64,000 bases of DNA from Geomonas sp. RF6 (GTDB taxonomy: Bacteria; Desulfobacterota; Desulfuromonadia; Geobacterales; Geobacteraceae): assembly GCF_021044625.1 (NCBI RefSeq), contig NZ_CP087999.1, positions 2,311,001-2,375,000 on the forward strand, in the 5' to 3' direction. The position numbers and the translations under genes are program-made. The notes beneath the pieces were generated by a model that did not search any database, had not been told where the DNA came from, and saw only the letters and a list, made by a program, of their open reading frames with translations. This document shows positions 1 to 64,000 of the stretch, piece by piece. Numbering within the stretch: the first letter of the stretch is position 1; every line of letters begins with the position of its first letter.

Positions 1-103
1 ACGGGTTGACCCTGACGAAATACCCCTCGCGTACCCGAGCCATGAACCATACGGAGAAGAAGGCCGGGAGGTCAGTCCTGCGACTGGCGGAAACGATGGT
101 CAT
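1..103 (-). CDS. DUF1848 family protein, 5' end only
   Basis: The 34 N-terminal codons of a minus-strand gene run off the left edge. They begin at an ATG at 103, two bases after the stop of the upstream gene. The readable start contains SASRRTD, then a P-A-F-F segment and REGYF, which is the characteristic opening of DUF1848 proteins (seen as ISASRRTDIPAF in relatives from memory). The family is of uncertain biochemical function, sometimes grouped with SplB/photolyase-like iron-sulfur proteins, but the cysteines that would show this lie outside the window. An AAGAGG lies just upstream of the ATG. It is probably co-transcribed with the methyltransferase-like gene at 106-990. Confidence 0.75.
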   Translation of the reverse strand, partial: MTIVSASRRTDLPAFFSVWFMARVREGYFVRVNP

Positions 104-105
104 GG

Positions 106-990
106 TTACCTCTTGATGAACAGGCACATGCGGTGGAATTTGACGCTGGTTTTCGGTATGAGCCACTCCTCTCCGGTAAAGAGGTTCGTGCGGATGGTCT
201 CCGGGAGGGGGAACCGGGGACGTATCACCGTTGCCACCGGCTCTCCCCGCTTCACGGTGAGCCCCTCGGCATGCAGTCGGGCAGCGAGTTCCGCCATGAA
301 CTTGAAGATATCATGGTAGGCGTTTTCGATAAAGACGATTGCCTTGCACCTTGACTTGGCGATGATATTGCGGAAGGTGGCGAAGGCCCTTTCCCGGTCC
401 GCGTAGATCTCCGTCATGAAGTTCTGCGAGACGATGAAGTCTGTATCCGAAAGGATGGCGTCGCAGGGAGAACCGCACGTGGTGCAGGCCGCCACGTCGC
501 AAGGCTGATGGGCGAGGGTTAGCCGCTCCGGATGGCTGGAGTAGCCGGGAGCGAGGAGCGGGAGCAGTTCCTGCTGCACTTTTCCCCACCCCGGTTCACG
601 GTCGAAGACGGTGGCCCGGATGCCGGTTATGTGCCTGGCGTGATCCCGCAGGTAGGCGGCAAGCCCCAGCACTTCCGGGGCCGGACCGCCGCCGAGGAAC
701 GCAGCCTTCATCGTCCCCTCCGGACGTTCCGCGAACTGGAGCTTGGCGAGTTCCATCGTGTAGTAAAGCGGCTCGATGTAGTAAGGAAAGTAGGCCAGGA
801 GGTAGGCGCCGCGGAAGCGTCCCTCGTCGTACGGCATACGCTTTCCCAGCGGCATGTGGAACATCCCTCGCGCCTGCCGCACGAAATGCTGCATGTCGCG
901 CGCAGCCAGAGCGATCTTGTCCTCGGGAATGCCGTTGGTTGCACAGAGCCAGGAGAAGAGCTGAGGATACGGATTGTGGGAAGGGAACAT
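106..990 (-). CDS. methyltransferase-like protein of unknown specificity
   Basis: The protein has 294 residues. A Rossmann glycine-rich loop (FLGGGPAPEVLGL) near residues 96-108 follows a hydrophobic strand, as in motif I of class I SAM-dependent methyltransferases, and an acidic FDRE at about 128 could hold the SAM ribose. A cysteine cluster (CTTCGSPC) sits near residue 168. There is no signal peptide and no membrane segment. AGGAGTG lies seven bases before the ATG. The gene precedes the DUF1848 gene by two bases, so the two probably act together. I do not recognise a substrate, and the methyltransferase call rests on the loop and overall pattern only. Confidence 0.6.
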   Translation of the reverse strand: MFPSHNPYPQLFSWLCATNGIPEDKIALAARDMQHFVRQARGMFHMPLGKRMPYDEGRFRGAYLLAYFPYYIEPLYYTMELAKLQFAERPEGTMKAAFLGGGPAPEVLGLAAYLRDHARHITGIRATVFDREPGWGKVQQELLPLLAPGYSSHPERLTLAHQPCDVAACTTCGSPCDAILSDTDFIVSQNFMTEIYADRERAFATFRNIIAKSRCKAIVFIENAYHDIFKFMAELAARLHAEGLTVKRGEPVATVIRPRFPLPETIRTNLFTGEEWLIPKTSVKFHRMCLFIKR

Positions 991-1237
991 AATTTCACTC
1001 CTTGGAGTCGAAGATTACGTTCCCTATAGCGAGCGGTGTGCCAGGGGAGAGGGCTGAAAATTACCCTAGCTATTTCTTCATGTTATCCCGCAGAACCCCT
1101 TCCCCCACCCTCAGTTCGGCACAAATTTATTTATGAAAGCATAAAAGTGTCTTACTGGCCGGGGACTACCGAGGGGGCCAGGCTGCCGGGACGGCAGCAG
1201 CGGCCCCCCGCGCAGCGTGTCGAACACGATCTTCTTG
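991..1237. other. intergenic spacer left of the CARF/CHASE2 operon
   Basis: This 247-base spacer separates the methyltransferase-like gene from the receiver gene; both read on the minus strand. It holds a 6-bp stem (GCTGCC 1182-1187, GGCAGC 1193-1198) without a following T-run on either strand, so it is a weak terminator candidate for the operon to its right. An A/T-rich stretch around 1115-1150 could contain the promoter of the methyltransferase-like gene, but no convincing -35/-10 pair was found. Confidence 0.3.
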
Positions 1238-2143
1238 CTACGAAGCGGGAGAATACCTGTCGAGCCACATCAGCACGTCGAACAGCGTGTACAGCACCGA
1301 CGTGACGGTGTATCGCGTGGGCTTGTCGAGGCGGCTGTCCTCATACGCGTGGAGGCCATCCGAGGTCACCTTGTAGATGAACTTCAGCTTGCGGTCGAGC
1401 GCTGAGTCGTTCCGCACGTATATGGCTCCCCTGTGCTTTCCCTTGTCCTTGTCGAATTGGCCGTTGAGGTGATAGAAGATGTCCCTCATCCGCAGATCCA
1501 GATTTCCCACCAGGTTCCTCGTGTACTCCTCCGGGAGAATTGCCCTGAATTTCGGGGACACGAAGATGCGTTCGAAGATGTTGCGCAGGCTCGCCAGATT
1601 TCCCCTGACGGTCGGCTGGTCGTCGGCGTCCTTCTTGAGGAGGACACTCATCATCTCGTCTGCGCTGAGGAGTCCCAGGTGACAGGAGGCGATGTTCATT
1701 ACCTCTAGGTACTCCGCTTTAAGGTTGTCCAGGGCGGAGTTTCTCAGCCGTGTGGCTATCTCGTAGAGCAACCGCTCTTCGTCCTTCCCCTTGCGATAGA
1801 CCTCGATGTCCCTGTACTCGCTTTTCTTGCGGTCGTACTCGTCATCGAAGCCGGTGAGGGCGAAAACCGGGAGCTTCGGGTCGCTCACACCGAAGTAGCG
1901 CACCATCTCGGAGAAGTAATAGCGGTCGGTGTTGCGCGAGGTGCCAGACACCTTGCAGTCGATGTCGGAGATCACCGCCGAGATGGAATTCCTGTTAGAA
2001 GCGAAGATTGTTTTGGCGTCCTCGAGATTGTTGGCAATGAGGAGATCGAACTCTCTGTGGGAACAGGTTACCCTGTCGTCGAAGGAATCGCAGAATTTCT
2101 CGTCGTCGTCGATCAGCAGAATCTTGAAAGGGCCTTGCGTCAT
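1238..2143 (-). CDS. receiver-domain protein with a C-terminal helical domain of unknown function
   Basis: Residues 1-130 form a response-regulator receiver: an acidic triad D12-D14, a likely phosphoacceptor D60 (VISDID), T97 (VFALTG) and K118. The remaining 170 residues are predicted helical and match no DNA-binding output domain that I recognise; they end in a segment rich in aromatic and hydrophobic residues (TRYTVTSVLYTLFDVLMW). The ATG lies one base past the kinase stop codon, with GGAG just before it, so translation is probably coupled to the CHASE2 kinase. The natural reading is that H456 of that kinase phosphorylates D60 and the C-terminal domain is an effector or a protein-binding module. 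Confidence 0.8.
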   Translation of the reverse strand: MTQGPFKILLIDDDEKFCDSFDDRVTCSHREFDLLIANNLEDAKTIFASNRNSISAVISDIDCKVSGTSRNTDRYYFSEMVRYFGVSDPKLPVFALTGFDDEYDRKKSEYRDIEVYRKGKDEERLLYEIATRLRNSALDNLKAEYLEVMNIASCHLGLLSADEMMSVLLKKDADDQPTVRGNLASLRNIFERIFVSPKFRAILPEEYTRNLVGNLDLRMRDIFYHLNGQFDKDKGKHRGAIYVRNDSALDRKLKFIYKVTSDGLHAYEDSRLDKPTRYTVTSVLYTLFDVLMWLDRYSPAS

Positions 2144-2144
2144 G

Positions 2145-4184
2145 TCATCTCCAGGGGAGGGTTATCTTGAAGTGGCAGGGAAAATCGCCAGTCCGGACGA
2201 TGTCGAATCGGCCTGCATGCTCTCGCACGGCCTTTCCTATAATGTCGCCGCCGATGCCGCTTGATTTCTTTATGGAGTACCACTCGGTGAAATCGGCCTC
2301 AGTGATGTTGTCGGGAAATCTCTGTCCGTTGTTGTAGCAGTCGATCACCACCCCTTTTTTTGTTGCGGTTATGCTGAACCCCACCACCGGGTCGACGACT
2401 GTCTCCAGCGCCCCGTGTTTCAGGGCGTTCTGCACGACATTGGACATTGCATCGATGAAGAGGTCCTTCTTGAGGCTAAACGCAATGCTGCGGGCACTGG
2501 TCTCGAGCGCGAACCGTATCCTGTCGGATCTGTCTTCAAGGAACTTCCTCACCTTCGTGTCGAAGAGTTCGACGAGATCGACGGTCTCGGCAGGTATCCT
2601 GCCTTCGTCGAAGGTGTAGCGTCCCGATTTGTTGTTCACCTGTTCCTCGATATCCCTGATGTTGGATTCCAAGGCGCGCAGGCCGTCGGCCAACGTCTTT
2701 TTCACGGTGTTGTCTCGCCGGACAACCATCGGCTCGTCGCCGATTCCGAGCCGTGCCACCACCCTGGAGATGCCGGCGGTGGCGGTGGTCAGCGCGCTCA
2801 GCCTCGGGTTCACCTCGTGCTTTATCTTGCGCAGGGTCCTCTTTTCCCCCTCCCGTTTGAATACCTCGATACTGCGGTTGAAGACGATCTCCGCTTCATC
2901 GTGGTTTACTAAAGCGTAAGCGAGGCTTAAGGCTGTCGCCAGCAGAAAGCCGAAGCCTCCCACATAACTGCCGAGCACGAAAAAGAAGGTAAGGCAAATC
3001 CCGTTGGTCGAAAAAAAGTACTCCAAAGGAAGGAACGAACAGAAATAGGCCAGGTAGAGCGGCACCAGTGATAGTAACCACGTTACATTGCTGCGAAACG
3101 ACTTTCGGAGGTGGCCAAACGTTACGAGGTATAGATAAGGAAGGTAAAAAAAAAGCAGAAGCAGCGCCAGGTCGACGGCCAGTCCGAGCAGGTAGCGGTA
3201 GACGTTGCCATGGCCATAGCTTTGAATCGCGTTACCGAGATAGACGATGCTCGGAATAGTGCCGATGGGGGTCACCACCTGGTCATTGCGGGTATTCCCC
3301 ACGATCAGCACCTGCGACGACGGAAGGCTCCCGTTCTTGCGGAAGTCTGCAGAGCGCAGCACCGCAACCGGCGGCACGATTTTCGTCAGATCGGATTCGA
3401 CCGGCAGATCCGAGTACCTGACCACCGCCCACAGCACGTTCTGGTTTATAAGGTCCTGTATCGTGCTCGGCTCGGGGCGGAGCGAGAGTGTTTGAAGACT
3501 GTGAACGATGTTGGCCACGCTGCACAAAGAAACATCTTTGCCCTTGGCCCGGTGATAGGTCTCCGAAGAAAAGAAGGACCGTACCGCGGCGTCTGCCAAC
3601 GCGGAATCGTACATTGCGAACGAATGCAGCATGTAAGCGAGAAACCTGTTTTTGTAGAATACCTCGGTTTTCTTTTCCCTTTCCGCGGCGAGATACAGGT
3701 TCGGAACGTTGCCGAGCGAGGCAACCGCGGCATTGCCGAGCTTCCCGTACTCTTCCCGGGATACCGAAACTACCACCTTGTTCGAACTCGCAAGGCGGGT
3801 TACGAAAGCGACGAACGCACGTTTTCCGGCGTCCGAGGGCAGATAATGGAACGGCTTGTCGAAGACAATTATCCGGTCCCTAACCGTGCTCAAGGCTTCT
3901 TCGGTGGCGGACCAGTCGACCGAGTCCACATAGGCGATCCGGTCGTTGCTTCTCGAATTCAGCGCATCTTTGAAGACGAAGTTGTCAACGAAGCGGAAGA
4001 ATGCGGGGGAGTCCAGAATGGGTACCAGGAGAAGCTGGAATCCCCATAAGCACAAGGTGCCGATGAACAGGTATTTCACGGCCTTTCTGCAGATGGAGAA
4101 GGGGTTTCTAAAAAGCGGTCCGAAGTCCGCTTCGTCGGCGACTTGGTAGATTTTGTCGATGATCTTCACGAAAGGCACCTGCAA
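2145..4184 (-). CDS. CHASE2-domain sensor histidine kinase
   Basis: The 679-residue membrane kinase has a first membrane helix at about 36-56, a periplasmic CHASE2 sensor at 57-330 ending in a VLIVGNTR...TPIGTIP...NAIQ pattern typical of that domain, then about three membrane helices (331-356, 366-386, 395-424). The cytoplasmic part has an atypical H-box (IKHEVNPRL, H456), an N-box (VVQNALKHG, N586) and a G-box (GIGGDIIG). There is no PAS domain. The reading frame opens with a TTG at 4184; a GTG at 4178 is an alternative, so the start is uncertain. It lies 54 bases behind the CARF-like regulator and is contiguous with the receiver gene. Confidence 0.9.
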   Translation of the reverse strand: MQVPFVKIIDKIYQVADEADFGPLFRNPFSICRKAVKYLFIGTLCLWGFQLLLVPILDSPAFFRFVDNFVFKDALNSRSNDRIAYVDSVDWSATEEALSTVRDRIIVFDKPFHYLPSDAGKRAFVAFVTRLASSNKVVVSVSREEYGKLGNAAVASLGNVPNLYLAAEREKKTEVFYKNRFLAYMLHSFAMYDSALADAAVRSFFSSETYHRAKGKDVSLCSVANIVHSLQTLSLRPEPSTIQDLINQNVLWAVVRYSDLPVESDLTKIVPPVAVLRSADFRKNGSLPSSQVLIVGNTRNDQVVTPIGTIPSIVYLGNAIQSYGHGNVYRYLLGLAVDLALLLLFFYLPYLYLVTFGHLRKSFRSNVTWLLSLVPLYLAYFCSFLPLEYFFSTNGICLTFFFVLGSYVGGFGFLLATALSLAYALVNHDEAEIVFNRSIEVFKREGEKRTLRKIKHEVNPRLSALTTATAGISRVVARLGIGDEPMVVRRDNTVKKTLADGLRALESNIRDIEEQVNNKSGRYTFDEGRIPAETVDLVELFDTKVRKFLEDRSDRIRFALETSARSIAFSLKKDLFIDAMSNVVQNALKHGALETVVDPVVGFSITATKKGVVIDCYNNGQRFPDNITEADFTEWYSIKKSSGIGGDIIGKAVREHAGRFDIVRTGDFPCHFKITLPWR

Positions 4185-4238
4185 ATAATTGTTGCCGCGC
4201 CCTCCCCCGTCGATCAGGGGAATCGTGCGGCGGTCGCG

Positions 4239-5771
4239 TCACGAAGACGGCGTGTCGCGCAGTCCGTATCTTTTAAGCCAGTTGTCGAGCGTCTGGTAGC
4301 TCTTGAAGTTCAAAAGGCGCGACGCCTTCGACTTGTTACCGCCGGATGCGGTCATTGCCTTTTTCAGGTAATGCCTGGCGACCTCACCGAGAATCCCCTC
4401 CAGATCGAACCCATCCCCCAGTGGAACTCCCAGAACGTCTCCGCGTCCTTCATCGTTGCTTCCACTGCGAGGAGGAGCGGGTAGCAGGGCTTCTTCGATG
4501 TCCTGTTTCTCGAGGACGTTCCCGTCGGACCAGAGCGCTGCCCGCAGAAGGGTATTCTGCAGTTCCCTCACGTTGCCGGGCCAGTGATGCTGGAGCAACA
4601 CGGTACGGGCTGCGGACGAGAGCTTCTTGGGCGTGTGCCCCGCACCCTTCGACAGGCGCCGGTTCGCTTCCCGCAGCAGGTGGTCGATCAGGGGTATCAG
4701 GTCCCCTTCCCGCTCGCGCAGGGGCGGCACGTAGAGCATGGCCACCGCCAGCCGGTGGAACAGGTCTTCGCGAAACCTCCCCGCGGCGACCTCCTCCAGG
4801 AGATTCCTGTTGGTGGCGGCGATGATCCGGGCATCGGTCGTTTCGGGGATGATTGCGCCCACGGGGGTAAAGGTGCCCTCCTGGAGAACCCGCAGGAACT
4901 TGACCTGCGCGCCGAGGGGCAACTCCCCCACCTCGTCGAGAAAGAGGGTACCGCCGGCCGCGGCTTTTATCAGCCCATGCTTTTGGCCGGCCGCCCCGGT
5001 GAAGGCCCCCTTGGCGTGGCCGAAGAGTTCCGATTCGATCAGCGAGGCCGGGATGGCGCCGCAGTTCACGGCGACGAACCGTCCCTTGCAAAGGCTCGAC
5101 TTGTGGATGGCGCTCGCCAACAGTTCCTTCCCGGTTCCCGATTCGCCCAGGATGAGCACGGGCAGGAAGTGCGGGGCGGCCTTTTGCGCCTTCGAGAGGA
5201 GTCGGAGCACCACCTCGCTGCGGTGAATGATGTTGCTGAAGGCCGGCGCATCGGCACTGCCTCCATCAAAAAGCGGGCCAACCGCTTTATCTTTCCGTTT
5301 TACTAAGTCGGGAAGATAATCGGCGGCGAGTTCGAAGGGGAAATAGACATCCTGCACCCCCTCCTCCGGCGAGGATTTTATCAGCGTCGCCGTGAAGAAG
5401 GAGTTGGCGAGGATGATCCACACGGAGGCCATCGCCCAAGTACCGGAGGAGAGGTGGAAGGTTACCTCGCAGCCCTTTCCGATACCGCGCAAGGTCTCCT
5501 GTACCGTTCGCTTGGCGTAGTCGTACACCGCCGGAATATCGGTAGGATTGGCAAGTTCGACCGATCTCACCTCCAACTCCGCGGAGGTGCGTGCCCTGAT
5601 CCAGTTGAAGTACCCTTGGGTTTTGTCCGCCGGCCAGTCGGAAAGAAGGACGACCTTTCCATAGTTGCGGGAGGAGATGGACTGGCAGATGGCGCCCAGC
5701 CCCCTCGCCCCGTCGGATGACGCGGCGTCGAGATCGTTCTTTCCAATCCATGCGAATAAAGCCCTTTTCAT
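4239..5771 (-). CDS. sigma-54 enhancer-binding protein with an RtcR/CARF-like sensor domain
   Basis: The 510-residue protein has three parts. Residues 1-155 resemble the RtcR N-terminal (CARF-type Rossmann) domain: an opening strand LFAWIG, and SSGTWAMA at 109-116, which corresponds to the ligand-binding ThrGly-Thr turn of CARF proteins, followed by a helix and IKSSP as in RtcR. Residues 180-420 are a sigma-54 AAA+ domain with Walker A GESGTGKE (209-216), GAFTGA (255-260) and Walker B LFLDE. Residues 460-510 hold a Fis-type helix-turn-helix. CARF domains bind cyclic oligonucleotides or RNA ends, so this is probably a nucleotide-triggered activator. It is the first gene of the operon with the kinase and receiver. 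No rtcA or rtcB is present in the window. Confidence 0.87.
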   Translation of the reverse strand: MKRALFAWIGKNDLDAASSDGARGLGAICQSISSRNYGKVVLLSDWPADKTQGYFNWIRARTSAELEVRSVELANPTDIPAVYDYAKRTVQETLRGIGKGCEVTFHLSSGTWAMASVWIILANSFFTATLIKSSPEEGVQDVYFPFELAADYLPDLVKRKDKAVGPLFDGGSADAPAFSNIIHRSEVVLRLLSKAQKAAPHFLPVLILGESGTGKELLASAIHKSSLCKGRFVAVNCGAIPASLIESELFGHAKGAFTGAAGQKHGLIKAAAGGTLFLDEVGELPLGAQVKFLRVLQEGTFTPVGAIIPETTDARIIAATNRNLLEEVAAGRFREDLFHRLAVAMLYVPPLREREGDLIPLIDHLLREANRRLSKGAGHTPKKLSSAARTVLLQHHWPGNVRELQNTLLRAALWSDGNVLEKQDIEEALLPAPPRSGSNDEGRGDVLGVPLGDGFDLEGILGEVARHYLKKAMTASGGNKSKASRLLNFKSYQTLDNWLKRYGLRDTPSS

Positions 5772-5810
5772 GGCTGCCGTTATATAAATATATTTATGCT
5801 ATTGCAATAT
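5772..5810 (-). promoter_or_regulatory. candidate promoter of the CARF/CHASE2 operon
   Basis: Reading the minus strand, TTGCAA is followed after 17 bases by TATAAC, seven bases before the ATG at 5771. No Shine-Dalgarno sequence precedes that ATG. If this promoter is used, the transcript would start near the ATG and be leaderless. The surrounding sequence is very A/T-rich, so chance matches are likely. Confidence 0.35.
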
Positions 5811-6389
5811 TATTTTCTACCCTTCTGACGCCTCCAGAGGTGACAGCCCCGTCTGGCGCGCACCAACTCCAGGTCGCGCACGAAGGCCCAGACGTTTGTG
5901 CCCTTCCTCATCCTGTAGCGCCATGGGAAGAGGGGTCCCCGCGGCTCCTCAGGTAGCCGCTGTGGAAGGGTTCACAGACTCCGTATCGAGCGCCATCAAG
6001 GAGTCGAAGCCGCCGGCTGGGATATTAAACCGGCCAGAGCCCAATAAATAGGAGCGAAGACGATGAAAAAGAACACACGAGGTCCACAAATGAAGGTCTG
6101 GAGGATCCGGAAGGTTGGAGTATCACGTTGAGCACCGAGCGTGGTGAAATTCCTCTTCCAGAATAACGTTGACACCCTTCCTTTATCGTTTTCTTCTTCT
6201 AAGCCACCCCAAACTGAAAGACGCGTACATTGGGCCTCAGCCGGTGCTATCTCTCTACGGCTCAAAGTATGGACATTTGGGGCAGCGAGACCCCGAAAAA
6301 AGACATTAGGTATGGACATGGTCAAAATTTATATAAGCTTCTGAACATAGACAGAAAAGAGAGGCGTCCATACCATGTGACCTCGCCGG
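5811..6389. other. non-coding junction between the accessory operon and truncated recQ
   Basis: This stretch of nearly 600 bases has no gene I can support. On the minus strand near 5812-5960 there is a short arginine-rich reading frame (containing MRKGTNVWAFVR) that might be a gene remnant. A 9-bp inverted repeat, GGTATGGAC (6309-6317) and GTCCATACC (6366-6374), lies next to the point where recQ homology starts, and TATGGACAT recurs near 6268 and 6310. These may be ends of a lost mobile element. A minus-strand frame of 109 codons at 5996-6325 is not recognisable. Confidence 0.4.
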
Positions 6390-7253
6390 TGTGGCGGGAC
6401 GGGGCGTGCCGGGAGGGACGGGCTCCCCGCCGAGGCGCTCCTTCTTTTCGGCTATGGCGATATCGCCGTGGCCGCAGCCCTCATCGGTAACGGCAACAAC
6501 GAGGAGCAAAACCGAATAGAGATGCACAAGCTGCAGGCGATGGTCGGATTTGCCGAGGCGCAGACTTGCAGGCGGCGGGTGCTTCTCGGGTACTTCGGCG
6601 ACAGGCTGGAGGAGGACTGCGGCAACTGCGACATCTGCGAAAACCCTCCCGAGCGGTTCGATGCCACCGATGATGCACGAAAGGCGCTTTCGTGCGTTTT
6701 CCGCGTGGGGCAACGCTTCGGGCTCGGGCATGTGGTCGACGTCCTGCGGGGCTCGCAGAACCAGCGGATACAGCAGCTGCGCCACGACAAGCTGTCCACC
6801 TTCGGTATCGGCCGCCACCTGTCACAGGATGCGTGGAGCGGCGTGATCCGCCAGCTGGTTCACCTGGGGTATCTGGAGCAGGACATCGCCAGCTACTCGG
6901 TGCTGAAGCTGACAGAACGGGCGAGGCCACTGCTGCGGGGGGAGGAGCGGCTGGTGCTGGCGAGGCCGCAGACGCGGGATGTGCGCGGTGCAGTCGAGAA
7001 GAAGGCGGCACAGAAAAAGCCGGCGTACGACAACGCGCTTTTCCAGGAGCTGCGGGCGTTGCGCAAGGAGATCGCGGACGAGCAGCAGGTGCCCCCTTTC
7101 GTCGTCTTCGCCGACGCCACCCTCGCGGAGATGGCGGCACAGATGCCGAAGGACAAGTGGGAGCTCCTGAAGATTACCGGCGTCGGACAGCACAAGCTCG
7201 CGCGGTATGGAGATGCGTTCCTGCGGGTGATTAAGGAACACAAGGCGGAATGA
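6390..7253 (+). pseudogene. recQ: recQ helicase 3' remnant (RQC and HRDC domains only)
   Basis: The frame begins just after an in-frame TGA (6378-6380) and becomes recognisable as RecQ at TGRAGRDGLPAEALL, helicase motif VI (about 6399 on). It continues through the zinc-binding cysteines of the RQC region (CRRR...CGNCDIC), the winged helix and a complete HRDC domain, ending normally at 7253. The first half of a RecQ helicase, including Walker A, DEAH and motifs I-V, is absent. A protein could be translated from GTG 6468, but it would have no helicase activity. The sharp junction with unrelated sequence suggests replacement or deletion rather than gradual decay. Confidence 0.88.
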
Positions 7254-7305
7254 GAGGCGGGACGGAGTTGGTGTAAGCGTCGGCGCAAAGGTCGCCAGAG
7301 TCGGA

Positions 7306-7341
7306 CGCCGGGAACGCCTTCCGGCTTATCCCGGCCTACAT
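7306..7341. repeat. REP-like hairpin, GGCCGGGATAAG family
   Basis: The core reads CCGGGAACG, a short gap, then CCGGCTTATCCCGGCC. Related copies occur at 21520-21555, 21592-21626, 32315-32345 and 33903-33932, always intergenic and in either orientation. Confidence 0.7.
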
Positions 7342-7377
7342 TACACGCCCCTCCCTTTGAGGAGCAGTAACAATCAC

Positions 7378-7428
7378 GTCCCCTCCCTTTCAAGGGGAGG
7401 GACAGGGTGGGGATGGGGTGGGTGTGCG
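7378..7428. repeat. CCCTCCC/GGGAGGG hairpin repeat
   Basis: A CCCTCCCTTT-CAA-GGGGAGGG hairpin is followed by an AGGGTGGGGATGGGG tail. A longer, double copy is at 53263-53367, and looser relatives are at 10969-11009 and 32270-32301. The tail sits at the 3' end of the threonine ammonia-lyase gene, where it may serve as a transcription end. Confidence 0.65.
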
Positions 7429-7429
7429 G

Positions 7430-8638
7430 CTAGCGCGTCACCTCCAGCTGATACCCCTGTGACGACAGGTACTTGATGACCTCCTCGATGTGGTCCACAC
7501 CGCGGGTCTCCACCTCCAGAAGTACCTCCGTCTTCCCTATCGGGAGGGAGCGGGCGCGGCGGTCGTGGGTAATGATGGAGATGTTGGCGCGGGTCTGCGC
7601 CACGGCTGAGAGGAGGCACGCAAGGGCGCCGGGAATATCTTCCAGCTCGACCTTCAGCTTCAGGTAACGCCCGGCGGCCACCAGCCCCCTTTCCACCACG
7701 GTGGCGATCGTCTTCACATCGATGTTTCCGCCGGAAAGAAGAACCACCGTCTTCCCCTCCAGACGCTTCACCTTCCCCGCCATGAGCGCGGCGAGCCCTA
7801 CCGCACCAGCGCCCTCCACCATCAGCTTCGCCCTTTCCAGAAGCGCCACGATCGCCTGCGCGATCTCCTCTTCCCCCACCATCACGACCTCGTCCACGAG
7901 CGCCTGCACGACCGGGAAGGTCCGCTGCCCCACCGTCTTGATGGCGATGCCGTCTGCGAGGCTTGCGTGCAACGGGACGGTGGTGACTTCCCCTTTCTTA
8001 AGGGAGAGGAGCATGGAGGGGGCGGCGGCCGCCTCCACTCCGATAATGCGCACCTGCGGGTTCGTCTTCTTGATGGCGGTGGCGATCCCTGAGATGAGGC
8101 CCCCTCCGCCGATCGGGATGAGCACGTTGGCGATGTCCGGTAGCTGGGTCAGGAGCTCCAGACCTATCGTTCCCTGCCCCGCCATGATGAGTTCATCGTC
8201 GAAGGCGTGCACGAAGAGGGCGCCCCTGTCGCGGGCAGCACCGAGGGCAGCGCTGCATGCCTCATCGAAGTTTCTGCCGGCAAGGACAACCTCGGCTCCG
8301 TACTCCCTGGTGGAAAAGACTTTTTGAGGCGGAGTGCTTTCAGGCATGTAGATGATCGCGGGGACCGCCAGAAGCTGCGCGGCAAACGCCACCCCCTGCG
8401 CATGGTTTCCAGCAGAGGCGGTAACTACGCCGCCGGCCAGCGCCTCGGGCGGTTGCGATGTCATGAAGTTCAATGCACCCCGGATCTTGAAGGAACCGGT
8501 GCGCTGCAGGTTTTCGCACTTGAGGTAAAGAGGGAGATGCAGCTTTTCGCTGAAATGGTGAGCGTTAATCAGCGCGCTCTTGTGGAGGCGCCCCTTGATC
8601 CTTTGGGCGGCTTCCTGGATGAGGGCATAGTCAAGCAT
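7430..8638 (-). CDS. ilvA: threonine ammonia-lyase with ACT domain
   Basis: This is a PLP-dependent fold type II enzyme that deaminates threonine to 2-oxobutyrate, the first step to isoleucine or a catabolic route. The PLP lysine is in RTGSFKIRGA, ASAGNHAQG is the substrate loop, and PIGGGGLISG is the phosphate-binding loop. Residues from about 330 to the end form one ACT regulatory domain. I chose the ATG at 8638 (402 residues, MLDYALIQEAA) because the longer frame to 8713 overlaps the upstream transporter and adds only a low-complexity leader. The short length resembles the biodegradative or single-ACT type more than the long biosynthetic IlvA. Confidence 0.9.
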   Translation of the reverse strand: MLDYALIQEAAQRIKGRLHKSALINAHHFSEKLHLPLYLKCENLQRTGSFKIRGALNFMTSQPPEALAGGVVTASAGNHAQGVAFAAQLLAVPAIIYMPESTPPQKVFSTREYGAEVVLAGRNFDEACSAALGAARDRGALFVHAFDDELIMAGQGTIGLELLTQLPDIANVLIPIGGGGLISGIATAIKKTNPQVRIIGVEAAAAPSMLLSLKKGEVTTVPLHASLADGIAIKTVGQRTFPVVQALVDEVVMVGEEEIAQAIVALLERAKLMVEGAGAVGLAALMAGKVKRLEGKTVVLLSGGNIDVKTIATVVERGLVAAGRYLKLKVELEDIPGALACLLSAVAQTRANISIITHDRRARSLPIGKTEVLLEVETRGVDHIEEVIKYLSSQGYQLEVTR

Positions 8639-8651
8639 GCCGGCGCCCGCT

Positions 8652-9695
8652 CTAGTGGTGATGCCCGGAGCAACTGCCGCCGTGGGCATGGTCGTGGTCA
8701 TCCCCGCCGGCACGCGGACGGTGCCGGAATGTCTTCACGTGCCCCTCCTTCGTGCACGGCTCGCTCTCCAGTTGGAGCGTGGTGTGGGAGATGTGGTGCT
8801 TCTCGAAAAGCTTCTTCTCGATCTGGCTGCGCATCGGGGCGTGTTCACCGCGGAAGGAGCGCGGGATGACCACGTGCGCCGAGAGGGCAAGGATGTGGGA
8901 GCATATGGTCCACACGTTCAGGTGGTGCACCTCCGATACCCCCTCCACCTCCATTATGGTGCCGGCGACCTCGTCAAGCACGATTGTCTTCGGCACACCC
9001 TCGAGAAGGATGTGGGTCGATTCCCGGATCACCCGCCACGATCCCCAGAAGATGACGGCGCCGATGCCGATGGAGATGATGGCATCGAGCAGGAACCAGT
9101 TGGTGTAGTACATGATGATGCCGCCGATGATGACGCCGACGGAGGCTGCCGCATCGCCTATGACGTGCAGGAAGGCGCTGTGTACGTTGAGGTCGTCGTG
9201 CGAGTGAGAGTGGAGAGCCGAGGCGGAGAAAAGGTTCATGCCGAGGCCGATGCCGGCGATCACCAGCATCGGAAAGCTTTTCACCTCTTCCGGCTGATAG
9301 ATCCTGCCGACCGCCTCATAGCAGATTACCGCCGCGATGAAAAAGACGGAGATGCCGTTGATAAAGGAGGCGAATACCTCCGCCCGGTGCCAGCCGAAGG
9401 TGCGGGTATCGGTGGCGGGAAGGGCAGCGAGCCTGATCGCGGCGAGGGAGAGGAGCAGGGCAAAGAGATCGAGAAAGACATGGGCGGCATCGGAGAGCAA
9501 CGCCAGGGAGTTCGTCCAGATCCCGCCGATGACCTCCGCGAGGAGAGTGGCGCCGGTTAGTATGATGGCGTACTTCAGGCGCCCCGCGATGCTCTGGTCC
9601 AGATGGTGGTCGTGATGATGTTCGTGGTGATCGTGGCCCGCGTGGCTGCACGATGCGCTGTGTACGTGAGGTTCAGCGTGAGCGTGTGAATCCAT
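8652..9695 (-). CDS. cation diffusion facilitator (zinc-type efflux), His-rich
   Basis: The 347-residue inner-membrane transporter of the CDF family (CzcD/ZitB-like) exports Zn2+ or similar divalent ions in exchange for protons. Six membrane helices fit residues 38-230. The metal-site pairs are visible: D-A-A-H-V-F-L-D in helix II (SDAAHVFLD) and HVIGD in helix V. A cytoplasmic CDF C-terminal domain follows, and His-rich tails lie at both ends (residues 4-32 and the last 25). The H/D arrangement fits zinc specificity. It is 13 bases upstream of the threonine ammonia-lyase start, so the two may share a transcript despite unrelated roles. Confidence 0.93.
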   Translation of the reverse strand: MDSHAHAEPHVHSASCSHAGHDHHEHHHDHHLDQSIAGRLKYAIILTGATLLAEVIGGIWTNSLALLSDAAHVFLDLFALLLSLAAIRLAALPATDTRTFGWHRAEVFASFINGISVFFIAAVICYEAVGRIYQPEEVKSFPMLVIAGIGLGMNLFSASALHSHSHDDLNVHSAFLHVIGDAAASVGVIIGGIIMYYTNWFLLDAIISIGIGAVIFWGSWRVIRESTHILLEGVPKTIVLDEVAGTIMEVEGVSEVHHLNVWTICSHILALSAHVVIPRSFRGEHAPMRSQIEKKLFEKHHISHTTLQLESEPCTKEGHVKTFRHRPRAGGDDHDHAHGGSCSGHHH

Positions 9696-9921
9696 GGTCC
9701 ACCTCGTCGGCAGAGAGGCGCCCTCCCTTGCCTGCCATGTTCAGAAACCGTGCGTAGGATGCTCGTGGAACTCCGTTCCGTGTGCCTCCACCCGGCGCCG
9801 GAGGACGTGCGGGCGAAGGGTAGAAGCTCCCTCATTTTTCACGGCTTCCGTCATTGCGCCGGTCGGCTCATTTTTCTTCATTATAACTTTGGGCCCTTAT
9901 AGGGTCAATGTTTATGCGGGT

Positions 9922-9950
9922 TTGCCGCCTTGCATTTTTGCCTCTATACT
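9922..9950 (+). promoter_or_regulatory. sigma-70-type promoter of trxB
   Basis: TTGCCG (9922-9927) is followed after 17 bases by TATACT (9945-9950), 36 bases before the trxB ATG. It lies in the 291-base spacer between divergent genes, which otherwise shows no gene. Confidence 0.55.
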
Positions 9951-9986
9951 GTTATCTTGCGCCAAAAAAGTGGAGGTGTTGGTTAA

Positions 9987-10940
<954 letters not shown>

Positions 10941-10968
10941 GCATCCCGGCTCGGCTCATCAGACCATC

Positions 10969-11009
10969 CCGCCCTCCCGTGAAGGGGGGGCAGGGGTGGC
11001 GATGGGGGC
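10969..11009. repeat. degenerate CCCTCCC/GGGGGGG repeat
   Basis: CCGCCCTCCCGTGAAGGGG followed by CAGGGGTGGCGATGGGGG is a diverged relative of the hairpin at 7378-7428. It lies between trxB and the YifB gene. Confidence 0.5.
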
Positions 11010-11079
11010 GGAGCCACCTCGTACCGTCCACGCAGCACCAGAATCAATCCAAAGCAACTCCCTCCATCGGGGGTAAGCC

Positions 11080-12612
11080 ATGCTCGCCAAGGTACTTTCC
11101 AGCGCGCTTCTGGGCATTGACGCCATCCTCATCGATGTGGAGGTGGACATAGCCCAGGGTCTTCCCCAACTTGCCACCGTAGGACTCCCCGACGTAGCGG
11201 TAAAGGAGAGCAAGGACCGAGTCAAGGCGGCCCTCAAGAACTCCGGCTACGACTTCCCCAACCGCAAGATCACCGTCAACCTCGCCCCGGCCGATGTAAA
11301 GAAGGAGGGCGCCTCCTTCGACCTCCCCATCTCCATAGGGATACTCGCCGCGACCGGCGCCGTGCAGGGCGAGAAGCTGAAAGAGTATCTCCTTCTGGGG
11401 GAACTCTCCCTGGACGGCGGAGTGAAGCCGATTCGCGGCTGCCTCTCCGTGGCGGTCGCAGCGCGGGAGGCCGGACTTGCAGGTATCGTTGTGCCGACTG
11501 AGAACGCCTGCGAAGGCGGCGTCGTTGACGGCATCGAGGTGATCGGCGTTTCGCAGCTGTGCGAAGTGGTGGACTTCCTGAACGGCGCGCTGCAGATCGA
11601 GCCGTACAAGGCCGATATCGACGCCCTCTTCAGGCAGGGGTGCGAGTACGGTGAAGACTTCTGCGAGGTGAAAGGGCAGGAGCACGCCAAGCGCGCCCTC
11701 GAAGTCGCCGCGGCTGGATCACATAATCTGCTCATGATCGGTCCGCCGGGATCGGGGAAGACGATGCTGGCGCGGCGCGTCCCCTCCATCCTTCCCCCTT
11801 TGCAGTTTGAGGAGGCGATAGAGACGACGAAGGTGTACAGCGTGATGGGGCTTCTGGAGAAGGAGCGGGCGCTGATAGCCACCCGACCCTTTCGCTCCCC
11901 GCATCACACCATCTCCGACGTCGGCCTGATCGGCGGGAGCACGACTCCCAAGCCGGGCGAAGTCTCGCTCTCACATAATGGCGTCCTTTTCCTCGACGAA
12001 CTCCCCGAATTCAAGAAGCACGTCCTCGAAGTGCTGCGCCAGCCGATGGAGGACGGTCGCGTCACCATCTCGCGCGCCCTCTCGTCTGTGACGTACCCGA
12101 GTCGTATCATGCTTGTCGCAGCGATGAACCCATGTAAGTGCGGCCAAAGCGGCGAGAGCGGAGGCGGCTGCACCTGCACGCCGCGGGAGATCCACCAGTA
12201 CCGCTCCCGCATCTCCGGTCCGCTCCTGGACCGGATCGACATCCACATCGAGGTGCCGGCAGTAAGGTATCGGGAACTGGCGGACCGTGCGGAAGGCGAA
12301 AGCTCCGCGGCGATCGCGGCCAGGGTGGGGACGGCGCGGGAGATACAGCTGGAAAGGTTCAAGGGGACGCGGGTGCACTGCAATGCGCAGATGACGCCGA
12401 GGCAGATCAGGAAATTCTGCGAGCCGGACGCCGCCGGCCACCGGCTGCTGGAAGTGGTGACCGAGAAACTCGGCTTCTCCGCCCGCGCCTACACGAGGAT
12501 CCTGAAGGTAGCCCGCACCGTCGCCGACCTCGCGGGTACGGAAAACATTCAGGAGCAGCACATAGCCGAGGCGATACAGTACCGGAGCCTGGACCGGAAG
12601 CTGGGATACTGA
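11080..12612 (+). CDS. yifB: YifB/ComM family Mg-chelatase-like AAA+ ATPase
   Basis: The 510-residue protein has the usual layout: an N-terminal ChlI/Lon-protease-like fold (1-180), a central AAA+ domain with Walker A GPPGSGKT (about 225) and Walker B LFLDELPEF, and a C-terminal Mg-chelatase domain. A cysteine set (CKCGQSGESGGGCTC) in the insert is typical of the family. In naturally transformable bacteria ComM is a hexameric branch-migration helicase that aids uptake of diverged DNA. It may have this or another recombination role here. GGGGGTAAGCC precedes the ATG. Confidence 0.93.
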   Translation: MLAKVLSSALLGIDAILIDVEVDIAQGLPQLATVGLPDVAVKESKDRVKAALKNSGYDFPNRKITVNLAPADVKKEGASFDLPISIGILAATGAVQGEKLKEYLLLGELSLDGGVKPIRGCLSVAVAAREAGLAGIVVPTENACEGGVVDGIEVIGVSQLCEVVDFLNGALQIEPYKADIDALFRQGCEYGEDFCEVKGQEHAKRALEVAAAGSHNLLMIGPPGSGKTMLARRVPSILPPLQFEEAIETTKVYSVMGLLEKERALIATRPFRSPHHTISDVGLIGGSTTPKPGEVSLSHNGVLFLDELPEFKKHVLEVLRQPMEDGRVTISRALSSVTYPSRIMLVAAMNPCKCGQSGESGGGCTCTPREIHQYRSRISGPLLDRIDIHIEVPAVRYRELADRAEGESSAAIAARVGTAREIQLERFKGTRVHCNAQMTPRQIRKFCEPDAAGHRLLEVVTEKLGFSARAYTRILKVARTVADLAGTENIQEQHIAEAIQYRSLDRKLGY

Positions 12613-12706
12613 GGGATGCCCGAGCAGATACTCGTGTCGGATCGCCCATTTTCTGCGATACTTATGAAAAGAGACATGACAATAGCTAAGGCCTCCAAGG
12701 TGAACA

Positions 12707-13120
12707 ATGAACCCGGAATTACCCAAAGTCTTTATATCTTTTGCGCACAAGGATGACGAGTGGGGAAAAGCTTTAAAAAGTGCCCTGGACACTTTGGACG
12801 TCCCTAGCAGGACTGATCAAGACATAAGAGCTGGTGAGGACTGGATGTTTCAGATCGAATCTGCTCTGGATTCATCTTCTGTGTTTGTACTACTCATCTC
12901 CCCAGATTTTATGGCCTCGGAGTGGGCCATGTTTGAGATAGGGGTGGCACTTGGAAGATCACGTGAATCAGAGGTAAAAATACTCCCAGTTCTCTTAAAG
13001 CCAAGTGACGTTCCCGATGCCATTCAGAGACTGGAGACCATCGACGGTCGTTCCGTCAACCCTCCTGAAGTGGCGCGTAGAATAAGAGACGTCGTCGAGC
13101 AATGCAGTACCCATCAGTAG
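12707..13120 (+). CDS. stand-alone TIR-domain protein
   Basis: The whole 137-residue protein is one TIR domain: VFISFAHKDD at 8-17 (box 1), a loop around DIRAGEDW at 39-46, VFVLLISPDFMASEW at 59-73 and the likely catalytic glutamate E77 in FEIGVA. TIR domains hydrolyse NAD+ or make cyclic ADP-ribose signals, often in anti-phage or toxin systems. No sensor, STAND or Argonaute partner is fused or adjacent. The gene is visibly lower in GC than both neighbours, suggesting transfer. Its start has AAGGTG seven bases before the ATG. Whether it signals, kills or only scaffolds cannot be told from the sequence. Confidence 0.85.
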   Translation: MNPELPKVFISFAHKDDEWGKALKSALDTLDVPSRTDQDIRAGEDWMFQIESALDSSSVFVLLISPDFMASEWAMFEIGVALGRSRESEVKILPVLLKPSDVPDAIQRLETIDGRSVNPPEVARRIRDVVEQCSTHQ

Positions 13121-13392
13121 CGGACACGTATTGCCTGGACCGCGAGCCCCCGCATTTCGTCCCTCCTTTCCGCACAAACCGTCACTGAAGTACAGCTACG
13201 CACGACAAAGGCGGTGAGACCGGGCCGTGTGCCCTCCCTCCATCTGTACCCACATTTCCTGAACCTTGGATGCTCGCCAACACCAACGGAGGACGTAGAA
13301 TTGGAGAGCGTGCGGCAAAAGAGCGGCCGCATAAAATGCTACGCGTCGCATGCGACGGAATGGAGTTCAGTTCAGCACCTGAGGAGGGGCAA

Positions 13393-14568
13393 ATGGACAG
13401 GCGGAGCAGAACCTCACCAGTCTTTCTCATGTCTTTGGCTGTTTTCGCTGTCGTAGTTTTATCCTCCTGTTCCCGCGAGGGAAACAGTGCTACCGGAAAG
13501 GGTGCTCCCGGTTTCCCCGCCTCCCTCACCTTCACCCCGGTGGCCAAAGGGTTTACTGACCCGACGGCGATAGTCAGCGCGAGGGATGGCAGCAACAGGC
13601 TTTTTGTGGTGGAGCAGGGGGGGAGGGTGAAGATCGTGCGGGACGGGGTTGTTTCGGCCACCCCCTTTCTCGATATATCCGGACTCGTCACCAGGACCGG
13701 CAGCGAGCAGGGGCTGCTGGACCTGGAGTTTCCTCCCGACTTCGCCCGCCGTCGCGTTTTCTTCGTGAACTACACCGACAAGACGGGGATCGGCAACACC
13801 TCCATCGACCGCTTTTCCGTGAGCGCCGACCCGGACAGGGCGGATCCGGCCTCCCGCACGCAGCTTCTCCACATCACCCAGCCGTATCGTAACCACAACG
13901 GTGGTGAACTCGCTTTCGGCCCGGACGGGTTTCTCTACATCGGCACCGGTGATGGAGGGAAGGGGGGGGACCCACACCGCAACGGCCAGAGGCGCGACAC
14001 GCTCCTCGGGAAGATCCTCCGCATTGACGTCTCATCGGGCACCAAGTCGTATGCAATCCCGAAGGGGAATCCGTTCCGGAACGAGATATGGGGCTACGGT
14101 CTGCGCAATCCATGGCGCTTTTCCTTCGACCGGACGACAGGTGACCTCTACATTGCCGACGTCGGGCAGGATGAAGTGGAAGAGGTCGACTTCCAGCCCG
14201 CTGGTGCCGGTGCCGGAGCCAATTATGGATGGAACCGGATGGAGGGGAGCAGCTGCTTTAAGAAAGAGAAGTGCGACAAGTCTGGGCTGGTCCTCCCTGT
14301 CGCCGAGTATCGTCACGGCCGCGGGGACTGCTCGGTGACCGGAGGGTATGTGTACCGTGGCACTGCCGCGTCGCTGAAGGGAATCTACCTGTACGGCGAC
14401 TTCTGCTCCGGGCGCATCTGGGGCCTGCGCAGAGATGGATCGACATGGCGGACTCAGCTTCTTGCGGACACGAAATTCTCCATCTCCACTTTCGGGGAGG
14501 ACGAAGCTGGTGAAGTGTACGTGGCAGATTACGGCAGCGGTACGGTGTATCGCGTGGGAGCACCTTGA
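13393..14568 (+). CDS. PQQ-dependent sugar dehydrogenase family lipoprotein
   Basis: The 391-residue protein starts at ATG 13393 after GAGGAGGGGC. A signal peptide with a lipobox LSSC (cysteine about residue 27) indicates a lipid-anchored envelope protein. The mature part is a six-bladed beta-propeller of the glucose/sorbosone dehydrogenase family: DPTAIV, GLLDLEFPPDF, NHNGGELAFGPDG, IWGYGLRNPWRFSFD and the closing YVADYGSGTVYR. Relatives oxidise aldoses with PQQ as cofactor. Electron acceptor and PQQ synthesis genes are not in the window. The longer upstream frame lacks a signal peptide and was rejected. Confidence 0.88.
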   Translation: MDRRSRTSPVFLMSLAVFAVVVLSSCSREGNSATGKGAPGFPASLTFTPVAKGFTDPTAIVSARDGSNRLFVVEQGGRVKIVRDGVVSATPFLDISGLVTRTGSEQGLLDLEFPPDFARRRVFFVNYTDKTGIGNTSIDRFSVSADPDRADPASRTQLLHITQPYRNHNGGELAFGPDGFLYIGTGDGGKGGDPHRNGQRRDTLLGKILRIDVSSGTKSYAIPKGNPFRNEIWGYGLRNPWRFSFDRTTGDLYIADVGQDEVEEVDFQPAGAGAGANYGWNRMEGSSCFKKEKCDKSGLVLPVAEYRHGRGDCSVTGGYVYRGTAASLKGIYLYGDFCSGRIWGLRRDGSTWRTQLLADTKFSISTFGEDEAGEVYVADYGSGTVYRVGAP

Positions 14569-14604
14569 GGGCTAGGGGGGAGGGGTGTGTGGTGCATGAA
14601 CTGA

Positions 14605-14627
14605 GGGATGCCCGTTCGAGGCATCCC
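14605..14627. terminator. hairpin between convergent genes
   Basis: GGGATGCC (14605-14612) and GGCATCCC (14620-14627) form a perfect 8-bp stem with a 7-base loop between the convergent dehydrogenase and PEP-CTERM genes. There is no T-run, so it may act only as an RNA-stabilising end or a Rho-assisted stop. Confidence 0.4.
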
Positions 14628-14646
14628 CCAAGCTCACCTGCCCGTG

Positions 14647-15166
14647 TTACGCGTTGCGGCGACGTTTGCTGTAGATTGCCACTCCGAAAAATCCCGCTGC
14701 CAGGAGAACCATCGTCCCCGGTTCCGGCACGGCCGGGGTTCGGTCGATCCCTTCCACCGTCAGGACGGAATCGACAAGGGTGAAGGAACCGGTGAGGCGG
14801 TTGACGGTCATGCTGAGGTGTCCGTACTCGTTGACTCGCCACAGCGCCAGAAAGTCGAGGCCGATGTTCTGGTCCGATGAGTTGCTAAAGCCCATTGCGT
14901 CCGGAAGCAGGTTCCCCATCAGGATTATCGCGTAATCAACCAGCCCGAAGCTTTCGAAGTTGAGAACGAGACTGCCGTTGTAGGCGAGATCTGTGCCGGG
15001 GACGAACCCGTTGGGGCCGTCCGTGATGTCGTATGTGTGCCGGTAACTCGTGCTGTCTCGGTTAAAAACGTGGTTGTCGTAGGATGTGTCGGTCCAGGTA
15101 GTTGCCATCGCCAAGCTCGCCATAACTATCGTTGCTATGAAACTTAAAGCGGCTACTGTCCTTCAT
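14647..15166 (-). pseudogene. PEP-CTERM protein with a frameshifted signal peptide
   Basis: The frame from ATG 15123 gives 158 residues ending in a PEP-CTERM sorting signal: VPEPG, a hydrophobic helix and KRRRNA. Such proteins are exported, processed by exosortase and linked to envelope or extracellular polymer. The start at 15123 would leave only the second half of a signal peptide. In the same frame upstream, codons encode hydrophobic residues (VAALSFIATIVMASLAMA), but the ATG with the good site GGAGGAAGCC is at 15166, one base out of phase. A two-base loss in an A-run just after the ATG would explain this. It may be inactive or phase-variable. Confidence 0.65.
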
Positions 15167-15455
15167 GGCTTCCTCCATTACGACCTCTCTCTTTGCCCGG
15201 GTAGTGCCCGGAGTACCACGACGTCCTCTCTTGCAACTCCAGGATCCTGATAGGCAGGAGCCCTCACCCATACTCCTGTATATTTACTCATTGCTCCTCC
15301 CTATATCAGTGGATTTAGCTCCATTGGTTGGAACGGGGAGCAACGGGGGTGGCCAAGGCTAAGGTGCCGACTTTCCTGGTGTTCGTGAGTCGGTCTGTGC
15401 GGGGGATGTTATGCTTCGAACAGGGCGTGTGCATCCAATGCAAAACCATACATCC

Positions 15456-15594
15456 ACCGCAAAGGCGCAAAGGACGCAAAGGAAAATCCGCAAAGAGAGA
15501 CAAAATCTATAACCGAAGCAATGGGATTCCTGCGTTACATTTCTATGCTTTTTCCTTGCGCGCACTTCTTTGCGCTCTTTGCGCCTTCGCGGTG
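15456..15594. repeat. long inverted repeat of CGCAAAG units
   Basis: The left arm (15456-15482, CCGCAAAGGCGCAAAGG and on) pairs with the right arm (15565-15594, TTTGCGCTCTTTGCGCC and on) over about 27 bases with few mismatches; the loop is about 82 bases. This type of GCAAAG-rich inverted element occurs in many unrelated bacterial genomes (recalled, not checked). It occupies most of the 560-base gene-free stretch 15167-15726, in which I see no other feature. Confidence 0.75.
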
Positions 15595-15726
15595 GGTGTT
15601 GCCTTTGCCTGAAACCAAACCCAGACATCCACCGCTATCCTCGTCTGCTCGTTGCGCATGCGAATCTGCTTTTCCGGAGCCGGAAAGAGTTGTAAGGTAC
15701 GAGTTGAAAGGTTTTGGAGGGTAGGA

Positions 15727-16002
15727 ATGTCGAAACGCGGCAAGCAGAAAAAAGCAGAAAATGTCGAAAAACGAAGGGTCCAGATGGAAGAGGCGATGGA
15801 GTGCTTAGCCATCAAGCAGGCTGCGGAGACACAGTTGCAGTCGGCTTTCAGAAGGAAACCGAAGCGGTGCACCTTCCGTTATTGCCTCCGCTATGTTGAC
15901 CCCTCTTGTACCGTTTGCCCCTACTGCGGCAGCCGGCTAGACGCCGGCGAGGATGCGGCCATGGCCTCCCTCTCCCACAGGCCGGCGATGCAGGGGTGCT
16001 GA
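15727..16002 (+). CDS. small zinc-ribbon protein
   Basis: This 91-residue protein starts at ATG 15727 after GGAGGGTAGGA. The N-terminal half is a charged helix rich in K, E and R. The C-terminal half carries CTFRYCLRYVDPSC and CPYCGSRL, a zinc-ribbon pattern. It could bind nucleic acid or protein, but I do not recognise a family. It stands alone between the inverted repeat and uvsE. Confidence 0.65.
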   Translation: MSKRGKQKKAENVEKRRVQMEEAMECLAIKQAAETQLQSAFRRKPKRCTFRYCLRYVDPSCTVCPYCGSRLDAGEDAAMASLSHRPAMQGC

Positions 16003-16123
16003 ACACATAGCCTTCCGGCGGGGTTCGGTGAGACCCCGTCTTCAGCAGTCTACTCCACCCACGCACGCTCCAAGCTCCACATGAGGGGCCACCCCCCTGC
16101 AGGCCGTTCAAACCGATCGATCC

Positions 16124-17023
16124 TCACAGCTTCAGGTCGCGCATCAGGCGCAAGACTGCCAGCTCCTTTGCCTTCGCCTCGACATCGAGGGTCATGCTGC
16201 GTCCCAGCCACTCTTCGGGGAAGTCAGCGGGGTCGATGTAGTCGGCGTGCGGTTTCGGATCTGCCCCACCCCAACCGGCACGCGGGGAGGAGATGTGGCA
16301 GTACTGCTCCCGCTTCGAGGGCAGCCACGTCTCGCCAGAAAGGTATGTCGCTTCCTCGATGGAGAGGCCGTCGCCGTTGCAGCGGTGGTGGTGCACGTCG
16401 TAAACCAGAGGGATTCCCGTTTTGTAGCAGGCTGGAAGGAGGTCGCGCACGGTGTAGCTTATGTCATCATTTTCCAGTGCCAGCCGCGTCCTCACCCTTT
16501 CCGGCAGATCGCCATACACCTCGCAGAAGCGCACCAGTGCCTGCTCCTTGCTCCCGTAGACACCGCCGGCGTGCAGGGTGATGACATCCGCCCCCACGGC
16601 CTCGGCGACCTCGGCCTGGGCATCGAGTTCCCGTATGGCGCTGGCAACGACGGCAGGAGTTGGGGAGGAGAGGACGATGAACTGGTCGGGGTGGAAGCTG
16701 AGGCGGATGTCGTGCTCCTTTGCAAAGGTCTTCGCCCTCCCCAGAAAGTCGACTATCTCAGGCGCCTGAGGGAGCTCATCAACCGTGTACCCCACCTCCG
16801 GGTGCGTCATGCGCGGAAAGAGGCCGGAGAGAATGCGGAAGGCGCCTATCTTCAGCCGCGAGACCGTCTGCAGGGCCAGAAGGAGGTTTCCGGCGTTGCC
16901 GGTGCAGAGTGTTGACAACTTTTCCAGTTGCTCCCTGCGCGGCAACGCCGACAGGGCCTTTGCCGTGGTGGTGCGGAAGGGGATCTCCTCCTGCAAAAAG
17001 ATGCAGCACAGCCCGAAACGCAT
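16124..17023 (-). CDS. uvsE: UV DNA damage endonuclease
   Basis: UvsE/UvdE is a metal-dependent TIM-barrel endonuclease that nicks 5' of cyclobutane dimers, 6-4 photoproducts and some other lesions. The 299-residue protein begins MRFGLCCIF and shows the conserved HPDQF, the catalytic histidine and acid residues in ITLHAGG, ALENDD, VYDVHHH and HISSPR. I chose ATG 17023, which has GGAGG five bases upstream, over the GTG at 17038. The length is typical of the family. Confidence 0.93.
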   Translation of the reverse strand: MRFGLCCIFLQEEIPFRTTTAKALSALPRREQLEKLSTLCTGNAGNLLLALQTVSRLKIGAFRILSGLFPRMTHPEVGYTVDELPQAPEIVDFLGRAKTFAKEHDIRLSFHPDQFIVLSSPTPAVVASAIRELDAQAEVAEAVGADVITLHAGGVYGSKEQALVRFCEVYGDLPERVRTRLALENDDISYTVRDLLPACYKTGIPLVYDVHHHRCNGDGLSIEEATYLSGETWLPSKREQYCHISSPRAGWGGADPKPHADYIDPADFPEEWLGRSMTLDVEAKAKELAVLRLMRDLKL

Positions 17024-17060
17024 ACACCCTCCGCCCACCCCTTCTTCCTTCCTCTACCTT

Positions 17061-17429
17061 CTACAGCAGAGGGCGCATCTCGATAATGGCGAAGACGACG
17101 GCGTGGGTTATGGCGTCACCGGCACCGGGGCCGACGACTTCATTCGTGTGCTCCTTGATCCTTTGCAGCATTTCCCCCTCCTCGGTCCTGACCATCTTTA
17201 TCTGAATCCGCACCCCGGTAAATCCTTGCCCGGAGGTCTTGAAGAGAAAGGAGGCGAAGGGATTTTCCCTGATGTTTCTGAAGGTCCGGCCGTCCGTCAT
17301 TCCCCATACCAGCGTGTTCTCGTCCAGGACATGCGGCCTCGCATATATCGCGGTGTTCACGCTGCCGTCGGCGGCAGCCGTGGCCATGACACCGATCCCG
17401 TAGCTCTCGAAGAGTCTGGTCAATTCCAT
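17061..17429 (-). CDS. pyridoxamine 5'-phosphate oxidase family protein
   Basis: This 122-residue split-barrel flavin- or F420-binding protein starts at ATG 17429 after GGGGAGACAAGA. The opening (LFESYGIGVMATA, then GSVNTAIYARPHV) and WGMTDGRTFRNIRENP match small general-stress or PNPOx-like proteins. It ends a short distance from uvsE on the same strand and may share its mRNA. No substrate can be assigned, and it is too short to be a true PdxH. Confidence 0.8.
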   Translation of the reverse strand: MELTRLFESYGIGVMATAAADGSVNTAIYARPHVLDENTLVWGMTDGRTFRNIRENPFASFLFKTSGQGFTGVRIQIKMVRTEEGEMLQRIKEHTNEVVGPGAGDAITHAVVFAIIEMRPLL

Positions 17430-17658
17430 CTTCTTGTCTCCCCTGGGTGGCTCCGAGACTCGTCCGGTCGCACTGGATCGAGCCCGCAGCATTCACCTAC
17501 AATGGTAGCTGTTCGGCGGATGCATAACTACAAATAAATCGCCGCCGTACTGCGCATGCCGCCCCTATCGCTTCTTTGCCGCGACAACGATAAAATTGAA
17601 TGGAAGTCCTGTCGGTGCAGCGGTTTTTTCCGGCGGGCGTTACCGTAAAGGAGTGACC

Positions 17659-17973
17659 ATGAGAGACAAGCTTGAGCAGCTGATGTACTTCGGCCTCGGT
17701 GCCGCGATCCTCGCAAAGGAAAAGTTGGAGCAGGCGGGAGAATCGACACGCGGGTTCAGGGAAGAGGGGGACCGGAGAGCGCGGGAATTCTTCGAGAAAA
17801 CGGTGGCGAAGGGGACCGAGGAACGGGAGCAGGTGAAGTCGAGCATAAAGGATCTGCTGAAGGAAGCGATGGACGAGCTCGGCCTCGCGAAGCGCACCGA
17901 CGTCACCGCCTTGCGTGCGGAGGTCGATGCGCTCCGGGCGGAGCTGGCGAGGTCGCGCCAGGGGCAGCCGTGA
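17659..17973 (+). CDS. phasin-like coiled-coil protein
   Basis: The 104-residue, almost fully helical protein starts at ATG 17659 after AAAGGAG. It has a short hydrophobic N-terminal segment (YFGLGAAILAKEKLEQ) and a heptad-like C-terminus (TALRAEVDALRAELA), the pattern of PhaF/PhaI-type phasins that coat polyhydroxyalkanoate granules or regulate them. It ends four bases before the UbiB start. In related genomes small phasin-like genes often precede ABC1 kinases, so it may be a partner of UbiB rather than a granule protein. Confidence 0.65.
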   Translation: MRDKLEQLMYFGLGAAILAKEKLEQAGESTRGFREEGDRRAREFFEKTVAKGTEEREQVKSSIKDLLKEAMDELGLAKRTDVTALRAEVDALRAELARSRQGQP

Positions 17974-17977
17974 TGCC

Positions 17978-19552
17978 GTGAGCAGCATCCGCCTCCTTGT
18001 CCGGCTTTACCACCCGCTTCGGATCTACACGGTATTCCGTGTCCTCCTGACGGTCTTCCTGCTGATCCGCAGGCGCCCCAGCTGGCTGGGGATGTACCCC
18101 TTGGCGCCGGCGCCGCTCGTTTCGGCCATCGAGGAACTGGGTCCGAGCTTCATAAAGCTCGCCCAGGTCCTCGCCACTCGTGCCGACTTCTTCGACACAA
18201 CCTACCTCGAGGCGCTGCGCCAGCTTCACGACCAGCTGCCGCCCATGAGTACTGCGGACTTCCGTGCCGTCTTCGGACGAGCTTTCCGCGGCGCGGAATG
18301 CTTCGCCACCTTCGAGGAGAGACCGATAGCCTGCGCCTCCATCGGGCAGGTCCACCGGGCGATACTTCTGACGGGGGAGCAGGTGGCCGTGAAGCTGCGC
18401 CGCAACCGCGTCGAGCGCGTGGTCCGGGAGGACATCCGTCTCCTGGGGTGGTTTCTGGCGATCCTGCACCCCCTTTTCGCGGAGTACACCCGCAACTCCA
18501 TCGAGGCGGTCCTCTCCGCCTTCAGCCGCACCATCGTCCAGGAAGTGGACATGCAGGTGGAGGTGGCAAACCTTGAGCGCTTCCGCCAGACCTATCCCAA
18601 CTCCGGTGTCCGTTTTCCCGTCCCCTATCGCGCCTATTCCTCTCCCGATGCACTGGTAATGAGCTACGAGGAGGGGATTCGCTTCGACGACCGTGAGGAG
18701 CTGGCGCGTCTGCAGGTTCCCTTCGACACCCTCATGGAGAAGCTCGTCCTCTTCTACACGGAGCAGATGCTGGTGAAGGGGTTCTTCCACGCCGACCCTC
18801 ACCCCGGAAACCTCCTGGTGACGCTGGACGGCGATCTGGTCCTCCTCGACTTCGGAATGGTGAGCCGCATACCGCAGGGGACGCGCCTCGCCATGATCAA
18901 CACGGTGAAGGCGGCGTACGAGCGCGACTTCGATCTGCTGGTGCAGGCGACGCGAAAGCTCGGGATCATCACCGACACCGTGCCGCAGGACCAGCTCGCC
19001 GGCCTCGCCGAAGACATCTTCCACATCTTCGACAACGAGCATCTCAGTGCCACCTCCATGCAGGAACTCGCCTTCGGCGTCATGGACACCATGAAGGACT
19101 ACCCCTTCAAGCTCCCGCAGGAAATAATCTACGTGATGCGTGCGAGCTCCATCATCGAGGGGCTCGGCACGAGCTATATCGAGAACTTCAACGGCATAAA
19201 GGACATCCTGCCGATCCTCAAGGCGAACCTCGGGCGGGCGCTGGGGGAGGGGAACGACCTCTGGGGGATGGTGGGGCACGAAATCAGGCAGCTTCCGCTG
19301 ACGCTGGTAAAGGCGAGGCACCTCGTCGACACCATGCACCAGGGGGAGCTCTTCATCCGTGTCGCCGAGGAGGACCGCAGGGAGCTCCTGCGCCCCCTGC
19401 ACCGCTGGGTGCTGCATCTTTCCTGGACGGCGCTGCTGGTAGCGCTCGCCTTCTACCTGCAGCGGATGGAGTCGACCCCGGCGCAATGGCTTTCCGTCGG
19501 CTGCCTTGTCGCGGCTGCCCTGCGGCTGGTATGGTGGCGCAGGACACTGTAG
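17978..19552 (+). CDS. ubiB: UbiB/ABC1 family atypical kinase
   Basis: UbiB-family proteins are membrane-attached protein-kinase-like ATPases needed for quinone biosynthesis or lipid homeostasis. The protein shows the KxGQ-type motif as SFIKLAQVLATR, the A-rich loop replaced by SIGQVH, the VAVKL lysine, HADPHPGN (catalytic loop) and LLDFG (metal-binding). Two hydrophobic helices end it (about residues 485-520). I chose GTG 17978 (524 residues) because the longer frame overlaps the phasin-like gene. The genes are spaced four bases apart, indicating an operon. Confidence 0.88.
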   Translation: MSSIRLLVRLYHPLRIYTVFRVLLTVFLLIRRRPSWLGMYPLAPAPLVSAIEELGPSFIKLAQVLATRADFFDTTYLEALRQLHDQLPPMSTADFRAVFGRAFRGAECFATFEERPIACASIGQVHRAILLTGEQVAVKLRRNRVERVVREDIRLLGWFLAILHPLFAEYTRNSIEAVLSAFSRTIVQEVDMQVEVANLERFRQTYPNSGVRFPVPYRAYSSPDALVMSYEEGIRFDDREELARLQVPFDTLMEKLVLFYTEQMLVKGFFHADPHPGNLLVTLDGDLVLLDFGMVSRIPQGTRLAMINTVKAAYERDFDLLVQATRKLGIITDTVPQDQLAGLAEDIFHIFDNEHLSATSMQELAFGVMDTMKDYPFKLPQEIIYVMRASSIIEGLGTSYIENFNGIKDILPILKANLGRALGEGNDLWGMVGHEIRQLPLTLVKARHLVDTMHQGELFIRVAEEDRRELLRPLHRWVLHLSWTALLVALAFYLQRMESTPAQWLSVGCLVAAALRLVWWRRTL

Positions 19553-19558
19553 CGGAGC

Positions 19559-19592
19559 GGGACTGGCTCCTTTGTTAAAAGGTGCCTGTCCC
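19559..19592. terminator. imperfect hairpin between convergent ubiB and lipoprotein gene
   Basis: GGGAC-t-GGC-t-CCTT pairs with AAGG-t-GCC-t-GTCCC around a short A/T loop. The opposed bulges are typical of REP-type hairpins. It lies between the stops of two convergent genes and may end transcripts from both sides. Confidence 0.55.
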
Positions 19593-19618
19593 ACTTGAGG
19601 TACAGGAGCCTGCTCGGG

Positions 19619-20209
19619 CTACTGGGCTTTGACCGCGTTGTCGGCGGCGCCGGACGCGGTCACTGGCGCGGATACGATAGCTCCGGCGGTGGTGGGAATG
19701 TTGAGGTGGTGCCCCGTGACGATCTGGAACCCGCCATCCAAAGTCGCCACGGTCGTGCCGGAGGGGACGTTGATGGTCTGGCCGCTCACGAGCGTTATGG
19801 AGGTCCCGGCGTTGAGGCCGGGGACCCAGGACACCACCGAGTTGACCGTGACGGTTCTTCCACCCGCGCGCAGGATCTGCTCCGTGGCAGGTGACGCTGT
19901 CGTGTCGGTGATGGTCTCGAAGGTGACGATCGTATCTGCGGACGCGATCAGTTGAGTCGCGGTGGAGAAGGTGCCGTTGCTGGTCGTGGTGGTGTACGGC
20001 GCGATCCCGCTGGGAGATGAGGATGAGGCGAAGCTGCCGGCCTGCCTTACTGTCGTGGTGACGGTTCCCGAGATTGTGGTGATGGTCGTGTTGTTGGTAA
20101 AGATAGTGGAGCCGCCACCGCTATCTTTGCCGTTGGCTTCGTCTGCCGTCTTCCAACCGCACCCACTTACCATCAAAAGCAAAGCGCCCACCACCACTGA
20201 TTTCATCAC
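19619..20209 (-). CDS. Thr/Ser-rich putative lipoprotein
   Basis: The 196-residue protein has a signal peptide with a lipobox MVSGC (cysteine near residue 17), so it is probably an anchored envelope protein. The rest is rich in T, S and V with no charge clusters, and it ends in a short beta-type repeat region (TSITLVSGQTINVPSGTTVATL). I recognise no family. The start may be either of two consecutive ATG codons (20209 or 20206). It converges with ubiB and diverges from the old yellow enzyme gene. Confidence 0.7.
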   Translation of the reverse strand: MMKSVVVGALLLMVSGCGWKTADEANGKDSGGGSTIFTNNTTITTISGTVTTTVRQAGSFASSSSPSGIAPYTTTTSNGTFSTATQLIASADTIVTFETITDTTASPATEQILRAGGRTVTVNSVVSWVPGLNAGTSITLVSGQTINVPSGTTVATLDGGFQIVTGHHLNIPTTAGAIVSAPVTASGAADNAVKAQ

Positions 20210-20360
20210 GTGCCCCCGTAATAGATTAAAAGTCGGTCATAGTATAGCGTCTTCGCCGGTGTTGCAAGAAGTAGTTCACCTACCCCTCCCGGACGGCGCA
20301 GGTGTGGTATCCTCATTCCCTGAACCCCCCGCACCCGGTGCCACCACTAGGAGGTCATTG

Positions 20361-21461
<1,101 letters not shown>

Positions 21462-21519
21462 GTGGAGAGCAGGAGCAAAGACGTGCCCTCACTCAAAACG
21501 GGAGGAGAGGGCGGTCACC

Positions 21520-21626
21520 GTAGGCCGGGATAAGCCGACAGGCGTTCCCGGCAGTCCACCACAGAGTAAGAGGATGTGTGCCGACCGGCGGAGTTGCCGG
21601 TAACGCTTCGCTTATTCCGGCCTCCA
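21520..21626. repeat. paired REP-like hairpins
   Basis: GTAGGCCGGGATAAG (from 21520) followed by GCGTTCCCGGC is one copy. GGTAACGC...GCTTATTCCGGCC (21592-21626) is a second in reverse orientation, giving a BIME-like pair between the old yellow enzyme gene and a small membrane gene. Confidence 0.7.
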
Positions 21627-21648
21627 TGGAGCAATCCTCAGCAAGAAA

Positions 21649-21873
21649 TCATCCCGAAGTGCAGAGGTGCCAGAGGCAAAGAGCGGAGAGGGTGAATGCT
21701 GTGACGGCGATGGCGAGATAGGACGTGCGGCGCCTGGGGCGCATTGCCGCTGAAGCGGGGCTCGACGCGGGAATACCCCCACCAAAGATCAGGAGCGTAC
21801 CTTCCTCCACCTCGTCCTGCTCACATACCGTATAACGTCGAGGCTCGCGTAGTTGTTGCACCGGTCCCTGCAT
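21649..21873 (-). CDS. small protein with C-terminal membrane helix
   Basis: This 74-residue reading frame starts at ATG 21873 after a strong AAGGAGGTGAAG. The N-terminal 50 residues are polar with some acidic residues (CEQDEVEEGTL), then RPRRRTS and one hydrophobic helix (YLAIAVTAFTLSALCLW). A tail-anchored or signal-anchor membrane protein is likely. I know no family. The strong ribosome-binding site is the main support for expression. Confidence 0.5.
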   Translation of the reverse strand: MQGPVQQLREPRRYTVCEQDEVEEGTLLIFGGGIPASSPASAAMRPRRRTSYLAIAVTAFTLSALCLWHLCTSG

Positions 21874-22316
21874 CTTCACCTCCTTCCACACGGATCTCTA
21901 CCTCTCCGCTTCGCACCCCCCGCCCTACCCGCCGCGACTCCCAAAAGATAGCCGAAACCTACCCGCCTTCAAGAGCTATCGTCTGCTTGCCACGCATTTG
22001 CCGGTCATGTCTAAGAAAAACTCATCGACGGCACCGTGATGGGCGCGCCCGCTTTCCCCCCCCCCAGACGCTCTTCCACAGCACTCGGTGCTGCGCTCCT
22101 CGACCCTCTCTCTCCGGCCGATCCCCGCCCATTTGCCTCCCCCTTCGTTAGCAGGTATAACATCAGAGATATATCCTCCAGCCGTATCACCCGCTTCTCG
22201 CCCGAATGTAACCCGTTACAACATCTCGTGTTCAGCACTCCCCCCCCTTTCGTCGGCTCCCTTTCCGGTGCCTGGTGAAGGGGAAGGTGCAGCCGGTTTG
22301 CGACAAGGAGACACCG
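21874..22316. other. 443-base intergenic region upstream of ppc
   Basis: The stretch holds the promoter regions of two divergent genes. It is pyrimidine-rich on the plus strand with long C-runs (22060-22070 and 22241-22249). No reading frame with a ribosome-binding site, hairpin or repeat stands out. Confidence 0.4.
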
Positions 22317-25055
22317 ATGGCTCAAATGGTTACCCGCTGGGAATCGGACAAGCTGCAGCGCGATCTGGGTTATCTCATGTCCTGCCTGGGCGAGATGTTC
22401 AGCGACCTCGGCGAGGAGCATATCGCCTCCAGCCTCCCATGGAAAGGGGTGGGGGCGGCCGTCTCCGACGACTTTCGCCTTGTGCGCGCCTGGTCCATCG
22501 CGTTCCAGCTGCGCAACATGGTGGAGGAGAACCTTTCGGTGCAGCTGCGCCGGGCCCGCGAGACGGAGGAGGGGCTGGCAGCGGCGCCGGGGCTTTGGGG
22601 GCAGGTGCTGGAACAGCTGAAGGGGCAGGGTGTCCCCGACGAGCAGATCGCCGCGGAGCTGGGGGAGATCCGGGTGGAGCCGGTCCTTACCGCTCATCCC
22701 ACCGAGGCGAAGCGGGCCTCGGTGCTGAGGCACCTGCGGGAGCTGTACCTTCTCCTCGTGAAGCTGGAGAACTCCGTCTGGACGCCGGCCGAGCGGGAAG
22801 ATATACGCGAGGAGGTCATCGCCGTGCTGGAGAGGCTCTGGCGCACGGGGGAGATCTACCTCGAGAAGCCCCAGGTCATGGACGAGTTGGCGGGGATCAT
22901 CTATTACCTCCGTGAGATCTTTCCCCAGGTGGTGCAGATCCTCGACCGGCGCCTGCGTCATGCGTGGCGTGAGGCGGGGCTGAAGGGGAAATTTTCTGCC
23001 GCCGCCGGGCACCTCCCGAAACTTTCCTTCAGCACCTGGGTGGGGGGGGACCGGGACGGCCACCCGCTGATTACCCCGGAGGTGACGGAACAGACGCTGA
23101 AAGAGCTGAGGCTGAATGCCCTCTCCCTCATCGACGGCCAGCTCACCACCCTCGGCACCCGTCTCAGTATCAACAACCGTCTCCTCCCGCCGCCCCCAAG
23201 GCTGCAGGAGCGCCTGGAAGAGATGATGTGCGAGCTGCGTGCGCGCGGCGCGGAGGTCGTCTCCCAGACGCCGGACCAGCCGTGGCGGCAGATGGTCAAC
23301 CTGATGAAGGCGAAGCTCCCGATAGACGACTCCGGGACGAGCCAGGTGCTCGCCACCTCCGGGGAGGCGCGCTACGGCAAGGCGGAGGAGCTGGCGGGAG
23401 ACTTGCGTCTCCTGCGCGATGCCCTCGTCGAGGTCGGGGCCCTGCGGATGGCGCGCGCGGACATGGTGCCGGTGTTGCGAACGGTGGAGGTTTTCGGGTT
23501 TCACCTCGCCTCCCTGGACATCCGGCAAAACAGCCGTTACCACGATCGCGCCGTCGAGCAGCTCATGGCGGCGGCGGGGATGGAGGATTGCCGCTTCTCG
23601 GAATGGGGGGAGGAGCGCCGGCTCGCCTTCCTGAACAGCGAGCTCTCGTCGCCGCGCCCCTTCGCGCACAACGACGGGCGTCCCGGTGAGGAGGCGGAGA
23701 AGGTGATCGACTGCTACCGGGTCCTTGCCGCCCACATCCGCGATTACGGCGCTGCCGGCCTTGGCTCCCTCATTGTGAGTATGACCCGCAGCGTCTCCGA
23801 CCTTCTCGTGGTCTATCTCCTCGCCCGTGAGGCGCGACTTACCGTCGCCACGCCGCAGGGTCAGGCATGCCTCCTGCCTGTAGTGCCCCTCTTCGAGACG
23901 ATCGACGACCTCGCCGGCAGCGCCCGGATCCTGAACGACTTCCTGGAGCACCCGATGACCAGGCGCACCCTTGCCCACCTCTGCGGGGAGAAGCCGGTGC
24001 AACAGGTCATGGTCGGTTACAGCGACAGCAACAAGGACGGGGGACTCATGGCCAGTCTCTGGGGGCTCTACCGCAGCCAGGAGGCGATGATGGAGACCGG
24101 GAGGCGGCTCGGCGTGCGCATCCGATTCTTCCACGGGCGCGGCGGCACCATAAGCCGGGGGGCGGGCCCCACCAGCCGCTTTCTCAGGGGGCTGCCGAGC
24201 GGCGCGGTCGGCGGCGACCTGCGTCTCACGGAACAGGGGGAGGTCATAGCGCAGAAGTACTCAAACCCCATGAACGCCGCCTACAACCTGGAACTGCTCC
24301 TGGCCGGAACCGCCGGGGTAAGTGTCGGGCAGAAGGGGCAGCCGAGGGAGAGCTCTCCCCTGGAGCCGGTCATGGACAGGCTGGCGGCGAGGAGCCGCGA
24401 GGCGTACGAAGAGCTGGTGAAGACGGAAGGCTTTATCAACTTCTTCCGTGAAGCGACGCCGATAGACGTGATCGAGTGCAGCAGCATCGGCTCCCGCCCG
24501 TCCCGCCGTACCGGCTGCGCTACCCTGGCGGATCTGCGCGCCATACCGTGGGTCTTCAGCTGGAGCCAGGCCCGCTACTACCTTTCGGGATGGTTCGGTA
24601 TGGGGACGGCGCTCGAATCGCTCCTCAATGAAGATCCGGTAGCTTTCGCCGAGCTTGCCCGCATCAGCAGGTCGTGGACCCCTCTGCGCTACATCATCGG
24701 CAATGTCGCCACGAGCATCGCCACCGCCAGTCCGGAGGTGATGTGCGCCTATGCCGGTCTGGTGCAGGACCCGGGGGTGCGGGACCGCTTCCTCTCCACC
24801 ATACGGGAGGAGTACGATCTCACCACCAGCGTGCTGGAGGAGATTTACGGAGGGCGGCTTTCCGAGCGTCGCGCCGTCGTTCACGCGGCGCTGGCAAGGC
24901 GCGAGGAGGCGCTGATGGTGCTCCATCGGCGACAGATCGGGATGCTGCGGCAGTGGCGGGAGACCCCTCCCGACGAGGAGGGATCGGACGAGCTTCTCTT
25001 CCGGCTGCTGGAGACGGTAAATGCCATAGCGGCAGGGCTGGGGACGACGGGGTAG
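22317..25055 (+). CDS. ppc: phosphoenolpyruvate carboxylase
   Basis: This cytosolic enzyme adds bicarbonate to PEP to give oxaloacetate, an anaplerotic step of the TCA cycle. The 912 residues match the family. The catalytic motifs are TAHPTEAKR (His near 140), GGDRDGHP, YSDSNKDGG and FHGRGGTISRG, with a SIGSRPSRR segment near the C-terminal binding site. I chose ATG 22317, which has AAGGAG seven bases before it, over the ATG at 22275. It stands alone; the next gene is convergent. Confidence 0.96.
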   Translation: MAQMVTRWESDKLQRDLGYLMSCLGEMFSDLGEEHIASSLPWKGVGAAVSDDFRLVRAWSIAFQLRNMVEENLSVQLRRARETEEGLAAAPGLWGQVLEQLKGQGVPDEQIAAELGEIRVEPVLTAHPTEAKRASVLRHLRELYLLLVKLENSVWTPAEREDIREEVIAVLERLWRTGEIYLEKPQVMDELAGIIYYLREIFPQVVQILDRRLRHAWREAGLKGKFSAAAGHLPKLSFSTWVGGDRDGHPLITPEVTEQTLKELRLNALSLIDGQLTTLGTRLSINNRLLPPPPRLQERLEEMMCELRARGAEVVSQTPDQPWRQMVNLMKAKLPIDDSGTSQVLATSGEARYGKAEELAGDLRLLRDALVEVGALRMARADMVPVLRTVEVFGFHLASLDIRQNSRYHDRAVEQLMAAAGMEDCRFSEWGEERRLAFLNSELSSPRPFAHNDGRPGEEAEKVIDCYRVLAAHIRDYGAAGLGSLIVSMTRSVSDLLVVYLLAREARLTVATPQGQACLLPVVPLFETIDDLAGSARILNDFLEHPMTRRTLAHLCGEKPVQQVMVGYSDSNKDGGLMASLWGLYRSQEAMMETGRRLGVRIRFFHGRGGTISRGAGPTSRFLRGLPSGAVGGDLRLTEQGEVIAQKYSNPMNAAYNLELLLAGTAGVSVGQKGQPRESSPLEPVMDRLAARSREAYEELVKTEGFINFFREATPIDVIECSSIGSRPSRRTGCATLADLRAIPWVFSWSQARYYLSGWFGMGTALESLLNEDPVAFAELARISRSWTPLRYIIGNVATSIATASPEVMCAYAGLVQDPGVRDRFLSTIREEYDLTTSVLEEIYGGRLSERRAVVHAALARREEALMVLHRRQIGMLRQWRETPPDEEGSDELLFRLLETVNAIAAGLGTTG

Positions 25056-25077
25056 GATCAGGGGGGGCGGGGCTGAT

Positions 25078-27027
25078 TCACGGCTGCAGGGGGATGGTGA
25101 AGTAGAAGGTGCTCCCTACGCCGGCACTGCTTTCCACCCAGATGCGCCCCCCTATGCTCTCTACTATCTGCCTCGAGAGGGCGAGGCCGAGGCCGGTGCC
25201 GCCGTACCTCCTCGTCAGGGAGGAATCGATCTGGGTGAAGTTGCCGAAGATCCCCTCGATGTCCGCGGGGGCGATACCGACTCCGGTGTCCCTTACTGCA
25301 AAAAGGACGCTCTCTTCATCTCCCGGCCGGACGGTCACCTCGACTCCCCCCTCCTCGGTGAATTTCACCGCATTCCCCAGAAGATTCACCAGGACCTGCC
25401 GTACCCGTCCGGCATCCCCCTCCAGCTCGTGGGGCAACCCCTTTTCGACCTCCCAGGAAAGATCGATGCCGCGGTCCCTGGCGCTGAGGCTTACCACCTC
25501 GATCGCCGAACGTACCACCTCGGAGATGTCGAAAGGCTTCTTCTCGAACTTCATCACCCCCGCCTCCAGGCGGGAGAAGTCGAGTACGTCCTCGATGAGT
25601 CGCAGCAGAGACTCCGCCGAGCGCCGTGCCATCCCCAGCAGCTCCTTTTGCTCGCTGTTGATCTCCATGTCCAGGACGAGTTTCAGCATCCCGAGCACTC
25701 CGGCAAGGGGGGTCCTCATCTCGTGGCTCATGTTGGCGAGGAACTGGCTCTTCGCGCGGCTGCCAGCCTCAGCAGCCTCCTTCGCAGCCTGCAGGTTCGC
25801 CTGTGCCTCCTTCATCTCGGAAAAGTCCATGTTGGTGCCGATCATCCTGAGCGCCGTCCCCTCCGCGTCGTAGGCGATGGTGACTGTCGCAGCCATCCAG
25901 CGCATGCTGCCGTCGGGACCGATGAGCCGGTATTGGAAGCAGAGCTGCCCGGCCTGCTTCTCGATCCAGAGGGGGATCGACTCCTCCAGAGCCGCAAGAT
26001 CTGCAGGATCGACCAGGTGTGACCAGGACCTGTAGTCTCTCGTGAACTCCCCCGGCTGAAGCCCGTACAATTCCTCCAGCTCCGCCGTCAGGATCACCTG
26101 CCCGGTGACCATGTCCCAATCAAAGACGCCGATCCGCCCCGCCCGCTGCGCCAGGACCAGCCGCTCGTTACTCTCCACCAGCGCTTTTTCGACTTCCTTT
26201 CTCTCCTCTATCTCCACCTTTAGCTGCTCGTTTGCCCGCACCAGATCGGCGGTGCGTTCCTCCACCGTGCGCGCGAGCTGCCGGTGGTGCTCCCTCAGCT
26301 CCCTTTCCGCCTCCTGCTTCCCCTTTATCTCCTCGGAGAGCTGCTCGTTTAGCAGGGCAACCTCCTCGTTCGCCTCCTTCAGCACCTTGATCATGTCCTG
26401 GTTCTCGAAGCGCAAAAGGAGGGATTCCCTGTTGACTTGGTAGTTGTTGTGGGCGATGTACCACAGCAGCAACAGGTAGATGAAGGCCATCGCGGCCATT
26501 CCGTAGTGGAAGGCGTCGCCGATGAAGAAGAAATGGATGGCGAACGGCAGAATGGTGGGGATCGCAAAGGCGGGAAAGCCGTAGCGCACTTTGGCGAAGG
26601 TGGAGGATGCGCCAGCTGCCATTCCCCCCAGCACGTAGGCAATGAAGACCTGGTGCGGAAGGGAGAAGGTGAACGGTATGTAGCTGATGCTCCCCCAGGC
26701 GAGGCCGACGAGGCCGGCGGTGGTGACAAAGCGCTTCTCCCACAGGGCCCCGTCGATGTGCGGCTGCGCCCGGCGAAATGACACGACAAGGAGGGCCCGC
26801 AGACCGGTCACGGACAGGACCGCCGTCAGCCAGATCGCCATGACTCCATCAGGAGTGACCTTTCTCATGATGAGGAAGACGATGACTGAGTTGAAGAGGG
26901 TGCCGAGAAAGCCGATAGGGGCGACCTTGTAGAGCTGGTGGACCTGCTCCGCGAGTATCTGCTCCTCGTGCACAGGCGGGATCTCGAAGCTCTCTTTCCG
27001 CGGGGTCTTTCGCAGATGCGCTATCAA
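25078..27027 (-). CDS. membrane PAS-domain sensor histidine kinase
   Basis: The 649-residue protein has about six membrane helices (38-195), a coiled coil (210-285), a PAS domain (about 290-405, with RMIGTNMDFSEMK as a PAC end), HisKA with H435 (NMSHEMRTPLAG) and an HATPase_c domain (NLLGNAVKF, DTGVGI, GGTGLGLAL). There is no receiver domain fused. The neighbouring receiver-only gene (27091-27477) is upstream on the same strand and is its probable partner. No ligand-binding domain other than the membrane bundle and PAS is visible. Confidence 0.92.
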   Translation of the reverse strand: MIAHLRKTPRKESFEIPPVHEEQILAEQVHQLYKVAPIGFLGTLFNSVIVFLIMRKVTPDGVMAIWLTAVLSVTGLRALLVVSFRRAQPHIDGALWEKRFVTTAGLVGLAWGSISYIPFTFSLPHQVFIAYVLGGMAAGASSTFAKVRYGFPAFAIPTILPFAIHFFFIGDAFHYGMAAMAFIYLLLLWYIAHNNYQVNRESLLLRFENQDMIKVLKEANEEVALLNEQLSEEIKGKQEAERELREHHRQLARTVEERTADLVRANEQLKVEIEERKEVEKALVESNERLVLAQRAGRIGVFDWDMVTGQVILTAELEELYGLQPGEFTRDYRSWSHLVDPADLAALEESIPLWIEKQAGQLCFQYRLIGPDGSMRWMAATVTIAYDAEGTALRMIGTNMDFSEMKEAQANLQAAKEAAEAGSRAKSQFLANMSHEMRTPLAGVLGMLKLVLDMEINSEQKELLGMARRSAESLLRLIEDVLDFSRLEAGVMKFEKKPFDISEVVRSAIEVVSLSARDRGIDLSWEVEKGLPHELEGDAGRVRQVLVNLLGNAVKFTEEGGVEVTVRPGDEESVLFAVRDTGVGIAPADIEGIFGNFTQIDSSLTRRYGGTGLGLALSRQIVESIGGRIWVESSAGVGSTFYFTIPLQP

Positions 27028-27090
27028 GGCAGCTCCTCCACGGAGTCGTGGTGACCTCTCCTGCGGGCGGCGGGGAGCCGACGCGCCCTT

Positions 27091-27477
27091 TCAGTGCAGG
27101 GAAGGGTTGTGCAGCTCACGATGCTTGTCCACAAGAGCAAAGAGCTTTTCCAGGTCGATCGGCTTTGACATGTAGTCGTCCATCCCCGCCTTCAGGCACA
27201 TCTCGCGGTCGGCATCGGTGGCGAAGGCTGTCGTGGCGATGATGATGGTATGTCCCCCTCGCCCGGCTTCCCTTCTTCTGATAATGCGCGTTGCCTCGAG
27301 CCCGTCCAGCACCGGCATCTGGATGTCCATGAAGATGACGTCGAACCCCTCCCGTTCCCATGCCTCCACCGCGCTCTGGCCGTCGTTGACGACGGCGCAG
27401 CTGATCCCCTGGCGCGACATGATGGTGGCCATCAGGTGCTGCATGGTAGCGTCGTCTTCCACAATCAGCATCCGCAT
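27091..27477 (-). CDS. single-domain response regulator
   Basis: This 128-residue CheY-like receiver has the acidic pair E8 D9 D10 (IVEDD), phosphoacceptor D54 (FMDIQMP), T82 (TTAFA) and K104 (MSKPID). It starts at ATG 27477 directly after GGAGGAG. There is no output domain. It lies 63 bases upstream of the sensor kinase and is likely co-transcribed. It may pass phosphate onward or control by protein contact. Confidence 0.9.
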   Translation of the reverse strand: MRMLIVEDDATMQHLMATIMSRQGISCAVVNDGQSAVEAWEREGFDVIFMDIQMPVLDGLEATRIIRRREAGRGGHTIIIATTAFATDADREMCLKAGMDDYMSKPIDLEKLFALVDKHRELHNPSLH

Positions 27478-27829
27478 CGACTCCTCCTTTCCTTCGCTGC
27501 AAGCACCATTAGCGGCTGCACAGTTCAGCATAACAGTTTGAAAATGAAGGGTAAAGCCTCTCATCTCCACCGCGGGAACGCTGCAGGAGCGATAAAATTT
27601 ACGTTGGCGCATAAAGGTGATGAAGGCGCCCGGAGCCTACCCCGGGGCACGTCGAAGGCTGCTCCTCACCTGCTGAGGTCAGGGACATCGGCTCCGGCGT
27701 CGCCTTCAATTGTGTGTCCCGGTGCAGTACACTGGATTGAGAGGTAGCAATGGCTCGGCACTGTGAGAAGGAGGAAGGACGGAACCGGGCTGAGCCGGTC
27801 TCCCAAGCCGCAACGAGAAGGAGGATGTG
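27478..27829. other. 352-base divergent promoter region
   Basis: The spacer lies between the receiver gene and the oxidoreductase. It contains TTCAAT (27705-27710), a 17-base gap and TACACT (27728-27733), a plausible sigma-70 promoter for the oxidoreductase about 97 bases upstream of its start. No gene or repeat was seen. Confidence 0.4.
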
Positions 27830-28762
27830 ATGAAGGCTGTCCGCTTCGCATCATATGGTGGTCCGGAAGTTCTCGTGCAGGAGGAGGTCCCCCTGCCGGA
27901 TCCCGGTCCTGGTGAAGTTCTGCTCCGCGTTCATGCTGCCGGGGTGAACCCCATTGACTGGAAGGTGCGCGCAGGCCACCTGAAGGAGTCGCTCCGGAGC
28001 CAGCTCCCCCTGATACCGGGGTGGGACGTCTCGGGGGTGGTGGAAAAGGTGGGGATCGGGATGGTGGGCGTGACGGAAGGGGAGGAGGTCTACGGCATGA
28101 TGAACTTCTCCCGCGACGGGGCCTATGCGGAATATGCCGTTGCCGCGGCGGAGGATCTGGCGCCCAAACCGTCGTCGCTCGACCATGTGCACGCCGCTGC
28201 GGTGCCGCTCGCCGCGCTGACCGCCTGGCAGGGCCTTTTCGACGTGGCGGACCTGCGCCCCGGGCAGAGCGTCCTTATCCACGGCGCCGCCGGAGGGGTG
28301 GGGCATTTCGCCGTGCAGTTCGCCAAGTGGAAGGGAGCATGGGTTATCGGCACCTCGAGCTCGCGCAACATAAATGTGGTAGGGGAGCTCGGAGCGGATG
28401 AACTTATCGACTACGAGAAGGCCGCGTTTGACGAGGTTCTCAGCGACGTCGACGTGGTGCTCGATACGCAGGGGGGTGAGATCCAGCGGCGCTCCTGGCC
28501 GGTGATCAGGACCGGTGGCACCCTCGTTTCCACCGTCAGCCTCTCCGTCTCCAACTCCGCGGCGGAGCGCGGCGTACGTGGCGAGCTGATGCTGGTGCGC
28601 CCAGACGCGAACGAACTGGCTCAGATAGCCGCGCTCATCGACTCGGGAGATGTGAGGCCCCTGGTAAGCAACATCATCCCCCTCGCGGAAGCCGCCCGGG
28701 CGCAGCAGCTGAGCCAGACGGGGCATGTGCGCGGCAAGATCGTTTTGCGGGTGCGGGAATAG
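27830..28762 (+). CDS. zinc-independent NADP-dependent alcohol dehydrogenase/quinone reductase
   Basis: This MDR-superfamily protein has 310 residues. GGPEVLVQEEVPLPDPGPGEVL is split over an N-terminal GroES-like domain, followed by the Rossmann motif HGAAGGVGHFAVQ near residue 147. The cysteine and histidine ligands of zinc alcohol dehydrogenases are missing, so quinone or enone reduction is more likely. ATG 27830 follows AGGAGGATGT; a GTG one codon earlier is also possible. It may be regulated with no neighbour, since the next gene has its own leader. Confidence 0.87.
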   Translation: MKAVRFASYGGPEVLVQEEVPLPDPGPGEVLLRVHAAGVNPIDWKVRAGHLKESLRSQLPLIPGWDVSGVVEKVGIGMVGVTEGEEVYGMMNFSRDGAYAEYAVAAAEDLAPKPSSLDHVHAAAVPLAALTAWQGLFDVADLRPGQSVLIHGAAGGVGHFAVQFAKWKGAWVIGTSSSRNINVVGELGADELIDYEKAAFDEVLSDVDVVLDTQGGEIQRRSWPVIRTGGTLVSTVSLSVSNSAAERGVRGELMLVRPDANELAQIAALIDSGDVRPLVSNIIPLAEAARAQQLSQTGHVRGKIVLRVRE

Positions 28763-28918
28763 AAGGGCCGGCTGCCGACGGCATGAGCTCTCCTTTCCCC
28801 CATCCATGCCCTCCCCCGGCGCGCCCCCCCCTTTCGCCCTGAGCTTCGCAAAGCCTTCCGCTCGCTGGCGAAGCGGGCGGGGCTCGTGGCGGAACGGTTG
28901 CCGTAACCGTAAGGACCG

Positions 28919-30643
28919 ATGATGGAACTGACCGACAACGCGCTCGCCATACTGAAGGCTCGCTATCTACTGCGGGACGACCGCGGAGAGATCATCGAGA
29001 CGCCGGTGGAGATGTTCCAGCGCATCGCCCGCACGGTGGCGGCGTCGGAGAAGCTTTTCGGCAACGACCCGGCTCCGTGGCAGGAGAGATTCTTCGCACT
29101 CCTCTCCAGCTTGAGATTCCTCCCCAATTCCCCCGCCATCATGAATGCCGGGAAGGGGGGCGGGCAGCTCGCCGCCTGCTTCGTCCTCCCCGTCGAAGAC
29201 TCGATGGACAGCATCTTCGAGACGCTGAAGAATGCCGCCCTCATCCTCCAAAGCGGCGGGGGTACAGGTTTTTCCTTCTCCCACCTGCGTCCGCGCGAGG
29301 ACATCGTCCGCTCCACCGGAGGGATTGCCAGCGGCCCCGTTTCCTTCATGAAGATCTACAATACGGCTACCGACGTGGTAAAGCAGGGTGGCGCGCGTCG
29401 CGGCGCCAACATGGGGGTTCTGCGGGTAGACCACCCCGACATCATGGAGTTCGTGAGGATAAAGCGGGACGTTCACGAGCTGGAAAACTTCAACATATCG
29501 GTCGCCGTCACCGACCACTTCATGGAGGCGCTGCGGGTGGGTGCCGACTACACGCTGGTGAACCCGCGCACCGGAAAGGGAGTGCGCGCCATTGCTGCTC
29601 GAAAGGTGTTCAACGAGATCGTCGCCTGCGCCTGGGAAACCGGGGACCCCGGCATCATTTTCATCGATCGCATGAACAGGAGCAATCCGACGCCGCTTCT
29701 CGGGGATTTCGAGAGCACGAACCCCTGCGGCGAGCAGCCGCTTCTCCCGTATGAGGCGTGCGTCCTCGGCTCTCTCAACCTCGCGAAGTACGTGAAGCGC
29801 GGCGACATCGATTTTCCTTCGCTGGGGGAGGATGTACGGACGGCGGTCCGTTTCCTCGACAACACCATCGAGGCGAGCGTGTACCCTCTCCCCGCGATCT
29901 CGGCGATGCACAAGGGGAACCGGAAGATCGGTCTCGGCGTCATGGGGTGGGCGGATCTCCTCATTCTCCTCGGCCTCCCCTACAACCATCACGGCTCGTT
30001 CGAGCTCGCCCGCAACATCATGAGGTTCATCAGGGGCGCTGCCCGCATGGCTTCGGCGGATCTGGCAGAGGAGCGCGGCGTCTTTCCGAATTTCACCGGC
30101 TCCATCTACGATGCCCCGGAGATGCCGAGGGTGCGCAATGCCACCACCACGACCATCGCCCCCACCGGTACCCTTGCCACCATCGCCGACTGCTCCAGCG
30201 GGATTGAGCCGCTCTTTGCTCTTGCCTACAAGCGGCTTGTGCTCGACACGGAGCTCACGGAGATGAACCGCTACTTCGTGAAGACCGCCCAGAAACTCGG
30301 TATCTACTCTGAAAGCCTCATGCGTGACGTCATGAGTCGCGGGAGCCTTGCCGGAATTGCCGCAGTTCCAGCGGAGATCGCGAAGATATTCCGTACCGCC
30401 CTCGAAATTCCGCCGGCCGATCACATAGAGATGCAGGCCGCCTTCCAGGAGTACACGGACAATGCGGTGTCAAAGACCATCAACCTCCCTCCGGAAGCGA
30501 CGAAGGAAGATGTGGCGGGGGCATATCTCCTGGCCTACGAGAAGGGGGTGAAAGGGGTCACCGTCTTTCGGTATGGCGGGAAGAAAGGGACGCTGGTGAA
30601 GTTTTCCGACAGCGATTTCGATGGCCCAAGGTCGCGCCAGTAG
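28919..30643 (+). CDS. nrdJ: adenosylcobalamin-dependent ribonucleotide reductase, short form
   Basis: Class II RNR makes deoxyribonucleotides without oxygen, using coenzyme B12 to create the thiyl radical. The protein shows PNSPAIMNAG, the first active-site cysteine in LAACFVLPV, the NPCGEQPL radical-site cysteine, the partner cysteine in YEACVLGSLNL, the PTGTLATIADCSSGIEP loop and KTINLP near the end. At 574 residues it stops shortly after KGVTVFRYGGKKG. The C-terminal CxxC tail and zinc finger of longer B12-type enzymes are absent. It may use an external reductant. The start could also be the second ATG (28922). Confidence 0.9.
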   Translation: MMELTDNALAILKARYLLRDDRGEIIETPVEMFQRIARTVAASEKLFGNDPAPWQERFFALLSSLRFLPNSPAIMNAGKGGGQLAACFVLPVEDSMDSIFETLKNAALILQSGGGTGFSFSHLRPREDIVRSTGGIASGPVSFMKIYNTATDVVKQGGARRGANMGVLRVDHPDIMEFVRIKRDVHELENFNISVAVTDHFMEALRVGADYTLVNPRTGKGVRAIAARKVFNEIVACAWETGDPGIIFIDRMNRSNPTPLLGDFESTNPCGEQPLLPYEACVLGSLNLAKYVKRGDIDFPSLGEDVRTAVRFLDNTIEASVYPLPAISAMHKGNRKIGLGVMGWADLLILLGLPYNHHGSFELARNIMRFIRGAARMASADLAEERGVFPNFTGSIYDAPEMPRVRNATTTTIAPTGTLATIADCSSGIEPLFALAYKRLVLDTELTEMNRYFVKTAQKLGIYSESLMRDVMSRGSLAGIAAVPAEIAKIFRTALEIPPADHIEMQAAFQEYTDNAVSKTINLPPEATKEDVAGAYLLAYEKGVKGVTVFRYGGKKGTLVKFSDSDFDGPRSRQ

Positions 30644-30886
30644 TCCCCGTAGTTGCTCCACACTCTGTTGATATTCCTTCGGCGTCTGCCCTTTATCCCC
30701 CTCCAGCACGCTCCAATCCCCAACTTCATGCACCGATAGCCCCTCAGATGTTTGCCATTTCCCAATGAGATGAGAAAATGGAGGGCGTGCCGGAGAAGTA
30801 GCGGGAGCTTTTGCGGTATCAGATCGTGTGCGCACGTGGTGTTGCAGGTGGTGGGATCGAGAAATCCGTGAGAAAGCGAGGGCATC
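30644..30886. other. spacer with an unexplained minus-strand frame
   Basis: This 243-base spacer separates nrdJ from the FadL-type gene. On the minus strand at about 30625-30780 an open frame reads like protein (GKWQTSEGLSVHEVGDWSVL), but it has no ribosome-binding site and runs into nrdJ antisense. It may be a decayed gene fragment. Base composition drops here relative to both neighbours. Confidence 0.3.
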
Positions 30887-32221
30887 ATGAACCACAACAT
30901 CGGCAAGTGGAAATGGGGCGTAATGGCTGTGGTTACCGCATCGTGGATAGCGGGAGGGAGCTCTGCCGCTCATGGCTCCGGATTCGCCCTTCTGGAACAG
31001 AGCGCGAAAGAGCTTGGATCTGCGTATGCAGGTGGCGCCGCAGCCGCGGAGGATGCCAGCACCATCTACTTCAATCCCGCAGGGCTTGTGCTCATACCGG
31101 GAGGGCAACTTGTCGGTGCGGCCCACGGCATCTTTCCGGTGGCGCACTTCAGGAACGACAACTCCCGCCATGTCACGGGGGCCCCCCTTACCGGCGACAA
31201 CGACGACGGCGGCCAGATGGTCCCGGTTGCGGCGCTCTTTTATTCCCGCCAGGTAAGTGACCGGCTCCACCTCGGTATCGGGCTCTATTCCCCCTTTGGC
31301 TTGAGCACGAACTATGATCCCTCCTGGGTAGGGCGCTACCACGCGGTGAAGTCGGAGCTGGTGACCTTGAACATCAACCCCGCCATCGCGTACAGGGTGA
31401 ATGACCACCTGAGCCTGGGGGCGGGGGTGGACGTCCAGTACGCAAAGGCAAAGCTATCGAGCGCCATCGATTTCGGCACCATCTTCGGCGCCGCCGGATT
31501 GCCGGGGTACACGCCGCAGGGGAACGACGGCATGGTGACCATGAAGGGGGACAGCTGGGGGGTCGGTTTCAACCTCGGGATGCTGTACCAGTTCACCCCC
31601 GGGACCCGGGTTGGTATAACGTACCGTTCCCGCATCGATCACACGCTGAAGGGATCGGCCGATTTTTCCGGCACACCCTCAGTAAATCCGAGCGGCAGGT
31701 TCGTCGCTTCGGGTGTAAAGGCCGACGTGACCCTTCCGGACAGCGCTTCCTTCAGCGTGTGGCACAACATCACGAAAGACTTCGCCGTCACGACCGATTT
31801 CACCTGGACCGACTGGTCCACCTTCGACGAGCTCCGCATCCGCTTTGACAACCCCAGCGAGAGAGATGCGGTGACCACCACGAGCTGGCACAACACCTGG
31901 CGCTACTCACTCGGCCTGATCTACGCGCCAGGCCCCTGGACCGTGCGAGCCGGCACTGCCTACGACCAGACACCGGTGCCGTCGGCGCAATACCGCACAC
32001 CGCGCATCCCAGATAACGACCGGTTCTGGGCCTCCTTCGGCTTCGGATACAAATTCGGCGACGACCTCGCCGTCGACGTCGGATACACCCACATCTTCGT
32101 AAATGATCCCCGTATCTCGAAGCCGCTCGACGAGGAGAACCGCCTGCGAGGTGCCCTGAACGGCTCTTACACCGCGCGCGTGGACCTCGTCGGTCTCCAG
32201 CTGGCCTGGAACTTCCGTTAG
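30887..32221 (+). CDS. FadL/OmpP1/TodX family outer-membrane transporter
   Basis: This 444-residue outer-membrane beta-barrel has a signal peptide (cleavage near AAHG-S) and the family's N-terminal hatch GSGFALLEQSAKELGSAYAGGAA...DASTIYFNPAGL. These proteins admit long-chain fatty acids or aromatic hydrocarbons. It ends in an aromatic residue pattern, LAWNFR, close to the usual terminal barrel strand. GAGGG precedes the ATG. It is monocistronic. Substrate cannot be read from the sequence. Confidence 0.92.
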   Translation: MNHNIGKWKWGVMAVVTASWIAGGSSAAHGSGFALLEQSAKELGSAYAGGAAAAEDASTIYFNPAGLVLIPGGQLVGAAHGIFPVAHFRNDNSRHVTGAPLTGDNDDGGQMVPVAALFYSRQVSDRLHLGIGLYSPFGLSTNYDPSWVGRYHAVKSELVTLNINPAIAYRVNDHLSLGAGVDVQYAKAKLSSAIDFGTIFGAAGLPGYTPQGNDGMVTMKGDSWGVGFNLGMLYQFTPGTRVGITYRSRIDHTLKGSADFSGTPSVNPSGRFVASGVKADVTLPDSASFSVWHNITKDFAVTTDFTWTDWSTFDELRIRFDNPSERDAVTTTSWHNTWRYSLGLIYAPGPWTVRAGTAYDQTPVPSAQYRTPRIPDNDRFWASFGFGYKFGDDLAVDVGYTHIFVNDPRISKPLDEENRLRGALNGSYTARVDLVGLQLAWNFR

Positions 32222-32500
32222 GATCTCCCGGTCCCCGGCGCGACCCGCCATGCCGGCGGCACCGTCACCCACCCCAGCCCCCTCCCCCTCACGGGAGGGG
32301 GAGTCATGTTGTCATGTAGGCCGGGATAAGCGAAGCGTTCCCGGCGACCGACAGGCCGCTGAAACGGCTGCTCCCATCCCCTGTTCCGATCGCTGCGCCT
32401 TAAGCCATAGGCCATTCCGACCCGTCTCCTTTGCCCCTGCACATCCGGAGTCTCCCACCGCAACACTCGAAAAAAAATCTTTACGAGTCACCCGTTTTCA
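32222..32500. repeat. spacer with CCCTCCCC and GTAGGCCGGGATAAG repeats
   Basis: CCCCTCCCCCTCACGGGAGG (32280-32300) and TGTAGGCCGGGATAAGCGAA (32315-32334, followed by GCGTTCCCGGC) are copies of two dispersed families. The rest of the spacer up to the MarR operator holds no gene. Confidence 0.6.
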
Positions 32501-32523
32501 TATAGTTTAAATTTAAACCATAT
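32501..32523 (+). promoter_or_regulatory. MarR-type operator palindrome
   Basis: TAT-a-GTTTAAATTTAAAC-c-ATA is a near-perfect dyad, with the inner 14 bases fully symmetric. It lies 15 bases before the MarR ATG and is A/T-only in a GC-rich genome. This is the expected place for an autoregulatory operator. Confidence 0.65.
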
Positions 32524-32537
32524 CAGTTGGAACTAAA

Positions 32538-33008
32538 ATGACAGAGAAGCGGACGACATTTACCGATGCAGAAAAAAGGGCTCTCGACGCCTACACGAAA
32601 CTCATGCGGGCTGCCGAGTCCGTCACCTCCCGGACCGCCCGCCACATGGCTGCAGCGGATCTGACGGTAAGCCAGTTCGGGGTGCTGGAGGCGCTGTACC
32701 ACAAAGGACCTCTCTGCCAGCGTGACATCGCCTCGAAGATATTGAAGAGCAGCGGCAACATCACGGTGGTCATCGACAACCTGGAAAAGCGCGGGCTGGT
32801 AAGGCGTGAGCGTGGCGCGGAAGATCGCCGCTACATCACCATCTATCTGACTGACGGTGGGGACGCACTGATAACCGGCCTTTTTCCGCGAATCATGGAA
32901 GCGATAGTGGCGGAGATGGGGATTCTGAACGCAAATGAGCAGGAGGAACTGGCCCGGCTGTGCCGGAGCATCGGCCTGAGGGACAGGAGCAGCAACGGCA
33001 GGAAATAG
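32538..33008 (+). CDS. MarR family transcriptional regulator
   Basis: The 156-residue winged-helix dimer has a helix-turn-helix (CQRDIASKILKSSGNITVVIDNLEKRGLV) split over residues 57-85 and the wing sequence RRERGAEDRRYITIYLT. MarR proteins often repress a neighbouring gene until a phenolic ligand or oxidant releases them. The AT-rich palindrome just upstream fits self-control. The YceI gene begins 80 bases downstream in the same direction, and MarR/YceI pairing is common. No cysteine suggests an OhrR-type sensor; ligand unknown. Confidence 0.9.
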   Translation: MTEKRTTFTDAEKRALDAYTKLMRAAESVTSRTARHMAAADLTVSQFGVLEALYHKGPLCQRDIASKILKSSGNITVVIDNLEKRGLVRRERGAEDRRYITIYLTDGGDALITGLFPRIMEAIVAEMGILNANEQEELARLCRSIGLRDRSSNGRK

Positions 33009-33088
33009 CTGGAAGAAATGGGTATTTTCAGGGCAATTCGATGAAGCCAGACCAGGTGAACCTGGTTTACAAGCGGAGGGAACACATC

Positions 33089-33682
33089 ATGAAAGGTACA
33101 ATTATCAGGTTTTTAGCAGCACTCGCCATCTTTGCAGTGCCGTCTCTCGCCTCGGCAGACTCCTGGACCATAGACCAGGAACATTCCAGTGTGGGATTCA
33201 AGGTGCGTCACCTCATGGTCTCCAACGTCAGAGGAGATTTCGGTAAATTCAGCGGCGCGATCCAGATCGACGACAAGGACCTGCGCAACTCCAAAGTGGA
33301 TGTCATCATAGACACCGCTTCCGTAAATACCGGCGTCGCCAAGAGGGATGCCCATCTCAGGAGCGCAGACTTTTTTGACGTGGAAAGATTCCCCACGATG
33401 ACCTTTGTGTCGCAGCGGGTTGAGAGAGTCGGGGCCGACCGTCTCAAGGTGCACGGACAGCTGACCCTGCATGGCGTGACGAGGCCGGTGGTGCTCGATG
33501 TGGAAGGCCCGACGAAGGCGCTCAAAGATCCGTGGGGAAACCTGAAACGTGGCGCTTCTGCGGTGACTACCATCAACCGGAAAGATTTCGGTCTGACCTG
33601 GAACAAAGCGATAGAGAGTGGCGGGGTTGCGGTTGGAGACGAAGTGACGATCGCCCTGGAAGTCGAGCTCCTCAAGAAGTAG
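33089..33682 (+). CDS. periplasmic YceI family protein
   Basis: The 197-residue protein starts at ATG 33089 after GGAGGG and has a signal peptide ending near LASA-D. The mature part begins with the family pattern WTIDQEHSSVGFKVRHLM and continues with VNTGVAKRDAHLRSADFFD and the HGVTRPV strand. YceI proteins are lipocalin-like barrels that bind polyisoprenoids such as quinones, often induced by stress or high pH. A strong terminator follows, so the MarR-YceI unit ends here. Confidence 0.92.
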   Translation: MKGTIIRFLAALAIFAVPSLASADSWTIDQEHSSVGFKVRHLMVSNVRGDFGKFSGAIQIDDKDLRNSKVDVIIDTASVNTGVAKRDAHLRSADFFDVERFPTMTFVSQRVERVGADRLKVHGQLTLHGVTRPVVLDVEGPTKALKDPWGNLKRGASAVTTINRKDFGLTWNKAIESGGVAVGDEVTIALEVELLKK

Positions 33683-33715
33683 CGGGCATAAGGTGCTCGG
33701 AAGGTGGCGGAAATG

Positions 33716-33754
33716 AAAAAGCAGGTTCGGGAGCTTTTCCCAACCTGCTTTTTT
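33716..33754 (+). terminator. Rho-independent terminator after YceI gene
   Basis: AAAAAGCAGGTT (33716-33727) and AACCTGCTTTTTT (33742-33754) form a 12-bp stem with a T-run, 34 bases after the stop codon. Confidence 0.9.
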
Positions 33755-33814
33755 GTGGCTCTCGGGTGGTCCGCGCAGCGTGAACCATATTTCCACCGTG
33801 CACGAGACCTCGCG

Positions 33815-33932
33815 TTCCCCCCTTTGCGAAGGGGGGACAGGGGGGATTTGCCTTCGCCAGACTCGGCGCCGGCGCCAGCGGATCGAGATGCTGCCGAAGG
33901 CTGCCGGAAACGCTGCGCTTATTCCGGCCTAC
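33815..33932. repeat. G-run repeat followed by REP-like hairpin
   Basis: TTCCCCCCTTTGCGAAGGGG followed by GGACAGGGGGGATTTG (33815-33850) recurs at 42973-43008, 46722-46757 and, reversed, at 46926-46961. ACGCTGCGCTTATTCCGGCC (from 33910) is a copy of the GGCCGGGATAAG family. Confidence 0.7.
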
Positions 33933-33958
33933 ATTTTCACATACCTTTAACCCCCGTC

Positions 33959-34264
33959 CTACCGGAGCCTGCGCTCCAGATCCTCTATCCTGTCCAGTAA
34001 CTCCATCACCAGAGCGAGTGCATCGAAGTTGAGTCCGAGGTCGCGTTTCAGCCGCAGCGCCTTTCGGGCGCGTATTACGCAGTGCGTGGCATAGAGCGGC
34101 TCCCCCCTCGTGGAGATCGGTTCCAGAAGTCCGGTGTCCACCAGTCGCCGCATGATCGGCATTTGACACTCGCAAAGCCTGCACAGCTCCTGAAGGGGGA
34201 TCCCGGGAAGGGAGGCGAGCTCGTTTCTCGTGCGGATGATCACTTCATACTGTGTCCTTGGCAT
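33959..34264 (-). CDS. cbpM: chaperone modulator CbpM
   Basis: The 101-residue MerR-like helix-turn-helix protein has a short N-terminus, LQELCRLCECQMPIMRRLVDTGLLEP and a C-terminal helix with DRIEDLERRLR. CbpM binds the J domain of CbpA and inhibits its co-chaperone and DNA-binding actions. It starts 15 bases after the cbpA stop on the same strand, the usual cbpAM order. Confidence 0.88.
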   Translation of the reverse strand: MPRTQYEVIIRTRNELASLPGIPLQELCRLCECQMPIMRRLVDTGLLEPISTRGEPLYATHCVIRARKALRLKRDLGLNFDALALVMELLDRIEDLERRLR

Positions 34265-34279
34265 CTCCGCTTCTCCTCC

Positions 34280-35236
34280 CTACTGCCGCGGGTTGAACCG
34301 CGACTCGCGCGCCAGTTCCTCTAAAAGCTCTCTCTCCCGGCTGCTAAGGGTGCTTGGTACCATGATGTGCACCTCGGCGAGCAGATCGCCAAAGGAGTTC
34401 GGGGTGATCGGCATCCCTTTTCCCCGCAGCCGCAGCGTCTGCCCGCTCTGCGTCCCCGGCGGAATGGAGAGATTGACCAGGCCATCCACAGTCGGCACCG
34501 GGACCTTCGCGCCGAGGGCGGCCTCCCACGGCGAGACCTTAAGCGTGGTGACGAGGTCGTGCTCCTGCAACTGGAACCGCGGGTCGGGGAGGATGTGCAC
34601 CTTGAGGAAAAGGTCGCCGTCGGCCCCCCCGCCGCTGCCGAGCCCACCCTGCCCGGCGAGGCGGATGAGGGAGCCTTCGGTCACCCCTCGCGGCACATTT
34701 ACCTCGTAGCTCTTCTTCACCCTGTGCGCCCTGCCGTCCGCCTCGTATTCAAGGCGCTCCAGTTGTACCGTTTTCTTCCCGCCGTGAAATGCGTCGTGCA
34801 GGGAGATGTCCAGCGTCGCCTCGTGGTCACGGCCGCGGTGCCGGCGTACTCCGCCCCCCCACATCTCGTCGCTCGCATGCCCCTCCCACCCGCCGCCGAA
34901 GAGGTCCTGGAAAAACTGGCTGAACGATTCGGGATCGCCGCTGCGGAAGGAGTAGTGCGTATCGTGGCCGCCGGGGGGCGGGCGGAATCCTTGCCCCCCT
35001 TGTCCGGCGGCACTCCAGGCGCTGCCATACTGGTCGTACATCTGGCGCTTCTGCGGGTCGCCGAGGACCTCGTACGCCTCGTTGATTCCCTTGAAGTTCT
35101 CTTCTGCGTCAGCCGCCTTGTTTATGTCGGGGTGGTATTTCCGGGCCAGCTTCCGGTACGCCTTCTGGATCTCGTCCTGGCTCGCGGTCTTGCCGACGCC
35201 GAGTGTCTTGTAATAGTCCTGGTAGGTCGCTGCCAT
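34280..35236 (-). CDS. cbpA: DnaJ-like co-chaperone CbpA
   Basis: The 318-residue J-domain protein has the HPD triad in KYHPDINKA near residue 36, a G/F-rich linker, and two C-terminal beta-barrel substrate domains (ATLDISLHDAF, and VNLSIPPGTQSGQTLRLRGKG). It lacks the DnaJ zinc-finger CxxCxGxG repeats, which defines CbpA. It stimulates DnaK ATPase and helps in stress or stationary phase. The downstream CbpM gene gives a control partner; the Hsp20 genes upstream add to a proteostasis cluster. Confidence 0.93.
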   Translation of the reverse strand: MAATYQDYYKTLGVGKTASQDEIQKAYRKLARKYHPDINKAADAEENFKGINEAYEVLGDPQKRQMYDQYGSAWSAAGQGGQGFRPPPGGHDTHYSFRSGDPESFSQFFQDLFGGGWEGHASDEMWGGGVRRHRGRDHEATLDISLHDAFHGGKKTVQLERLEYEADGRAHRVKKSYEVNVPRGVTEGSLIRLAGQGGLGSGGGADGDLFLKVHILPDPRFQLQEHDLVTTLKVSPWEAALGAKVPVPTVDGLVNLSIPPGTQSGQTLRLRGKGMPITPNSFGDLLAEVHIMVPSTLSSRERELLEELARESRFNPRQ

Positions 35237-35289
35237 AGCTTTTCACCTGCGCGATCTGCAGTTCCTGGAATTTTGTAATCTCAAACAGC

Positions 35290-35311
35290 AAGGGCCGCTC
35301 CTGCGGCCCTT
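35290..35311 (-). terminator. stem-loop between hsp20 and cbpA
   Basis: AAGGGCCGC (35290-35298) pairs with GCGGCCCTT (35303-35311) with a 4-base loop. On the minus strand it follows the Hsp20 stop by 23 bases and is followed by GCTGTTTG, a weak T-run, so it may be a terminator or attenuator before cbpA. Confidence 0.6.
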
Positions 35312-35334
35312 ATTTCGGTCGTGTCTTCTCTGCC

Positions 35335-35733
35335 TCAGGAAACCTGGATTTCGATCCTGCGCGGCTTTGCCGCCTCCATCTTCGGGATGCGCAGGGTGAG
35401 GATGCCGTTGATGAGCTCCGCACGTGCCTTCGTGTTGTCCAGCGTCTCGGGGATCGCGAACTGCCGGTAGTAGGTCGCGAGTTCGAACTCACGATACACC
35501 GCGGTCCCGGGAAGGGTGTGCGAGATGCGTGCGCTGATGGTGAGGATCCCCTTCTCCACATGGACCTCCAGCCCTTCCTTCGTGGCACCCGGAACATCCG
35601 CCGTAAGCATGAGACCTTCTTCGGTTTCTACTATGTTGACTGCAGGCTTGAGATACCTTTCTGCCGATCTCATCTCTTCGCGAGCCTGCATGGTTTTCCC
35701 TTCACTGCTTTCAGTCAAGCTGGTGTCTGCCAT
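35335..35733 (-). CDS. small heat-shock protein (Hsp20 family)
   Basis: This 132-residue ATP-independent chaperone has an alpha-crystallin domain: VNIVETEEGLMLTADVPG, the KARAELINGILTLRIPK strand and the C-terminal IEIQVS in place of an IXI anchor. It holds unfolding proteins for DnaK/CbpA. It is downstream of a second Hsp20 gene with a 38-base gap; the two are only distantly similar, so they may form mixed oligomers. Confidence 0.92.
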   Translation of the reverse strand: MADTSLTESSEGKTMQAREEMRSAERYLKPAVNIVETEEGLMLTADVPGATKEGLEVHVEKGILTISARISHTLPGTAVYREFELATYYRQFAIPETLDNTKARAELINGILTLRIPKMEAAKPRRIEIQVS

Positions 35734-35771
35734 GATGATCTCCTCCTTTCATGGATGCGTTTCAGGCTCTT

Positions 35772-36221
35772 TTAGGAGACGCTGATGTCGATCTTTTTGG
35801 GGCGCACGTGTTCCGCTTTCGGCATGGTGATCCGGAGAATCCCGTCGTTGTACTGGGCGCTGATGTTGTCGGGGTTGATGTCGACCGGGATCTCGAGGGT
35901 GCGGGTGAACTTGCCGGAGCCAAGCTCGCTGCGGTGCACGATCTGTCCGCGCTGCTCTGCAAAAGGCTTCCTCTCGCCGCTGATGGAGACGCTGTTTCTC
36001 AGGACGGAGAGTTCAGTCTGCTTCGGATCGACTCCGGGGAGCAGAGCCTCGAGGTAGACGTGCCCTTCATCCTCGCTCAGGTTCACCAGCGGGAAGCGCC
36101 GTGCTGCCTGCGGTGACAAGAAGCTTGCAGCCATCGGACGGTTGAAGCCGACGCCGCGGAAAGCCTCGTCCATCTCTCTTCTCAGACTGTCCAACTCCCT
36201 GAAAATGTCCCAACTTGCCAT
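35772..36221 (-). CDS. small heat-shock protein (Hsp20 family)
   Basis: This 149-residue alpha-crystallin protein starts with the typical WDIFRELDSLRREMDEAF helix. It carries NLSEDEGHVYLEALLPGV and the NDGILRITMPKAE strand, and ends KKIDISVS. It has GGAGGTCATC before the ATG. It is the first gene of the probable hsp20-hsp20-cbpA-cbpM unit, with a readable promoter just upstream. Confidence 0.93.
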   Translation of the reverse strand: MASWDIFRELDSLRREMDEAFRGVGFNRPMAASFLSPQAARRFPLVNLSEDEGHVYLEALLPGVDPKQTELSVLRNSVSISGERKPFAEQRGQIVHRSELGSGKFTRTLEIPVDINPDNISAQYNDGILRITMPKAEHVRPKKIDISVS

Positions 36222-36259
36222 GGTGATGACCTCCTTTCCGGTGGTGTCCTTCTTACGGA

Positions 36260-36288
36260 AAAATAATTACGGCATCTGCCGATGTCAA
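36260..36288 (-). promoter_or_regulatory. hsp20 promoter with an inverted repeat in the spacer
   Basis: On the minus strand TTGACA (36283-36288) is followed after 17 bases by TATTTT (36260-36265). The spacer holds CGGCATCTGCCG (36270-36281), a dyad of CGGCA and TGCCG, which could be an operator. No sigma-32 -10 (CCCCAT) was seen. Confidence 0.5.
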
Positions 36289-36374
36289 GGTGTCCGGGGG
36301 ATACGTTTTCCCCTCCCCGGAGGGTGACTCTCCACCCCGGATCGAGAGACGTCGGAGCAGAACGGAAATGTCTG

Positions 36375-36403
36375 TTGACAGCGCTAGACGACCGGTCTAG
36401 TAT
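36375..36403 (+). promoter_or_regulatory. TetR gene promoter and operator
   Basis: TTGACA (36375-36380), a 17-base gap and TAGTAT (36398-36403) make a near-consensus promoter. The dyad CTAGAC-GACCG-GTCTAG (36384-36400) fills the gap, so a bound repressor would block polymerase. The ATG at 36412 is only eight bases past the -10, so the mRNA may be leaderless. Confidence 0.75.
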
Positions 36404-36411
36404 GCGCCGCT

Positions 36412-37014
36412 ATGGAAAAGCGAGACACGAAAGCGGAAATAATAACTGCGGGCACGGCAATGATCTCGCTGCAGGGGTACAATGCCACCGGTATCGACGC
36501 CGTGCTGAAGCAGGTGGGGGTACCGAAGGGGTCGTTCTATCACTACTTCGGGAGCAAGGAGGAGTTTGGCCTTGCCATCATCGACCGCTTCGCCGAGCGG
36601 TACGACCAGCGGCTGCACACCTTTTTGCAGGACGAAGAAGTGACCCCGCTGAACCGGATACGAAATTACCTGGAGAGCGGACTTGCCCGCCTCGAGCAGA
36701 ACCAGTGCAGCAAAGGATGCCTTATCGGGAATCTCGGCCAGGAGCTCGCGGATCAGAACGAGCGGTTTCGCGCGAGGCTGGATGCCATCTTCGGCAACTG
36801 GAAGGAGCGCTTTGCGGCGTGTCTGCGGGAGGCGCAGAACGCTGGGGAACTGACCCGGGACGTGGATGCGGAGACGGTGGCCGGCTTCATCCTCTCAGGG
36901 TGGGAAGGCGCGATACTGAGGGCGAAGGTCATGAAGTCCCCCCAGCCGCTGCGCGATTTCATCTCCATTCTCTTCTCCTGCGTGTTGTGCAAGGGGAAAG
37001 AGAGTCGTGATTGA
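36412..37014 (+). CDS. TetR/AcrR family regulator, NemR/AcuR-like
   Basis: The 200-residue repressor has an N-terminal helix-turn-helix (ATGIDAVLKQVGVPKGSFYHYFGSKEEF, split over residues 25-52) and a ligand domain with NQCSKGCLIGNLGQELA, whose two cysteines (about 101 and 105) resemble the reactive cysteine region of NemR- and AcuR-type sensors of electrophiles. Its own operator is in its promoter, and a second half-related dyad lies just before the flavin reductase gene. It thus probably controls both itself and that gene. Confidence 0.9.
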   Translation: MEKRDTKAEIITAGTAMISLQGYNATGIDAVLKQVGVPKGSFYHYFGSKEEFGLAIIDRFAERYDQRLHTFLQDEEVTPLNRIRNYLESGLARLEQNQCSKGCLIGNLGQELADQNERFRARLDAIFGNWKERFAACLREAQNAGELTRDVDAETVAGFILSGWEGAILRAKVMKSPQPLRDFISILFSCVLCKGKESRD

Positions 37015-37031
37015 CCGAGACGGTCGGTCTA
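37013..37031 (+). promoter_or_regulatory. second TetR-type operator
   Basis: GACCG-AGA-CGGTC is a perfect dyad immediately followed by GGTCTAG, the half-site found in the first operator at 36384-36400. It overlaps the stop region of the TetR gene and lies about 50 bases upstream of the flavin reductase ATG. Confidence 0.6.
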
Positions 37032-37081
37032 GTGGCGTCGCTCGCGCGGCGCATGAATGTCCATAAAAGAGGAGGAAGACC

Positions 37082-37660
37082 ATGAAGAAGTCGCTCGGCC
37101 CCAAGACCCACCTTTTTCCGACCCCCGTGCTCATGGTGGGGACGTACGACCGCGACGGGCGTCCGAACCTCATGAATGCGGCGTGGGGCGGCATCTGCTG
37201 TTCCGAGCCCCCGTGCGTCGCGGTTTCGCTGCGCAAGGCTACCTACTCCTACGATTGCATCATGGAGCGGAAGGCGTTCACTGTGGGGATCCCGACACAG
37301 AAGCAGCTCGTGATCGCCGACTACATCGGCATCGCCTCCGGGCGCGACTCCGACAAATTTGCCGTCGCGGGGCTGACCGCGGTACGCAGCGAGCTGGTAG
37401 ATGCGCCGTACGCCGCCGAGTTTCCCGTCGTCCTGGAGTGCCGGCTGGTGCACAGCTTCGAGCTCGGGCTGCACACCCAGTTTGTCGGGGAGATCATGGA
37501 CGTGAAGGTGGACGAGGGGGCACTTGCCGAAGACGGCAAGCCGGACATCGTAAAGATCGCGCCGCTGGTATTCGATACCGGGCATCGAGGCTACCACGGG
37601 ATCGGGCCGTTCCTCGGCAAGGCCTTCGCCGCTGGACGGGATCTGCCGGAGCGGAAGTAG
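37082..37660 (+). CDS. flavin reductase family protein
   Basis: The 192-residue FMN-binding split-barrel protein shows LMVGTYDRDGRPNLMNAAWGG and the CVAVSLRKATYSYDCI segment typical of the flavin reductase/HpaC-related group. It follows AGGAGGAAGACC. It may reduce quinones or flavins in response to electrophile stress, since it is downstream of a NemR-like regulator and a candidate operator. Exact substrate unknown. Confidence 0.88.
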   Translation: MKKSLGPKTHLFPTPVLMVGTYDRDGRPNLMNAAWGGICCSEPPCVAVSLRKATYSYDCIMERKAFTVGIPTQKQLVIADYIGIASGRDSDKFAVAGLTAVRSELVDAPYAAEFPVVLECRLVHSFELGLHTQFVGEIMDVKVDEGALAEDGKPDIVKIAPLVFDTGHRGYHGIGPFLGKAFAAGRDLPERK

Positions 37661-37699
37661 ACCTGGCAGGAGTAGTGAAGCTTCAACCGTTCAGGCCTC

Positions 37700-37830
37700 G
37701 CATCCCCCCCTTTGGAAGGTTCATCCGGGAAATTCCGGGGGCGCGTGGGTCCATTGCCACAAAGCACTGCAGAAGGCCCAACGTTCCCCCCTTTGCAAAG
37801 GCTCATCCGGGAATTTCGGGAATTGAGCCC
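37700..37830. repeat. composite G-run/CTGCAG repeat, copy 1
   Basis: CCCCCCCTTTGGAAGG, TCATCCGGGAAATTCCGGGG, then CCATTGCCACAAAGCACTGC followed by AGAAGGCCCAACGTTCC and CCCCTTTGCAAAGGCTCATC. The same modules recur at 37995-38115, 46575-46700 and 46926-47050. Confidence 0.75.
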
Positions 37831-37869
37831 GGTCGCTTCCGTTGGCGTGAGGGGACACTAGTGGCGCCG

Positions 37870-37966
37870 CGCTGGAGCACAGGCTTCCCAGCCTGTACCG
37901 CGGCGCCAGCCGCGCGGTCTGTGGCGGCTGCGCCGCCATCGCAGGCAAGATGCCTACGCTCCAGCG
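37870..37966. repeat. nested hairpin repeat with CGCTGGAGC ends
   Basis: CGCTGGAGC (37870-37878) pairs with GCTCCAGCG (37958-37966). Inside, ACAGGCT (37879-37885) pairs with AGCCTGT (37890-37896), and a GCGGCG/CGCCGC pair forms a third arm. The cloverleaf-like layout is a dispersed element; elements with GGAGC-ACAGGC ends are common in bacteria (recalled). Confidence 0.65.
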
Positions 37967-37994
37967 TGGGGGCACCCGGATTCTTTGTAGCGCG

Positions 37995-38115
37995 TTCCCC
38001 AGAATTCCCTGAAGACCCTTCGCAAAGAGGGGAACGTCACGTCTCCTGCAGTGCTTCGTGGCAATGTACCCACACTCCCGGCTTTCCCGGATGAACCTTC
38101 GCAAAAGGGGGGGGA
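37995..38115. repeat. composite G-run/CTGCAG repeat, copy 2
   Basis: CCCTTCGCAAAGAGGGGAAC, CTGCAGTGCTTCGTGGCAAT followed by GTACCCACAC, then TTCCCGGATGAACCTTCGCA and AAAGGGGGGGGACGC. It mirrors copy 1 and flanks the nested hairpin at 37870-37966. Together these fill most of the 523-base gap 37661-38183. Confidence 0.75.
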
Positions 38116-38183
38116 CGCAGAGAGGAGGCGCGGCGGAGCCTGCACTGCGTCGAGGCGCATGGAAAATTAAACGGAGGAGAGCA

Positions 38184-39401
38184 GTGACCAGCAGCAGTGC
38201 CGGCGGCGCGGAGGAGCAGCGTCCCGGAAAACTTTTACTCATCGCCTGTATCATCAGCTTTGTCTGCTTCTTCGGCTCCTACATGCGGATCCCCGTCGTC
38301 CCCCTCTTTGCGGCGTCTCTCGGGGCCGATTCGGTGCAGGTGGGGTTCATCAACGCCGCCTTCATGCTCATGGCCGGTGTCCTCTCCATCCCCTCCGGCA
38401 TCGTCTCGGACCGCCTCGGTCGGCGGGTGCCCCTCCTGGGTGGCATGCTCCTCCTTTCCGCTTCCTCCTTCCTCCTTCACTGGTGCAGGTCCCCCCTGGA
38501 GATGGGGGTGGTGTATCTACTCTTCGGTGTCGGACTCTCCGCCTTCTCTCCCACCCTCATGTCCTATGTCGCCGACGTCACACCTCAACACCTCCTCGGG
38601 CAGGCGTACGGCTGGTACACCATGGCGGTGTACGGCGGCATGACGGTGGGACCTGCGGCAGGCGGCTTTCTGGGGAAGGTCCTGGGCCTTCCCCAGGTTT
38701 TCCCCGTGGCAGGGACGCTGATCCTTTTCATGTTTTTCGTGGCAGCCTTTTTCCTTCCCGCTCCCCCCCAGCATGCCGCGGCGGAGCGTCAGCGCCTCCT
38801 CCCGGCTCTGTCTGCCCTGCGCAAAAACCGCCCCTTTCTCGCCTGTCAGGTCGCGACACTCGGCACCTGCTTCGGTTTCGGCATGTTCGTGACCTTCATG
38901 CCGCTGTACATCCGCAGCCAGGGGATGGACTCGGGGCAGGTGGGGCTCGTCTTCGGCGCGCAGGCCCTGGCGAACGCCGTATCCCGTCTCCCTTCCGGCC
39001 GTTTCAGCGACCGTATCGCCGATCGCAGCATCCTCGTGAAGGGCGGGCTCCTCTTCTTTGCCCTGGCGGTTGCCGCCTTCGGCGTCTGCCGCGGTCTCAT
39101 GCCTCTCATGGTGAGCGCCGCCTTCATGGGGATAAGCATGGGGGTCGCCTTCACCGCCATCGGAGCTCTCATCGCCGACTCGGTGCCGCGCGCCCAGAGG
39201 GGGCTGGCGATGGGATGCTACAACACCTGTGTGTACATCGGCATGATGATGAGTGCCGGCGTCATGGGGGGAGTGGTAAAGCACCATGGCTTCCCGGCAG
39301 CGTTTTTCACGACCGGTTCGGTCGGCGCTGCCATTCTTTTCATGTTCATCATGCTCTACCGGCGACGGCTTCCATCTGCGACGGAATCCTCTATGCTTTA
39401 G
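38184..39401 (+). CDS. MFS transporter
   Basis: The 405-residue major-facilitator protein has 12 membrane helices. It starts at GTG 38184 with ACGGAGGAG just before; the longer frame runs back through the repeat. The motif A loop is GIVSDRLGRRVPLLGG between helices 2 and 3. GRFSDRIADRSILVKGG is its second-half counterpart. The pattern suits a drug or metabolite exporter, but substrate is not readable. It is followed by a 100-base gap and an unrelated reductase. Confidence 0.9.
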   Translation: MTSSSAGGAEEQRPGKLLLIACIISFVCFFGSYMRIPVVPLFAASLGADSVQVGFINAAFMLMAGVLSIPSGIVSDRLGRRVPLLGGMLLLSASSFLLHWCRSPLEMGVVYLLFGVGLSAFSPTLMSYVADVTPQHLLGQAYGWYTMAVYGGMTVGPAAGGFLGKVLGLPQVFPVAGTLILFMFFVAAFFLPAPPQHAAAERQRLLPALSALRKNRPFLACQVATLGTCFGFGMFVTFMPLYIRSQGMDSGQVGLVFGAQALANAVSRLPSGRFSDRIADRSILVKGGLLFFALAVAAFGVCRGLMPLMVSAAFMGISMGVAFTAIGALIADSVPRAQRGLAMGCYNTCVYIGMMMSAGVMGGVVKHHGFPAAFFTTGSVGAAILFMFIMLYRRRLPSATESSML

Positions 39402-39503
39402 AGGTTCGTTTGCAGATCGCCGCACCGGGCAGCCCGGATTAACTGCTGCCCGCAATCAGGAACAGATCGAGAAGGGCCTGTCAAACGGGCCGAGGAGGGA
39501 AAA

Positions 39504-40334
39504 ATGGTACAGACCATAGCGAGGGTGATCAGCGACTTCGTGAAGCACTCTTCGGAAAATCGCCTGCCCGGGACCCGCGAGCCGTTCTTTTTGGACCCGC
39601 TGATCGGATTTGCGGCCGCCGCCGATCCGATCTTTACGGAGTACAAGACGATCATCGGGGAGTTCCACCAGACGCCGCAGGAAGTGCTCACCGCCGCCCA
39701 CGGGTCCGACGCCCGTGCCGTGACCGTCATATCGTGGGTGCTGCCGATCTCCCCCGATATCCGTGCCAGCAACCGGCGGGAAAAAACCTTTCCGTCCCGG
39801 GAGTGGGCGCTGACCCGCCAGTACGGCGAATCGTTCAACGAGGAGCTGCGCCGGCACGTGGTGGAGTGGCTGACCCGCGCGGGGTACCGGGCCGTTGCAC
39901 CACAGCTCGCTCCGGGGTGGAAGCAGTACAAGGTTTCCCCCGTCGGCTTCGCCTCGACCTGGTCGGAGAGGCACGTGGCCTACGCCGCCGGACTCGGGAC
40001 TTTCAGCCTCAATGACGGACTCATAACGTCGATGGGGATCGCGCACCGGCTCGGGAGCGTGGTGACAGACATGATCGTTACCCCCACCCCCCGTTCAGCA
40101 CCGGACCACCGGGCCAACTGCCTCTGGTACCGCGACGGGAGCTGCGGCGCCTGCATGCGGCGCTGCCCGGTAGGGGCGATCACGGAGGGGGGGCACGACA
40201 AGAAGGCGTGCTTTGAGTACGTCTACCACGCTGTTACCGAGGCGATAGGGCGCCCGTACCGCATCGAGCAGACCGGCTGTGGGCTGTGCCAGACGGGAGT
40301 GCCGTGCGAGACGTGCATTCCGGAGAAGTGCTGA
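39504..40334 (+). CDS. 4Fe-4S protein related to epoxyqueuosine reductase
   Basis: The 276-residue soluble protein shows a C-terminal iron-sulfur set: CLWYRDGSCGACMRRCP (one cluster) and CGLCQTGVPCETCIPEKC (a second). The N-terminal two-thirds resemble the QueG/DUF1730-related fold. Unlike QueG the protein lacks HEAT repeats and B12-binding features that I can see, so the substrate is open. GGGAGGAAAA lies before the ATG. A gene for a VOC protein follows 19 bases downstream and is probably co-transcribed. Confidence 0.75.
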   Translation: MVQTIARVISDFVKHSSENRLPGTREPFFLDPLIGFAAAADPIFTEYKTIIGEFHQTPQEVLTAAHGSDARAVTVISWVLPISPDIRASNRREKTFPSREWALTRQYGESFNEELRRHVVEWLTRAGYRAVAPQLAPGWKQYKVSPVGFASTWSERHVAYAAGLGTFSLNDGLITSMGIAHRLGSVVTDMIVTPTPRSAPDHRANCLWYRDGSCGACMRRCPVGAITEGGHDKKACFEYVYHAVTEAIGRPYRIEQTGCGLCQTGVPCETCIPEKC

Positions 40335-40353
40335 ACCAACGAAGGAGGTGGGA

Positions 40354-40734
40354 ATGTTCAAAAAGATCGACCATATCGAGCTCATCCCCGAGGATTTCGA
40401 CAGGGCCCTCACCTTTTACACGGACATCCTGGGGTTCCGGGTGCGGGAGCGCGCCGTGGTGGACGCTGCGCCGCTGCAGGAGATCGCCTATATCGAGCTC
40501 GGCGGCGCGGTAGTCGAGCTCATGCGCGTGCAGCAGCCGTCCGCGAGCCTCGACGATCCGTGGAGCTGCGGCTACCGCGCCATCGCGCTCGAGGTGGAGA
40601 ATATGGAGCAGGCCCTGGCTTACCTGTCGGAACGCGGCGTGGCGGTGACCTGGGGACCGGTGGATCTTGGAAAGTCGAAGCGGGCGGAGATCAAGGATTC
40701 GGAAGGAAACATCATAGAGCTGAGGCAGTGGTAG
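40354..40734 (+). CDS. VOC/glyoxalase superfamily protein
   Basis: The 126-residue protein begins with FKKIDHIELIPEDFDRALTFY, the classic VOC opening with metal-ligand histidine H7, and a second ligand E49 (AYIELGG). The C-terminal EIKDSEGNIIELRQW supplies another glutamate. It could be a lactoylglutathione-lyase-like isomerase or a metal-dependent dioxygenase relative. It starts after a strong AGGAGGTGGGA. It belongs to an apparent operon with the iron-sulfur protein before and the AEC permease after. Confidence 0.87.
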   Translation: MFKKIDHIELIPEDFDRALTFYTDILGFRVRERAVVDAAPLQEIAYIELGGAVVELMRVQQPSASLDDPWSCGYRAIALEVENMEQALAYLSERGVAVTWGPVDLGKSKRAEIKDSEGNIIELRQW

Positions 40735-40794
40735 CAACTGCTTCTCCGAGTGAAGCTCGCGGAGAAGGCGGTGCGGTAAGTTGAAGGGGCTTCG

Positions 40795-41694
40795 ATGGAA
40801 AACTTTGTACTGATCGGTGTCTGCGTCCTCGTCGGGATGCTCTTTCGCCGCCTGGAGGCATTCCCGAAGGATACGGCGCAGTCGTTGAACATGTTCGCGC
40901 TTTACCTTTCCCTGCCGGCGCTCGTGCTGCTGAAGGCGCCGCAGATCACCTTCTCCAGCGACATGCTGGCAGCGGCGCTTATCCCGTGGGGGATGCTCTT
41001 TCTCTCCGTGGCCCTCGTCCTTGCCGGTGCGCGGCTGTGGAGCTGGCCGCGCGCGACGGTAGGTGTCCTCCTGCTGGTGGTCCCCCTCGGCAACACCTCC
41101 TTCATGGGGGTTCCGGTGGTGCAGGCGTTCTTCGGGAGCGCCGGGCTGCCGTACCTCATCATCTACGACCAGTTCGGCACCATGCTGATCTTCGCCACCT
41201 ACGGCTCCCTCATCCTCGCCCTCTACGGCCGCGAGAGCGCCGTCACCGTGGCGGGTGTGGCCAAACGGATGCTCCTCTTTCCCCCCACCATAGCCCTTGT
41301 GCTCGGACTCGCCGTGCGGAACTGGGTGTATCCGAAGACGCTGGTGCTGGTGCTGCAGAGCGTGGCGGCGACGCTGGTGCCCGTCGTCATGACGGCGATA
41401 GGATTTCAGCTGCAGCTGCGGCTGCCGCGCCGCGTGTCGCTCCCCATGAGCTACGGACTGGCCATAAAGCTCCTCGCAGCACCACTTGCCGCTCTCCTTT
41501 TCTGCCGCGTCGCCGGGATAAGTGGCGGTGCCTGCAACGTCTCCATCATCGAGGCGGGAACCCCGCCGATGGTGACCGCCGGTGCCCTGGCGGTCATCGC
41601 AGGGATGGAGGCCGACCTCGCGGTCGCGCTGGTCGGCTTCGGCATCGTCCTCTCCTTCGCGACCCTCCCCCTGCTCTACTGGCTGGTGCGGTAG
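40795..41694 (+). CDS. AEC family permease
   Basis: The 299-residue protein of about ten membrane helices belongs to the auxin efflux carrier family (AEC), which export or exchange organic acids such as malate. Family-type features include LALYLSLPALVLLKA-like opening (here FALYLSLPALVL), GNTSFMGVP and the second half's GTPPMVTAGALAV. GAAGGGGCTTCG precedes the ATG. It converges with the RIC gene. Confidence 0.88.
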   Translation: MENFVLIGVCVLVGMLFRRLEAFPKDTAQSLNMFALYLSLPALVLLKAPQITFSSDMLAAALIPWGMLFLSVALVLAGARLWSWPRATVGVLLLVVPLGNTSFMGVPVVQAFFGSAGLPYLIIYDQFGTMLIFATYGSLILALYGRESAVTVAGVAKRMLLFPPTIALVLGLAVRNWVYPKTLVLVLQSVAATLVPVVMTAIGFQLQLRLPRRVSLPMSYGLAIKLLAAPLAALLFCRVAGISGGACNVSIIEAGTPPMVTAGALAVIAGMEADLAVALVGFGIVLSFATLPLLYWLVR

Positions 41695-41716
41695 GACCGC
41701 CCTGCTCCGGCGAGGA

Positions 41717-42439
41717 CTACAGCCCCGCCGCCTTCGGAAAGAGGATGTTGTTCTCCAGGTGCACGTGCTTGTGCAGGTCGTCCTCAAACTCCTTCAGCTT
41801 CTGAAAGGTGACCATGAAGGTGTTGCAGGCGTCAGCCGGGATGGTGTAGTCGCTTGCCAGGTGCCGGATGGTGTGGACGGCGTCGCCGATCTCCTGATGC
41901 TCCTTGTCGAGCTTTGAGAGACTCTCCCTGATCACCTCCAGGTCCCTCTGCTCCGCATCCTTCCCTGCCTTCCTCGCTTCGGCGATCCTTCTTACCGCCG
42001 GGAAAAGGACATCCTCCTCCTCACGCAGGTGCGCCGCCATGTCTGTCGCGATCCTCTCGAAGATTCGCGCTATCTCTCCCAGCTCCGGATGCCGCTCCCC
42101 GTGGACGGTAGCGATCTTTTGCGCGTAAGCCGAGATCTGCTCCAGGTTCTCGTTGAGATAGGCGTGGTGCGTGTTGATGATGTAGTCGGCGAGAAAGGGC
42201 AGCGGCCACGCGCCGTAGTCCTGGGAGCGGTCCAGCTGCTCGGCCTTCGTCTGGGAGATCTCCTGCAAGAGTGTATCGGGATTTATGTCCCTCTCGCGGC
42301 AGGTTTCGGCAAGGGTAATCTTCCCGCCGCAGCAGAAGTCGATGCCGTACTTCTGGAATACCTGCGCAGTGCGGAAGTCTTCCGCTACGACTTCGCCGAT
42401 CGTTGTTTTGGTGATGTCGATAGATGCTGTCTTTTCCAT
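41717..42439 (-). CDS. ric: di-iron iron-sulfur cluster repair protein (RIC, YtfE/ScdA)
   Basis: The 240-residue protein begins with a ScdA_N domain carrying FCCGGK (two cysteines near 36-37) and continues as a hemerythrin-like four-helix bundle: HHAYLNENL, HGERHPEL, HLREEEDVLFP, LDKEHQEIGD and HVHLENNILFP supply the di-iron ligands. RIC proteins restore iron-sulfur clusters after NO or peroxide damage and may reduce NO. ATG 42439 has GGAGTGGGG before it. It follows the DUF1858 gene and is divergent from nor genes. Confidence 0.93.
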   Translation of the reverse strand: MEKTASIDITKTTIGEVVAEDFRTAQVFQKYGIDFCCGGKITLAETCRERDINPDTLLQEISQTKAEQLDRSQDYGAWPLPFLADYIINTHHAYLNENLEQISAYAQKIATVHGERHPELGEIARIFERIATDMAAHLREEEDVLFPAVRRIAEARKAGKDAEQRDLEVIRESLSKLDKEHQEIGDAVHTIRHLASDYTIPADACNTFMVTFQKLKEFEDDLHKHVHLENNILFPKAAGL

Positions 42440-42480
42440 TTGCCCCACTCCTTTCACTGGTTACCGGCGCATCCGCCTTT

Positions 42481-42708
42481 TTATGCCGCCTGTGCCGCGA
42501 TCTTTCCTGCTATCTCCTCCACCAGGACCTCTTCCGCTATCCCCGCCTTGGCAGCGACTTGCGACAGCGTCGCCACTTTCCCTACCGTCTTTCTCAGCAC
42601 CGGGTTCTCCAGTTTTTTGAAGGCCGGCGCGCGGTGCACGAGATAGTCGAGAAGAAACGGGTGCTTTTCCAGGAGATCCGCGAGTTTCGTGTTGCCGTTC
42701 AGGTTCAT
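42481..42708 (-). CDS. DUF1858 domain protein
   Basis: The 75-residue protein is one DUF1858 domain (NTKLADLLEKHPFLLDYLVHRAPAF), a helical module akin to the N-terminal domain of ScdA and of proteins linked to the hybrid cluster protein. It lacks the CC pair of the neighbouring RIC. ATG 42708 follows TGGAGGGGAAGC. It lies 41 bases upstream of RIC on the same strand and probably shares its NO-controlled promoter. Confidence 0.8.
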   Translation of the reverse strand: MNLNGNTKLADLLEKHPFLLDYLVHRAPAFKKLENPVLRKTVGKVATLSQVAAKAGIAEEVLVEEIAGKIAAQAA

Positions 42709-42780
42709 GCTTCCCCTCCATTGTACGTTGATTTCGTTGTTCCGTTGAGATGAGTGTAGCAGCGCCTCTCGCCGAACAAT

Positions 42781-42794
42781 TTGACCCCCGTCAT
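42781..42794. promoter_or_regulatory. CRP/FNR-family (DNR/HcpR-like) site
   Basis: TTGAC-CCCC-GTCAT has the 5-4-5 geometry of FNR/DNR sites (TTGAY-N4-RTCAA) with one mismatch at the last base pairs. It lies 72 bases from the DUF1858 ATG and could serve the minus-strand genes, the norC genes, or both. Confidence 0.5.
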
Positions 42795-42972
42795 AAAAGT
42801 AAAGGAACTTTATCGCGCTCCCGAAGTTCGATTCTTCAGTGTGAAACAGTTTCTTTGCCCGCTCCTTTTGACACATACAACGATTGGGCTACCCTAATCA
42901 AGTCCTCCCGCCGCGTAAAAGAAAAGGCGATTGGACGAGTTCCCTCAAAGCACCAGGGGGGACCATAGAGTT

Positions 42973-43008
42973 CCCCCCTTTGCGAAGGGGGGACAGGGGG
43001 GATTTGCT
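42973..43008. repeat. G-run repeat upstream of norC
   Basis: TTCCCCCCTTTGCGAAGGGG plus GGACAGGGGGGATTTG, a near-identical copy of 33815-33850 and 46722-46757. Here it sits between the FNR-like site and the norC start, in the leader or promoter region. Confidence 0.7.
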
Positions 43009-43070
43009 CTTTGGTGATGTCTTCAGCGAGTTTCCTGGAAGAACCGAAGAAAAAAGTGAGGAGGGAAGCG

Positions 43071-43787
43071 ATGACGGGCAAAGGAGCGAGGCTTATCTTC
43101 TGGATAGGAACCCTCTCGTCTGCGGCCATTTTCCTGTGGATGACCTACGACTTTCACCGACAGACGCCGAAGTACACAAAGGTCGACCAGCTAACGAGCG
43201 AGGTCGTGGCCGGAAAGAAAGTCTGGCACAAGTACAACTGCAACGACTGCCATACCATTCTCGGCTTCGGCGGCTACTATGCGCCTGACATGACAAAGTC
43301 CTTTTACCGGCTCGGCGAGAACAACCTGGTCACCATCATCAGGAACCCCGAAGTCGTCTACGCCAAGTCATTCAGGAAAATGCCGCACTTGGGCGTGAGC
43401 GAAGGGGAGGCGCGGCAACTGGTGGCCTTTCTCAAGTGGACAGGGACGATCGACAATCGCCACTGGCCACCGCAGGACGAGAAGTTCGTGAAGGCGTACC
43501 AGGAGCGGGAGAAGCGCGTCCACAAGCTGGACATCGTCGATATCGCCGTCGGCGCCTGCGGCGGCTGCCACAGCTTCGAAAACCGTGGCCGCAATGTCGC
43601 CGGGGACTTCAACGACATCGCCAAACGCATCACCTACGACAAGGGGACGCTGGTGCGCTACATCCTCAACCCCCAGTCGGTGCGGCCTGGGATCGCCATG
43701 CCGCCGCAAAATGTGGACAGGGAGACTGCGGAAGAGATAGCTGATTTCATCCTCGCTCTCAAAGTTCACAAGGAGGTGCGCCGATGA
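43071..43787 (+). CDS. norC: nitric oxide reductase cytochrome c subunit, diheme
   Basis: The 238-residue protein has one N-terminal membrane anchor (LIFWIGTLSSAAIFLWMTY) and a NorC domain with heme site CNDCH (about 56-60) followed by ILGFGGYYAPDMT. A second heme site CGGCH (about 161-165) belongs to an added cytochrome c domain in the C-terminal half. Typical NorC has about 150 residues and one heme. It brings electrons to NorB. ATG 43071 follows GAGGAGGGAAGC. Its stop overlaps the norB start (ATGA). Confidence 0.88.
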   Translation: MTGKGARLIFWIGTLSSAAIFLWMTYDFHRQTPKYTKVDQLTSEVVAGKKVWHKYNCNDCHTILGFGGYYAPDMTKSFYRLGENNLVTIIRNPEVVYAKSFRKMPHLGVSEGEARQLVAFLKWTGTIDNRHWPPQDEKFVKAYQEREKRVHKLDIVDIAVGACGGCHSFENRGRNVAGDFNDIAKRITYDKGTLVRYILNPQSVRPGIAMPPQNVDRETAEEIADFILALKVHKEVRR

Positions 43788-45121
43788 TCCGCTTCGAGAG
43801 TCAACGGGTTTCCCTCTGGTATATGCGCCTTGCCCTCGTCCTCTTCTGCCTGCAGGTGACGATGGGGTTGTGGCTCTCCATAAACTACGCCTTCACCCTC
43901 CCGCAGGAGCTCGTGGACGTCTTTGCCTTCAGCACGGCGCGCTCCATCCACACCAATGTGCTCGTCGCCTGGATGCTCCTCGGATTCATGGGGGGAACCT
44001 ACTTCATCCTCCCCCTGGAGTGCGACCGGGACCTGTACAGCACGAAGATCGCCTGGGCGCAGCTGATCATCTTCGCCGGCGCTGCGGTGACCGCGGTGGT
44101 CGGTTTCCTCTTCCGCTGGACCCGTGGAAAGCCGCTCCTGGAAATCCCCTTTCCGCTGAACATTCTCATCGTGGTGGCGGCGCTTCTCTTCATCACCAAC
44201 GTGGCGCTCACCATCATGAAGTCAAAGGAGAGGACCGCGCTGCAGTGGATGCTCCTCGGCGGCGTCGTCTCCTTGGCTCTCCTCTACCTCTTCGGAATTC
44301 CCTTCTACCAGAACCTCAACACCGACTACTTCTACTGGTGGTGGGTTATCCACCTCTGGGTGGAAGGCTCCTGGGAGGTGGTCACCGCCGCCATCGTCGC
44401 CTTCATCATCATGGAGGTGACCGGCGTCGACCGGAAGGTGGTGGAAAAATGGCTCTACGTGGAGACGGCCCTTTTCCTCTTCACCGGCATCGTCGGTACG
44501 GGGCACCACTACTACTGGATCGGCGCCCCCGACTACTGGCTCTGGTGGGGGGGCGTTTTCAGCGCGTTGGAGCCGCTCCCCATCGTCCTCATGGTGGTGG
44601 ATACCTGGATGCACGTGCGCGAGAGGAAAAACCCCATCATCAACCGGCTCACCTGGACCTACATCATCGGGCTCGCCATCTACCACCTCGTGGGGGCCGG
44701 GCTATGGGGATTCATGCACACCCTACCGCCGATAAACTATTACACCCATGGCAGCCAGATCACCGTTTCCCATGGCCACCTCGCCTTCTTCGGGGCGTAC
44801 GCGTTGCTGAACCTCACCATCTTCTACTTCGCCTTCCCCCGTGCGAAGAACATACGCAGGTACCGGGACACCGCGGGGCAGTGGGGCTTCTGGATCATGT
44901 CGATCAGCATGTTCCTTCTGGGGCTCGTCTTCGGCATCGCCGGGATCTTGCAGACCTACCTGGAGCGATTCCTCGACATCGGATACAGCACAGCGCACAT
45001 AACCATGATGTTCTGGTTCAGGATCGCGCTCATCATCGGGATAATCTTTTTGTGCGGCGTCCTTACCACGGTATGGCATCTCTTCACCCTGAAGCCGCTG
45101 GAGGAAGGGACGGCGGAGTAG
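43784..45121 (+). CDS. norB: nitric oxide reductase large subunit
   Basis: NorB is the membrane subunit that couples two NO to N2O at a heme b3/FeB site. The 445-residue protein has 12 membrane helices. H56 (HTNVLVAWMLLGFMGG) and the HGHLAFFGAYALLNL histidines are heme b ligands; TGHHYYWIG holds the FeB histidines. It lacks the long N-terminal extension of quinol-type qNor, so it depends on the NorC subunit. Close relatives reduce NO under nitrite or denitrifier-derived stress. Confidence 0.93.
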   Translation: MIRFESQRVSLWYMRLALVLFCLQVTMGLWLSINYAFTLPQELVDVFAFSTARSIHTNVLVAWMLLGFMGGTYFILPLECDRDLYSTKIAWAQLIIFAGAAVTAVVGFLFRWTRGKPLLEIPFPLNILIVVAALLFITNVALTIMKSKERTALQWMLLGGVVSLALLYLFGIPFYQNLNTDYFYWWWVIHLWVEGSWEVVTAAIVAFIIMEVTGVDRKVVEKWLYVETALFLFTGIVGTGHHYYWIGAPDYWLWWGGVFSALEPLPIVLMVVDTWMHVRERKNPIINRLTWTYIIGLAIYHLVGAGLWGFMHTLPPINYYTHGSQITVSHGHLAFFGAYALLNLTIFYFAFPRAKNIRRYRDTAGQWGFWIMSISMFLLGLVFGIAGILQTYLERFLDIGYSTAHITMMFWFRIALIIGIIFLCGVLTTVWHLFTLKPLEEGTAE

Positions 45122-45200
45122 CTCATTTCCCTTTCAGCGGTCGATTGACTGTCAGAGGAGGCACGGTAGTCTCATTGGATGTGACTTGGAGGCGCGTAGT

Positions 45201-45214
45201 TGTGACAGATCACA
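45201..45214 (+). promoter_or_regulatory. CRP-type half-site pair before hao-like gene
   Basis: TGTGA-CAGA-TCACA is a perfect inverted repeat with FNR-type spacing (N4) and CRP-type half-sites, 22 bases before the cytochrome ATG. It may be a binding site for a CRP/FNR-family regulator, most simply as a repressor site or for a downstream overlap. Confidence 0.4.
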
Positions 45215-45236
45215 CAAAGCCAAGAAAGGAGGAGAC

Positions 45237-46457
45237 ATGAAAAGGAAGATCAATGGATGGTCAGTGCTTTTGGTAGCAGTGACCCTTGCCGCGACCTCAT
45301 CCGTTGCATTTGCGGCAAAGAAGTCGGCATGTATCACCTGCCACGAAAAGGTGACGCCGGGGATCGTGACACAGTTTTTGTCCGGGAAGATGGGGCAGAC
45401 GATGGACTGCTCCAGCTGTCATGGCTCGGAGCACAAGTCCGCCACGGACGTCGCCAAGGCGAAGCTGCCAACCCCTGATACCTGCGGCACCTGCCATCCG
45501 GCGCGCGTGAAGGAGTTCCGCCAAGGGAAGCATGCCCTGGCGTGGGCGGCGATGAAGGCGATGCCGATGGTGACCCACCAGCCAGCGGCGGTAGCAGGCG
45601 CGGATCTCAAGGGGTGCTCCGCCTGTCACAAGATCGGGGACAAGGCCGCGAGCGAACTCACCCGCTACGGCACCGGCGCCTGCGACTCGTGCCATACCCG
45701 TCACCGCTTCTCCAAGGCCGAGGCCAGGGACCCGAGGGCGTGCCGCACCTGCCACATGGGCTTTGACCATCCGCAGTGGGAGATGTGGCAGACCTCGAAG
45801 CACGGCACTGTGTACGAGATCGAGCCGACCAGCGGCCGCGCACCGACCTGCCAGACATGCCACATGCCGGACGGCAGTCACGGCGTCATGACCGCCTGGG
45901 GCTTCCTTGCTCTCAGAATGCCGGAAGACGACAAGGCGTGGCTGAACGACCGCGTAACGATTCTGAAGGCGATCGGCGTGCTGGACGAAAAGGGGAACCC
46001 GACGGAGCGCTTCGACGCGGTGAAGGTCGCGAAAGTCGCGCGTCTTACCAAGGAGGAGTTCGCGAGGGAGCGTGACAAAATGGTGCAGACATGCTCCAAG
46101 TGCCACTCCAAGTCGTACGCGCAGGCGAACCTGAAGGCGGGGGACGACGTGATACGCGAGGTGGACAAGATCTTTGCCGACTCCATCCGCACCGTCAACG
46201 CGCTCTACCAGGACGGCATCCTGAAAAAGCCCGCGGACTGGAAGTACGCGCCGGATCTCCTGCAGTTCTACGAGGCTAAGACCGCAGCGGAGCAGGAGCT
46301 CTATCTCATCTTCCTGGAGTACCGGCAGCGCGCCTTCCAGGGAGCCTTCCACCAAAACCCGGACTACATGCACTGGTACGGGTGGGCGAAGGTGAAGGAG
46401 GCAGCGGCGCGCATCAAGGAGGATGCGGAGCGGATGCGCCGCGAGCATAAAAAGTAG
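45237..46457 (+). CDS. octaheme cytochrome c, hydroxylamine oxidoreductase family
   Basis: The 406-residue protein has a signal peptide (cleavage near AFA-A) and eight CxxCH sites: CITCH, CSSCH, CGTCH, CSACH, CDSCH, CRTCH, CQTCH and CSKCH. The spacing and the tail HQNPDYMHWYGW place it in the HAO family. Some members oxidise hydroxylamine; others without the tyrosine-heme cross-link reduce nitrite or NO to hydroxylamine/ammonia. Which applies needs alignment. It starts after AGGAGGAGAC and follows norCB by 115 bases. A terminator follows it, closing the unit. Confidence 0.88.
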   Translation: MKRKINGWSVLLVAVTLAATSSVAFAAKKSACITCHEKVTPGIVTQFLSGKMGQTMDCSSCHGSEHKSATDVAKAKLPTPDTCGTCHPARVKEFRQGKHALAWAAMKAMPMVTHQPAAVAGADLKGCSACHKIGDKAASELTRYGTGACDSCHTRHRFSKAEARDPRACRTCHMGFDHPQWEMWQTSKHGTVYEIEPTSGRAPTCQTCHMPDGSHGVMTAWGFLALRMPEDDKAWLNDRVTILKAIGVLDEKGNPTERFDAVKVAKVARLTKEEFARERDKMVQTCSKCHSKSYAQANLKAGDDVIREVDKIFADSIRTVNALYQDGILKKPADWKYAPDLLQFYEAKTAAEQELYLIFLEYRQRAFQGAFHQNPDYMHWYGWAKVKEAAARIKEDAERMRREHKK

Positions 46458-46492
46458 CGCCCTCTCGGGAATGAAGGGGCTGATCTTTCACC

Positions 46493-46526
46493 GGAAGGCG
46501 GGGCGCAAGTCCCGCCTTTCCTTTTT
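46493..46526 (+). terminator. Rho-independent terminator after octaheme gene
   Basis: AAGGCGGG (46496-46503) pairs with CCCGCCTT (46511-46518), followed by TCCTTTTT. It lies about 40 bases beyond the stop. Confidence 0.85.
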
Positions 46527-46574
46527 GTGCGCCCTCAAAGGAGTAGGGAGGTAGTATGTCCCTCTCGTCGAAGA

Positions 46575-46760
46575 GGCTTCCGGGAATTCGGGAGGAACGT
46601 GGGTACCTTGCCACGAAGCACCTGCAGAAGGCCTGACGTTCCCCCCTTCGCAAAGGCTCTTACGAGAATTCCGGGGAAGCCGTAGTATGTTCCAATGAAG
46701 GGCCGCAGGAGGCCTCGCGTCCCCCCCTTTGCGAAGGGGGGACAGGGGGGATTTGACTTG
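46575..46760. repeat. composite repeat copy 3
   Basis: The block has TTCCGGGAATTCGGGAGGAA, GGTACCTTGCCACGAAGCAC followed by CTGCAGAAGGCC, then TTCCCCCCTTCGCAAAGGCT and a CCCCCCCTTTGCGAAGGGGG copy. It shares modules with 37700-37830. Confidence 0.75.
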
Positions 46761-46925
46761 GCCAGGACCCTCCTGCAAGTGCGCAACTGCTGTGATCTCA
46801 AGCGATTTTTTTGATTCCGCTTTGCAAAAAACTGGTGGGGCGTATGTCGTTGATCCGCAGCACTGCGGTTCGATGTCCGAGATGTACTGTTAAACGGGCT
46901 GCGGTTCTGGAGGAGACTTGAAGAT

Positions 46926-47060
46926 CAAATCCCCCCTGCCCCCCCTTCGCAAAGGGGGGAACGCTGGGCCTTCTGCAGTGCTTCGTGGCAATGTACCCAC
47001 CCTTCCCCGGAATTCCCGGATGAACCTTCGCAAAGGGGGGGACGCGAGGTCTCGTGCAGC
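46926..47060. repeat. composite repeat copy 4
   Basis: AAATCCCCCCTGCCCCCCCT with TTCGCAAAGGGGGGAACG, CTGCAGTGCTTCGTGGCAAT with GTACCCACCC, and GATGAACCTTCGCAAAGGGG. The 710-base spacer 46458-47167 is thus mostly terminator and repeats; 46760-46925 shows nothing else. It faces copy 3 in inverted orientation. Confidence 0.75.
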
Positions 47061-47167
47061 GCTTGGTTTATTAATCCCCGGGATGCGCAGTAGGCCCGTG
47101 GAGAGGGGGTTGAAGATCCGGGCGCGACCATGATATCGTCAGAAGTGGAGCAGGAGAGCCTATGTAA

Positions 47168-47815
47168 ATGGCCATCAAGGTGCTGCTTGTCGACGACCAC
47201 AGACTGGTCAGGGAAGGGGTTAGAAGAATACTCGAGGGTGAGCCCTCCATCGAGGTCGTCGGTGAGGCCGACACTGGACGTCTCGCCGTCAGCATGGCAA
47301 AGGAGCTCGGCTCGGGAGTCGTCCTCATGGATCTCTCCATGCCCGATATGAACGGCATAGACGCTATTCGCCAGATCTCCGCCGACGCTCCCGACGTCCG
47401 CTGCGTCGTCCTCTCCATGCACTCCACACCGCGCTTTGTCACGGAGGCAATCGGCGCCGGGGCGAAGGGGTATCTCCTGAAGGACTCGGCGGGAAAGGAG
47501 CTGATGGAGGCGATACGCGCCGTCGCTCGCGACACCGTCTACTTGAGCCCCGCCATCGCCGGTGTCATCGTCCATGACTATCATCGGCGCTTCTCCAGCG
47601 CGGCGCCGGTGGAGGAGCCGGTCATCTCGGCCAGAGAGCGGCAGGTACTCCAGGCGTACGCGGAAGGGAAGAACACGAAGGAGATAGCCTACCACCTCGG
47701 GCTCAGCATCAAGACGATCGAGTCGCACCGCGCTCAGATCATGAAAAAGCTTGGGCTACGCACGGTAGCAGACATGGTCAGATACGCCATCCGCGAAGGA
47801 ATCATCTCCCTCTAA
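47168..47815 (+). CDS. NarL/FixJ family response regulator
   Basis: The 215-residue protein has a receiver (D9 D10, D54 in LMDLSMP, S82 in LSMHS, K104 in YLLKDS) and a C-terminal LuxR-type helix-turn-helix: SARERQVLQAYAEGKNTKEIA and the SIKTIESHRAQIMKKLG recognition helix. No sensor kinase is adjacent. It shares layout with the regulator at 48235-48879 but is clearly diverged. The ATG is preceded by AGGAG 13 bases away, a weak spacing. Confidence 0.92.
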   Translation: MAIKVLLVDDHRLVREGVRRILEGEPSIEVVGEADTGRLAVSMAKELGSGVVLMDLSMPDMNGIDAIRQISADAPDVRCVVLSMHSTPRFVTEAIGAGAKGYLLKDSAGKELMEAIRAVARDTVYLSPAIAGVIVHDYHRRFSSAAPVEEPVISARERQVLQAYAEGKNTKEIAYHLGLSIKTIESHRAQIMKKLGLRTVADMVRYAIREGIISL

Positions 47816-48234
47816 TAGTCCCGTCTTCGTCCACGCTGTTAATTCTGCACCTCCTCTTCCCCATGCCTCATCCTCAATCGCTCGGCTTCGCTTTTGCCAA
47901 TGCGTCACTTGGGGAATCCCTGATGCGCTCTAGGGGATTCAGGAAGTGACATCGCGGAATGGATGATACTGCACCCCGCTTCTTTTACCTACAATACGCT
48001 CACCACACCGTCCGCCCCACCTTTGCCCGACGCTGCACCCTCTCGTCTTCTAGGGGATTGCCGAAAGCGGCTCTAGGGTTTTGGCTGATATCCTTTTTGT
48101 TTATTTTTCAGTAACTTTACTTCTTCAGCAACACCGTCTGCTGCAACGGCGCCTCCACCTCAGTCCCCTACGGAACTTGTTCGAGGGGGAGTGTGCCGCA
48201 TGGCACGCAGGGTAGTCCCAACTATGGAGTGTGC
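47816..48234. promoter_or_regulatory. 419-base spacer with repeated TCTAGGGGATT
   Basis: TCTAGGGGATT occurs at 47929-47939 and again at 48049-48059, exactly 120 bases apart, and a shorter CTCTAGGG is at 48071-48078. All are in the region upstream of the second NarL-type gene and may be binding sites for that regulator or for the first. No gene was found. Confidence 0.4.
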
Positions 48235-48879
48235 ATGACAATAAAAGTAGCACTAGTAGATGACCACACGGTCGTGCGGGAGGGGCTGAAAGCCCTCCTT
48301 GGCAAGGCTGGAGATATAGAAGTAATCGCAGAAGCTGTCAACGGCAAGGAGGCCGTGGAAAAGGCGTGTGCCGCGCACGTGGTTATCATGGATCTCAACA
48401 TGCCGCAGATGAATGGTATCCAGGCGACGACCGCCCTCGCCTCAAAAAAACCTGAGGTGAAGGTCCTCTTTCTCTGCTCGGCGCAAGACCGCCCCAATGT
48501 GATGGCAGCACTGAAGGCGGGGGCGAAAGGATACCTCGGCAAGAGCTGTTGCGGCGACGAGCTCATCGACGCTGTGCGGGCTGTCCATTCCGGAAACGCC
48601 TACTTCGGGAAGAACATCACCGAGGTGCTGGTGGAGGATTACCGCAACCGTGTCGGTTCAGACGGCGAGGGTAGCACCATCCCCCTGTCACCGAGGGAGC
48701 AGGAAGTCCTGCAGGAGATCGCAGACGGCCGCAACACGAAGGATATCGCCTTTACCCTCGGGCTCTCGGTGAAGACGGTGGAGACGCACCGTCTGCGCAT
48801 CATGAAAAAGCTGGACCTGCACAGCCTGCAGGATCTGACGAAGTACGCCATCCGCGAAGGTATCTCCTCCCTCTGGTAA
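48235..48879 (+). CDS. NarL/FixJ family response regulator
   Basis: The 214-residue protein has the receiver aspartates D9 D10 and phosphoacceptor D53 (IMDLNMP). FLCSAQD has a serine at the usual Thr/Ser switch, and the lysine is in GYLGKSC, which is followed by an unusual CC pair. The C-terminus is a LuxR-type helix-turn-helix (SPREQEVLQEIADGRNTKDIA). ATG 48235 was chosen over 48193. It is a paralogue of the gene at 47168 and also lacks a kinase neighbour. Confidence 0.92.
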   Translation: MTIKVALVDDHTVVREGLKALLGKAGDIEVIAEAVNGKEAVEKACAAHVVIMDLNMPQMNGIQATTALASKKPEVKVLFLCSAQDRPNVMAALKAGAKGYLGKSCCGDELIDAVRAVHSGNAYFGKNITEVLVEDYRNRVGSDGEGSTIPLSPREQEVLQEIADGRNTKDIAFTLGLSVKTVETHRLRIMKKLDLHSLQDLTKYAIREGISSLW

Positions 48880-48884
48880 AACTA

Positions 48885-48907
48885 TCCCGCACCGCCAAGG
48901 TGCGGGA
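48885..48907 (+). terminator. stem-loop after the second NarL gene
   Basis: TCCCGCACC (48885-48893) pairs with GGTGCGGGA (48899-48907), followed by ACCTTTCTT. It is a 9-bp stem with a broken T-run, a likely terminator before the chemosensory block. Confidence 0.7.
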
Positions 48908-49142
48908 ACCTTTCTTCCGCCTCCCCCTCCTGCAGGGGGAGCGCCCGCACCGTCCCATCCCCACGACCACTTTCCGCAACCCCGCCGGCGAGTCTCCCAC
49001 GTCAAATTCACCTTTTCCTTCCGTGCCATTGGCTGCCGGTAATCTGGCGCTAAGAGCTTCCCTTTTCTCCTCTCCTTTTTCTCTGATCAACTTGCACCCC
49101 CCCTGCACCGATACTTACCCTTGTGAAGAGACAGCATTGCCT

Positions 49143-49499
49143 ATGGCTGCCGCGGCTGGCGGCCGTGCAGAAAAAGAATGGAGAAAAGCAGTGACAGAAG
49201 AAAGAACCCCGCCCCCCCTTGACGCTTCCGGGGGTAGCCGCGAGGAAAGCACCTCCAGCTTCATACGCCTCGCTATAGCAGGAAAGGCGCTCCCGGGGAG
49301 ACAGATCCTCCGGGAGGTGGTCGAGCTGGTGCAGGCCCAGGGGGAGCACTCCGCCCTCGTCGCCGATGCCTACTTCAGGACTGCACTGCGCCTTCAGGAG
49401 GAGGGAATGCTCGGGGAAGCCGCCTTCTTCCTGAGGCTCTCGCACTACCTCGTCCCCACCCCCGCCGTATTGGAACAGCTCTCTCTCATGAGCGACTGA
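49143..49499 (+). CDS. small helical protein upstream of the chemosensory operon
   Basis: The reading frame runs upstream without natural limit; ATG 49143 gives 118 residues and GTG 49191 (preceded by TGGAG) gives 102. The C-terminal 75 residues look like two or three helices of a repeat type (RQILREVVELVQAQGEHSAL, YFRTALRLQEEGMLGEAAFF). No family is recognised. It lies about 200 bases ahead of the receptor gene and may be an unlinked or leader gene. The 48908-49142 stretch before it shows no feature. Confidence 0.5.
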   Translation: MAAAAGGRAEKEWRKAVTEERTPPPLDASGGSREESTSSFIRLAIAGKALPGRQILREVVELVQAQGEHSALVADAYFRTALRLQEEGMLGEAAFFLRLSHYLVPTPAVLEQLSLMSD

Positions 49500-49707
49500 G
49501 CCTTAATCTGCCTCAGCTATCATTTGCCATCCCCAATCTCTCCCTCCGGATCTCTCTGATTTAATGCCATGAAGTGCCGTCGATAAGAGCTTCAAGTTCT
49601 GTAACAGCCTGTATTAGCGTCGATATTGGGCCGCTGACACTTCGGGCCCGAGAGTGTGTTCATAAAGAAGGATAAACAGCAGCATACACAAAAGGAGAAA
49701 CAGAAAG
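49500..49707 (+). promoter_or_regulatory. promoter region of the chemosensory operon
   Basis: This 208-base gap has GCCG-T-CGATAA (49576-49586), a near match to a flagellar sigma-28 -10 box with one inserted base and TTTAA upstream. A small stem, GGGCCGC.../GCGGCCC-like, is absent; a GGGCC/GGGCCC pair occurs near 49628-49646. The ribosome-binding site AAGGAG is at 49691. Confidence 0.3.
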
Positions 49708-51627
49708 ATGGCACTCGTGAAGAAACAGATCAGCACCTCCTCCCGCACAGCTGGCGCCACCGAATCAAAGAGCTCTGCCGTGGCATCGCGTGAGGCGGAG
49801 GCGCAGCGCAAGAAGGCGCGCACCCTCGCGAAGCAGCAGCAGGCAGCCGAGCGCATCGCCGCCGCGACCGGGCAGCTGACGGCAGGGATCAACGAGGCGG
49901 CCAGTGCCGCAGAAGAGCTGAAGCGCTCCACTGACCAGATCGCCAAAGGTGCGGAAGAGGCCTCCGGCGCTGCACAGGAGTCCCTCGCCGCCTTCAAGCA
50001 GGTTTCCGTTGCCATCGCACGTCAGCTGCAAAACGCCGACATAGGCCAGGCGAAGGCCGAAACCATCCAGACCCTGGTCGGCAAGACGACTTCCGACATC
50101 AACCAGATGGTCACCACTGTCGGCGTCACCGCCCAGCGCCAGGCGGCCTCCGTGGAACTGGTGGCCGAGCTCGAGCAGCAGGCTGCAAACATCGGCGACA
50201 TCATCAAGGCGGTGGTCCGCATCGCCGACCAGACGAACCTCCTCGCGCTGAACGCAGCGATCGAGGCGGCACGCGCCGGGAAGCACGGGAAGGGGTTTGC
50301 CGTGGTCGCCGACGAGGTGAGGACGCTTGCCGAGACCTCCGAGAAGAGCGCGAAGCAGATCTCCGATCTCGTAGGGCAGATCCAGTCGGAGGTGAAAGCG
50401 ATCGCCGAGGGGATCGGCAACTCCGCGAAGACCGTCGAGGCGGAGGTGGAAAACGGCAAGACGATCACCGCCCAGCTGGAGCAGATCCGGGTCGACCTCG
50501 TGGAGATCGTGAAGGGCGTTTCGGAGATCGCCACCGGCGCCTCCCAGTCGAGCGTTGCGGCCGAGCAGGCGCTGAAGGGGTCCGAGGCGATCGCCGCGGC
50601 CGCCGAGGAGCAGTCCGCCGCCGCCGAGGAGTCGGCGAAGACGGTGGAGGAGCAGACCGCAGCACTCGCCGAGTGCGAGTCCACGGCCCAGAACCTCTCC
50701 GAGCTCGCCGAGGACCTGAAGAATTCCACCGATGTGGCAAAGGACGCCGAAGAAGTCGCTTCCTCCGCCGAGGAGCTCTCCAGCGCGGTCTCCGAGATCA
50801 ACCGCTCCGGTGCGCAGATCATGGCAGCGATCGAGCAGATCAGGAAGGGGGCCGAGGTGCAGTCCGCCGCCGCCGAGGAATCCGCCGCAGCCACGAGCCA
50901 GATCGAGAAGGGGGTGGAAATCGCCCAGGCACGCGCCACCGCGAGCAACGACAAGATCCTCGCCATCAAGGGGCTGCTGGAGACGAACAAGGCGTCCGTC
51001 GACGCGCTCATCACCGGGATCTCTTCCTCCGCCGAGGCATCGCGCGACAGCATAAAACAGATCAAGGCGCTGGAGCTGGTCTCCCGCCGCATCGACAAGA
51101 TCGTCGACGCCATCACCACCGTCTCCATCCAGACGAACATGCTCGCGGTAAACGGCTCCATCGAGGCGGCGCGCGCCGGTGAGTTCGGCAAGGGGTTCGT
51201 GGTGGTCGCCACCGACATCAGGAACCTCGCCCACGACTCCGCCGAGAACGCTGACCGCATCAAGGACCTCGTGAAAGCGGTGCAGGACCAGATCGGCCTC
51301 GTAGGCCGCGACCTGGACGAAATCGTCGCCACCACCCAGAACGAGGTGGAGAAGGCAAAGACCTCCACCGGCAACCTCATCCTCATCGAGCGTGACATAG
51401 CGGTCGTCGAGACCGGCGCGCAGGAGATACTGGCCGCCTCCAACGAGATCGCCGCAGCGGTCATCCAAGTGAAGCAGGGGGTGGAGCAGATCTCCGCCGC
51501 CGCCCAGGAGGCGGACAAGGCCGCCACGGAGGCCGCCGCCGCGAAGCAGCAGTCGCAGGGGGCGGAGGAGCTCGCCGCAGCCATCGAGGAAATCGCTTCC
51601 CTCGCCGACGAACTCCAGAGCGCCTAG
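49708..51627 (+). CDS. soluble chemoreceptor with two signalling tips
   Basis: The 639-residue coiled-coil protein has no membrane helix and no ligand domain. It contains two separate kinase-control hairpin tips: residues 170-195 ([20 protein letters not shown]) and 471-496 ([20 protein letters not shown]). Each is flanked by long heptad helices with Glu/Ala-rich methylation-like sites. Most receptors have one tip; the double form has been grouped as class 40+24H in receptor surveys (recalled). It is the first gene of the cheW-cheB-cheR-cheA operon and probably its input. Confidence 0.9.
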
Positions 51628-51643
51628 ACAGGAGCCAACAAAA

Positions 51644-53200
51644 ATGACGACAGATAATCTGGAAGCACAACAGGGGGTCCTCGGCGACGAGGGTCTCGAA
51701 GCCGAGGAGAGCGACACCCGCCAGTTCGTAACCTTCATCGCGGGTGACGAGGTCTTCGCGGTCGACATGGCTCCGGTGCAGGAAATCATCAGGGTGCCTG
51801 AGGTGGTGAAGGTCCCCCTGGCGCCGCACACCCTGGAGGGGCTCGCCAACCTGCGCGGCAAGGTCCTCCCCATCATCTCGCTCCGACGCGTCTTCGGCTT
51901 CGACGAATGCGCGTACAACGACTCCACCCGCGCCGTGGTGATCGACATGGGGCAGCCGCTCGGGTTCGTGGTGGACAGGGTGGCAAGCGTGGTCGGCGTG
52001 GAGCCCTCGAAGATCGAAGGGGTCGACTCCATCCGCAGCACGGTGAACACCGAGCTCCTCTCCGGCCTCATCAAGGATGTCGGCGGGCACGCCATGATCA
52101 TGGTCCTCGACTTCACGAAGCTGATCGCCCAGGAGTTTGCCGACATCGCGGCCGCCGCCAGAAACTCCGGGATCTCTTCCGGACGTTCCGAGACGAGCGA
52201 GGCGGACGACGAGGACAACAGCGACGAGCTGCAGCTGGTGAGCTTCGAGGTGGCGCAGCAGGAGTACGCCATGCCGATCGAGGACGTGCAGGAGATCGTG
52301 CAGATCCCCGAGGAGATCATTCACGTCCCCCACTCGGCGCCGCACGTCATGGGGATCATGACGCTGAGAAACCGGCTCCTGCCGCTGGTGAACCTGCGCC
52401 GCATGTTCGACCTGCCGGCGAGGGACGACGACGACCGCAGCCGGGTCGTGGTGGTCGCACTCGGATCGGACTCCGTCGGAATCGTCATGGACAGCGTGAA
52501 CGAAGTCCTCAGGGTGGCGAAATCGGATGTCGATCCGATGCCGGGGCTCTTGGCGCAGGACGGGGATCTCGCCGACATCTCCGAGATCTGCAGGCTGGAG
52601 AAGGGGAAGCGTCTCGTCTCCATCATCTCCGCCGGCAATCTCTTCAAACATTCCGGCGTGAAGGAGGCGCTTTCCACCGTGGGGAAAATGGAGCAGAAAG
52701 AGAGCGGTGAAACGGATGTCGATCTGGAGGAGGAGAACACCGACGACGAGCAGGTGGTGGTGTTCCGGCTCGACAAGGAAGAGTTCGGGGTGCCGATCGA
52801 CAGCGTGCAGGAGATCGTGCGGGTTCCGGAGGAACTGACCCGCGTGCCGAAGGCGCCTTCCTTCGTGGAGGGGGTGATCAATCTCCGCGGCGCAGTCCTT
52901 CCGGTCGTCGACCTGAGAAGGCGGCTGGGGATGCCCTCGGTGGAGCGCTCCGACCGGCAGCGCGTCATGGTCTTCCTCATCGAGGGGCTGCGGACCGGTT
53001 TTATCGTCGACTCCGTCGCCGAGGTCCTGATGATCCACAAGGCCGCGATCGAGCCCGCGCCGCAGCTCTCCAACGAGCAGGCAAAGCTCCTGGCGCGCAT
53101 GGCGAACCTGGAGAAGCAAAAGAGGATGATCCAGCTTTTAGAGCCCTCCAACCTCATCGAGGTGAAGGACCGGGCAGGGCTCGCCAGGCTGGCAGCGTAG
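51644..53200 (+). CDS. triple CheW-domain coupling protein
   Basis: The 518-residue protein has three CheW domains, at about 26-165, 210-345 and 380-515. Each shows the pattern FAVDMAPVQEIIRVPEV, a GLANLRGKVLPIISL or GVINLRGAVLPVVDL strand and a V-strand such as GFVVDRVASV. Acidic linkers (EADDEDNSDE) separate them. CheW links receptors to CheA, so a trivalent coupler may bridge several receptor tips or kinases. It begins 16 bases after the receptor stop. Confidence 0.93.
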   Translation: MTTDNLEAQQGVLGDEGLEAEESDTRQFVTFIAGDEVFAVDMAPVQEIIRVPEVVKVPLAPHTLEGLANLRGKVLPIISLRRVFGFDECAYNDSTRAVVIDMGQPLGFVVDRVASVVGVEPSKIEGVDSIRSTVNTELLSGLIKDVGGHAMIMVLDFTKLIAQEFADIAAAARNSGISSGRSETSEADDEDNSDELQLVSFEVAQQEYAMPIEDVQEIVQIPEEIIHVPHSAPHVMGIMTLRNRLLPLVNLRRMFDLPARDDDDRSRVVVVALGSDSVGIVMDSVNEVLRVAKSDVDPMPGLLAQDGDLADISEICRLEKGKRLVSIISAGNLFKHSGVKEALSTVGKMEQKESGETDVDLEEENTDDEQVVVFRLDKEEFGVPIDSVQEIVRVPEELTRVPKAPSFVEGVINLRGAVLPVVDLRRRLGMPSVERSDRQRVMVFLIEGLRTGFIVDSVAEVLMIHKAAIEPAPQLSNEQAKLLARMANLEKQKRMIQLLEPSNLIEVKDRAGLARLAA

Positions 53201-53262
53201 GGGCGCAGACTTTCCGGGAGCTGCACCGGACCCGGGAGGCCTTTAGCAGAGCAGGAGCTCAG

Positions 53263-53367
53263 GCGTCCCCTCCCTTTCAAGGGGAGGGTCAGGGTGGGGA
53301 TGGGGTTGAGGTTGATGAGCGCGCTGACCCCATCCCCCTCCTGTCCTCCCCCTTGAAAGGGGAGGGA
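53263..53367. repeat. double CCCTCCC hairpin between cheW and cheB genes
   Basis: CCCCTCCCTTTCAAGGGGAG with GGTCAGGGTGGGGATGGGG, a spacer, and the reverse form CCCATCCCCCTCCTGTCCTC plus CCCCTTGAAAGGGGAGGG. It lies in the 256-base gap before cheB, so the operon may have an internal transcript end or start here. Confidence 0.7.
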
Positions 53368-53456
53368 CGCGCTGCCGACGGCTTAGCTCTGTCCTATCTC
53401 CTCGCCCGTTTTCTAGCGCGGATTCGGGCGACTTTAGCACGGAGTGTTTCACAGCA

Positions 53457-54521
53457 ATGATCAAGCTACTCATCGTGGACGATTCGGCGCTGATGCGGCG
53501 CCATCTGAACGGCCTCTTCCAGGCGGAAGGGGACTTCATCATAGAGCAGGCTCACAACGGCAAGGAGGCGGTGGAGGCAAACCGCAACTTCCAGCCGGAC
53601 GTGGTGACCCTCGACATCAACATGCCGGAGATGGACGGCATCACCGCCCTATCCCTCCTCATGGCGGAGCGGGCGGTGCCGGTGGTCATGGTCTCCTCCC
53701 TCACCGAAAAGGGGGCGCTCGCCACCTTCGAGGCGATGCACCTCGGCGCGGTGGACTACGTCACGAAGCCGGGGGGGACGATCTCCCTTAACATCAACGA
53801 GATCGGCGTAGAGCTCGTCGCCAAGGTCCGCGCCGCGGCGAAGGCGAAGCTCAAGGGGAACAAGGTGAAGGGGCTCGCGCAGCGGCTGCGCGAGGAACGG
53901 GAAAAGCCGGTGCAGAGGGCACCGTCCCCGCGCCGCGCACCGGTGCGCGACGGCATCGTCCTCGTCGGTGTCTCCACCGGCGGCCCCCGCACGCTGGAGG
54001 ACATCCTCCCCCATCTGCCGCACGACTTCCCCTGGCCGATCCTGGTGGCGCAGCACATGCCCCCGGCCTTCACCCGCCCCTTCGCGGACCGCATGAACAG
54101 CATGTGCAACCTCACAGTCGTGGAGGCGGCCCAGCCGATGCCGGTGGAGCCGGGGCATGTGTATATCGGCAAGGGTGGCGCGGACATGGTGCTGGGGCAG
54201 CGTAACGGCAAGCTGGCGGTGCTGGCGAAGCCGGAGAACAAGAGCTACTTGTGGCATCCCTCCGTGGAGCTCCTCGGGCGCACGGCGCTGGAGCAGTGCG
54301 ACCCCTCCCACATCGTCGCCGTCATGCTGACCGGGATGGGGCACGACGGGGCGGACGCCTTCGCGGAGATAAAGAAGCGCGGCGGGCGCACCATCGCGGA
54401 GGCGGAATCGTCCGCCGTCGTCTTCGGGATGCCCGCGGAACTTATAAAGCGGGGTGGGGCCGGAGTGGTCCTCACCTCGGACAGGATCGCCTCCCAGCTC
54501 ACGAGCTGGGCGGGATGCTAG
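53457..54521 (+). CDS. cheB: chemotaxis protein-glutamate methylesterase CheB
   Basis: The 354-residue protein has an N-terminal receiver (D8 D9, D54 in TLDINMP) and a C-terminal methylesterase. The catalytic triad is S in GVSTGGP (about 171), H in AQHMPP (about 197) and D in GMGHDGADA (about 293). It deamidates or demethylates receptor glutamates, opposing CheR. It is transcribed with the HEAT-repeat gene nine bases downstream. Confidence 0.95.
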   Translation: MIKLLIVDDSALMRRHLNGLFQAEGDFIIEQAHNGKEAVEANRNFQPDVVTLDINMPEMDGITALSLLMAERAVPVVMVSSLTEKGALATFEAMHLGAVDYVTKPGGTISLNINEIGVELVAKVRAAAKAKLKGNKVKGLAQRLREEREKPVQRAPSPRRAPVRDGIVLVGVSTGGPRTLEDILPHLPHDFPWPILVAQHMPPAFTRPFADRMNSMCNLTVVEAAQPMPVEPGHVYIGKGGADMVLGQRNGKLAVLAKPENKSYLWHPSVELLGRTALEQCDPSHIVAVMLTGMGHDGADAFAEIKKRGGRTIAEAESSAVVFGMPAELIKRGGAGVVLTSDRIASQLTSWAGC

Positions 54522-54530
54522 GGAGGCGTC

Positions 54531-55154
54531 ATGGCGCTGGTAAAAAAGGGTGCTGCAGAAGGAAGTCAGCCGGAGAAGCGGAAACGGGAGCGGGAGTGTC
54601 CCGACCTGGCGGCGCAGCTTTGCGACAGCGATCCGGTCGCCAGGCGCTGGGCCGCAAAGGACATCGTCGGCTGTCCCGACGCCTCCGCAACCCTCGTGGA
54701 GCAGCTCTGGCGGGAGGAGGAGCATTCGGTGCGGGAGGTCATCCTCACCACCCTTACCCGGATCGGCGACGAGTATGCGGTGTCGGCGCTCGTGCAGTGC
54801 CTGAGAAGCGAGGACGCTGCCCTGCGCAACGAGGCGATCGAGGCGATGAAGCTCCTCCCGCTGGAGGTCGCCCCCATCATGGGGAGGCTTCTCTCCGACG
54901 ACGATCCGGATGTGCGCATCTTTGCCGTCAACATCCTAGAGTCGCTGCGCCACGCCTCTGTGGAGCGGTGGCTCATCGACGTCATCGAGCGCGACCTCCA
55001 CGTGAACGTCTGCGCCACCGCTGTCGACCTCCTCGGAGAGGTCGGGACACCTGCCTCCCGGGGGGCACTGGAGAGTCTGAAGGCGCGTTTTCCCGAGGAG
55101 CCCTACATCCGTTTTGCGGCAGACATCGCCCTGAAGCGCATTTGTCCCAACTGA
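54531..55154 (+). CDS. HEAT-repeat protein in the chemosensory operon
   Basis: The 207-residue protein has five to six HEAT-type helical repeats (RWAAKDIVGC, SVREVILTTLTRIGDEYAVSAL, ALRNEAIEAMKLLP, DVRIFAVNILESL, VCATAVDLLGEVG). HEAT proteins serve as binding scaffolds. It lies between cheB and cheR with gaps of nine and six bases, so it is likely a dedicated adaptor. The start follows GGGAGGCGTC. Confidence 0.85.
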   Translation: MALVKKGAAEGSQPEKRKRERECPDLAAQLCDSDPVARRWAAKDIVGCPDASATLVEQLWREEEHSVREVILTTLTRIGDEYAVSALVQCLRSEDAALRNEAIEAMKLLPLEVAPIMGRLLSDDDPDVRIFAVNILESLRHASVERWLIDVIERDLHVNVCATAVDLLGEVGTPASRGALESLKARFPEEPYIRFAADIALKRICPN

Positions 55155-55160
55155 GGCGCC

Positions 55161-56003
55161 ATGGCAGAGATAACTATAGGCAAGGAAGACTTCCTGAAGT
55201 TCCGGGAGTTCTTCTATCGCAAGACCGGCATCCTCTTCGACGACTCCAAGCGCTACTTCGTCGACAGGCGCCTCATCGAGCGGATAGAGGCGACGGACTC
55301 AGGTTCGTTCCGCAACTACTTCATGATGCTGCGCTTCGAGGTCTCCGGCAGCGAGGTCCAGACCCTCACCAACCTGATGACTGTGAACGAGACCTACTTC
55401 TTCCGCGAGGAGTACCAGTTCAAGTGCCTGGTGAACTCCATGCTGCCGGAGCTGGTGAAGCACAAGAAGGATGACGCCCCGATCCGGATCTGGTCCGTTC
55501 CCTCCTCCTCGGGGGAGGAGCCGTACTCCATTGCCATGTATCTCCTGGAGTTCTGGCCCGGGATCCACGAGTGGGACGTGGAGATCATCTCCTCGGACAT
55601 AGACACGGACATCCTCTCTCTCGCGCGGCGCGGCTGCTACTCGAGCCGCTCCGTGCAGCACCTCCCGAAGAGCCTCCTGGAGAAGTATTTCAGGAAGGAA
55701 AAGGGGGAGTACCTGATCTGCGACGAGCTGAAGGAGGCGGTGGAGTTCACGCGGGTGAACCTCATGAATGCCGCGGACGTGCGCGGCTACCGCGACTTCG
55801 ACGTCATCTTCTGCCGCAATCTCCTCATCTACTTCGACGACCTGTCGCGCCGCCAGGCGGCCGACACCTTCTTCGACGCCTTGCGCCCCGGCGGATTCCT
55901 CTGCCTCGGGCACTCCGAGTCGATGAGCCGCATCTCATCCCTGTACAAGGCACGGAAGTTTCCGGAAACGGTCGTGTACCAAAAATCCCCGGAGGGTCGA
56001 TGA
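55161..56003 (+). CDS. cheR: chemotaxis protein methyltransferase CheR
   Basis: The 280-residue enzyme uses SAM to methylate glutamates of the receptors. It has a helical CheR_N domain and a Rossmann domain with the SAM loop IWSVPSSSGEEPYSIAM (about 112-128), ISSDIDTDIL and the FCRNLLIYFD segment. It lacks the pentapeptide-binding beta-subdomain extension of tethered CheR. Its stop overlaps the next ATG. Confidence 0.95.
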   Translation: MAEITIGKEDFLKFREFFYRKTGILFDDSKRYFVDRRLIERIEATDSGSFRNYFMMLRFEVSGSEVQTLTNLMTVNETYFFREEYQFKCLVNSMLPELVKHKKDDAPIRIWSVPSSSGEEPYSIAMYLLEFWPGIHEWDVEIISSDIDTDILSLARRGCYSSRSVQHLPKSLLEKYFRKEKGEYLICDELKEAVEFTRVNLMNAADVRGYRDFDVIFCRNLLIYFDDLSRRQAADTFFDALRPGGFLCLGHSESMSRISSLYKARKFPETVVYQKSPEGR

Positions 56004-56374
56004 AAAGGATCCTGATCATAGATGACGCCGCCACGGTGCGGATGTATTACCGGTCGATCCTCGAGGAGGGCGGCTACCACGTGGTGGAGGCGGTGAACGG
56101 CATCGAGGCGATGGAGAAGGCGCTGCAGGGGAGCTTCGATCTGTACATCGTGGATATCAATATGCCGAAGCAGGACGGCTACGGCTTCCTGACAGACCTG
56201 CGCAGCCGCGAGGAGCTCCACCAGACCCCGGCGCTCATGGTCTCCACAGAGGCGAAGCCGACCGACAGGAAGCGCGCCTACGTCTGCGGCGCCAACCTGT
56301 ACCTCCTGAAGCCGGTGAAGCCGGAGGAGCTCCTCGTCAACACGCGGATTCTTCTTGGGGAGGTGCAGCGATGA
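56000..56374 (+). CDS. CheY-like single-domain response regulator
   Basis: The 124-residue receiver has D8 D9, phosphoacceptor D52 (VDINMP), S81 (MVSTEA) and K103 (LLKPVK). It overlaps cheR by four bases at its start and cheA by four bases at its end, the ATGA coupling at both ends. It is a candidate output or phosphate sink for the CheA downstream. Confidence 0.92.
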   Translation: MKRILIIDDAATVRMYYRSILEEGGYHVVEAVNGIEAMEKALQGSFDLYIVDINMPKQDGYGFLTDLRSREELHQTPALMVSTEAKPTDRKRAYVCGANLYLLKPVKPEELLVNTRILLGEVQR

Positions 56375-58722
56375 ACCCGCTCCTCGAACAGTTCCTTTCC
56401 GAGTCGCGCGAGGCGCTGCAGGGGATCGGCGAGAAGCTCATGCAGCTGGAGAAGGATCCCGGCAGCACGCTCCTCATGACGGAGCTCTTCCGTATCGTGC
56501 ACACCCTGAAGGGGAACAGCGGCCTCTTCGACTTCCCCGAGCTCACCCGGGTCCTCCATGCCGGTGAGGACCTGATGGACGCGGTGCGCGACGGGAAGGT
56601 CGACTTCTCGCTGCAGCTCGCCGACCTCCTCCTCGATGCCATGGACTTCGTGGGGATGCTGTGCGACGAAATCGAGAGGGAAGGAAGCTACGGCCCTGCA
56701 TATGGCCCCGATTCCGCGCGCCTCTCCGAAATGCTGAGGCAGATGATCGGCGGGAGCGACGAGGGCGCCGCGGAGTGCTCCGCCGAGCAGGGGGCGGAAA
56801 AGGAAGGGGTAACCCTCCTGGACCTCCCGCAGGAGATGCGCGACGCCGCGCTCGGCGCTGCCGCATCCGGCGCCGCGCTGCACCTCATCACCTACACGCC
56901 TGTCGAGGAGTGCTTCTTCCAGGGGGACGACCCCTTCTACCAGGCGCGCCAGACCCCGGGGATCATCTTCGGGAAGATCGCCGCCAGGAAGGAATGGCCC
57001 CCGCTGGGGGAGCTCGACGCCTACAGCTGCCAGCTCGACTTCCACGTCCTCTCCAGCGCACCTCTCGAGGAGCTGCGGGAGTACTACCGCTACGTATCCG
57101 ACCAGCTGCACATCACGCCGGTGCGCCTGCTTGAGGAGAGGGGAGCGGGGAGCGCGGAGGAGGGAGACGATCCCCTCCTGCAGCGGGAGCGGGACGCCGC
57201 CTCCGTCATCATGGAGGTCCAGAAGGAGATCCTCTCCCTCCCCGACGACGTCTCGTACCTCGCCGGGCGGATCAGGGGGGCGGCAGCCTCTCTCCAGGGG
57301 TGCCTGCGCGCCACCGGCTCTGTCGACGCCCTCCCCGGGCTTGCCGCAGCCGCGGATGCCGCCGTGGCAGAGCTTTCCGCCGCTCCGCTGCAGCAGTGGC
57401 TCGATTGCCACCTCACCGGCGCTGCGGCAATGGTTTCCGCGGAGAGGGCGGCGGCCGCTCCTTCGGCGCCCGCTGCCGATGTGGTGCCGGACGGAGCTCC
57501 GGAGTCGGAGGTGAAATTCGGCCGCCGCGCCGAGGACAACCTGACCACCGCCCGCAGCATCAAGGTCGACCAGGAGAAGATCGACCGCCTGATGAACCTC
57601 ATAGGGGAGATGGTGGTGGCGAAAAATGCGCTGCCGTATCTCGCCACCCGAGCGGAGGCGCTCTTCGGGGTACGGGAGCTCTCCCGCGAGATCAAGGCGC
57701 AGTACGCGGTGATAAACCGCATCGCGGAGGAGATGCAGGACGCCATCATGCAGGTGCGCATGATGCCGGTCTCCTTCGTGTTCCAGCGCTTCCCCCGCCT
57801 GGTGCGCGACATCTCCAACAAGCTCGGGAAGAAGGTGAACCTGGTCCTCGAAGGGGAAGATACCGAGGCGGACAAGAACATCATCGAGTCCCTCGGCGAC
57901 CCGCTGGTGCACATAGTACGAAACAGCCTCGACCACGGCATCGAATCCCCCGAGGTGCGGACAGCGGCGGGGAAAGTGGCGACCGGAACGCTCACCATCA
58001 GGGCGACCCAGGAGTCGGACCGCGTCATCATCGAGATACGCGACGACGGCAAGGGGATCGATCCGGAGGTCATCAAGCGGAAGGCGTACGAGAAGGGGAT
58101 CCTCGACGAGGAGCAGCTGGAGCGGGTCACGGACCAGGAGGCGGTGAACCTCGTCTTCGCCCCCGGTTTCTCCACCGCGGACGCGGTCTCCGACCTCTCC
58201 GGCCGGGGCGTCGGGATGGATGTGGTGCGCACGGCGATAGAGAAGGTGAATGGCACCGTGCACCTGGAGAGCGAGAAGGGTAGAGGGACCCGCATCCGCA
58301 TCTCCCTCCCCCTCTCCATGGCGGTCACCAACGTCATGATCGTGGAGTCGAGCGGCCAGATCTTCGGGGTGCCGATGGACGCGGTGGTGGAAACGGTGCG
58401 GGTACCCGCGGGATCCATCAAAACGATCAAGAAGAGCATGGCTACCGTGCTGCGCGGCCGCATCGTCCCCCTGAAGGGGCTGAACGCCCTCCTTGGCGTC
58501 CCGGCGGAGCAAAAGAGGAACGAGGAGGGGGAGGTCGCCGTCCTGGTGGTCAATGTCGGCGACGAGGCGGTGGGGATCATCGTGGACGACTTCCACGAGA
58601 CGGTGGACATCATCCTGAAGCCGATGACGGGGATACTCTCCGGCCTCTGCGCCTATGCCGGGTCCGCTCTTCTCGGGGACGGATCGGTCCTTATGGTCCT
58701 CAATCTCAAGGAGGTGGTGTGA
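56371..58722 (+). CDS. cheA: chemotaxis histidine kinase CheA
   Basis: The 783-residue kinase has an N-terminal Hpt domain with H44 (VHTLKGNSGLFDF), an unusual middle region (110-350) with CFFQGDDPFYQARQTPG and ELREYYRYVSDQLHI, a dimerisation domain (KVDQEKIDRLMNLIGEM), an HATPase with N-box VHIVRNSLDHGIE, DDGKGID and GRGVGMD, and a C-terminal CheW-like domain (VPMDAVVETVRVP). It phosphorylates CheB and the CheY proteins. The middle region is not the standard P2 domain. Confidence 0.95.
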   Translation: MNPLLEQFLSESREALQGIGEKLMQLEKDPGSTLLMTELFRIVHTLKGNSGLFDFPELTRVLHAGEDLMDAVRDGKVDFSLQLADLLLDAMDFVGMLCDEIEREGSYGPAYGPDSARLSEMLRQMIGGSDEGAAECSAEQGAEKEGVTLLDLPQEMRDAALGAAASGAALHLITYTPVEECFFQGDDPFYQARQTPGIIFGKIAARKEWPPLGELDAYSCQLDFHVLSSAPLEELREYYRYVSDQLHITPVRLLEERGAGSAEEGDDPLLQRERDAASVIMEVQKEILSLPDDVSYLAGRIRGAAASLQGCLRATGSVDALPGLAAAADAAVAELSAAPLQQWLDCHLTGAAAMVSAERAAAAPSAPAADVVPDGAPESEVKFGRRAEDNLTTARSIKVDQEKIDRLMNLIGEMVVAKNALPYLATRAEALFGVRELSREIKAQYAVINRIAEEMQDAIMQVRMMPVSFVFQRFPRLVRDISNKLGKKVNLVLEGEDTEADKNIIESLGDPLVHIVRNSLDHGIESPEVRTAAGKVATGTLTIRATQESDRVIIEIRDDGKGIDPEVIKRKAYEKGILDEEQLERVTDQEAVNLVFAPGFSTADAVSDLSGRGVGMDVVRTAIEKVNGTVHLESEKGRGTRIRISLPLSMAVTNVMIVESSGQIFGVPMDAVVETVRVPAGSIKTIKKSMATVLRGRIVPLKGLNALLGVPAEQKRNEEGEVAVLVVNVGDEAVGIIVDDFHETVDIILKPMTGILSGLCAYAGSALLGDGSVLMVLNLKEVV

Positions 58723-58961
58723 TGGGGGTCGCATACAAGAGAAATAGCGCCGTCTTTAGCGACACGGTCGGAGCGGAAGAGGCGGAGACGCTCCTTGAGT
58801 GGCTCCAGAAGCACCCGAAGGGGAAGCTCGACCTCGCCGCCTGCACGCATCTGCATGCCGCCAACCTGCAGGTGCTGATGGCGGCGCGCCTGGCGATTCA
58901 CAAGTATCCGACGGACGAGTCTCTCGCCGCCTGGGTTAAAACCGCACTACATACGGCATAG
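58722..58961 (+). CDS. small STAS-like protein
   Basis: The 79-residue protein starts at ATG 58722, overlapping the cheA stop by one base; a GTG at 58719 is also possible. KLDLAACTHLHAANLQVLMAARLAIHKYP has the beta-alpha layout of a STAS-type fold around a conserved polar loop. It lacks a clear phosphorylatable serine (TH in place of DS). A role as a scaffold or phosphate-independent switch of the operon is possible. Confidence 0.6.
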   Translation: MGVAYKRNSAVFSDTVGAEEAETLLEWLQKHPKGKLDLAACTHLHAANLQVLMAARLAIHKYPTDESLAAWVKTALHTA

Positions 58962-58969
58962 GAGGGGAA

Positions 58970-59344
58970 ATGGCAAAGACGATCATGATAGTCGACGATT
59001 CGGCGCTTATGCGCACCAGCGTGAAGGCAAACCTGGAGCTCGGGGGGTACAAGGTGGAGTTCGCCGGCGACGGCGTGCAGGCGCTGAACCTCCTGAAGAC
59101 GGGGATAAAGCCCGATCTCATCATCACCGACATCAACATGCCGAATATGGGGGGGCTGGAGTTCATCAAGAACCTGAGGACCGTCGCGGGTTTCCGTTTC
59201 ACCCCCGTCCTTGTCCTCACTACCGAGAGCCAGCAGCAGAAGAAGGACGAAGCGAAGAAGCACGGGGCGACCGGGTGGCTGGTGAAGCCGATCGCCGGAC
59301 CCGACCTCATAAAGGTTATAAAGCAGGTTTTGCCGGGCGCCTAG
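58970..59344 (+). CDS. cheY: CheY response regulator
   Basis: The 124-residue receiver has D8 D9, phosphoacceptor D53 (ITDINMP), T83 (LTTESQ) and K105 (WLVKPI). It follows GGAGGGGAA. The spacing to the preceding gene is eight bases. No fused output exists, so it acts through protein contact, such as the flagellar switch or another partner. Confidence 0.94.
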
Positions 59345-59366
59345 TCCGGTAGGTGGAGGAGTTGCC

Positions 59367-60644
59367 GTGAGAAAAGTTGCCGTTCAGGCCGCCTGTTTTG
59401 ACATATCGTCCCTTTTGACGAAAAAGTGCCTCCTCCAGGGTGTCCTTTGCGTGGTGGCTGCTTCGGCTGCGGTCTGGTTCCTGGACGACCTGTGCTGCCG
59501 GCTGATCGACATCCCCCATCGCCTGGAGGTGGCGCTTCTCGCCCTCATGGTGTCGGCGTGCACCGCCATCATCCTGACCCTTATCTTCCGCAGGCAGCTC
59601 CTCCTCTTCGATACCTTCGCGCAGCACTCCTGGGCCAGCAGCTCCGACAGCCAGGCGAGGATCCGGGAACACCTGGACCAGACGGTATCGGACCTGCCGC
59701 AGTATACCGAGCTCCTCGGGGCACAGCTGCGGGAGGCGACGGCGGAGACGGAGACGGCGCTCCTCGGGGTGGTGGAGAGGATGGTGACGGTGCACCAGAA
59801 GGCATGTTTCCAGGTCGACCAGATCGGCTCCTCCTCGGAAAGGAGCAACGAGCTCATCCAGGTGACGCGGGATCAGATCAGGAAGAACAACCAGGTTATC
59901 AGGGCCCTCAATATCTTCTCCGAAACGCAGTCCGACCAGCTGAAGGACAACCTGAGCCGGATCCAGAGGCTCTCCGACGAGATGGAGCAGATGCGTCCCC
60001 TGGTAAACGACATCTCCGACATCGCCGACCGTACCAACATGCTCGCCCTCAACGCCGCGATAGAGGCGGCCCGCGCCGGGAACGCCGGGCGGGGATTCGC
60101 GGTCGTCGCCGACGAGGTGCGCCGGCTCTCGACGCAGACGAACAGGGCGGCAAACGAGATCGCCCACAGGATAACCACCGTGGCAAGGCAGGCGCAGACG
60201 GAAACCGACAATGCGCGAAAGCTCATCACTGAGGAGGAGGAATCGCAGAAGTTCAAGACGATGGCGGGGAACCTGGCGGATATCGAGGAGCGCTTCAAGA
60301 GCGCGGCCACCCACCTGGAGACCGTGATCCGCAGCATCGACGAGGCGAACCGGACGATCGTGGAGGAGGTATCCACCGTCTTGGGGGAGATCCAGTTCCA
60401 GGATGTAATGCGGCAACGGGTGGAGCATGTGAACGAGGGGCTCGATCAGCTGACCGCTCTGGCACGGGAGACGAGCCTCTGGCTCAGCGGTGGGGGAGAG
60501 GTGCCGGCAGTCCGCCTGAGCGATTGCATGGATGCCTTTGACGAGAAGTACGTCATGCAGGCGCAGCGGGAGACTCACACAGCGGTGCTGGGGGGAGTAA
60601 AGGGTGCGTCCTCGGCGCCGGTGCAGAAGATAGAGCTTTTCTGA
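59367..60644 (+). CDS. membrane methyl-accepting chemotaxis protein
   Basis: The 425-residue receptor starts at GTG 59367 after GGAGGAG. It has two membrane helices (about 20-40 and 53-75) with a very short loop between them, so it has no periplasmic ligand domain. The signalling tip is [21 protein letters not shown]. After the signalling helices a [19 protein letters not shown] segment occurs, as in receptors ending in a helical control module. It may sense membrane or redox state. The stop overlaps the next gene start (TGATG). Confidence 0.92.
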
Positions 60645-63202
60645 TGAAGAAGGACCCCTCTGCAGAAGAGAAAGAGCAGGGGCACCTGGAGGAGCTGGAG
60701 AGGCTGCGCCAGCAACTCTCCGACTGCTCGATGCACCTTGCCTACTTCCAGGAGAGCGAGGAAAAGTACCAGCGCTTCTTCGCGGCGATATCAGACGCGA
60801 TATTCCTCTTCGACCAGGAGAGCGGCGCCATCGTCGAGAGCAACGACATGGCCCGGCAGCTGTACGGCTATTCTCCGTGGGAGCTGCGGGGGATGCAGGT
60901 GGGGCTTCTCGATGCCGACCGCGATTCACTGCGTCACCCCGAATTCCGGGTTGGAGGTGGGGGAGGCGGGCACCTTGCGGAGAGGGTGCACCGGAGAAAG
61001 GACGGCAGCTTCTTCCCCGTCGAGGTCTCCTTCGGGAACTACCTGTGGAGAAGCAGGGTGCACAGCTACATCATCTGCCGGGACATCACCGCCCGCAAAA
61101 GGGCGCAGGACGCGGCCCGGCAGGCGGAGGAATTTGCCCGCTCCACCATCGACGGGCTGAGCGCCAATATCTGCGTCATCGACCAGGAAGGGACGATCGT
61201 CGTCACAAACAGCGCCTGGAGGAGCTTCGCCGTGCAGAACTTGGGAGTCCCCGGGAGGTGCTGCGAAGGGGTGAATTATCTCCAGGCCTGCTCACGTGAT
61301 CTCTCCGAGGTGAAGGAGGAGATAGACTACACGGTGGCAGGGATCCGGGGAGTAATGGACGGGAGCCGAGGCTCCTTCATGAAGGAGTACACCTGCCACT
61401 CCCCCTGCGAGGAGCGGTGGTTCGTGATGAGGGCGAACGCCTTCCAGGCGGGTGACGCGAGGTACGTGGTCATCTCCCACGAAAACACCACCTCCAGGGA
61501 AATCGAGCTGATGCGCAACAAGGCGCGCATGGAAAGCCTCGTGCGGCTGTCGCGCAGCGTCTCCACCGACATCTTCGACTTCCTGGAGGTTGCGCTTGAC
61601 GAGGCGATAAAGCTGACGCGCAGCTCGAACGGGCAGCTCTACTGCTGGGCCGACAGAAAACTCGACATGGTGAAGTGCCGCCCTCAGGGGGAGAGATGCT
61701 GGGCGCACTGCTCTCGGACCTGCTGCAATATCGGCGAGACCGAGTTGATGGAGCAGGTGCTGCGCGAGCGAAAGCCGGTGACGAGGAAGTTTGTGACCGC
61801 CGAGGGGAGTGCAGCCCGCTCTTCCGGTGAGGAGGGTGGCATCTGCAACCTCCTCTGCGTGCCTGCTTTCGATGGCGAGAAGGTGCTCGCGGTCCTTGTC
61901 ATCACCAGCACCATACCGTACAGCCAGACGGACCTCCTGCAGATCACCCTCCTCATGGACTCGGTGCAGCGCATGACGGAGCGGCTGCGCGCGGAAGAGG
62001 AGCTCAGAAAGGCGAAGGAGGAGGCGGAGACCGCGAACTGTGCCAAGAGCACCTTCCTCGCGAACATGAGTCACGAGATCCGCACCCCCATGAACGGAAT
62101 AGTGGGGATGACGGAGCTTCTGAAGATGACGGAGCTCAGCGAAGAGCAGGCGGAGTACGTGGAGGCGCTCGGCGAGTCGGGAAACAACCTCCTGGACCTG
62201 ATAAACGACGTCCTCGATCTTTCGAAAATCGAGGCGCACAAGGTGAGGATCGAGCTGGCCGAGCTGAATCTGAAGCGGTGCATTGAGGACGTCATCCTGA
62301 CGCAGAGATCGCTGATAAGCGGGAAAGGACTCACCGTAGCGGTGCAGATCGACCCGAAGATCCCCCCCGTACTGGTGGGGGACCAGCTGCGGCTGAAGCA
62401 GATCATCCTGAACCTCCTGGGGAACGCCATAAAGTTCACCTCGCAAGGGGGAATCACCATCTCGGCACAGACCGTGGTGCGCTCGAAGCAGGAAGTGACC
62501 GTCTCGATCTCGGTGCGCGACACCGGTATCGGCATCTCCCCTGAATCGATGAACCGCATCTTCGAGCCGTTCTCCCAGGAGGACAGCTCTGTCACGCGCA
62601 ACTATGGCGGTACCGGGCTGGGGCTGAGCATCAGCATGCGGCTCGCGCAACTGATGCGCGGGCAGATCTCGGTGGAGAGCGAGCGGGGGGAAGGAAGCTC
62701 CTTCACCCTCACCCTCCCGTTCATTCCGGGGCAGACCCCCCCGGCAGAAGGGAAGAAGGCGTGTCCCCCCATCGTGTGGCAGGGGGCGCCCCTCAAGGTA
62801 CTTCTGGCAGACGATAACGACATCAATATAAACCTGGCACGGTCTCTTTTGACGCAGCTGGGGCACGAGGTGGTGGCGGCGGTGAACGGGAAAGATTGCC
62901 TGGTGGCGCTGAAGAACTCCTCCTTCGACCTGGTGCTGATGGACATCCAGATGCCGGTACTGAACGGCAGGGACGCGCTCCAGGCGATACGCGGGATCGA
63001 GAAGAACACGGCCCTTCATCAGCCGGTCATCGCCGTCACCGCCTACGCGCTGCGCGGGGACGAGGAACGCTTCCTGGAGGACGGCTTCGACGGCTACCTC
63101 TCGAAGCCGTTCAAGCCACAGGAGCTCATCAAGGAGATGCAGCGGGTCATGGAGAAGTTCCCGCCGGCAGAAAGGGGCGGCCGAAAGGGCGCGAATGCGT
63201 GA
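60644..63202 (+). CDS. hybrid sensor histidine kinase (PAS-PAS-GAF-HisKA-HATPase-REC)
   Basis: The 852-residue soluble kinase has two PAS domains (about 45-155 and 160-280), a GAF-like domain (295-440) containing a cysteine cluster (C345, C352, C356, C360, C361), HisKA with H477 ([11 protein letters not shown]), HATPase_c ([24 protein letters not shown]) and a C-terminal receiver (LADDND, LMDIQMP). The cysteine cluster suggests a metal or redox sensor. It is the next-to-last gene of the chemosensory unit. Confidence 0.93.
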
Positions 63203-63262
63203 GCTACCGAGAAAGAGAATGTGCACCACTGCTGCACTTACCGGTATATGTGAGGACCGACT

Positions 63263-63658
63263 ATGAAATCGTTGATTGTAGAGGACGACAAGATATCCGG
63301 CCAGGTGCTGGAAAAGATGATGTCCAGGCATGGCAGCTACGACATCGTGATGAACGGAAAGGATGCACAGCTCCTTTTCGAGAGGGCGCTCCAGTCGGGG
63401 GAGCGCTACGACCTCGTCCTGATGGACATCATGGTGCCGGAGGTAGACGGACTGCAGGCGGTCTTGGCGATCCGGAAGGCGGAGGCGCGCATGCAGATTC
63501 AGCTGGCCGAGCGGGTGAAGGTGATCATGACCACCGCTCTCGATGATCCCCGCACGATCATGAAGGCGCTGTACGAGTGCGACGCCGACTCCTACCTGGT
63601 GAAGCCGATCAGGCTGCAGAAGCTCGAGGAGGAGCTGCGCACCCTCGGCCTCTTCTGA
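63263..63658 (+). CDS. single-domain response regulator
   Basis: The 131-residue receiver has E7 D8 D9, phosphoacceptor D56 (LMDIMVP), T95 (MTTALD) and K118 (LVKPIR). It lies 60 bases after the hybrid kinase and has TGAGGACC before the ATG. It probably receives phosphate from the hybrid kinase or its receiver and passes on the signal. Confidence 0.92.
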   Translation: MKSLIVEDDKISGQVLEKMMSRHGSYDIVMNGKDAQLLFERALQSGERYDLVLMDIMVPEVDGLQAVLAIRKAEARMQIQLAERVKVIMTTALDDPRTIMKALYECDADSYLVKPIRLQKLEEELRTLGLF

Positions 63659-63835
63659 CCTCCCTTTCGTCGAATCACAGCCACCCGTCCCTCCCGGTGC
63701 TCCCGCTTTGGCGCGCGATTTGCCTGAGGTCTTCCCGCTGGAGTAGAATGAGGAAGAGCGCTTCGACGTGACATCTCTCCCGTGGACAGTGTCGCCCCCG
63801 GGTCGTCGCGTCGGGCCAGGATGAAGGAGGAGACG

Positions 63836-64000
63836 ATGGCTACCTTCAAGGGAACGGTGGAAGGCTCGAGGAGGGGCGGTCCCGGTTATCTGCCGAAGCA
63901 GGAGGGTGAGATTTCCTTCCCGTACGACCGCACCGCATTGCTCGTGATAGACCCGGTGAACGACCTCCTCTCGGAGGGAGGCGCCGGTTGGGATATGACG
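63836..64000 (+). CDS. isochorismatase family hydrolase, 5' end only
   Basis: The window ends after 55 codons. The start ATG 63836 has AAGGAGGAGACG just before it. The segment RTALLVIDPVNDLL supplies the catalytic aspartate of the isochorismatase/cysteine hydrolase fold, followed by GGAGWDMT. The remainder, with the cysteine and lysine, is outside the window. The family includes nicotinamidases and carbamoylases; nothing more exact can be said. Confidence 0.75.
   Translation, partial: MATFKGTVEGSRRGGPGYLPKQEGEISFPYDRTALLVIDPVNDLLSEGGAGWDMT

Follow-up and report, generated by a model that had tools for sequence, protein, structure and literature searches.

F9-class chemosensory systems are marked by the combination of the receptor DosM with a triple CheW protein ('CheW3'), as in cluster I of Vibrio cholerae (PMC9321776, PMC7534058). 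The cytoplasmic array of this species has been described as a pair of hexagonal 12-nm lattices that face each other and consist of trimers of dimers (PMC3964821), with the baseplates 35 nm apart (PMC3964821; PMC7184735). CheA and the concatenated triple CheW are reported to form the two base plates, receptors are arranged as trimers of dimers in hexagonal arrays, and DosM, rod-shaped and extended, carries signalling domains at both ends and takes part in every other trimer (PMC7534058). The same cluster encodes VC1394, a 24H receptor with a transmembrane region, and the F9 array itself is said to be located entirely in the cytoplasm (PMC7534058). An F9 member in Rhodospirillum centenum is reported to control flagellar synthesis (PMC7184735).

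The stretch analysed here (the window) comprises 64,000 nt of the genome of Geomonas sp. RF6, a single 5.26-Mb contig. Pfam matches and a reading of the open reading frames reveal an operon-like run of ten genes, all on the + strand, headed by the genes for a soluble DosM-type receptor with two signalling hairpins (49708–51627; 639 aa, two MCPsignal stretches, whole-protein E 1.8e-62, no TM segment) and for CheW3, with three concatenated CheW domains (51644–53200; 518 aa, three CheW stretches, E 3e-98). They are followed by CheB (receiver and methylesterase; 53457–54521), a HEAT-repeat protein between CheB and CheR (HEAT_2; 54531–55154), CheR (55161–56003), a first CheY-like receiver (56000–56374), CheA (Hpt, dimerisation, HATPase and CheW; 56371–58722), an 80-aa STAS-like protein (58719–58961), a second CheY-like receiver (58970–59344) and a membrane-anchored one-tip receptor (59367–60644), which has an MCPsignal match and a strongly hydrophobic segment from about aa 55. 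These assignments are from Pfam, except that the first CheY was read from its ORF translation, a CheY homolog between CheR and CheA being the commonest gene order, and the 80-aa protein was recognised as an ORF, by a profile search of related loci and by STAS_2 matches in its relatives. An NCBIfam scan of six of the proteins gave no model above its cut-off, for CheA among 25 of the 47 families listed. Two NarL-type response regulators found by Pfam just 5′ of the cassette (47168–47815 and 48193–48879, + strand) are possible cassette regulators. The whole genome has 23 CheW-domain and 46 MCPsignal matches, showing that this run is one of several chemosensory systems in the organism.

Gene content, domain anatomy and homology make it very probable that this system belongs to the F9 class. 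The receptor has two signalling domains in tandem (two MCPsignal stretches with a spacing of 300 residues), is soluble and lacks a sensor domain; the coupler consists of three concatenated CheW domains; and cheA, cheY, cheR and cheB are in the same cluster. The pairing of a two-tip receptor with a triple CheW, which the sequence-only reading had singled out for its interest, is real, and it is not new, being the published signature of F9 (PMC9321776, PMC7534058). Geobacter, Desulfobacterota and deltaproteobacteria receive no mention in the main text of PMC9321776. The 'CheW3' of PMC5907407 is a different protein, and the multiple CheW domains within CheA described in PMC10542144 were set aside as an unrelated lead.

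Both of the kinase-control tips proposed from the sequence (aa 170–195 and 471–496) lie inside the two conserved hairpins of the receptor: tip 1, a canonical hairpin, at aa 170–212 (50215–50343, + strand) and tip 2 at aa 470–512 (51115–51243, + strand), exactly 300 residues later. Blocks aa 166–210 and 466–510 rank with the best-conserved parts of the protein (mean top-residue frequency 0.89–0.98 per block) in an alignment of 69 sequences including that of the window. In a 58-sequence alignment (the window plus 57 of 68 receptor references), mean pairwise identity is 0.92 for aa 165–212, 0.86 for aa 465–512 and 0.59 for each half. The usual tip motifs differ, QTNLLALNA in tip 1 and QTNMLAVNG in tip 2, and this difference together with the conservation indicates that the tips are distinct and both constrained. 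No TM segment was detected in the 639 aa, the highest 19-residue Kyte-Doolittle mean being 1.04, compared with 2.65 in the neighbouring membrane receptor, and Pfam found MCPsignal only and no sensor domain. Methylation-like EE motifs seem to be placed on opposite arms, at equal distance from each hairpin.

The distance between the tips, counted between equivalent residues, is constant: it is exactly 300 in 66 of the 67 loci scored from the best 80 of 583 relatives (see below), and again in 18 of 18 scored frames of a second locus set and the window. The lone exception, a spacing of 265 in L144, is an artefact of N-runs in the assembly. Five of the 72 paired loci were left unscored, two of them truncated (L153, L176) and three with one tip missed by the motif (L185, L188, L199), as was the L110 frame of the second locus set, in which the motif also missed one tip. 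L185, L188 and L199 are included in the alignment, ungapped between the tips, and no indels are present between the tips in any of the 58 aligned sequences.

An AF2 monomer model of the receptor (mean pLDDT 89.4, pTM 0.64) predicts helices at aa 20–339, 343–608 and 611–638. The first break, aa 340–342 (50725–50733, + strand), is two to four residues from the midpoint of the hairpins (aa 338). The heptad phase varies little inside either half; between windows centred at aa 321 and 366 it slips by about one residue, so that 300 residues correspond to 43 heptads less one residue; a second, terminal phase shift at about aa 606–621 coincides with the second predicted break (aa 609–610). Half 1 of the receptor matches the Thermotoga maritima receptor 2CH7, a 44H receptor, across 287 residues on both sides. 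A PDB fold search superimposed the AF2 model on 2CH7 at 3.1 Å over 298 columns, a likeness that applies to one half only. Half 2 has its hairpin near aa 488, and its arms, back to aa 339 and onwards to aa 639, are each about 150 residues long (C-terminal arm about 151), giving both halves around 22 heptads per arm. The sequence-only reading had pointed to the two-tip 40+24H receptors of delta-group bacteria, whose halves have 20 and 12 heptads per arm. Receptors of that class also carry two signalling hairpins per chain, but here both halves are of about 44H length: half 1 matches 2CH7 as above, and the C-terminal arm of half 2 is about 151 residues, not about 84. If this definition of the class is right, these arm lengths rule out membership.

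The second gene had been read as a fusion of three CheW domains, which is borne out by three Pfam CheW stretches (PF01584, + strand) and by three beta-rich domains in its AF2 model. Domain 1 lies at 51722–52132 (104.5 bits), domain 2 at 52232–52651 (113.3 bits) and domain 3 at 52751–53161 (130.9 bits). Domain 3 is the most conserved, with a mean pairwise identity of 0.60, while domains 1 and 2 have 0.53 and 0.54, in an alignment of 58 sequences (the window plus 57 of 70 CheW3 references). Across species the domains group by position, the best clades holding 52 of 58 sequences for domain 1, 58 of 58 for domain 2 and 56 of 58 for domain 3; the sequences outside the best domain-1 and domain-3 clades are from Microvirga and Clostridium, and the domain-2 clade also takes in domain 2 of two additional triple CheW proteins. 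This clustering by position indicates that the triplication is old and took place before the cassette spread. In the locus of Clostridium sp. DSM 17811 there is a second triple CheW (L205, 18507–20114, + strand).

Residues E38 and R62 of Escherichia coli CheW have a role in coupling. Among the 58 sequences, the equivalent of E38 is kept in 97, 100 and 100% of domains 1, 2 and 3, and that of R62 in 100% of all three; domain 2 has mostly T at the position of N60 (69%) and is variable at that of G63. The linkers between the domains have low confidence in the AF2 model and median lengths of 30 and 32 residues, and given these two properties a single CheW3 chain could span neighbouring ring seats. 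Domain 2 is also the site at which some relatives carry a zinc-binding CZB domain inside the middle CheW, at aa 270–332 in L122 (E 3.8e-10) and at aa 246–307 in L125 (E 4e-6, just below the Pfam cut-off). No CZB match was obtained in the split domain 2 of L228 and L229, and none by Pfam in the CheW3 of the window. Where an insertion splits domain 2, a locus may score as four CheW stretches ('W4') though it has three domains.

A survey of co-occurrence, proposed in the sequence-only reading, found the two-tip receptor and the triple CheW to be linked and conserved. The phylum sample comprised 395 genomes, including that of the window, searched at thresholds of E 1e-34 for CheW3 and E 1e-45 for the receptor; three candidates were scored per genome, and further pairs may be missed. 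At these thresholds, CheW3 is present in 19 genomes and the receptor in 18, with 17 shared, so that both occur in 17, the triple CheW alone in two and the receptor alone in one (p ~1e-26). The genome with the receptor and a CheW3 below threshold (G320) was read directly, and a triple CheW with its middle domain split by an insertion adjoins the receptor. Counted with this reading, both genes occur in 18 genomes, the triple CheW alone in two and the receptor alone in none (Fisher p ~3e-29, 395 genomes), and chance pairing is ruled out by these counts. In all 18 receptor genomes of the phylum sample the triple CheW adjoins the receptor, which in G241 and G291 is cut by a contig end so that one tip is visible.

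The association applies to the receptor with a spacing of 300 and CheW3, and does not extend to every two-tip receptor. The genome of the window itself encodes a second one (L230, 9860–11647, − strand; a 596-aa frame with a spacing of about 268) beside CheA, and no multi-CheW gene is present near it in the 20 kb read. Two genomes (G079 and G116, loci L118 and L119) carry a distant triple CheW of 31–32% identity together with cheB, cheR and a long HEAT protein; no tip was seen in the stretch read, and no receptor match at E 1e-45. These two loci are a DosM-less variant, which shows that CheW3 has no strict requirement for DosM.

A scan of named genomes with the CheW3 alignment confirmed 583 relatives, and the counts given here use the best 80 of the 583, so that adjacency among them is adjacency among close relatives. 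They include many gamma-, beta- and alphaproteobacteria, and records titled Acidobacteriaceae, Desulfobulbaceae, Clostridium, Fervidicola and others. A two-tip receptor is encoded directly upstream of CheW3 in 72 of these 80 loci. Five of the other eight start at a contig end or close to one (L146, L158, L191, L197 and L206), and three have interrupted frames: CheW3 in L187, both genes in L201, and the receptor in L168, where no more than its second half was seen. The two locus sets overlap, L163, L185 and L188 lying on the same contigs as L110, L116 and L113.

The recurrent gene order among the best 80 of 583 is DosM-CheW3-CheB-HEAT-CheR-CheY-CheA-CheY-receptor. Plasmids of Methylosinus trichosporium OB3b and Azospirillum brasilense show the same order in their annotations (receptor, CheW, CheB, HEAT, CheR, response regulator, CheA, small protein), both without the terminal one-tip receptor and with the final response regulator encoded on the opposite strand; no Vibrio record was among the 22 plasmid matches. 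Nearer to the window, only one (G035) of 57 relatives, 34 of the same family and 23 of the same order, has clear orthologs of both genes, adjacent and with 83% and 78% identity. One other pair among 57 family and order relatives agrees with the published distribution of F9, which is sporadic and covers 2% of species. The pair is a conserved, scattered cassette, adjacent in several bacterial phyla.

Two further genes of the run are widely retained. The HEAT-repeat gene was matched in 73 of the 80 F9 loci (best 80 of 583); CheY homologs in these loci were found with the second CheY as query, per-locus counts include other receptors and regulators, and the HEAT count alone is used. The HEAT protein is fused to a receiver domain in L228 and has nine HEAT stretches in L118. 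Among the literature records covered for HEAT repeats with CheW, CheB or chemosensory systems, a single archaeal paper was found.

The gene for the 80-aa protein, between CheA and the second CheY, gave a profile match in 67 of the 80 F9 loci (best 80 of 583), and the protein is also present in 10 of 20 loci of the second locus set by profile search. Nine of the 13 loci without a match also lack a CheA that could be found, and the other four (L198, L205, L207 and L208) are presumably Firmicutes. In the OB3b and A. brasilense plasmid annotations it is a 'hypothetical protein'. Of 45 members of the family, 25 match STAS_2 at E 0.1 or better (best 2.6e-6), with the copy of the window below the Pfam cut-off (16.9 versus 29.2 bits). 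A PDB profile search of the protein gave one match at chance level (E 0.4), so that the STAS assignment comes from Pfam only.

The suggestion of a cytoplasmic array, made from the sequence, is supported by homology to the V. cholerae F9 system. The accompanying suggestion of a geometry other than hexagonal is contradicted for V. cholerae, the best-studied member, which has an ordinary hexagonal 12-nm lattice (PMC3964821), and a non-hexagonal lattice is rejected on this published tomography of the same class. By analogy, we infer that this organism builds the same two-layered array as V. cholerae. The two hairpins of DosM, in tandem and each of about 44H length, would build a single long rod that ends in a kinase-control tip on either side, each end inserting into its own CheA/CheW baseplate. 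The two baseplates would be kept a set distance apart in this way, as the two layers of a flat cytoplasmic array. The exact spacing of 300 agrees with a strut that has to span the two sheets, and DosM most likely pins two CheA/CheW3 sheets. CheW3 would be the coupler of the array itself, its three tethered domains filling CheW ring positions and stabilising each sheet, although which positions these are we can only infer. Since DosM is without a sensor domain, input would have to come from other receptors, probably soluble ones that join the same array, while CheR, CheB and the two CheY proteins would provide adaptation and output, the latter perhaps directed at flagellar synthesis, motility or a stress response. 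It is a doubtful further step to give the CheW3 domains fixed ring addresses (the three CheW seats in a CheA/CheW ring, or half the seats in a CheW-only one), which would make the baseplate covalently stitched with a built-in stoichiometry, and to regard the HEAT and STAS-like proteins as unrecognised parts of the array or of adaptation.

The helix rise is about 0.149 nm per residue, and a straight helical path of 300 residues would be about 45 nm long, which exceeds the 35 nm published for the V. cholerae baseplate gap. The difference may be due to baseplate density inside the tips, to a shorter V. cholerae receptor, or to a bend of the rod near aa 340. The same excess would be avoided if the receptor folded back near aa 340–342, with the tips pointing the same way and one chain mimicking a receptor dimer in a single-layer array. 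Such a fold-back would agree with the position of the AF2 helix break close to the midpoint at aa 338 and with the heptad slip of about one residue there; however, a kink in a straight rod would produce the same break, and the AF2 model is of a monomer and is read as secondary structure. The fold-back is considered very unlikely.

The membrane-anchored receptor (59367–60644) encoded in the same run, and represented after CheY by a homolog in many of the best 80 of 583 loci, would suit an F9-type gene set that now operates without a cytoplasmic array and is docked on the membrane through this protein. The same arrangement is found in V. cholerae (VC1394), but the F9 array of that species is reported to be purely cytoplasmic (PMC7534058). 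Membrane docking is accordingly considered very improbable.

A 40+24H receptor that feeds a conventional single-layer array, next to a triple CheW fused by coincidence, would account for the two-tip receptor of another spacing without a multi-CheW neighbour in the same genome (L230), but has next to no likelihood given arms of about 22 heptads in both halves, a tip spacing fixed at 300, and the adjacency of triple CheW and receptor throughout the receptor genomes of the phylum and in most of the best 80 of 583 loci.

Under the preferred reading, in which DosM spans two baseplates, a suspected new array geometry becomes a recognised class, F9, that runs through the phylum as a sporadic, mostly intact cassette. 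What remains of modest interest is the 300-residue ruler, the antiquity of the triplication and the conservation of two extra genes (HEAT and STAS-like). Together with the midpoint slip, the ruler and the triplication make two questions testable, namely how the gap between baseplates is set and why a triple CheW is needed.

Among known systems, CheW-CZB proteins are a described group in which CZB is joined to CheW (PMC8262984), as in L122 and L125, and the CheW3 of the window differs from them in having no CZB. V. cholerae cluster I (DosM VC1403, triple CheW VC1402, CheA VC1397) resembles the window in its sensorless double-tip receptor and triple CheW, and likewise contains cheA, cheY, cheR, cheB and a membrane-bound receptor with one tip; the one-tip receptor of the window (59367–60644) is placed like VC1394 (PMC7534058). 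The window is from another phylum, and the likeness is to the published description of a system whose array was imaged in V. cholerae. The cytoplasmic cluster of Rhodobacter sphaeroides resembles F9 in that soluble receptors are sandwiched between two baseplates (PMC3964821), but its arrays are curved, unlike the flat F9 array.
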